This document shows positions 1 through 32,963 of a stretch of DNA of 32,963 nucleotides, piece by piece. A program made the translations under genes and the position numbers. The stretch covers positions 29,250 to 62,212 of the forward strand of contig JADGBU010000003.1 in the NCBI GenBank assembly GCA_015231295.1. Reading direction: 5' to 3'. Source of the stretch: Magnetococcales bacterium (lineage in GTDB: Bacteria > Pseudomonadota > Magnetococcia > Magnetococcales > Magnetaquicoccaceae). Each line of letters begins with the position of its first letter. Position 1 is the first letter of the stretch. Below the pieces are notes generated by a model that searched no databases, was not told the DNA's origin, and saw only the letters and a list, made by a program, of their open reading frames with translations.

Positions 1-1
1 T

Positions 2-520
2 CGCGACGCCTGGTTCATCGGCATTTCGCCTTCGCTGGTGGCCGGGGTGTGGGTCGGCATGGATGATTTCTCCATTCTCGGCGAAACCGGAGGGACGGCG
101 GCGTTGCCGATCTGGATGGATTTCATGCAAGAGGCGTTGCAGGGGCAACCCGCGACCGATTTTGCCGTGCCGCCCGGCATCTCCCTGGAGGAGATCGATG
201 CCGAATCCGGCACGCTGCCCGGACCGCATACGGCCAATCGGGTGTTTGAAGCCTTCAAGCCTGGTCAGATGCCCGCCGCCATCGCGAGCGCGCCTGAAGA
301 GAGCGGTTCCGGAGGGGGCGGCGATGTTCAGGGTGAGGAGGCGGGGATCTCTTCGGAACCGGCGACTGCGCCCGCGACCGGGGGTGTGGCTCCCGCGCCG
401 GCGCGGGGCGGTGGGGTGAGTTCCAATCCTGGCAAGGGCACGTCGTCGGGAGGGGGTGTCGGGGCGATTCCGGGAATCGGGCGTCACGGGCAGGGGGAGA
501 TGGACGGCGGCTTGTATTAA
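2..520 (+). CDS. Penicillin-binding protein 1A-type C-terminus (partial, 5' end outside window)
   Basis: Frame open from base 2: RDAWFIGISPSLVAGVWVGMDD..., typical of the class A PBP transpeptidase C-terminus, followed by GGTAALPIWMDFMQEAL; Gly/Pro/Ala-rich tail; stop at 520. Confidence 0.85.
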   Translation, partial: RDAWFIGISPSLVAGVWVGMDDFSILGETGGTAALPIWMDFMQEALQGQPATDFAVPPGISLEEIDAESGTLPGPHTANRVFEAFKPGQMPAAIASAPEESGSGGGGDVQGEEAGISSEPATAPATGGVAPAPARGGGVSSNPGKGTSSGGGVGAIPGIGRHGQGEMDGGLY

Positions 521-522
521 AA

Positions 523-600
523 CATCACGGGTCCAGGGGGATTATCCCCCTGGTGGGGTCCAGGGGCGAAGCCCATGGTGGGGTCCGGGGCGAAGCCCCG
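523..600 (+). repeat. Dispersed hairpin repeat, copy A (three hairpins)
   Basis: 21-nt palindrome ccagggggattatccccctgg (533-553), then ccaggggcgaagcccatgg and ccggggcgaagccccg. Identical to copy D over 35 nt (523-557 vs 24623-24657). Confidence 0.9.
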
Positions 601-677
601 AAAGCGACCATCCCGATTTCGCGCTCCGACCGGTCAACGGGAAGGCGCGGCAGGGATGTTCAGCAAAGGCCGGGAGA

Positions 678-1838
678 ATGGAAATGGCGACGAGTCAAAA
701 AAGCAGCAGCAGGATTCGGCTGAAAGAATTAACGATAGAGAACTTCAAAGCGATCGATCATATCACTTTAAAATTTGATCCGCCCAGGATGCGGGCTGAC
801 CCTGACATTTATGTCATGGGAAGCCGTAATGGTATTGGAAAGACATCCATTTTGGAATCCTGTGCTCTCATTTTTCTTGCGGCGTATAGTGGCGAGGAAA
901 AGTTCAATATTGGAAAAATTCCTGAATTGTCAGTCAATTTGTCTGAATTGTTTGTGCGATCAGGAGCAGAGAAATCAAACTTGATTGGAGTGTTTTCTTC
1001 TGGTGCTATTAATTTGACAATTCATGTTCAATTATCGAAAAAAGGTGTTTTAAGTGTTACAGGAGATCGGGAGAGAATTAAGAAAATATTTGAGTCTGCA
1101 GGGAATCGTCCTGCTGAGGATTTGACGGAACGTTTTTTCATGTTGTTGGCAGGATTCAATATGGAGCCTGTCACCATGCCTCCATGTTTATACTTTCATA
1201 GTTACCGTAAAGTACAAGAGGGTAATCCTGAGCTTGGTATGATGGTTGAGTCAGAGATGATGATGCATCGACGTATGGTCAGGACTTCCTATGGGAGAAT
1301 GCGCATTTCTCCTGGTGACAATGTGTTTGTCAGTACATTCAAGTTGCATATTCTGCGCGCCATGATGGGAAGAGCCAATCTTTTTGAGAAATTGGACAGT
1401 AAAAATGCTGATGAAACATTTGAAAAGTTGAATGGTTTGATTTTGAGATACGCAGGCGGGACAATCGAAAAATTGCGTCCATCTTTGGATAATACTGTTG
1501 ATTTCCGGATAACGCCCAAAAACGGGGGCGATTCGTTTGCTTTTGATGGACTCAGTTCTGGCCAGAAAGAGATCATCTCCACGCTCTTTTTGGTTTGGCA
1601 TTATACGAGAAATCAGCCTTGCATTGTTTTGATCGATGAGCCGGAACTGCATTTGAATGCCGAGTGGCATCGTGATTTTGTTCAACAGATATTCAAACTT
1701 GCGCCAGAGAATCAATATATCTTTGCGACTCATAGTGAGGATATTTTTAAGTCGGTCAATGATGATCGTCGTCTTTTTCTGGGGATGGAGGAAACATCTT
1801 CCCAATCGGTTCATCAGAATGGAGAGGACAGGCCATGA
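678..1838 (+). CDS. AAA/ABC-type ATPase (AriA-like or OLD-like), candidate defence ATPase
   Basis: ELTIENFKAID N-terminus, Walker A GSRNGIGKTS, signature-like LSSGQKE, Walker B CIVLIDEPELHLN, H-loop FATHSEDIF. Alternative ATG at 684; the 456 start of the ORF track runs through the repeat and is unlikely. Confidence 0.85.
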   Translation: MEMATSQKSSSRIRLKELTIENFKAIDHITLKFDPPRMRADPDIYVMGSRNGIGKTSILESCALIFLAAYSGEEKFNIGKIPELSVNLSELFVRSGAEKSNLIGVFSSGAINLTIHVQLSKKGVLSVTGDRERIKKIFESAGNRPAEDLTERFFMLLAGFNMEPVTMPPCLYFHSYRKVQEGNPELGMMVESEMMMHRRMVRTSYGRMRISPGDNVFVSTFKLHILRAMMGRANLFEKLDSKNADETFEKLNGLILRYAGGTIEKLRPSLDNTVDFRITPKNGGDSFAFDGLSSGQKEIISTLFLVWHYTRNQPCIVLIDEPELHLNAEWHRDFVQQIFKLAPENQYIFATHSEDIFKSVNDDRRLFLGMEETSSQSVHQNGEDRP

Positions 1839-2740
1839 TATCGGTTCGTGTTGGAGGTTCTCCCGATTTGGCTCGCCAAGGCCGGGCACGCCATAAATTA
1901 TTTGTCGAAGGTCATGGCGATGGGCTTGACGTAGAAGCTTTAAAGATTTTCCTTCCCATGATTGACATCGAACCCATGGGTCCAGCTCATCACCTGAAAA
2001 GTGTTGCCACCGCCCTCCATCCGCACCATGCCGACTACTATTTTTTGGTTGATCGTGATCATCATGATGACCAAACGGTTGAAAACTCCTGGAAAAATTT
2101 CCCGGACACATCAAGATCGAACCTGTTGATTTGGCGAAAGAGGGAATTTGAGAATTATTTTCTTGATCCGGATTATCTCCAGAAGTCGCAATGGCTAAAA
2201 TCGACCTATAAGGGAAAAACGGGGAAAGCAAAACTGGAGCAGAAGATTCTCAATTTTGCAAATCAGCGTATTTTTATGGATGTCGTCAATCGGGTGATTC
2301 TGAAGGTCCGGGAAGATCAAAAGAACACCTGGATTGATCTGTTCAGTAATCCGGATAAGTGCAAAGATAAAGAAATGGCCAAGGAAGCCTTGCTTGGCTT
2401 GGAGACGTTTCAAAAAAGAAGTAAGGATGTTTCTGACTCGGTAAATGGTTGCAATCTGGAAAAATTATTTGAGGAGTTTTTTGAAGAATTGTCTGGGGGA
2501 TGCGTCCCGTTATCTTTTGGTCGAGGGCGGTGGATTGACCATATGAGCGGGAAAGAACTACTGACGCAGACCATCAACAATTGCTTTCAGGTGAAGGATT
2601 CTGAAGGACGTGAGGTTGAAGAAGGCAAAATTGTGATTGTGGAAGTCGTCAAGGACTTGATGAGATTGGGCATTGAATCTCAGCCAAGAGATTTTCAGGA
2701 GTTGTATCGCCTGATTGATCAGCGCACGCTTGGGGCGTGA
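1835..2740 (+). CDS. TOPRIM/DUF4435-like protein (AriB-like candidate effector)
   Basis: KLFVEGHGD (acidic motif), YYFLVDRDHHDD (DxD-type motif), then LLIWRKREFENYFLDPDYL as in DUF4435-type proteins. ATGA overlap with the upstream ATPase. Confidence 0.7.
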   Translation: MISVRVGGSPDLARQGRARHKLFVEGHGDGLDVEALKIFLPMIDIEPMGPAHHLKSVATALHPHHADYYFLVDRDHHDDQTVENSWKNFPDTSRSNLLIWRKREFENYFLDPDYLQKSQWLKSTYKGKTGKAKLEQKILNFANQRIFMDVVNRVILKVREDQKNTWIDLFSNPDKCKDKEMAKEALLGLETFQKRSKDVSDSVNGCNLEKLFEEFFEELSGGCVPLSFGRGRWIDHMSGKELLTQTINNCFQVKDSEGREVEEGKIVIVEVVKDLMRLGIESQPRDFQELYRLIDQRTLGA

Positions 2741-2779
2741 GCAATCAGGTGGTGATGGTAGTACGCTGACTCGCGCCTT

Positions 2780-3646
2780 TCAGGCGAGCATCGGGGCCGG
2801 AAGCGGCAGAAGAGCCTGGCGCATTTTGGTCAGAGCGCGTTGCTCCAACTGACGGACCCGTTCCCGGGAGACGCCGATCTTGCGTCCGATCTCTTCGAGG
2901 GTGAGCGGCTGGTCATCGAGGATGCGCCAGGAGATGATGGCCCGTTCCCGTTCGTTGAGCACCTGCAACGCCTGAATCGCGGCACGACGATTGATGGTCG
3001 CCGCTTCGGCGGCCAGGAGAGAAACCTCCTGATTGCTTTGTTTGTCCGGGATGAGATTTTGCAGCTCTTCGCCATCTTCGAGGGCGCAGCGGTTGAGGGA
3101 GTCATCCCGGCTGGAAAGACGCACATCCATTTCCAGGATTTCCTGGGTCTTGGCACCGAGTTTCTGTCCCAACAGGGAGGCTTCATCCCGATCGAGGCGT
3201 TCGATGGAGCTTTTGTTGCGTCGCAGGCTGAAAAACAGTTTGCGTTGCATGGCGGTCGTGCCGATTTTCACCAGACTCCAGGAACGCAGGATGAACTCCT
3301 GAATCGAGGCCCGAATCCACCAGATGGCATAGGTGGAAAGACGAAATCCCTTGTAAGGATTGAATTTTTTCACAGCCTGCATCAATCCGAGAGAGCCTTC
3401 CTGCACCAGATCCATCAAGCGCATGCCATAGTCGGTATACTCTCTGGCGATCTTCACCACATAACGCAGATAAGAAGAAACCAGACGGTGGGCGGCGTGG
3501 AGATCCCCATGTTCGTGATAGCGCACCGCCAGTTGAAACTCCTCCTCCGGGGTGAGCAGGGGGAACTGGTTGATTTCGCCCAGATAGCGAACCAGATCCC
3601 CTTGATCGGAAACCGGAATCAGTGCGTTTCCTGTCGTGGGTTTCAT
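2780..3646 (-). CDS. rpoH: RNA polymerase sigma-32 factor RpoH
   Basis: Sigma-70 regions 2 and 4; RpoH-box-like AMQRKLFFSLRRNK; region 2 DLVQEGSLGLMQAVKKFNPYKGFRLSTYAIWWIRASIQEFIL; C-terminal HTH EEIGRKIGVSRERVRQLEQRAL. Confidence 0.9.
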   Translation of the reverse strand: MKPTTGNALIPVSDQGDLVRYLGEINQFPLLTPEEEFQLAVRYHEHGDLHAAHRLVSSYLRYVVKIAREYTDYGMRLMDLVQEGSLGLMQAVKKFNPYKGFRLSTYAIWWIRASIQEFILRSWSLVKIGTTAMQRKLFFSLRRNKSSIERLDRDEASLLGQKLGAKTQEILEMDVRLSSRDDSLNRCALEDGEELQNLIPDKQSNQEVSLLAAEAATINRRAAIQALQVLNERERAIISWRILDDQPLTLEEIGRKIGVSRERVRQLEQRALTKMRQALLPLPAPMLA

Positions 3647-3756
3647 GGTGCCTCGAAAACGTGATAGAGTGATGGCGCAGATGCGGGATGAACGGAATGC
3701 GAGGCATTAGAAAAAAACAAAGTTATCAAATCGACGATTTTCATAGGGAGTATTAT

Positions 3757-4500
3757 ATGTCAACAGGGTTCTCCGTCAAGGGATGGCTCCGTTCCGTGCT
3801 CTTTTTCGGGCTGTTTGTGATCGGTATCGTCCTGTTCGGGCTGTGGATCACGGTGATCTGGCCGCTGGTCCCGCTGGAGCGACGTCGCAACGGGTCGGCG
3901 GCCTGGTCCCGGTTCACGCGTCGGCTGCTGTCGTGGAGCTGTGATCTGCAGGAGCGGGTGGAAGGGCTGGAAAATCTGCCGCCGCCTCCGTATGTGATTC
4001 TCTCCAAGCATCAATCCGCGTGGGAGACGGTGGCGTTTGTCTCTCTGTTTCACCCGTGCGCCCAGGTGCTCAAACAGAGTCTGACGTGGATTCCGGTGTT
4101 TGGATGGGCGTTGCTCTCCACGGGGCAGATCGCCATCGACCGCAGTCGGGGGGTGGCGGCGTTGCATCGGCTCCATGAACAAGGTGCCCAATTGTTGGGT
4201 AAAGGGGTGGCGGTGCTGATCTTTCCCGAAGGCACCCGGTCGCCTCCGGGGGTGGCGGGAAAATATCATCCGGGGGGGGTGTCGTTGGCGTTGTCCGCCG
4301 GCGTGCCCATCGTGCCGGTGGCCCACAACGCCGGAACCTTCTGGCCACGGCGTTCGTTTTTGAAAAAACCGGGGGTGATCCGGGTGCGGATTGGTGCTCC
4401 GATCGCAACCGTCGGGTTGGGACGGGCGGATCGCAAGGCGTTGGTGGCCCGGGTGGAGACGACCATCGAGGCGATGACCGCCGAACTGGAAGCGGGCTGA
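3757..4500 (+). CDS. plsC: 1-acyl-sn-glycerol-3-phosphate acyltransferase (PlsC family)
   Basis: LSKHQSAWET (HX4D/E-type motif), FPEGTRSPPG, N-terminal TM segment. ATG 3757 preceded by AGGGAG. Confidence 0.85.
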   Translation: MSTGFSVKGWLRSVLFFGLFVIGIVLFGLWITVIWPLVPLERRRNGSAAWSRFTRRLLSWSCDLQERVEGLENLPPPPYVILSKHQSAWETVAFVSLFHPCAQVLKQSLTWIPVFGWALLSTGQIAIDRSRGVAALHRLHEQGAQLLGKGVAVLIFPEGTRSPPGVAGKYHPGGVSLALSAGVPIVPVAHNAGTFWPRRSFLKKPGVIRVRIGAPIATVGLGRADRKALVARVETTIEAMTAELEAG

Positions 4501-4662
4501 AATCGGTACGGCCCCTGTCGGAAAGAGCGGAGCGCGTCGCCGTGAGGGTGTGTGAGGGTTTTTTTAATTTACTCCCACGGCGATGCTGCTACAATGGCAT
4601 TCGGGTTTGTCGGGAATCGTGAAGCTTGTGGGAGAAACCTACTCGTGACAGGGGATCGGATC

Positions 4663-5184
4663 ATGGATGGCGCAGGCAAGAAGTTGCAGGAAAAGGATGT
4701 GTTCGAGAACACGGTTGCGATTGTCCGGGAACTGTATGGCAAGGAGAGCTTCTGCGCCCGCATCAAGTCGGAGCAGATCGTCCTCGATATCGATGTGGAG
4801 CAGGGATGCACCAAAAGCGTGATGCTGGAGTATGGAAAATTCATCGTCTCCAGGGATGCCAAGGATGTGAATGGTCAATATGTCAAGCACGACATCCTGA
4901 AGGATCCGCAATCGTTTGAACAGTTCGTGTTCGTCGAAAAATTCTACGAGTACATGGATTGCAAAATCAATGATTTGACCGAGTACGAAATTTCCCTCCG
5001 GGAGTACGAGAGTCTGCTGAAATTCTCCCAGATCACCGCCAATCTCAACTACAAGATGTTTCCCGCCTTGATGGAATTCTTCAAGAAGGATTGCATGAAC
5101 ACCTTCCGTTCGGTGTTTAACAAGGAGCAGGCCAAGATTCTCAACATGCGACTCGGCGAACTGCTGATGGAATATCAGCCCTGA
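4663..5184 (+). CDS. Hypothetical protein, acidic and apparently soluble; no family recognised
   Basis: Open frame with coding-like composition (MDGAGKKLQEKDVFENTVAIVRELYGKESFCARIKSEQIVLDIDVEQG...). Start uncertain (ATG 4594 or 4663). Confidence 0.6.
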   Translation: MDGAGKKLQEKDVFENTVAIVRELYGKESFCARIKSEQIVLDIDVEQGCTKSVMLEYGKFIVSRDAKDVNGQYVKHDILKDPQSFEQFVFVEKFYEYMDCKINDLTEYEISLREYESLLKFSQITANLNYKMFPALMEFFKKDCMNTFRSVFNKEQAKILNMRLGELLMEYQP

Positions 5185-6011
5185 GGGGAAAAATCGGTGG
5201 CGGCCAGATGATTGGCCAGTCGCGCGAATTCGGCGATGGAGAGCGTTTCCCCCCGGCGTCCGGGGTCGATGTCGGCCTGTTCGAGCCAGTGGCGCGGGTC
5301 GTCGTGCATCACCCGCAGGGCGTTGGCCAGCACCTTGCGTCGCTGGCCGAAGGCGGCCCGGACCACCTGGGAAAAGAGTCGATGATCGGCGACCTCGACC
5401 AGCGGTGCTGTGCGCCGGGTGAGACGGATCACGGTGGAATTCACCTTCGGAGGGGGACGGAAGGCCGATGGGGGAACCTGCAACAGGGTTTCGATCTCCA
5501 TCCACAGGCCGCACGGCACCGACAGGGCCCCGTAGGCCTTGGTGCCGGGAGCGGCGGCGATGCGTTCCGCCACTTCGGTTTGCAGCATCAGGGTCATCTG
5601 CGCGATGGCGTCCCGCTGCTCGATGAAATGCATCAGCAGGGGGGTGCTGATGTTGTAGGGCAGATTGGCCACAATCCGCAATTCTCCCCCCAGATGGGTC
5701 GCCAACTGTCGATAGTCCACCTGCAAGGCGTCGGCCCGCTCCACCTGCAGGCGACCCAGCCCGGCGGTACGGGCGTGCAGCGCGGGCAGCAGCTCCTCGT
5801 CGAACTCGATGGCCCAAAGCTCCCCCACGGCCCGCAGCAGCCAGACGGTCAGGGCTCCGGGTCCGGGACCGATCTCCACCACCCGATCTCCGCGCGTCAC
5901 GCCGGAAGCCGCCACGATCTCTTGGGCCACCGACGCATCCGCCAGAAAATGTTGCCCCAGCCGCTTCTTGGCCACCGGAATCCGGATCGGATCGTTTCCG
6001 TTCACGCTCAT
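5175..6011 (-). CDS. rsmA: 16S rRNA (adenine(1518)-N(6)/adenine(1519)-N(6))-dimethyltransferase
   Basis: KKRLGQHFLAD, VVEIGPGPGALT, IVANLPYNISTPLLMHF, PPPKVNSTVIRL, AAFGQRRKVLANAL: KsgA/RsmA hallmarks. Confidence 0.95.
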   Translation of the reverse strand: MSVNGNDPIRIPVAKKRLGQHFLADASVAQEIVAASGVTRGDRVVEIGPGPGALTVWLLRAVGELWAIEFDEELLPALHARTAGLGRLQVERADALQVDYRQLATHLGGELRIVANLPYNISTPLLMHFIEQRDAIAQMTLMLQTEVAERIAAAPGTKAYGALSVPCGLWMEIETLLQVPPSAFRPPPKVNSTVIRLTRRTAPLVEVADHRLFSQVVRAAFGQRRKVLANALRVMHDDPRHWLEQADIDPGRRGETLSIAEFARLANHLAATDFSPQG

Positions 6012-7939
6012 CCCAGAAACCGCCGCACGCGGGGAATGAACTCCGTGGGCGTGAACGGCTTGTTGATGAAGTCGTTGGCCCCGAGACGAAAAGCGGTCTC
6101 ACGGGTTTCGATGGTGTCGTCTCCGGTGACGAGAATCACCGGGATCAGCCGGGTCTTGGGATCCTGACGCACCTTGCTCAGAAAGGTGAAGCCATCCATG
6201 CCCGGCATCTGCACATCGCAGATGATCAGATGACAGGCCTGCGTCTGCAACACCTCCAGAGCCTGAATGCCGTTGGTGGATTCCTGGGTTCGCACGCCAT
6301 CGTTGTGAAGGAATGCGAGCAGAAGTTGACGGAACTCCGCGTCGTCATCCACGATCAGGGCCTGGGGGACCACCTCCGGCAGATGGGCGTAGAAGATGCT
6401 GCCGATGCCCTCTTTGGACTCCACGGTCAGATCTCCGTGATGGGCCCGCAACAGATCCCGACTGAAGGGGAGTCCATATCCTGTGCCATGCTCTCCGGCG
6501 GTGCCCACGGTCGATGTTTTCTCCTCCAGGTTGAAGAGTTTGGCCAAGCGTTTTTGACGGATGCCCACTCCCGTATCCAGCACGGCGAGGGTGGAGGGTT
6601 TGCCCGGCGGGCGCAGCAGCGTGATGCGATCCCCCCGATTGCAAAACTTGATGGCGTTGGTGAGCAGATTGTGCAACACCTCGCCGAACAGACTGGGATC
6701 CGCGTGCAGTCGAAAGGATTCGGGCAGATTGTTGACCACCTCGATTCCTTTTTGCTCCGCCAGGGGACGGATCGAGTCCAACGCCTTTTCGCCGGTGAAC
6801 CGGGCGTTGAAAAAACGGGGCTCCGGAACGATCTTGCCGGTTTTCAGGCGGCTGATGTCGAGAATTTCATCGATCAGGGCGAGCATTTTGGCACTGCTTT
6901 CGGTGATCCAATTCAGGTATCCCTTTTGTTTTTTGCTCAGCGGATTCTTGGGGTCGTGGTCGAGGAGTTCCAGAAAGCCCAGAATCGAGGTGAAGGGGCC
7001 GCGCAGATCATGGGCCACCAGGGAGACGAATTGATCTTTCAGGTGGGTGGCCCGTTGGGCGGCATCCCGCGCCCGGAGCAGGGCGGCCTTGTCCTTGCGA
7101 TGACGGGTGATATCCCGCAGGATCACCACCACATGCCAGGCGTTGCGGATCTGGACGGCGGATGAGGAGGCTTCCACCGGAAAGGTCTTGCCGTTTTTGC
7201 GCTTGACCATGAACTCGACCACCCGACCGATCATGGTGCCTTTGCCGGTGCGGCTGAAGGTCTTGAAACTGTTTTTCAGGCGCGTGGCGAACTCGGAGGG
7301 GGGAAGCAGGTCGAGGACCGGTCGTCCGAGGATCTCTTCCGGTTCCATGCCGAAGACGCGGGTGGCGGCGGGATTCCAGAAGGTGACACGCATCTGGGCG
7401 TCGAGGATCAGAATGGGATCCAGGGCCGCCGAGGCGATGGCATCGAGCCGTTCACGGGCTTCGTTCAGGACCAGGGCATCGGTTTCGACCCGTTTTTCCA
7501 GTTGCGCCTTGGCTTTTTGGAGTTCGGCGAGAGCCGCTTCCAGATTGCAGGCGGTGCGACGCTTTTCCAGCACATGATGGATCGCCCGATTGAGGCTTTC
7601 CACGCCCAATTCGTTTTTGCGCAGATAGTCATCCGCCCCCACCCGGACCGCTTCCACCAGGGCTTCATCCCCTTCGGTGCCGGTGAAGAGAATGCAACCG
7701 GCCCGACTGCCCATCGATTTGAGACGGCGAATCAGATCGATGCCGGATTCGTGATCGAGTCGATAATCCACGAAAGCGATGTGGGGATCGAGGCGTTCCA
7801 CCTGTCGGAAGGCTTCTTCCCCGGTGGCGCAGGCGACGGGCACGACGGTCCAGCGGGTGAGCTTCTTGAGCAGACCCGACAACAAAGCCCGTTCCATCGG
7901 GTTGTCATCCACGATCAGGGTGTGTATTTCGTCGTCCAT
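6008..7939 (-). CDS. Soluble hybrid histidine kinase: REC-PAS-HisKA-HATPase-REC
   Basis: N-terminal REC (TLIVDDNPMERALL ... HIAFVDYRLD), PAS (RLDAIASAALDPILILDAQMRVTFWNPAA), HisKA (SLVAHDLRGPFTSILGFLE), HATPase (LTNAIKFCNRGD, LDTGVGI), C-terminal REC (ALIVDDDAEFRQLLL ... LIICDVQMPGMDG). ATGA overlap with rsmA. Confidence 0.9.
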   Translation of the reverse strand: MDDEIHTLIVDDNPMERALLSGLLKKLTRWTVVPVACATGEEAFRQVERLDPHIAFVDYRLDHESGIDLIRRLKSMGSRAGCILFTGTEGDEALVEAVRVGADDYLRKNELGVESLNRAIHHVLEKRRTACNLEAALAELQKAKAQLEKRVETDALVLNEARERLDAIASAALDPILILDAQMRVTFWNPAATRVFGMEPEEILGRPVLDLLPPSEFATRLKNSFKTFSRTGKGTMIGRVVEFMVKRKNGKTFPVEASSSAVQIRNAWHVVVILRDITRHRKDKAALLRARDAAQRATHLKDQFVSLVAHDLRGPFTSILGFLELLDHDPKNPLSKKQKGYLNWITESSAKMLALIDEILDISRLKTGKIVPEPRFFNARFTGEKALDSIRPLAEQKGIEVVNNLPESFRLHADPSLFGEVLHNLLTNAIKFCNRGDRITLLRPPGKPSTLAVLDTGVGIRQKRLAKLFNLEEKTSTVGTAGEHGTGYGLPFSRDLLRAHHGDLTVESKEGIGSIFYAHLPEVVPQALIVDDDAEFRQLLLAFLHNDGVRTQESTNGIQALEVLQTQACHLIICDVQMPGMDGFTFLSKVRQDPKTRLIPVILVTGDDTIETRETAFRLGANDFINKPFTPTEFIPRVRRFLG

Positions 7940-8422
7940 CTCGTTGATAGTCAATCGGTTCTCACACTTTTTCGGGTCAAGGGTCGCCTGCTTTGGTTGA
8001 GGCACGGGTTTGGGTGTGAAGCATAACACGTTTTTTCTCGATCCGGGGGGAACGGATCCTCCGGAAAGCAATTTTTTTCCTTGTCTGGAAGGGAAGGGAG
8101 AGGAGATGATCCGCTTTTTTGTAAACAATTCTCAGTTGAGTGGCAAGATGGGAAGCCTCGGGAGGTGGAGCGGAGGTTTGGACGGTGGGGCCGAAGGGGG
8201 TGGAGTCCCCGAGTCCAACGGTGTGAATGATGCTTTGGTTGTTCGAGGTCGGTGGAATGATTCAGGGGGGTGATGCCAGGGAGTGTCGATTAATCTTGAT
8301 CGTGATGAAATGATAATGATAAACTGCAAGGTCTGATTTCCTGGCCTGTTACAATGGGTGACAGTTGGCGTGGACCGGAAGAAGGGGTCCACGATGCGGG
8401 TGGTGGGGCGACGGTTGGACTT

Positions 8423-9130
8423 ATGAATGACAAACAACACATTCTGATCGTCGAAGACGATCCGGTGACGCGCGCGTTGATCGCGGCCTATTTCGAACAG
8501 GAAGGTTATCTGGTTTCCGAGGCCGAGAATGGTGCCCAGATGTGGGCGCAACTGGATATCACGCGTACCGATCTCGTGTTGCTGGATATCAACCTGCCGG
8601 GAGAGGATGGCTTCTCCTTGACCCGTGCGCTGCGGATCCGCTCGGATATCGGCATCATTCTGGTGACGGCCCGCAAGGAGGATGTCGATCGCATCGTGGG
8701 ATTGGAACTGGGGGCGGATGATTATGTCATCAAGCCCTTCAACGAACGGGAGTTGCGGATCCGGGTCAAGAATCTGCTGCGTCGCACCCGCAAACAGCGG
8801 GCCGAGGAAGAGGCGGCCATCACCCGATATCAGTTCAAAGGGTGGACCCTCGATACCGAACGCCGACGCCTCACCACCCCGGAAGGGGTCCATATCGCCT
8901 TGACCAATACCGAATATCTCTTATTGTCGGCCATGGTGCGCAAACCGGATCGGGTCTTCACGCGGGATCAACTGCTGGAAGCGATCAGCAGCCGCGATTG
9001 GACCACCAACGATCGCACCATCGATGTGATGGTCAATCGTCTGCGGCGCAAATTGAGCGAGCACTCCAATACCCGCATGCTGGAAACGGTCCATGGGGTC
9101 GGTTATCGCTTTGTCGTCGATGACTCCTGA
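8423..9130 (+). CDS. OmpR-family response regulator (TorR/ArcA-like)
   Basis: HILIVEDDPVTRALI, DLVLLDINLPGEDGFSL, GADDYVIKPFNEREL, C-terminal winged helix with TIDVMVNRLRRKLSE. Confidence 0.9.
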   Translation: MNDKQHILIVEDDPVTRALIAAYFEQEGYLVSEAENGAQMWAQLDITRTDLVLLDINLPGEDGFSLTRALRIRSDIGIILVTARKEDVDRIVGLELGADDYVIKPFNERELRIRVKNLLRRTRKQRAEEEAAITRYQFKGWTLDTERRRLTTPEGVHIALTNTEYLLLSAMVRKPDRVFTRDQLLEAISSRDWTTNDRTIDVMVNRLRRKLSEHSNTRMLETVHGVGYRFVVDDS

Positions 9131-9282
9131 TTTCCCGGAATCATCCCGTATGTCCGTGCAATGGTCCTTTGATTTGTACGGATTTGCGTGTATTCTCTGG
9201 TGAAATTCCATTGATTCATCATTCCTGAGCCTTCTCCGGTTGTTCGGGCGTCGAGGGATGGTGCGAATACCGGAGACTCTTC

Positions 9283-10455
9283 ATGTCCGACTTGGCGAAT
9301 TCCAGTCGTATCCGGCCCGGGCGTTCCGACAAGATCAATCTCCTGGTTCTGATGGCACTGTTTCTGGTATGGTCCGCATCGTTTTGCTTGCCCCGTGACG
9401 CCCGCTCCGCAGACCGAAAACGCATTCTGATCGTCAGCAGTTACCATCGGGAATATCGGTGGTCTCAGGAGACCCAGCGTGGCCTTTCCACCGCGCTGCT
9501 GGATTTGGGGTATCTGGAGGATCCGGCCCAGGCCGAAACCCTGATCCGGGAAGATCGGGTGGAGTCGTCTCGGGTCGTGATCCGCAAGTTGTGGATGGAT
9601 ACCAAACGCAAGAGCGAAAAATCCGAGATCGCCAAAAGTGTGGCCCGGATTCTGGACGCGGCGCGCCAGTTTCAACCCGATCTGCTGTTGCTCGGCGATG
9701 ACAACGCCACCCATTACATCGGCAGTCACTATCTGGATACCCCGGTTCCGGTGGTCTATTGGGGGATCAACATCTGGCCTTTGCGCTATGGTCTGCTCGA
9801 CAGCGTGGAACGGCCCGGACATAACGTCACCGGGGTCTATCAGCCCGGATATCTGCGTGAATCCCTGGAATTTCTGGTGGAGTTGGTGCCGACGGTCCAG
9901 ACTCTGGCCGTGCTCGGGGATGATTCGGAAACCAGTCTCGCCAAGATCAAGGATCTGCATCGTCAGGCCGAATCCGGGCAACTGCCGGTGCGTCTGGTGG
10001 CCACGGTGGTCACCAACAACGAGGCGGAGTGGAAAGCCGGAGCCCTGGAGTTGGCCAAACAGGCCGATGCCATCTATTTGAGCAATCACAACACCATCAA
10101 GGATCAACAGGGCCGCCCCGTGGATTCGATGAGCCTCGGCGGCTGGTATCTGCGTCATGTGCGTAAGCCCGATGTCGGCGATTCGAAGTTGCTGGTCGAG
10201 GAGGGAGTGCTGTGCGCGGCGGATGATTCCGGCTTCAAACAGGGCTTCGAGGCGATGCGCATGGCCGATCGGATCCTGGCCCACGGTGCGGACCCCGCCA
10301 CGCTGCCGCCGGTCGCGCCTTCGCGGGGTCCGATCGTCGTCAATGCGGAGCGGGCGCGCATGCTTGGCATCGATCTGACCCGGCTGGATCGGAAACGGAT
10401 CGAAGAGCGCGTCGAAGAGGCCGCAGCCCTGAAACAAACCCCGGAACCGCCATGA
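9283..10455 (+). CDS. Periplasmic ABC-type substrate-binding-like protein (sensor partner)
   Basis: N-terminal hydrophobic signal INLLVLMALFLVWSASFC; KRILIVSSYHREYRWSQETQRGL, PGHNVTGVYQ as in ABC_sub_bind-like proteins; ATGA overlap with the hybrid kinase. Confidence 0.75.
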   Translation: MSDLANSSRIRPGRSDKINLLVLMALFLVWSASFCLPRDARSADRKRILIVSSYHREYRWSQETQRGLSTALLDLGYLEDPAQAETLIREDRVESSRVVIRKLWMDTKRKSEKSEIAKSVARILDAARQFQPDLLLLGDDNATHYIGSHYLDTPVPVVYWGINIWPLRYGLLDSVERPGHNVTGVYQPGYLRESLEFLVELVPTVQTLAVLGDDSETSLAKIKDLHRQAESGQLPVRLVATVVTNNEAEWKAGALELAKQADAIYLSNHNTIKDQQGRPVDSMSLGGWYLRHVRKPDVGDSKLLVEEGVLCAADDSGFKQGFEAMRMADRILAHGADPATLPPVAPSRGPIVVNAERARMLGIDLTRLDRKRIEERVEEAAALKQTPEPP

Positions 10456-13400
10456 ACGCGCTCGGCACCTCCATCTTTCATAAATTGCTCGGATGGTTTG
10501 TCGGGGTCGGGGTTTTGCTGGTTTTGCTGTTCGGATCGGTGCAATTTGTGGGGATCAAACGGCAGGTCGAGCAGGATATGACGCAATCGGCCCGTCACGC
10601 CCTGGTGGATGCGGCGGCCTATTTCGACAAGGGGCATGCCCTTCCCCTGGAGAGCAGTTTGCACATTCTGGAAAAACTCTCCGGCCTCGATGAGATGCTC
10701 CAATCCTGGGGCGAGGCCTCGCTCCTGATCAAACCCGATGTGGAAAAACAGTTTTTGCACATTCTGACCGCTCAGAAGGGGTGGCTGTTGTCGATCCGCT
10801 ACTTCGACCGCCAGGGAGAGGAGCGGGTGGCCGTCGCCGATCAGAAACGGATGCGCGATTATCGTCAGCTCTCCAGTTCCGGCGATGAAGATCCTTTTTA
10901 CCGGCAGGCCGGGACGCTGCACCGTCAATTGCGGAACTCACCGCCCGACCGCGTGCGTTATCTGGGTCCGTTTCGCATGTCCGATGGCCGTTGGACGATT
11001 CTCGCAGGTATCGCGAAATCGGATCCCTCCATCGGCGGGTTTGCCGGATCGATTCTGCTGCATTGCGATCTTTCTGAATATCTGTCAAAGATCAAGGAAA
11101 TCAAAATATCCGGTCATCACGGGGTTCAGTTGTATCATCGATGGGGCGCGCAACTGATCTCCCTGGAGGATGGACCCGCTCTGCCTATGGAGCAACTGGC
11201 GGAACGGGTCGTGGTCGATCTGAAAATGGGGGATGCCGATTCCGGGATTGCCTTCAAGCTCACTTTTCGGATCACGCCGGAGATGGTGCATGAGGCCATC
11301 CAGAAGGAGTTGCAACCGGTGCTGCTGCCGATCGTGTTGATTCTGCTGCTGGTGACGGGTTTCGCCTATCTGGTGTCGCGCAAGCTGGCCGAGCCGATCA
11401 TTCAGTTGCGTCGGGGCATGGCGGCCATCGGTCAGGGGCGGTTCGACACCACGGTCGCGGTGACGACACGAGATGAGATCGGTGAATTGGCGACCGCGTT
11501 CAACGGCATGGTCCGGGATCTCCAGGTGATGACTTGCGATCTGGAACGGGCCCGCTTCGAGGCGGATGCGGCCAATCGCGCCAAGAGTCTGTTTCTGGCC
11601 AACATGAGCCACGAAATCCGCACGCCGATGAATGCCGTGATCGGCCTGACCGATCTGGCGTTGCAGGCCGAACTGCTGCCGAAATCCCGGGATCATCTGA
11701 GCAAGATTGCCGACGCCTCCCACTCTTTGTTGCGGATCATCAACGATATTCTCGACTTCTCGAAAATCGACGCCGGACGGATGGAACTCGAAAAGGTCGA
11801 TTTTCCGATGCGCGAGCCGCTGCGTCATCTGGCGGATCTGTTTCGGGTGCAGGTGGCGCAAAAGGGGATCGAGTTGATTTTCTCCTGCTCCGAAGCGTGC
11901 CGCGCCGCGTTCCATGGAGATCCTTTGCGCCTCGAACAGATCCTGATGAACCTGATCGGCAATGCGGTCAAGTTCACGCCGCCGGGAGGGGAGATCGAGG
12001 TGCGGGTCCGGCGCGAAACATCGGGTGGAGCCGCGATCCGGTTGCATTTCAGCGTCCGGGATAACGGCATCGGCATTCCCGCCGAGCTTGCGGCCCGACT
12101 GTTTCAACCCTTTTCCCAGGCGGATCTTTCCACCACCCGCATTCATGGCGGAACCGGTCTGGGATTGGCCATCAGCAAACGACTGGCGGAGTTGATGGGG
12201 GGCTCCCTCTGGCTGGAGAGTGAACCGGATCATGGAAGCACCTTTCATTTCATGGCGGACTTTCAACCGGCGCAATCCGATGCGTGGCCGGATCTGGGGC
12301 TGCCGAAGGCGTTGCGCCATCTGCCGGTGCTGCTGATCTCGGGACGCGCCGCCAGCCGGGAGGCCGTGAATGGCATGCTCGATCACTTCGGCTTCGAGGT
12401 GGTTGCGGTCTCCTCCCTCCAGGAGGCGGAACGGCAGGTCGCGTTGATCTGTGAACTGGGCGATCATCCGTTCCGACTGGTGGTGGTCGATGAGACGGGA
12501 TTGAACGCGGCCTCTCTGGAACGGTTGCGCCAGGCGGCAGGTCAGACGACCTGGCGCGTGCTGGAATTGAGGGCACCGCGTTTCGCGCAGGAGCCGATGA
12601 TCGAGCCTCCGGGGGTGCATCTGCTGGAAAAGCCGATCCACTGCACGGCGTTGTTCGAGGCGATCCTGGCCTGTTTCGGTTTGCGGCGGGAAGGGGAGCA
12701 CCGTGCGGGCGGTGCGCGGATCGATCTGGCCGCGTACCGCACCCATCTGGAGGGGCGTCGGGTGTTGCTGGTCGAGGATCACCCGGTCAACCGGCAGGTG
12801 GCCCAGGAGAATCTGGAGAGCGTCGGCCTCGTGGTGGAGTGGGCCGAAAATGGTCTGGAGGCGGTGCATAAGGTGAAGACCGGTCGGCATGATCTGGTGT
12901 TGATGGACATCCAGATGCCGCAGATGGATGGGTATGAGGCGACCCGGGTGATTCGCGCCGATGCCCGTTTTCGGGATCTGCCCATCCTGGCCATGACCGC
13001 GCACGCCCTGGAGGATGATCGGCGGGCGAGTCTGGAGGCTGGCATGAATGGACATGTGAGCAAACCCATCGATCGTCGGCGACTGTTCGACACCCTGATG
13101 CGGTGGATGGTGCCGGGGCACGTATCCGCTTCCGGGAGTCCGGCGGCGGAGTGCATCCGGATGCCCAACGGGGGGGCGGAAATCGTGAGCGGAGTCGATC
13201 ACGAGGCGTTGCTGGAGCGGATCAATCATAAATATTCGCTCTTGCAGGCGGTGTTGAGCGATTTTCTGCGCAACCATACCTCGATCGTCGCGACGTTGCG
13301 GCGGCTGCTGTTCGAGCAGCCCTCACCCGATCATCTGGAAAAGGCGCGACATTCGGTGCATTCGCTCAAGGGGGCGTCGGGGAATCTGGCGGCCATGGCG

Positions 13401-13817
13401 TTGTTCGAGGCGGTGCGGGCGTTGGAAACCGCCATCCGCACGGAGGAGCGACGGGAAGAGTGGTCGTGGCGACTCGATCGGGTGGAGGTGGAATTGATGG
13501 CGGTGCTGTCCGATATCACCCACTGGTTGCGCGAGATCGAACCCGAAGAGCCCGTGAACCCCCTGGTGTCACCGATGGGGGCACCCGATACGATGGATCG
13601 GTCGCAACTGGCTCTGTGGATGCGTGATCTGGATCGCATGCTGGAACGGCAGGATTTTTCATCTCAATTCAGCGTCGAGCGGCTGGGGCATCTGCTCTCT
13701 GGAGTCGAGACGGTGGATTCGTTGATCGAGGCGATGAATCGATTGGACTTTCCGGAAGCTCGCCGCCGGTTGCGGGAGTTGGCAGCAAGGCTCTCGGTGC
13801 GGTTGGAGGAGGGGTGA
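10452..13817 (+). CDS. TorS-like hybrid sensor histidine kinase: TM-sensor-TM-HAMP-HisKA-HATPase-pseudoREC-REC-HPt
   Basis: HAMP near RKLAEPIIQLRRGM; MSHEIRTPMNAVIGLTD (HisKA); NLIGNAVKFTPPGG and GTGLGLAIS (HATPase); REC RRVLLVEDHPVNRQVA/LVLMDIQMPQMDG; HPt HSVHSLKGASGNLAA. Confidence 0.92.
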   Translation: MNALGTSIFHKLLGWFVGVGVLLVLLFGSVQFVGIKRQVEQDMTQSARHALVDAAAYFDKGHALPLESSLHILEKLSGLDEMLQSWGEASLLIKPDVEKQFLHILTAQKGWLLSIRYFDRQGEERVAVADQKRMRDYRQLSSSGDEDPFYRQAGTLHRQLRNSPPDRVRYLGPFRMSDGRWTILAGIAKSDPSIGGFAGSILLHCDLSEYLSKIKEIKISGHHGVQLYHRWGAQLISLEDGPALPMEQLAERVVVDLKMGDADSGIAFKLTFRITPEMVHEAIQKELQPVLLPIVLILLLVTGFAYLVSRKLAEPIIQLRRGMAAIGQGRFDTTVAVTTRDEIGELATAFNGMVRDLQVMTCDLERARFEADAANRAKSLFLANMSHEIRTPMNAVIGLTDLALQAELLPKSRDHLSKIADASHSLLRIINDILDFSKIDAGRMELEKVDFPMREPLRHLADLFRVQVAQKGIELIFSCSEACRAAFHGDPLRLEQILMNLIGNAVKFTPPGGEIEVRVRRETSGGAAIRLHFSVRDNGIGIPAELAARLFQPFSQADLSTTRIHGGTGLGLAISKRLAELMGGSLWLESEPDHGSTFHFMADFQPAQSDAWPDLGLPKALRHLPVLLISGRAASREAVNGMLDHFGFEVVAVSSLQEAERQVALICELGDHPFRLVVVDETGLNAASLERLRQAAGQTTWRVLELRAPRFAQEPMIEPPGVHLLEKPIHCTALFEAILACFGLRREGEHRAGGARIDLAAYRTHLEGRRVLLVEDHPVNRQVAQENLESVGLVVEWAENGLEAVHKVKTGRHDLVLMDIQMPQMDGYEATRVIRADARFRDLPILAMTAHALEDDRRASLEAGMNGHVSKPIDRRRLFDTLMRWMVPGHVSASGSPAAECIRMPNGGAEIVSGVDHEALLERINHKYSLLQAVLSDFLRNHTSIVATLRRLLFEQPSPDHLEKARHSVHSLKGASGNLAAMALFEAVRALETAIRTEERREEWSWRLDRVEVELMAVLSDITHWLREIEPEEPVNPLVSPMGAPDTMDRSQLALWMRDLDRMLERQDFSSQFSVERLGHLLSGVETVDSLIEAMNRLDFPEARRRLRELAARLSVRLEEG

Positions 13818-13834
13818 ACTTTCGTGTTTCCGGT

Positions 13835-14320
13835 TTACGAATCGGCCCCTTCGTGGAAAACCTCCACATAGAGCGGACCGTTGGTGGTCATGAAGTAGCA
13901 GCGCGCGCTCTCCAAAGGATTGACCGGCAGTTGTTCATGTTCGATCCCTTGTACGATTCGGGGCGGGGTCAGGTCGATGCGGTCATCGATGCGACTTTTG
14001 AGGGCACCGGCGAGAATGTTGGTCAATTCGCCCAGGGCGTCCCGCGCCGTGTCGTTGAAAGAGTCGAGCGGCTCTCCCCAGAATGAGGAGGCCAACCCGA
14101 TGGCCGCATGCATGGGTGCGGAGAGATGTACCCCTCCATTTTTGACACCCCGGAAAGCCACGATGGCGGTGACATCGGCGTGGGGGGTGTGAAAGGTCTG
14201 TCCATGGGGCAGGGTGATGGCTGGCCCCTCCTTGATGCCGATATCGGTGGTGAAAAAGGCCAATGCGGTTTCATGCATGGCATCCTGGATGGTCTTGATG
14301 AGCGCGGTCTGCTTAGACAT
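13835..14320 (-). CDS. CheX-like chemotaxis phosphatase domain protein
   Basis: DALGELTNILAGALKS carries the ExxN-type helix of CheX/CheC phosphatases; small single-domain protein. Start ATG at 14320. Confidence 0.7.
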   Translation of the reverse strand: MSKQTALIKTIQDAMHETALAFFTTDIGIKEGPAITLPHGQTFHTPHADVTAIVAFRGVKNGGVHLSAPMHAAIGLASSFWGEPLDSFNDTARDALGELTNILAGALKSRIDDRIDLTPPRIVQGIEHEQLPVNPLESARCYFMTTNGPLYVEVFHEGADS

Positions 14321-14369
14321 GATTTGAGTCTCCTGGCAGGTTATGCGTTCCTGTGTCGCGTTTACCATT

Positions 14370-14420
14370 GGGGTCCAGGGGCCATTGGCCCCTGGTGGGG
14401 TCCAGGGGCGAAGCCCATGG
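14370..14420 (+). repeat. Dispersed hairpin repeat, copy B (two hairpins)
   Basis: Palindrome ccaggggccattggcccctgg (14375-14395), then ccaggggcgaagcccatgg. Confidence 0.9.
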
Positions 14421-14655
14421 AAATAAAAAATAAAAAGGTTTAATCAATCATGAATCGAATGTATTTTTTATTTCTAGATAACTTATATGGTTATTGCGCC
14501 GAAAAGAAGAAATTCTTTGCGGAAAGTATTTAAGACTCAGATGCAATGATAGCGGCATGAAATGCAAAAATCAAGATATTATTTGCGGTGATAGCAAGAT
14601 TTTCCAGATCGACTCGTCTCCGGGTCGGGATGCCGGGTTTGGGCCGGTGCGCGGG

Positions 14656-14749
14656 TTGCCTCCCTAAAGGCACCGCCTGCGGCGGTTTGATGGGCGCGCT
14701 GCGCGAATGGCTGCGCCATTCGCTTGTTTGAAAAGCGCGCCAAAGGCAA
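14656..14749 (-). other. Multi-hairpin structured segment adjoining repeat copy C
   Basis: ccgcctgcggcgg (14673-14685), cgcgctgcgcg (14695-14705), gcgaatggctgcgccattcgc (14703-14723), enclosing arms ggcgcgc/gcgcgcc and ttgcct/aggcaa. Confidence 0.6.
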
Positions 14750-14750
14750 G

Positions 14751-14803
14751 TTCCAAGGGCTTCGCCCTTGGATCCCACCAGGGGTCAATGACCCCTGGAC
14801 CCC
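14751..14803 (-). repeat. Dispersed hairpin repeat, copy C (reverse orientation)
   Basis: Minus strand reads GGGGTCCAGGGGTCATTGACCCCTGGTGGGATCCAAGGGCGAAGCCCTTGG; palindrome at 14778-14798. Confidence 0.9.
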
Positions 14804-16278
14804 GTTGATGGGAGCTCCGACAGGGCACGTCGTGTCCGCTCCGCCAGTTCATGCCAGTCGCCGGGTTGACGCTGACGAAACAGACGCATGGAAGGATACC
14901 AGGGGCAATCTTCCCGACCATCGAGCCATCGCCATTCGCAGGAGGTGTGCAGCAGCGTCCAGACCGGAACCCCCAACCCGCCCGCCAGATGGACAATCGC
15001 CGTATCGGTGGAAATCAGCAGATCGAGATTGAGCAGTGCGGCGGCGGTTTCGGTAAAATCGTGCAGCTCCTCGGCCAGAGGGATGATTTCATGACGCCGT
15101 TGCAGCGCATCGGTGAGTTGGGCGGCGGGCGGACCCTTTTGCAGACTGTAGAAGGTGATATTCGGAACCAGCGTCACCGGCAGCAGATGATGCAACGCGC
15201 AGGCCCGTTCCCGATTGACCGAGGCCTCCGGATTTCCCGACCAGGAGAGCCCGACCCGTAAACCGGTTTTCGGTCCGAGTCGTTCCGCCCAGGCCCGGAC
15301 CCGTTCGGCGGGCGGGGTGAGATAGGGAACCTGAGCGGGCAGACTCTCCAGGGTGGTGCCGAGAAGCAGCGGTAGGCTCATCAGCGGAATGTGTCGATCG
15401 TAATCGAAGGGGGGCGGATCGGCATCGTCCAGGGCGCGGGAGGAGATCCGATCCGCCAGAGGGGAGGCGGCAAAGAGCCGTTCCAACTCCGGACGACACT
15501 CCATCAGCACGATGCCGCCCCGCTCCCGGATCACCGGGGCGAAGCGGGCGAACATCAGGGCATCGCCGAAGCCCTGTTCGGTGTAGACGTAGAGGCGCAG
15601 GCCGGAGGGATCGGAGCCGTCCCATCGGGGCACGGGACAGATGCGGGGGGAGTGGTTGGGCACCCGGAATCGCCATTCGTACTCCTGCCACCCCTCCCGG
15701 AAGCGACCGGTCTTGAGCAGCGAGGCGGCCCGTCCCATATGGGAGATGGCACTCTCCGGATCGCAGCGCAACGCCTCCTGGAAATAGCTCAGGGCCGCTT
15801 CATGATCGCCCAACCCCTGCACGATCACTCCGAGATTGTGATAGCCGTTCTTGAGATTGGGATTGAGCCGCACCCCTCGCAGATAACATTCGACCGCCTC
15901 GGCCATTTTTCCCTGGTCGAGGCGCAGATTGCCCAGATTGATATGGGCTTCGGCAAGGTTCGGCTGGAGCCTCAGAGCGGTCAGGAGGCATTGTTCCGCC
16001 TCGTCGAGCCGTCCGGCGGCACTCAGGCAGGCCCCGAGATTGAAATGATAATGAGGCCGGGCGGGATTGCGCTCGATGGCCTTGCCCAACAGGTTGATCG
16101 CCAGGTCGGGGCGATTCATGGTGCTGGCGTTGAGCCCCAACAGATAGAGGGCATCGGCGTTTTCCGGATCCAGGGTCAGCACCTGGCGGATCAGGGTGTT
16201 GACCTGCACCGCATCCCGGCGCGCGAGGGCCGCTTGAGCCTGGGAGAGCAGAGCGGAGAGGGAGGAGGCATCGTTCAT
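14785..16278 (-). CDS. TPR-repeat glycosyltransferase-like protein
   Basis: N-terminal TPRs (NLGACLSAAGRLDEAEQCLLTALRLQPNLAEAHINLGNLRL); C-terminal heptosyltransferase/GT-like VGLSWSGNPEASVNRERACALHHLLP and DLLISTDTAIVHLAGGLGVPVWTLL. ATG 16278 overlaps the upstream stop. Confidence 0.85.
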   Translation of the reverse strand: MNDASSLSALLSQAQAALARRDAVQVNTLIRQVLTLDPENADALYLLGLNASTMNRPDLAINLLGKAIERNPARPHYHFNLGACLSAAGRLDEAEQCLLTALRLQPNLAEAHINLGNLRLDQGKMAEAVECYLRGVRLNPNLKNGYHNLGVIVQGLGDHEAALSYFQEALRCDPESAISHMGRAASLLKTGRFREGWQEYEWRFRVPNHSPRICPVPRWDGSDPSGLRLYVYTEQGFGDALMFARFAPVIRERGGIVLMECRPELERLFAASPLADRISSRALDDADPPPFDYDRHIPLMSLPLLLGTTLESLPAQVPYLTPPAERVRAWAERLGPKTGLRVGLSWSGNPEASVNRERACALHHLLPVTLVPNITFYSLQKGPPAAQLTDALQRRHEIIPLAEELHDFTETAAALLNLDLLISTDTAIVHLAGGLGVPVWTLLHTSCEWRWLDGREDCPWYPSMRLFRQRQPGDWHELAERTRRALSELPSTGSRGH

Positions 16279-17747
16279 GAGCGGTGTTCCAGAGCCAGAG
16301 TGATGGCGCGAATCGGATCCTGCCATCGATCCGTGACCGTTTGCCGGAAAAGTCGCATCGAGGCATACCAGGGGGTGGTGTTTCGGGTCGAGCCCCAACG
16401 CCAATCCGGGGCGCGCGGCAGCAGAGTCCAGACCGGAAGACCCAGGGCTCCCGCCAGATGGGCGGTGGCCGAGTCGATGGAGAGGATCAGATCCATCCGC
16501 GTCATGATCGCCGCCGTGGTGGCGAAGTCGGTCAGATGTTCGTGGAGCGGGACCAGCGGCAGTTGCGCCAGGGTCGGGAGCGGGCCATCGCCTTCGGACT
16601 TTTGCAGACTGTAGAGCGTGATTCCAGGCACCTGTGCCAGAGGGAGCCACTCTTTCAGGGGGCAGGAGCGTCGTCGCAGGGGATCGTTGGCATGCAGGGG
16701 TTTTCCTTCCCAGATCACCCCCACCTTGAACGTCGATCCGGTCAGCCGTTCGGCCCAGAGTCGCGCCAGTTCCGGATCCGGAGTCAGATAGCCTTGGTTC
16801 AGCGGAATGGTGTCGATGGTGGTGCCGAGCAGCCCCGGCACCGAGAGCAGAGGCAGATAATAGTGAACCGGTTCATTGAACTGCGGATGATCCTGCACCT
16901 TCGCCACGCCGGGAGCCCGTTGCAGCAGACGAACCAGCGGCGTGGGAACCGTCACCAGCACGCGGGCTCCCATCCGGGCCAGCGGATCGGCGAAGCGGAT
17001 GAACTGGATCATGTCTCCGAAGCCCTGTTCTCCCAGGAGCAGGATGGTTTTTCCATCGAGGGGTTCTCCCTGCCAGCGGGGCCGGTCCGGCAGGGGATGG
17101 GACAGACTGGGACGGTCGAGGCGGAAACGCCATTCATACTCCTGCCACCCTTCCGGATAGCGTTCCATCATCAGCAGGGTCATGGAAAGATTGACATGGG
17201 CGAGGGCATGATCGGGTCGCAGACGCAGGGCGGCGCGAAAACAGGCATGGGCCAGATCGGGCCGATTCCGGGATTTTTGACACAGACCCAGATTGATCCA
17301 GGCTTCGACGAAATCGGGTTGGAGTCGGGTGGCGTGGGTGAAACAGTCGATGGCCGAATCGATCGCCCCCTGATCCATGTGGAGATCCCCCAGGTGAAAC
17401 CAGGCGGCTTCGCTGTCGGGAGCGAGACGGAGGGCCTCTTGCAACCGATCCATGGCGGGCGGGCGCGCCCCTTTTTTCTTGAGCAGCAGGCCGAGATCCA
17501 GTTGAAAGACGGCGTTGTCCGGCAGAATGGCCACCGCCTGACTGAGTGCGTCCAGTGCGCCTCGGGCATCTCCCAACTCCTGGCGCACCACGCCGAGCAT
17601 GTGCAGCACATGGGCCTGACCCGGATGACGCTGTTTCAACGGCAGCAGTCGTTCCATGGCCTCGTGCCAGAGACCCTGTTCGACGCACCGGGCCACGGCG
17701 GCCATGGCCTCGCGGAGATCGTCTTGGGAGGATGTATGGTTCATCAT
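16275..17747 (-). CDS. TPR-repeat glycosyltransferase-like protein (paralogue of the adjacent gene)
   Basis: TPRs plus VGVIWEGKPLHANDPLRRRSCPLKEWLPL and DLILSIDSATAHLAGALGLPVWTLLPRAPDWRW; same layout as the gene at 14785-16278. Start MMNHTSSQDDL at 17747. Confidence 0.85.
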   Translation of the reverse strand: MMNHTSSQDDLREAMAAVARCVEQGLWHEAMERLLPLKQRHPGQAHVLHMLGVVRQELGDARGALDALSQAVAILPDNAVFQLDLGLLLKKKGARPPAMDRLQEALRLAPDSEAAWFHLGDLHMDQGAIDSAIDCFTHATRLQPDFVEAWINLGLCQKSRNRPDLAHACFRAALRLRPDHALAHVNLSMTLLMMERYPEGWQEYEWRFRLDRPSLSHPLPDRPRWQGEPLDGKTILLLGEQGFGDMIQFIRFADPLARMGARVLVTVPTPLVRLLQRAPGVAKVQDHPQFNEPVHYYLPLLSVPGLLGTTIDTIPLNQGYLTPDPELARLWAERLTGSTFKVGVIWEGKPLHANDPLRRRSCPLKEWLPLAQVPGITLYSLQKSEGDGPLPTLAQLPLVPLHEHLTDFATTAAIMTRMDLILSIDSATAHLAGALGLPVWTLLPRAPDWRWGSTRNTTPWYASMRLFRQTVTDRWQDPIRAITLALEHRS

Positions 17748-17895
17748 GGTGACGGAACGGAGGTTGGAGAGGTGGATCGCTGCTCTCAGGCATGCAATCC
17801 TGGGGCCGTAAAGCGGGCATCTTTGAAATGGCCGGGAAATTGCTTGCTGCCTGCACGACGCATATCCTTTGAAAATCTTCAGCCTGGAAGGTCCG

Positions 17896-20403
17896 ATGAT
17901 GCCCGACACGACGCACGAGTTGTCTTTGGGTCCGTTTCTCATGAACCGGTTCGGGGAGCGGTATCTGCCCTCGGTGAACCAGGAGGCCTTTTCCAGGGTC
18001 GGATCGGACAATGTGTTTCAGCAGCAATACGGGGATTTTTTCGCCCGCGAGGATTCGCTTTATCTGATCGCCGGTTGCGATTCCGGATTGCTGGTGCAGT
18101 GGATTTTGCGCAAGAAGCGACCCGAGGGCTCCCGGTTCATTTTTCTCGATCACCCCGCGATTCTCCAGCGGTTGCGGGAGGAGGGGATTCTCCCGGAGGA
18201 GCTTCCCGCCGGCGTGCTGGCGACGACCGTCGATCGCTGGATCGTCGAGGCGGAACCGTTCTCTCTCAAGGAATATTTTTATCTCGATCAGGTCTTTGTG
18301 GCCAAATCGCTGGCCGTGGTCGATGGGATCCACGACGGTTATGTCGGCCTCTTCGGAGAGCTGGAACGGACTCTGGGACAGTATCGGCTGCAGGTGAGCC
18401 AGGAGATCGGCCATCGGGTCTTCATGACCAAGGGGCTGGAAAATCTTGCCGAAAACCGTACCCCCGCCAGTCGTCTGCAGGGAAGTTTTGCCGGACAGAC
18501 CGCCGTGTTGCTGGCGGGTGGTCCCTCTCTGCCGGAGTCTCTGCCCTGGATCCGTCAACATCGGGCGCATCTCACCATTCTGGCGGTCGCCCGGGTGGCG
18601 GATCATCTGCGCCGCGAAGGGGTGGTGCCCGATCTGCTGGTGGCCATCGATCCCCATGGCGTGATCTTTCATCAGAGCAAAGGGATGCTGGGCTTCTGGC
18701 GGGAGAGTCTGCTGGTCAACATGTATCATCTCAATCCCGCCCTGCTCGCCCAGTGGAAGGGGCGCAGCGTTTACATGGGTCCACTCTTTCCCTGGGATAG
18801 CCCCCTGAATCCCGTCAATGTGTTCTATCCCGGCATCACCGTGGGCCATCAGGCGTTGGGGATTGCGGTGGATATGGGATTTTCGCGGGTGGTGCTGGCG
18901 GGGTTCGATCTCTGTTTCACCCGCGAGGGTTTTACCCATGTGGCGGGCAGCGTGGAACAAGAGATCGGACCCTTCATCGCCCGTGGCGATCTGATGGTGG
19001 AAACCAATGGCGGCTGGATGGCGGAGACCCGTCACGACTTTCTGAACGCCATTCCCAGTCTGGCCGCTCTGGCCCAGTATGCCGCAGAGCGTCACTGTCA
19101 GGTGATCAATCCCAGTCCCGCCGCCGCCCGGATCGACGGGGTGGCGCATCTGCCCTGGGAGAGTCTCATCCCGGAACCGATGGCGCGACCCGCTCAGGAT
19201 CTGCTGCGGGAGCGGCTCCCCGCCGAAACCGGTGCCGATCGGCTCACCTTCTATCAGACCATCGATCAGGAGGTGGTGGCGGTCCGCAAGGTGGCGGCCA
19301 AGGTCAAGAGTCTGGCCCTGGAGGGGATCGAATGCAACGATGGCCTCTTCGGACGCCGGGGCAAAACGCCTGATTTCAAGTTCAAGAAGCGGATGGATGC
19401 CATCGAACGGACGCTCGACGAGGAGTATCGGGAGGTGAGCCGCCTGGTCAAGAAATGGGGACTGGGGGCCATGCTCAAGCTGAGCCGTCCGGACAAGGAG
19501 CGGGAGTGGAGCGATGAGGAGATCGAACGGGCCGGACGACTCTATTACGAAATCTATCGGGACAACGCCACCGCCCTGATCAAGCTGCTGGACGGGGTGC
19601 GTCAACGGATTCGCGCCAGACAGGAGGAGGAGAAACATCGTCCCGACTTCAAGACGCTGCTGAAACAGTGGCGGGAAGATGGAGAGCCGGGACGGGCGTT
19701 GGTCTTTCTGGAGCGGCGCGGCTGGAGTCTCGACGATCTGCCGGAATCGGTGCGTCCCGGTTTCCGGGAGTCTTTGGAGAAGTTTGAAGCCTTGCTGACC
19801 GAAACCGATCACGATTACAAAAAATACATTCTCTCGGTGCAGAGTTCCCCGCAGACGGTACGGGTCAAGGCCCAGGCGATGTTCCGCAACCGGGAACGGG
19901 ATCGTCTGGCCCATTTCGCCTCCGGTCTGGAGAAAAGCACGCTGGTCGAACGTCCCGAACATCTGCATCTGATCCGGGGCTATCTGGCGGAACTCGACGG
20001 CGCGCACGAGCAGGCGGCGCGTCACTATCGTCAAGTCACCCATCCGGCCCTGCTGGCCGAGGCTCTGCAACGACTCTTCACGCTGGCCCTCCAGGGCGGA
20101 GATCTGCTGACCGCCCAGGCGGTGTCGCAGCGGCTTTCCGAACTCTCCGTGGCCCACATTCCGTTTCACGCCGAACTGTTGCGCCTCAACGGCCATGGCG
20201 CCACCGCCGCCGCCATCTACGAGGAGTATCTTAAACTGGTCCGCAAGGATTTCGTCTCCATGGTCAAGCTCGGACGGCTCTATCTGGAACTGGGTCAGCC
20301 GGAGCGCGCCCGGGAAACCTTCTCGCGCATTCTCGAAGAGGATCCGGACAATCAGGCGGTTCGCACCTTTCTCGCCGATCTGGATCGGGAGTCGGGCCGG
20401 TGA
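17896..20403 (+). CDS. DUF115 (MAF_flag10/6-hydroxymethylpterin pyrophosphokinase MptE-like) protein with C-terminal TPR-like region
   Basis: AVLLAGGPSLPESLPWI, VARVADHLRREGVVPDLLVAIDPHG, ITVGHQALGIAVDMGFSRVVLAGFDLCFT; C-terminus AAAIYEEYLKLVRKDFVSMVKLGRLYLELGQPERARETFSRILEEDPDN is TPR-like. Confidence 0.85.
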   Translation: MMPDTTHELSLGPFLMNRFGERYLPSVNQEAFSRVGSDNVFQQQYGDFFAREDSLYLIAGCDSGLLVQWILRKKRPEGSRFIFLDHPAILQRLREEGILPEELPAGVLATTVDRWIVEAEPFSLKEYFYLDQVFVAKSLAVVDGIHDGYVGLFGELERTLGQYRLQVSQEIGHRVFMTKGLENLAENRTPASRLQGSFAGQTAVLLAGGPSLPESLPWIRQHRAHLTILAVARVADHLRREGVVPDLLVAIDPHGVIFHQSKGMLGFWRESLLVNMYHLNPALLAQWKGRSVYMGPLFPWDSPLNPVNVFYPGITVGHQALGIAVDMGFSRVVLAGFDLCFTREGFTHVAGSVEQEIGPFIARGDLMVETNGGWMAETRHDFLNAIPSLAALAQYAAERHCQVINPSPAAARIDGVAHLPWESLIPEPMARPAQDLLRERLPAETGADRLTFYQTIDQEVVAVRKVAAKVKSLALEGIECNDGLFGRRGKTPDFKFKKRMDAIERTLDEEYREVSRLVKKWGLGAMLKLSRPDKEREWSDEEIERAGRLYYEIYRDNATALIKLLDGVRQRIRARQEEEKHRPDFKTLLKQWREDGEPGRALVFLERRGWSLDDLPESVRPGFRESLEKFEALLTETDHDYKKYILSVQSSPQTVRVKAQAMFRNRERDRLAHFASGLEKSTLVERPEHLHLIRGYLAELDGAHEQAARHYRQVTHPALLAEALQRLFTLALQGGDLLTAQAVSQRLSELSVAHIPFHAELLRLNGHGATAAAIYEEYLKLVRKDFVSMVKLGRLYLELGQPERARETFSRILEEDPDNQAVRTFLADLDRESGR

Positions 20404-21596
20404 CGCCCGCCATCCTGAAACGTGTGCTGCGTCGGGATTGTTCTTTGTTTCAGGCCGATGTGGAGAGTCGTCGTCCGGAACTGCTCGACGCCCTGAAAGG
20501 CTCCCGTCTGCTGGTGATCGGTGCGGCGGGCTCCATTGGCGGGGCGTTCAGCCGGGAGGTGGTGCAGTGGCCCGTGGCCGCGTTGCGACTGGTCGATCCG
20601 AGCGAAAACAATCTGGTCGCGTTGGTGCGGGAGCTGCGCGCCTCCTCCCTGACCCCCCCGGAGGATTTCGCCACCAGTGCCATCGCTCTGGGAACCCCGG
20701 AGTTCGATCATTTTCTGGAGGCGCAGCCGCCGTTCGATTATGTGGTCAACTTTGCCGCCCTCAAGCATGTGCGGGCGGAACGGGATCCGTTCACCCTGAT
20801 GCGGATGATTCAGGTCAATGTGCTGGCTCTGGATGCGCTGCTGCAACGCCTCTCCCGTGGTTCGGGGGGGCGTTTTTTCTCCGTCTCGTCGGACAAGGCG
20901 GTCAACCCCGCCAATCTGATGGGGGCCAGCAAAGCCCTGATGGAACAGACCATGTGGCACTGGTCCGACCGGTTGACCGCCGTCACCTCCCGTTTCGCCA
21001 ATGTGGCTTTTTCCGACGGCAGTCTGCTCCACGGATTTTTGCGCCGCATGGAGAAGCGGCAACCGTTGGCGGCTCCCCTGGATGTGAAACGCTATTTCAT
21101 CTCGCATGAAGAGGCGGGTCAGTTGTGCCTGTTGGCCAGTGTGCTCGGGGGCAATCGGGAGGTGTTCATTCCCCGTCTGGAGGCGGATCAGGATCTGTCC
21201 ACCTTCGCGGAGATCGCGGTGGCGGTGCTTCAGGAGTCGGGATACACCCCCCGGCTGTTTTCCAGCGATGACGAGGCGCGCCGCTTTGCCGCTTCCATGG
21301 GACCGGAGTGCCGGGAGTGGCCCTGCTGTTTCACGGTGAGCGATACCACCGGCGAAAAGGATGAAGAGGAGTTTCTGGCCCATGGCGAAGCGGCGGATTT
21401 CACCACCTATCGTCATATCGGGGTGATTCGGGAGCCGGCGCGGGATCCGGAAGGGTTGCAACGGTTTCTGACCACCATGCGCCGGTTGCGAAGCGAACCG
21501 CTCTGGGAGATGTCCGCCCTGGTGCAGGCCATGGAACAGGCGGTTCCCGCCTTGTCCCACCGGGTGGCGGGACGGGATCTGGATGGCAAAATGTGA
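20400..21596 (+). CDS. Nucleotide-sugar 4,6-dehydratase-like polysaccharide biosynthesis protein (LegB/FlaA1-like)
   Basis: LVIGAAGSIGGAFSREV (Rossmann), FAALKHVRAERDP, FFSVSSDKAVNPANLMGASKALME (Met in place of the SDR Tyr in the YxxxK region). GTGA overlap with the preceding gene. Confidence 0.85.
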   Translation: MTPAILKRVLRRDCSLFQADVESRRPELLDALKGSRLLVIGAAGSIGGAFSREVVQWPVAALRLVDPSENNLVALVRELRASSLTPPEDFATSAIALGTPEFDHFLEAQPPFDYVVNFAALKHVRAERDPFTLMRMIQVNVLALDALLQRLSRGSGGRFFSVSSDKAVNPANLMGASKALMEQTMWHWSDRLTAVTSRFANVAFSDGSLLHGFLRRMEKRQPLAAPLDVKRYFISHEEAGQLCLLASVLGGNREVFIPRLEADQDLSTFAEIAVAVLQESGYTPRLFSSDDEARRFAASMGPECREWPCCFTVSDTTGEKDEEEFLAHGEAADFTTYRHIGVIREPARDPEGLQRFLTTMRRLRSEPLWEMSALVQAMEQAVPALSHRVAGRDLDGKM

Positions 21597-21616
21597 TCGA
21601 TGACGATCGAGGAGCG

Positions 21617-22780
21617 ATGATGGCGCGGATTCCACTGGCAGTGCCGGATTTGACGGGTAATGAGGCCCGTTATCTCCAGGAGTGCATCACCTCCACTTAT
21701 GTTTCATCGGTGGGACCGTTTGTGGATCGGTTTGAATCCCTGGTGGCCGAGGCGAGCGGAGCCCGTGGCGCGGTGGCGGTCTCCTCGGGCACCTGCGGAT
21801 TGCATGCGGCTCTGGTGGCTCTGGGGGTGGGGAGCGGCGATCTGGTGATCGTGCCCTCCTTGACCTTCATCGCCAGTGCCAATGCGGTGGCCCATTGCGG
21901 AGCCGCCCCCTGGCTGATGGATGTGGACCCTCTCACCTGGAATCTCGATCCGAAGGTGCTGGAGGAGCATCTCTCCCGGGAGACCCGGCTGCATCAGGAT
22001 GGGACGGTGATCCATCGCTCCTCGGGACGGCGGGTGGCGGCGGTGATGGCCGTTCACACGTTGGGCCTTCCCGCCGACATGGAGCCGATTCTCGCTTCGG
22101 CGCGGGCGCGCGGTCTGCCGGTGATCGCCGATGCCGCCGCCGCGTTGGGCTCCTGGCATCGGGGCCGACCGGTGGGCGCGTTGGAGGCGGATCTGTCGGT
22201 TTTCTCCTTCAACGGCAACAAGACCGTCACCTGTGGCGGGGGCGGCGCGGTGGTGGGAGAGGATGCGGGATTGTTGAATCTGGTGCGTCATCTCACCACC
22301 ACGGCCCGTCAGGGGAGCCATTATGATCACGATCGGGTGGGTTTCAACTATCGCATGACCAACCTTCAGGCGGCGGTGGGCTGTGCCCAGATGGAACGAC
22401 TGGAGCCGTTTGTGGCGGCCAAACGTCGCATCCGTCGCCGTTACGATCAGGCCTTCGCCGATCTGGCGGGGGTGGTCTCTCCTTTTCCCGATCCCGCCGA
22501 CAGTGTGGGAGCCTGCTGGTTTTCCGGATTCGTGATGGAACGGGGCGATCCCGATGGCGTGGAGCGGTTGCGGAACGGCTTGCAACAGATGGGGATCGAT
22601 GCCCGTCCGTTCTGGAAACCGATTCATTTGCAGCCGCCCTATCGGGACGCGCCCTGTTCTGCCCAACCGGTGAGCGAGGCGCTGTGGTGGCGGGTGGTGA
22701 CGCTCCCTTGCGGGACGGGTTTGCCTCCCGAGGATCAGGAGCGGGTCATTCTTGCCGCCCGGAAGCTGCTGACCGCTTGA
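21617..22780 (+). CDS. DegT/DnrJ/EryC1 aminotransferase (LegC-like)
   Basis: VSSVGPFVDRFE, AVAVSSGTCGLHAALVALGVGSGDLVIVPSLTFIASANAVAHCGAAPWLMDVD, SFNGNKTVTCGGGGAVVGED (PLP Lys region). GAGGAG RBS upstream of ATG 21617/21620. Confidence 0.9.
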   Translation: MMARIPLAVPDLTGNEARYLQECITSTYVSSVGPFVDRFESLVAEASGARGAVAVSSGTCGLHAALVALGVGSGDLVIVPSLTFIASANAVAHCGAAPWLMDVDPLTWNLDPKVLEEHLSRETRLHQDGTVIHRSSGRRVAAVMAVHTLGLPADMEPILASARARGLPVIADAAAALGSWHRGRPVGALEADLSVFSFNGNKTVTCGGGGAVVGEDAGLLNLVRHLTTTARQGSHYDHDRVGFNYRMTNLQAAVGCAQMERLEPFVAAKRRIRRRYDQAFADLAGVVSPFPDPADSVGACWFSGFVMERGDPDGVERLRNGLQQMGIDARPFWKPIHLQPPYRDAPCSAQPVSEALWWRVVTLPCGTGLPPEDQERVILAARKLLTA

Positions 22781-22838
22781 AAAAGGGCGGAATGGGGATC
22801 CATTCAACGTCATGAAACCAATTTATCGACCTTAAGAA

Positions 22839-23498
22839 ATGGCTCAGGAATTGCAATTCAGTGCATTGATCCTGCTTGGCGGGGGCGGCCATGCGCGGGT
22901 GCTGCGGGATGTGCTGGAGCAGCTTGGCTGGTGCTCCAGCGTGCTGGGCGTGCTGGCTCCCCGGATGAGCGCGGAAGAACAGGCCGCCCTGGCGTTGCCC
23001 TGGTTGGGCGGAGACGAGCGGTTGGCGGATTTTTCTCCGGAGTCGGTCGGTTTGGTGCTCGGGGTGGGGTCGGTGGGGTCGGGTGGCGGACGGATGGCCT
23101 TGTATCGATCCGCCCGGGAGCGGGGATTCGGGTTTGCGACGTTGCGGCATCCGACCGCCTGGATCGCCTCGAAGGTGCAACTGGGTATGGGGGTGCAGGT
23201 GATGGCCCGCGCGGTGATCCAGACCGGCGCGGTGGTGGGAGAGAATGGTCTGATCAATACCGGGGCGGTGGTGGAACACGATTGCCGATTGGCCGATCAT
23301 GTTCATGTGGCCTCCGGGGCGGTGTTGAGCGGAGGGGTTCGGGTCGGGCCGGGGGTGCATGTGGGAGCCGGAGCGGTGGTGCGACAAGGGATCGAGATCG
23401 GTGCGGGAGCGGTGGTCGGGGCCGGGGCGGTCGTGGTGCGAAACGTGCGCCAGGGAGTCGTGGTGATGGGGTGTCCAGCCGGGGAGAAGAGACGATGA
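22839..23498 (+). CDS. NeuD/PglD-family sugar O/N-acyltransferase (left-handed beta-helix)
   Basis: LILLGGGGHARVLRDVLEQLG N-terminus; hexapeptide repeats GAVVGENGLINTGAVVEHDCRLADHVHVASGAVLSGGVRVGPGVHVGAGAVV. Confidence 0.9.
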   Translation: MAQELQFSALILLGGGGHARVLRDVLEQLGWCSSVLGVLAPRMSAEEQAALALPWLGGDERLADFSPESVGLVLGVGSVGSGGGRMALYRSARERGFGFATLRHPTAWIASKVQLGMGVQVMARAVIQTGAVVGENGLINTGAVVEHDCRLADHVHVASGAVLSGGVRVGPGVHVGAGAVVRQGIEIGAGAVVGAGAVVVRNVRQGVVVMGCPAGEKRR

Positions 23499-24556
23499 GA
23501 GAAGAGGATCGTTGGCAGACCATTTTGATTCGGCCTGAGTTGTCGATTCTGGAAGCGTTGCGGGTGATCGACAAGGGAGCCTTGCGTTTGGCACTGGTGA
23601 CGGATGATGCTGGTCATCTTCAGGGGGTCGTGACCGATGGGGATGTACGCCGCGCTTTGTTGAAACGCGTGGATATGAAGGAGCCTGTGATGACCATCAT
23701 GAATGCCGCACCCACCTTCGCCCGGGCTTCGGAGACCCGGGATCGTCTGCTTTCGATGATGCATGCCAAGCGGATCGAGCATCTGCCGATCGTGGACGAT
23801 GGCGGTTGCGTGATGGGGCTGGAGACGATGCACAATCTGTCCGTGCCCGCGCCCCGGGATAACTGGGTGGTGCTGATGGCCGGCGGATTGGGCTCCCGGC
23901 TCTCCCCCCTGACCGACGTGGTTCCCAAACCGTTGCTCAAGGTAGGCTCCAAGCCGATTCTGGAAGTGATTCTGGAAAGTTTCCTCTCACACGGATTTCA
24001 CCGCTTTTTCCTGTCGGTCAACTACCGCAAGGAGATGATCAAGGAGTATTTCGGCGATGGGTCCGCCTGGGGGGTGGAGATCGTCTATCTGGAAGAGAAT
24101 GGCCGTTTGGGCACCGCCGGTTCGTTGTCGCTGTTCCCCGAGCGTCCCACCGAGCCCTTTTTCGTCATGAACGGGGATCTGCTCACCCGGATCAACTTTC
24201 AGCATGTGTTGAATTTTCATCTGGAGCATCAATCCCGTGCCACGTTGTGCGTCCGCAAGGTGGAGCAGACGGTCCCGTATGGTGTGGTGCGGCTTGACGC
24301 CCATCGTCTCGTGACCATCGAAGAGAAGCCGGTGCAGGAGTATTTCGTCAACGCCGGGATCTATCTGTTGGATCCGGAGGTGTTGCCTTTGATCCCCAAG
24401 GGTCAATATTTCGACATGCCGACTCTGTTTCAGAGCATCATCAAACAGGGGGAGACCACGGCGGCCTTTCCGTTCCTGGACTACTGGATGGATATCGGGC
24501 GGATGGGGGATTTTCGTCAGGCCTGTCGGGATTATCCCGAGGTGTTCGCGGCCTGA
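23495..24556 (+). CDS. CBS-domain nucleotidyltransferase (PtmE-like sugar-1-P guanylyltransferase type)
   Basis: N-terminal CBS pair (LALVTDDAGHLQGVVTDGDVRRALL) then VVLMAGGLGSRLSPLTDVVPKPLLKVGSKPILE. ATGA overlap with the acyltransferase; the 22931 start of the ORF track is spurious. Confidence 0.88.
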   Translation: MREEDRWQTILIRPELSILEALRVIDKGALRLALVTDDAGHLQGVVTDGDVRRALLKRVDMKEPVMTIMNAAPTFARASETRDRLLSMMHAKRIEHLPIVDDGGCVMGLETMHNLSVPAPRDNWVVLMAGGLGSRLSPLTDVVPKPLLKVGSKPILEVILESFLSHGFHRFFLSVNYRKEMIKEYFGDGSAWGVEIVYLEENGRLGTAGSLSLFPERPTEPFFVMNGDLLTRINFQHVLNFHLEHQSRATLCVRKVEQTVPYGVVRLDAHRLVTIEEKPVQEYFVNAGIYLLDPEVLPLIPKGQYFDMPTLFQSIIKQGETTAAFPFLDYWMDIGRMGDFRQACRDYPEVFAA

Positions 24557-24573
24557 TGGCAAACAGAGGACGC

Positions 24574-24615
24574 AAAAAAAGGCCGGGCGATCGATCATCG
24601 TCCGGCCTTTTTTTT
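24574..24615 (+). terminator. Rho-independent terminator closing the sugar operon
   Basis: aaaaaaaggccgggcgat-cgatc-atcgtccggccttttttt: 11-bp stem with one G-U pair and a T tract. Confidence 0.9.
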
Positions 24616-24622
24616 ATGGATG

Positions 24623-24702
24623 CATCACGGGTCCAGGGGGATTATCCCCCTGGTGGGATCCAAGGGCAAAGCCCTTGGTGGGGTTCAGGGGCGAAGCCCC
24701 TG
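24623..24702 (+). repeat. Dispersed hairpin repeat, copy D (three hairpins)
   Basis: ccagggggattatccccctgg (24633-24653), ccaagggcaaagcccttgg, caggggcgaagcccctg. Confidence 0.9.
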
Positions 24703-24707
24703 GAGAC

Positions 24708-25913
24708 CTACCCGGCCAGCTCTTCCGCGACCTTGCGGATTCGGATCATGGCCTGTTCCAGATCCTGCATCGATGTCGCAAAGGAGATGCGGAAATAGGG
24801 ATCCAGTCCAAAGGCGGAACCGGGCACCACCGCCACGCCGACCGCCTCCAGCAGATAGGCGGAGAATTGCAGGGTATCCTGGATGACGGTGCCGTTGGCT
24901 GCGGTTTTCCCCATCAATCCGGCGACGTTGGGGAAGACATAGAACGCCCCTTCCGGCATGCGGCAGGTGATGCCGGGCATATCGTTGAGGGCGGCGACCA
25001 CGAAATCGCGCCGTTCGCGGAAGGCCTTGACCATCGGCTTGATGCACTTTTGCGGTCCGGAGAGGGCGGCGACGGCCCCCTTCTGGGCGATCGAGGTGGC
25101 ATTCGAGGTGCTTTGGGACTGCATTTTGACCATGGCCTTGATGATCTCCTTGGGGCCGACGGCATAACCGATGCGCCATCCGGTCATGGAGTAGGCCTTG
25201 GAGACGCCGCTGACGATCACGGTACGGTTTTGCAGCGACGGCACCACCGCAGAGATGGTGGCAAAGCGGAACGGCTTGTAGATGATTTTCTCGTAGATAT
25301 CGTCGCTGATCACCCAGACCTGGGGATGACGTTCCAGCACCGCGCCCAGGGCGATCAACTCTTCGGCGGTATAGGCCGAGCCGGTGGGGTTGGAGGGGGA
25401 GTTGATCACCAGAAAACGGGTTTTGGGCGTGATGGCGGCTTCGAGCTCTTCGGGCGTCATTTTGAAGCCGTTCTCTTCCCGGGCGGAGACGATCACGGGC
25501 ACGCCATCGGCGAGCAGCACCATGTCGGGATAGGAGACCCAATAGGGCGCGGGAATGATCACTTCGTCGCCGGGATTGATGGTGGCCTGGATCAGGTTGT
25601 AGAAAGCCTGTTTGCCACCGACCGTCACCACCACCTGATCGGGGGTGAAGGCCAGATTGTGATCCGCGACGTAACGCTGGATGATGGCATGATGCAGTTC
25701 GCCGATCCCTTCGACGGCGGTGTATTTGGTGAATCCTTCCCGAAGCGCGCGGATCGTGGCCTTTTTGATGTGTTCCGGCGTATCGAAATCGGGTTCTCCG
25801 GAGCCGAGTCCGATGACATCCTTGCCCTGAGCCTGGAGGGCTTTGGCCTTGGCGGTGATCATCAGGGTTGGCGAGGGCTTTACGTTCTGGATGCGTTGCG
25901 ATAAAACAGACAT
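24708..25913 (-). CDS. aspC: Class I aspartate/aromatic aminotransferase
   Basis: MSVLSQRIQNVKPSPTLMITAKAKALQAQGKDVIGLGSGEPDFDTPEHIKKA; VSGVSKAYSMTGWRIGYAVGP (PLP Lys motif). Start ATG at 25913. Confidence 0.92.
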   Translation of the reverse strand: MSVLSQRIQNVKPSPTLMITAKAKALQAQGKDVIGLGSGEPDFDTPEHIKKATIRALREGFTKYTAVEGIGELHHAIIQRYVADHNLAFTPDQVVVTVGGKQAFYNLIQATINPGDEVIIPAPYWVSYPDMVLLADGVPVIVSAREENGFKMTPEELEAAITPKTRFLVINSPSNPTGSAYTAEELIALGAVLERHPQVWVISDDIYEKIIYKPFRFATISAVVPSLQNRTVIVSGVSKAYSMTGWRIGYAVGPKEIIKAMVKMQSQSTSNATSIAQKGAVAALSGPQKCIKPMVKAFRERRDFVVAALNDMPGITCRMPEGAFYVFPNVAGLMGKTAANGTVIQDTLQFSAYLLEAVGVAVVPGSAFGLDPYFRISFATSMQDLEQAMIRIRKVAEELAG

Positions 25914-26003
25914 GGATCTTTTTCCGTGGGCTGACGGTGTTAACGAAGCAAACCGAAAAAGCATACATCGATCTCTCAGCAACGTCAACAAGGCAGTCGC
26001 GCC

Positions 26004-27482
26004 ATGGCACTCTGGCTATACAACTCTCTGGGCCGCAAGAAGGAGCCCTTTGTCCCCCGTGTTCCCGGTCAGGTCGGGATTTATGTCTGCGGCATCACGG
26101 CGTATGATTTCTGTCACATCGGGCATGCGCGGGTGATGGTTTCCTTCGATGTTCTGGTGCGTCATCTGCGCGCCTCGGGTCTGAAGGTGACGCATGTGTG
26201 CAATTTCACCGACATCGACGACAAGATCATCCGTCGGGCGATTCAGGAGGGGGTTTCGATCGAGGCGTTGTCGGGTCGCTTCATCGACGCCTTTCACGAG
26301 GACATGGCGGCGTTGGGGGTCACGCCCGCCGACATCGAACCCAAGGCCACCGAACATCTCGGCGAAATGCGCGCCATGATCCAAACCTTGATCGACAAGG
26401 AGTTGGCCTATGAGAGCGGCGGGGATGTGTTTTATGCGGTGGATCGTTTTCCCGCCTATGGCCGACTCTCCGGCAAGCATCTGGAGGAGCTGGAGTCCGG
26501 GGCGCGGGTCGATGTGGATGCCCGCAAGCGCAATCCGTTGGATTTCGTGCTCTGGAAAGGGGCCAAACCCGATGAGCCGCAATGGCCCTCTCCGTGGGGG
26601 GCGGGACGTCCGGGCTGGCATATCGAATGTTCCGCCATGGGGGTGAAATATCTGGGGGAGTCGTTCGATCTGCATGGGGGCGGGCGGGATCTGATCTTCC
26701 CCCATCACGAAAACGAAATCGCCCAGACCGAAGGGGCCACGGGTCGTCCGTGGGTGAGGTGCTGGCTGCACAACGGTTTCGTCAACGTGATCGACGACGA
26801 GGGCAAACGGGAGAAAATGTCGAAGAGTCTCGACAACTTCCGCACCATCCGCGATCTGCTGACCGCCTGGCGCGGCGAAACCATCCGTCTGTTTCTGCTC
26901 AACAGCCACTATCGCGCCCCGCTGGATTTTTCGCTGGAGTTGCTGGATGCGGCCCGTTCCGGCCTGGATCGTCTCTACGGAGCCTTGCGCGGGGCCGAAG
27001 GGGTGTTGGGAAGCCTGCCCGAAGTGGCTCCTGTGGCCTGGGAGCAGGAGCGGCGGGAGGGGCCCGAAGGTCATGCGGCCCGGTTTCAGGAGGCGATGGA
27101 CGATGATCTCAACACGCCGCGCGCCTTGGCGGTGCTGTTCGATCTGGCGAAGGTGATCAACCGCCTGACCGCCGACGATCAACCCGAGGCGCGGGAGGCG
27201 TGTCGTCGTCAGGTGGCGCTGTTGCGCGGGTTGGGCGGGATTCTCGGCCTGTGCGGGGAGTCGCCGGAGAGTCATTTTCGCTTTCATCCCGAAGAGACGC
27301 ACGATGATTCGGCGCAGGGCGGCCTGAGCGATGCCCAGGTGGAAGCCTTGATCGAACAACGGATGGAGGCGCGACGCAATCGCGATTTCCAGAGCGCGGA
27401 TCGCATCCGGGCGGAGTTGGCGCAGGCCGGGATTCTCCTGGAAGATGCCCGTGGTCAGACCATCTGGAGGCGCGAGGCGTGA
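26004..27482 (+). CDS. cysS: Cysteinyl-tRNA synthetase
   Basis: YVCGITAYDFCHIGHARVMVSFDV, CNFTDIDDKIIRRA, GWHIECSAMGVKYLG, REKMSKSLDNF. Confidence 0.97.
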   Translation: MALWLYNSLGRKKEPFVPRVPGQVGIYVCGITAYDFCHIGHARVMVSFDVLVRHLRASGLKVTHVCNFTDIDDKIIRRAIQEGVSIEALSGRFIDAFHEDMAALGVTPADIEPKATEHLGEMRAMIQTLIDKELAYESGGDVFYAVDRFPAYGRLSGKHLEELESGARVDVDARKRNPLDFVLWKGAKPDEPQWPSPWGAGRPGWHIECSAMGVKYLGESFDLHGGGRDLIFPHHENEIAQTEGATGRPWVRCWLHNGFVNVIDDEGKREKMSKSLDNFRTIRDLLTAWRGETIRLFLLNSHYRAPLDFSLELLDAARSGLDRLYGALRGAEGVLGSLPEVAPVAWEQERREGPEGHAARFQEAMDDDLNTPRALAVLFDLAKVINRLTADDQPEAREACRRQVALLRGLGGILGLCGESPESHFRFHPEETHDDSAQGGLSDAQVEALIEQRMEARRNRDFQSADRIRAELAQAGILLEDARGQTIWRREA

Positions 27483-28237
27483 CACTCGAAGAGGCGGAAG
27501 TGGTATTCGGATTCAATCCGGTGTTGGCGGTGTTGGCGGACGGAGCCCGTTCCGTCGAGTCGCTGTTGATGCTTCAGGGGGCCCGGAGCGGGCGTACCCG
27601 TGAGGTGGAACGCCTGGCCGGAGAGCGGGGTATCCGTCCCCGGTTCGTGGAGCGTTATCTGCTGGATCGTTTCACCGAGGGCGGTGTGCATCAGGGGGTG
27701 GCGTTGCGGGTGGGGGTGCGGGTGCAGCCCACCTGGGAGATGCTGCTCGATCGTCTGGAAGATCGGATCGATCCGGTGTTGCTGTTGCTCGATGGCGTCG
27801 AGGATCCGCGCAATCTGGGGGCGATTCTGCGTTCGGCGGAGGCGTTCGGCGTGGAGGCGGTGATTCTGCCTCGGGATCGTTCCGCGCCGTTGTCGTCGGT
27901 GGCCGTCAAGGCGTCGGCGGGGGCCGCCGGACGCATGGATACCCTGCGCGTGACCAATCTGGCCCGGGCGATCACCGAACTCAAGGATCACGGGGTGCGG
28001 GTATTGGGTCTGGATGGTGAGGCCGCGATGACCATCGATGGCGGCCAGGAGGATTGGCAGGGAGCCGTGGCCCTGGTGATGGGAGGAGAAGGGCAGGGCT
28101 TGCGTCGTCTGACTCGGGAACGATGTGACGCACTTCTTTCGATTCCGATGACCGGGGGGGTGGGTTCTCTCAACGTGGCCACGGCGACGGGGATCGCATT
28201 ATACGAACTGCGTCGGCGTCGGGCCGCCAGTCGCTGA
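27479..28237 (+). CDS. rlmB: SpoU-family 23S rRNA (guanosine-2'-O-)-methyltransferase RlmB
   Basis: VVFGFNPVLAVL, LLLLDGVEDPRNLGAILRSAEAFGVEAVILPRDRSAPL, LVMGGEGQGLRRL, IPMTGGVGSLNVATATGIALYE. GTGA overlap with cysS. Confidence 0.93.
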   Translation: MTLEEAEVVFGFNPVLAVLADGARSVESLLMLQGARSGRTREVERLAGERGIRPRFVERYLLDRFTEGGVHQGVALRVGVRVQPTWEMLLDRLEDRIDPVLLLLDGVEDPRNLGAILRSAEAFGVEAVILPRDRSAPLSSVAVKASAGAAGRMDTLRVTNLARAITELKDHGVRVLGLDGEAAMTIDGGQEDWQGAVALVMGGEGQGLRRLTRERCDALLSIPMTGGVGSLNVATATGIALYELRRRRAASR

Positions 28238-28245
28238 TATTATTA

Positions 28246-28320
28246 TGGGTCCAGGGAGATGATCTCCCTGGTGGGGTCCAGGGGCGACGCCCCTGGTCGG
28301 GTTTGGGGCGACGCCCCAAA
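28246..28320 (+). repeat. Dispersed hairpin repeat, copy E (three hairpins)
   Basis: ccagggagatgatctccctgg (28251-28271), ccaggggcgacgcccctgg, tttggggcgacgccccaaa. Confidence 0.9.
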
Positions 28321-28420
28321 GATTCGGCGGAAAGGCCAAAAATCTCCCCTCCCGCGAGGCGTCATCTCCGGCGTTCCACCGGGGGCGGCGATCGCCCCCG
28401 TCATGGATTCTTCCGTTCCG

Positions 28421-28849
28421 TCACCCCTGATCGAGCACAAACTGCTCCTTGCCCACGTCGCAATCCGGACACTCCCAATCCGGGGGCAGATCCTGAAAGC
28501 TGGTGGTGGGTGGAATGTTGCGGCGGGGCAGTCCGATGCGTTCGTCATACAGGAAATTGCACACCTTGCAGCGCCATTTACGCATGCCCGGCTGTTTTTT
28601 CATGGCCCTGCGGACCTGATCCACGATCTGGCTGCGCAATGACGCATACTGCTGGGGGGTTGTGACCTCGATCTCTTTCAGACAGGCTTTGTAATCGGCG
28701 GTCAATTGATTTGAATCCCGAATGATGTCCGCAGCCTCGGGGGAGGGGTTTTTGCTGGCCAGCAGGGCGGCAGCCCGGGGGGTGGCCAGGGATGACCTCA
28801 ATCCCAGATCGATGGCGCGGGCAATGAGGGTTTCAAGGGGGGTTGTCAT
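28421..28849 (-). CDS. Rubredoxin-domain protein with N-terminal helical extension
   Basis: C-terminus WRCKVCNFLYDERIGLPRRNIPPTTSFQDLPPDWECPDCDVGKEQF has the two CxxC knuckles of rubredoxin; preceded by about 93 non-rubredoxin residues. Start ATG 28849 (alternative 28861). Confidence 0.85.
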   Translation of the reverse strand: MTTPLETLIARAIDLGLRSSLATPRAAALLASKNPSPEAADIIRDSNQLTADYKACLKEIEVTTPQQYASLRSQIVDQVRRAMKKQPGMRKWRCKVCNFLYDERIGLPRRNIPPTTSFQDLPPDWECPDCDVGKEQFVLDQG

Positions 28850-29131
28850 GGTGCATGCCACTCAAGGATGGTCGTTGAATCCTGAAAGAGGGTGAATGAG
28901 GCGATGCCGACGATCCTGAGCCTTTTGGTGTCAGACAGAATCGGGTCGGTGGATCCCCGGAGATATAGGTTGCAAAAGGCGGGCCAGGGAACCGCCATGT
29001 TTCTGTGGAGTCATTTTTGAGGGGCGATCTGTCCGGAGTCGGGGTGCCGGAGCGCGCGACCAGAGGGAGCCGCTCCCGAGCCGATCGCGGCGTCGATCGG
29101 CTGGTTCCGGAGGGGATCCGGGCGTTGCGGC

Positions 29132-29449
29132 TCATTGAAAAACCATGGGCAGGGAGTCGGCCTTGAGGGTGTTCAGGATCCATCGATTCAGGGTTTCCGG
29201 ATCGGCTTTGGTCATTTTTTCCAGAGCCCATTCCGGCATCTGACCAAAACGCTCTTGCAACAACACGGTGAGCGAACTGGTCAATCCGGCCCGCAATCCT
29301 TCTTCTATGCCTTCCTGTCTGCCTTCCTGTCTGCCTTCGAGTTTTCCTCGCAAAAGGGCCATTTCCGCGCCTTTTTGTTCCCCCTGCAAGAAGATATCCC
29401 GCAGGAATGCGTTTTCCATGACATCCACTGAAATGGGCATGTTATTCAC
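29132..29449 (-). CDS. Small DUF4351/Rpn-family C-terminal-like protein (possible remnant or short isoform)
   Basis: LRGKLEGRQEGRQEGIEEGLRAGLTSSLTVLLQERFGQMPEWALEKMTKADPETLNRWILNTLKADSLPMVF resembles the C-terminal tail of Rpn/PDDEXK proteins with DUF4351; no nuclease domain present. Confidence 0.6.
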   Translation of the reverse strand: MNNMPISVDVMENAFLRDIFLQGEQKGAEMALLRGKLEGRQEGRQEGIEEGLRAGLTSSLTVLLQERFGQMPEWALEKMTKADPETLNRWILNTLKADSLPMVFQ

Positions 29450-29482
29450 TTCTTCATCTTGAGCGTGGTGTCGTACTTCACC

Positions 29483-32400
29483 TCATTCACCCACCATCAT
29501 GAACGCCGACCAGATGTAGGGATGTTTCCAGGCGTCGGACTCCAGCAGATCCAGTTGCGACTCCCGCAAGGCGCGATGGGCGTTCATGCCTTCTCCCAGG
29601 CGGGCGTAAAGACTGGTCATGAGGGCCTGGGTTCCCGCGTCGCTCACCTCCCACAACGAGGAGATCACCGCCTTGACGCCCGCCTCCTGAAAGGCGCGCC
29701 GCAACCCGTAAACCCCTTCGCCTTCGTGCAGCTCTCCCAGTCCGGTTTCGCAGGCCGACAACACCGCCAGTCGGGTGCCGGTCAGATCCAATCCCAACAC
29801 CTCCATGGCGGTGAGCACGCCATCGTTTTCGGTATCCATCTCGCCGAGAAACCGGGCGTTGGCGTTGATGCCCGCAAAGGCCAGTCCCGCCCGCAACAGG
29901 GGGTTGTCACCCGGCGGGGGCAGGCGCGATTCGCCGCTGCGGGCCAGCTTCAGCAGACGCTTCTTGAGGGAGTCGTCCGGCTTGAGGAAAAATCCGTGCG
30001 TGGCGATGTGGAGAATTTCCGGCGGCTTTTCGAGCGATTGCAACGACGACTCCTGGGCTTCGTTCCGGATCAGCACGGTATTGTTTTTTTTCTTGTCCGT
30101 GGCCTGTCCGGAGATCAGGCGTCCCTCTTTTTCCGCGCCGGGCAGGGGATCGAAATGCAGACCGCGCAGCCCGGATGAAAAGGACCGCAAGCCCTCCTTG
30201 AGATCGGTGGAACGGCGTCCCTGCTGTTCATCCATCTTGAGGGCCTGCGCCTTGGCTCCGCCCACCTTGTCGGAGTCGTAATCCGGACCGGCCACGATCA
30301 GATAGTTTCCTTTGGCCTCCGGGAGGTTGGCGGGCACCAGATCGCGACTGGTGGAGAGAATATGCAGATCGGTATTGCGGGCCAGATAATCGGACTCCGG
30401 GTCCACCAGGGCGGCGAAGGGCAGAATGTTCAGTTGACCATCCGGCACCACATAGACCTGTTCCCGGTTGCCGATCTGTTTTTGGACCGGAGCCCAGATC
30501 AGGTCATAGGCGGCCCGCCCCACCTTTTTGAGAGCCTCCTCATCGGCCTCTTCATCCTGGATGATGGTCCGGTATTCGGTGATGATCTTGTTGATCGCCT
30601 CCGGATCGGGATAGATCACCCGATCGAAGATCGGCTTGTCTTTCTCCTTGCGCAAGATGGCGGCGATCAGACCGGTGCGTTCCTCGTCCCGGAAGGCGAA
30701 AAATTCCACCAGCACCGCCTGTTCCGGCAGATGTTTCACCAGATTGTCGAGGCTCACCGTCCGGCTGCTGCTTTGGAATTTTTTGCTGGCCTGTCCCAGT
30801 TGCTGTTGCAACCGTTCCACTTCGGTTTCCAGGGCGTGGATCACCGTGAGATGGCTCTGGGCGGTCTCCGGCGTGGGGCCGGAAAGGGTCAAGGAGGCCA
30901 GTTTTTTGCGGGTTTCGGTCAGGCGGTCGCCGATCTCCTGAAGCTTGGGATCCTTCCCCAGTCGGGTGATCTGACGGATTTCCGAGGTGATCTTGAGCAG
31001 CAGGCCTTTGCGACGCAGGCCCACCTCCAGGGTTTCGCGTCCCGCCGTGGCGGAATCGACTCTGGCCAGCCGGGTCAGATAGGTGTTGAGCTCCGGCGCG
31101 TGCAGACGGATGTAGCCTTCCCGCGCGTTGTCACCCGTGGACCAGAGCATCCGGTCGAGAAAGTCGGAACGGCGTGTGAACAGCTCCTTGCGCAGTTTGA
31201 GTCCTTCGGCGGGATTGGTTTTTTCCACGATCGAGGCCAGGGTGTCGAGCACCTCGAAGGTATAGGGATGGAGGGTGCTCAGGCTCTCTTCGGCCTGTTT
31301 GCGGGTTTTCTTGGCCAGCTCCTCGGCCTCCTTGAGGCGTCCCATATCCCGCAGCAGCAGGCTCAGATCGTTCATGGAGCGGATGACATCCGGATGACGC
31401 TCCCCGAGCACCTTCCGACGCGACTCCAGGGCGCGGGTGAAATATTGTTCCGCCGCCGAATGCTGTCCGAGATGATGGGTGACGCGAGCCAGATTGTTCA
31501 GGGCTTTCAGGGTGCGGGGGTGCTGTTCTCCCAGGGAGGTGCTCCAGCTTTCCAGAGCCCGTTTGAACAGAGGCGCGGCTTTGGCGTCATCTCCTTTCAG
31601 CAGGTGCAGATAGGCCAGATTGTTGATCACCGCCACCGTATCCATATGATCCTCGCCCAGACTCTGACGATAGGAGTCGATGGCGTTCTGATAGAGCGGT
31701 TCCGCCTTGTCGAAGTTGCCCTGGCTTTCGTGCAGCAGGGCCAGATTGTTCATGGTGGTCAGGGTGAGCGGCTGTTCGGCACCGAGATTTTTCTGCGCCA
31801 GATCGAGTGCTTCGCGCAAGACCGGCTCCGCGTCGTCGTATTTTCCCGCCTGTTCCAGCAGTTGACCCAGATTGTTCAGGGTGGTGATGGTGGTGGGATG
31901 GCTGGCACCCAAGGTTTTTCTGAGTGCTTCCAGGGTCTGTTTGAGACCGGTTTCCGCTTCGGACAGGCGTCCCTGTTTTTCGAGGATGGTGGTCAGTTCC
32001 ACGTTCATCGCCAGGGTGGCCGGATGATCGGCCCCTTGCGCGGTGGCCAGTTGTTGCTGGAGTTTTCGTGTCAGGGTTTCGGCGGTTTTGAAGTCGCTGC
32101 GATCGACCAGCAGATGAATCCGGGCGGTATTCGCCTCGATGGCCAGCGGGGAGAGGTCATCTGTCGGCAGTTTGGCAAGCATCGGCTTGAGCAGTGCCTC
32201 GGCCCGCTTGAAATCTCCCATGAGTCGGTTGGCCTCGACCGCGCCGATGCGCAGGGTTCCCGAGGCGGGATCTTCGGCGGGCAGCACCGCATCGACAATG
32301 GCCAGAGCCTGCTCGTAGGCGGCGCGGGCCACCGGATAGGCTTCGCGAGCCATCTGGAGGGCGGCGAACTGCTCCAGGAAGCGGGCGGTTTCCGGGTGGT

Positions 32401-32963
32401 GATAGCCATGCGTGGAGGCCGACAGCGTACCGCTTTCCCGCAACACCGCTTCGGCTTCGGCGAACTGTCCGAGGCTTTTCAGGGTGCGGACCAGGGCCAG
32501 ATCGTTTTCCAGAGCCAGGGGGTGTTGGGCACCGATTTTGGCTTTCCACGCCTGGCGCGCCCCCTGATAGAGATCGCGGGCCGCTGCGGGATTCATGCGG
32601 GTTTCCAGGAGTTCGCCCAGGGCCTTGTCGGTGGTGAGGGTTTCCGGATGATGGGCACCCAGGGCGTTGCGCGCGTTCGAGGCCGCCTGCTTGAGCAGAG
32701 GTTCGGCTTCGGCGGTCTTGCCGGCCATGGTCAGATAGGTGCCCAGTTCCCGTTCGCTCATGAAGGTGGCGGAGTGTTTGGCACCCAGATTCTCCCGCGC
32801 CAGATCCGTCGCCTGTTTGCCCAGACGGATGGCTTGTTCCAGATCGCCTTTTTCGGCGGCGGCCATGGCCTCTTCGCGATTTTTCGACCACAGGGCGGCG
32901 AGGCTCGACTTGTTGGCCGGAATCTCTCCCGCCTGATTGAGGCTTTCGTCCACCCATTCGGGC
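29483..32963 (-). CDS. TPR-CHAT protein (caspase-like peptidase domain), 5' end outside window
   Basis: Many TPRs (NNLGQLLEQAGKYDDAEPVLREALDLAQKNLGAEQPLTLTTMNNLALLHESQGNFDKAEPLYQNAI) and C-terminal CHAT (ILHIATHGFF ... LAVLSACETGLGELHEGEGVYGLRRAFQEAGVKAVISSLWEVSD). The frame stays open to the window edge (PEWVDESLN...). Confidence 0.92.
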   Translation of the reverse strand, partial: PEWVDESLNQAGEIPANKSSLAALWSKNREEAMAAAEKGDLEQAIRLGKQATDLARENLGAKHSATFMSERELGTYLTMAGKTAEAEPLLKQAASNARNALGAHHPETLTTDKALGELLETRMNPAAARDLYQGARQAWKAKIGAQHPLALENDLALVRTLKSLGQFAEAEAVLRESGTLSASTHGYHHPETARFLEQFAALQMAREAYPVARAAYEQALAIVDAVLPAEDPASGTLRIGAVEANRLMGDFKRAEALLKPMLAKLPTDDLSPLAIEANTARIHLLVDRSDFKTAETLTRKLQQQLATAQGADHPATLAMNVELTTILEKQGRLSEAETGLKQTLEALRKTLGASHPTTITTLNNLGQLLEQAGKYDDAEPVLREALDLAQKNLGAEQPLTLTTMNNLALLHESQGNFDKAEPLYQNAIDSYRQSLGEDHMDTVAVINNLAYLHLLKGDDAKAAPLFKRALESWSTSLGEQHPRTLKALNNLARVTHHLGQHSAAEQYFTRALESRRKVLGERHPDVIRSMNDLSLLLRDMGRLKEAEELAKKTRKQAEESLSTLHPYTFEVLDTLASIVEKTNPAEGLKLRKELFTRRSDFLDRMLWSTGDNAREGYIRLHAPELNTYLTRLARVDSATAGRETLEVGLRRKGLLLKITSEIRQITRLGKDPKLQEIGDRLTETRKKLASLTLSGPTPETAQSHLTVIHALETEVERLQQQLGQASKKFQSSSRTVSLDNLVKHLPEQAVLVEFFAFRDEERTGLIAAILRKEKDKPIFDRVIYPDPEAINKIITEYRTIIQDEEADEEALKKVGRAAYDLIWAPVQKQIGNREQVYVVPDGQLNILPFAALVDPESDYLARNTDLHILSTSRDLVPANLPEAKGNYLIVAGPDYDSDKVGGAKAQALKMDEQQGRRSTDLKEGLRSFSSGLRGLHFDPLPGAEKEGRLISGQATDKKKNNTVLIRNEAQESSLQSLEKPPEILHIATHGFFLKPDDSLKKRLLKLARSGESRLPPPGDNPLLRAGLAFAGINANARFLGEMDTENDGVLTAMEVLGLDLTGTRLAVLSACETGLGELHEGEGVYGLRRAFQEAGVKAVISSLWEVSDAGTQALMTSLYARLGEGMNAHRALRESQLDLLESDAWKHPYIWSAFMMVGE

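What the first reader, a model, noticed from the sequence alone, without database searches (positions are those of the whole stretch)
678..2740. Candidate PARIS-like (AriA/AriB) or OLD-like AAA ATPase plus TOPRIM/DUF4435 defence pair in an AT-rich island
Seen: two translationally coupled genes (ATGA overlap). The first has Walker A GSRNGIGKTS, LSSGQKE, and LIDEPELHLN/FATHSED. The second has FVEGHGD, FLVDRDHHDD and a FENYFL segment. The pair is AT-richer than its surroundings (e.g. 22/60 G+C in 961-1020 vs 41/60 in 19201-19260) and sits between a PBP1A gene and rpoH, just after repeat copy A. Established: PARIS pairs an ABC-type ATPase (AriA) with a DUF4435 TOPRIM nuclease (AriB); OLD/Gabija systems combine related ATPase and TOPRIM modules. 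Inference: a horizontally acquired anti-phage toxin-effector module, possibly a divergent subtype.
Basis: partly seen in the sequence, partly recalled or inferred. Interest (0 to 1): 0.72.

Follow-up and report, generated by a model that had tools for sequence, protein, structure and literature searches.

The report
Divergent PARIS-type phage-defence gene pair
Two overlapping genes inserted between a cell-wall enzyme gene and a sigma-factor gene of a Magnetococcales bacterium look like a distant version of the PARIS anti-phage system, an ATPase sensor with a toxic nuclease, in a form that the standard Pfam-based search rule would miss.

Summary
Two intact, ATGA-overlapping genes (P1, start best at 684, to 1838; P2, 1835-2740) encode an ABC-type ATPase and a small nuclease-like protein. 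They lie between PBP1A and rpoH and are 17 points lower in G+C than the rest of the window. P2 falls below the Pfam DUF4435 cut-off, but all ten members of its family match the PADLOC AriAB fusion model, a profile comparison with AriAB C-termini gives 95.7% (E 9.5e-9), and the TOPRIM acidic residues are invariant. P1+P2 joined in silico score 115 bits against AriAB, the best of all PADLOC families. The pair is accessory: the site is empty in same-genus relatives, both genes occur in the same 11 of 48 genomes of the order, always together, with different neighbours, and their divergence does not follow the host's. In two genomes the ATPase survives beside a broken nuclease. I judge it a divergent branch of two-gene PARIS (class 4 OLD). 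Its ATPase is at least as close to PtuA (Septu/retron) as to AriA. Defence activity, trigger and target (tRNA in E. coli PARIS) are inferred, not shown. The structure model of P2 was too poor to use.

The parts
684..1838 (+). P1, AriA-like ABC-type (AAA_15/AAA_21) ATPase, 384 aa (alternative start 678, 386 aa); predicted sensor/inhibitor subunit
   Evidence: Pfam AAA_15 61.6 bits (cut-off 32.1), AAA_21 50.0 (cut-off 27); PADLOC PtuA 3e-24, AriAB 7.1e-21, AriA 2.6e-19; family alignment A2
672..676 (+). GGGAG, probable ribosome-binding site of P1 (7 nt before ATG 684)
   Evidence: sequence; inference
819..848 (+). Walker A GSRNGIGKTS
   Evidence: translation; GSxNGxGKTS invariant in A2
1551..1571 (+). 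ABC signature LSSGQKE
   Evidence: invariant in A2
1629..1658 (+). Walker B / D-loop LIDEPELHLN
   Evidence: IDEPELHLN invariant in A2
1725..1742 (+). H-loop region ATHSED
   Evidence: ATHS invariant in A2
1821..1827 (+). GGAGAGG, probable ribosome-binding site of P2
   Evidence: sequence; inference
1835..2740 (+). P2, AriB-like TOPRIM/DUF4435 protein, 301 aa; predicted toxic nuclease effector
   Evidence: PADLOC AriAB 4.1e-10; all 10 family members hit AriAB and 2 hit AriB; DUF4435 in 2 of 10 members; hhalign with AriAB C-termini 95.7%, E 9.5e-9
1901..1912 (+). TOPRIM motif 1 FVEG (Glu25 invariant; likely counterpart of AriB E26)
   Evidence: A1; same column as invariant E321 of A5
2051..2059 (+). 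TOPRIM motif 2 DRD (Asp73, Asp75 invariant)
   Evidence: A1; same columns as invariant D374 and D376 of A5
2138..2161 (+). KREFENYF, the ExEN motif shared with DUF4435/AriB (Glu104, Glu106, Asn107 invariant)
   Evidence: A1
1..520 (+). C-terminal end of PBP1A, left neighbour of the insertion (context)
2780..3646 (-). rpoH (sigma-32 type), right neighbour of the insertion (context)
   Evidence: 89% identical in G030 and G029

Best explanation
The pair is a divergent two-gene PARIS-type (class 4 OLD) anti-phage system. Shown by sequence: an ABC-type ATPase with all its motifs and an adjacent, translationally coupled TOPRIM/DUF4435 protein with all its acidic catalytic residues, inserted as a stand-alone two-gene module. 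Inferred from E. coli PARIS (PMC12409363, PMC11455837): the ATPase assembles into an oligomer that holds the nuclease inactive; a phage protein (in E. coli an anti-restriction protein such as Ocr) binds the ATPase; the nuclease is released, dimerises and cuts a cellular RNA (tRNA-Lys in E. coli), so translation and growth stop before the phage is made. The trigger and the RNA target in this lineage are unknown.
For: P1 passes both ATPase thresholds of the published PARIS rule (rule in PMC9122126). P1 and P2 match the same AriAB fusion model in order (profile up to 388, then 430-651), and joined in silico they score 115.1 bits, E 9.6e-34, best of all PADLOC families; joined length 687 aa against a model of 694. 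All 10 P2 relatives match AriAB (best 7.6e-13), 2 match AriB and 2 match DUF4435. P2 family against AriAB fusions: hhalign 95.7%, E 9.5e-9, with E25, D73, D75 and E106 in the columns of the invariant acidic residues; the unrelated control A1 against A2 gave 0.3%. P1 and P2 are present in exactly the same 11 of 48 genomes, always adjacent and in the same order. The PBP1A-rpoH site is empty in close relatives. The pair is lower in G+C than its flanks at every locus examined. Relatives of the order also carry other AAA+DUF4435 pairs. Two genomes keep the ATPase but have lost the nuclease core, the expected decay of a toxic effector.
Against: P2 itself has no DUF4435 match and no family member reaches the 27-bit cut-off (best 24.9), so the published two-gene rule is not met to the letter. 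The ATPase resembles PtuA at least as well as AriA. The AlphaFold model of P2 is poor (pLDDT 45) and finds no fold. The pair is not in a visible defence island or prophage. No functional data.
Confidence: 0.82

Rival explanations
1. A separate ATPase-TOPRIM defence kind: a PtuA-like (Septu/retron I-A type) ATPase that has acquired a DUF4435 nuclease in place of the HNH protein PtuB, sensing and acting differently from PARIS.
For: Best PADLOC match of P1 alone is PtuA (3e-24, against 7e-21 for AriAB); the A2 profile scores PtuA structures 42-56 bits but AriA 28-31 bits; the top Foldseek matches shown are nearly all PtuA; P1 is 384 aa against 464 for E. coli AriA.
Against: Both proteins together match AriAB best. 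PADLOC lists PtuA among the top matches of a DUF4435-paired ATPase from G027 and as the best match of that from G013, so PtuA similarity does not separate the groups. The nearest DUF4435-linked ATPase is a long AriAB-like fusion (L090). No HNH partner was found.
Confidence: 0.12
2. An OLD- or Gabija-like DNA nuclease system in which P2 nicks DNA rather than RNA.
For: TOPRIM domains of OLD and GajA cut DNA (PMC12409363, PMC10568477); P1 weakly matches OLD 6p74 and GajA.
Against: OLD and GajA are single chains and Gabija needs a UvrD-like helicase; here the domains are separate and no helicase lies next to the pair at the window locus. P2 matches only AriB/AriAB/DUF4435 models.
Confidence: 0.1
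3. A chromosomal function unrelated to phages (housekeeping or cell cycle, like archaeal Cran1, PMC12796447), or a plain toxin-antitoxin pair that maintains itself.
For: OLD relatives with non-defence roles exist; the loss of P2 with P1 kept is also what a toxin-antitoxin pair would show.
Against: Absent from 37 of 48 genomes of the order and from nearly all same-genus relatives, different neighbours each time, identity uncoupled from the host (Spearman -0.02 against cysS, n = 9), foreign composition. In E. coli PARIS deletion of ariA was not toxic, against a simple toxin-antitoxin pair (PMC9122126).
Confidence: 0.08

Closest known systems
PARIS, E. coli B185 AriA/AriB (class 4 OLD)
   Same: ABC-type AAA_15/21 ATPase next to a TOPRIM/DUF4435 protein on separate adjacent genes; same catalytic acidic residues; stand-alone two-gene cassette
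   Different: ATPase shorter (384 against 464 aa) and only about 31 bits from AriA in profile search; P2 has no detectable sequence match to any PDB chain and lies below the DUF4435 cut-off; trigger and target unknown
AriAB single-gene fusions (PADLOC PDLC02981; e.g. L090 in G063, 692 aa)
   Same: Order and length of the two halves match almost end to end; best overall score of the joined pair (115 bits)
   Different: Here the halves are two overlapping genes
Septu / retron I-A PtuA
   Same: ATPase of the same ABC group, slightly better score than AriA
   Different: Partner is a TOPRIM/DUF4435 protein, not the HNH protein PtuB; no reverse transcriptase seen beside it
OLD / Gabija GajA
   Same: ABC ATPase combined with a TOPRIM nuclease
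   Different: Single chain there; Gabija has a GajB helicase; weak similarity only

Membership tests
PARIS (AriA/AriB) | ATPase matching AAA_15 (at least 32 bits) or AAA_21 (at least 27 bits) | tested here: met
   61.6 and 50.0 bits; thresholds from PMC9122126
PARIS (AriA/AriB) | Adjacent protein matching DUF4435 (PF14491) at 27 bits or more (the published detection threshold) | tested here: not met
   No match for P2; 2 of 10 family members match, best 24.9 bits. This is the rule's threshold, not homology, which the next row tests
PARIS (AriA/AriB) | Homology of the second protein to AriB/DUF4435 TOPRIM, catalytic residues included | tested here: met
   AriAB model hit by all 10 members; hhalign 95.7%, E 9.5e-9, E, DxD and E columns shared
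PARIS (AriA/AriB) | ATPase and TOPRIM on adjacent genes or fused, inherited together | tested here: met
   Same 11 of 48 genomes, always adjacent
PARIS (AriA/AriB) | Predicted TOPRIM fold of the second protein | tested here: inconclusive
   Model pLDDT 45.4; strand/helix order fits TOPRIM but no significant fold match
PARIS (AriA/AriB) | AriA hexamer sequestering AriB; trigger-induced release; tRNA cleavage; phage protection | not testable with these tools
   Needs biochemistry and phage assays
Septu (PtuA/PtuB) | PtuA-type ATPase | tested here: inconclusive
   Best single PADLOC match of P1 is PtuA, but NCBIfam PtuA 61.5 bits against a cut-off of 500
Septu (PtuA/PtuB) | HNH nuclease PtuB as partner | tested here: not met
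   P2 matches no HNH family
Gabija / class 1-2 OLD | ATPase and TOPRIM in one chain; GajB helicase for Gabija | tested here: not met
   Separate genes; neighbours are PBP1A and rpoH, no helicase
Retron I-A / I-B | Reverse transcriptase and msr-msd RNA beside the ATPase | tested here: inconclusive
   Direct neighbours are PBP1A and, 39 bp away, rpoH, so no reverse transcriptase is adjacent; no RNA family search was run

The most novel reading that the evidence does not exclude
A distinct ATPase-TOPRIM defence lineage centred on Magnetococcales, in which a PtuA-like ATPase controls an AriB-like nuclease, with a trigger and an RNA or DNA target different from E. coli PARIS.
Probability: 0.2. Interest if true: 0.5.

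Novelty: new member of a known kind. Interest (0 to 1): 0.36.

Why it matters
It extends PARIS to a branch that the published Pfam rule (AAA plus DUF4435 at 27 bits) does not see, so counts of PARIS are probably low for this group. Natural copies in which only the nuclease is broken, and the empty sites in sister genomes, give ready comparisons. Magnetococcales (order name from GTDB record titles of the nearest relatives) are little studied for phage defence: one full-text search found no dedicated paper.

Tried and rejected
Mobility by the dispersed repeat next to the pair: rejected, since a similar repeat also sits in a site without the pair (L032) and the repeat occurs at four or five other places in the window. 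Flanking direct or inverted repeats of a transposon: only short chance-like matches. A tRNA attachment site: no tRNA in the window. Phage or plasmid carriage: no match of P2 in the phage and plasmid collections, and none in IMG/VR with the family alignment. PDB sequence search with P2 and with its profile: nothing. Fold of P2: model too poor; Foldseek list not meaningful. Single-sequence hhalign against individual AriB relatives was too weak, so an AriAB alignment was built instead. Promoter and terminator scan: not clearly above chance. The host's own N6 methylase genes (several matches) agree with an anti-restriction guard but prove nothing.

Full report
What is there. The window is positions 29250-62212 of a 62 kb contig of a fragmented 3.8 Mb genome; the nearest named relatives are Magnetococcales MAGs. 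P1 (684-1838, alternative start 678) and P2 (1835-2740) are intact, overlap by ATGA, and each has a plausible ribosome-binding site. P1 carries every ABC ATPase motif; P2 carries FVEG, DRD and ExEN.

P1. Pfam gives AAA_15 61.6 and AAA_21 50.0 bits, both over the cut-offs. PADLOC lists PtuA (3e-24), AriAB (7.1e-21) and AriA (2.6e-19). The family profile finds PtuA chains at up to 56 bits and AriA chains 8ux9/8v45 at 31 bits. The model (pLDDT 63.9) resembles PtuA most in Foldseek, but at TM about 0.43-0.53 of the query length. The ATPase is therefore of the AriA/PtuA/OLD group without a clear nearest branch.

P2. No Pfam family recognises it. The ten-member family A1 does better: all members hit AriAB (best 7.6e-13), two hit AriB (6.9e-9) and two hit DUF4435 (best 2e-5, 24.9 bits, under the cut-off). 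A profile of eleven AriAB fusions taken from other genomes aligns with A1 at 95.7%, E 9.5e-9, over the TOPRIM core, and the invariant Glu, Asp-x-Asp and Glu fall in the same columns; a control against the ATPase family gave nothing. Predicted secondary structure alternates strand and helix with the acidic residues at strand ends, as in TOPRIM, but the model is poor and is not used as evidence.

Together. P1 and P2 joined in silico score 115.1 bits against AriAB, ahead of every other PADLOC family. By the published rule (AAA_15 at 32 or AAA_21 at 27, plus DUF4435 at 27; PMC9122126) the ATPase passes and P2 fails, so the pair would be missed by that rule although homology is clear. The OLD literature calls the arrangement of ATPase and TOPRIM on separate adjacent genes class 4, which is PARIS (PMC10568477, PMC12796447).

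Accessory and mobile. PBP1A, rpoH and plsC stay together in same-genus relatives. Between PBP1A and rpoH lie roughly 100 bp in G030, some tens of bp or less in G027 and G032, and no pair; in the window the gap is 2.26 kb. Both genes occur in the same 11 of 48 genomes of the order (12 loci), each time adjacent and in the same order, with other neighbours; no genome outside the order in a 398-genome sample of the phylum has a close copy. Identity of P1 does not follow the host: G029 has cysS 85% but P1 52%, G042 cysS 39% but P1 58%; Spearman -0.02, n = 9. At nine loci the pair is 7-18 points lower in G+C than its surroundings. The route of transfer is not known: no phage, plasmid, transposon end or tRNA was found.

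Decay. In G007 the N-terminal catalytic part of P2 is missing and in G042 P2 breaks off within about 60 residues, both beside an intact ATPase. In G001 the ATPase frame has a stop codon in the P-loop region. Any one of these could be an assembly error. Loss of the effector with the ATPase kept fits a costly toxin.

Mechanism. By analogy with E. coli PARIS (PMC12409363, PMC11455837) P1 should hold P2 inactive and release it on binding a phage protein; P2 should cut RNA, in E. coli tRNA-Lys. Residues needed for both activities are present. Everything about trigger, partner binding and target is inference. The host has several N6 methylase genes, possibly restriction systems, which would give an anti-restriction guard something to guard.

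Verdict. A divergent two-gene PARIS-type system: new member of a known kind, moderately interesting because it is invisible to the standard rule and because its ATPase is PtuA-like.

Noticed in passing
529-578, 14371-14420, 24629-24703, 28247-28296: Dispersed intergenic repeat (GGGTCCAGGGG...TGGGGTCCAGGGGCGAAGCCC) in four or five places; a similar element sits in the PBP1A-rpoH gap of relative G028 (L032). Function unknown.
   Followed up: partly
17869-24556: MptE-like/TPR protein followed by what read like a FlaA1-type dehydratase, DegT aminotransferase, NeuD-like acetyltransferase and CBS nucleotidyltransferase: perhaps a surface or flagellar glycosylation cluster (only MptE and TPR were checked).
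   Followed up: partly
29483-32953 (-): 1156-aa TPR protein with a C-terminal CHAT (caspase-like) domain (Pfam E 8.8e-76), possibly a signalling or defence protease.
   Followed up: partly
4552-5184 (+): 210-aa ORF between plsC and ksgA, lower in G+C (49%) than most neighbours, without a Pfam match.
   Followed up: partly
L071 2566-4736, L072 2675-4765, L073 2527-4596: Other AAA ATPase plus DUF4435 pairs in Magnetococcales genomes G027, G013 and G006; that of L073 follows genes that read like an SMC-like ATPase and a DNA translocase.
   Followed up: partly
L027, between rpoH and PBP1A (about 2358-2811): The PBP1A-rpoH gap of G029 holds a tandem repeat of about 22 bp units, which suggests that this gap tolerates extra DNA.
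   Followed up: no
L017 about 6924-7001 (just left of the window): Run of Ns inside PBP1A: the window begins at a scaffold gap, so the broken PBP1A frame is an assembly artefact.
   Followed up: yes
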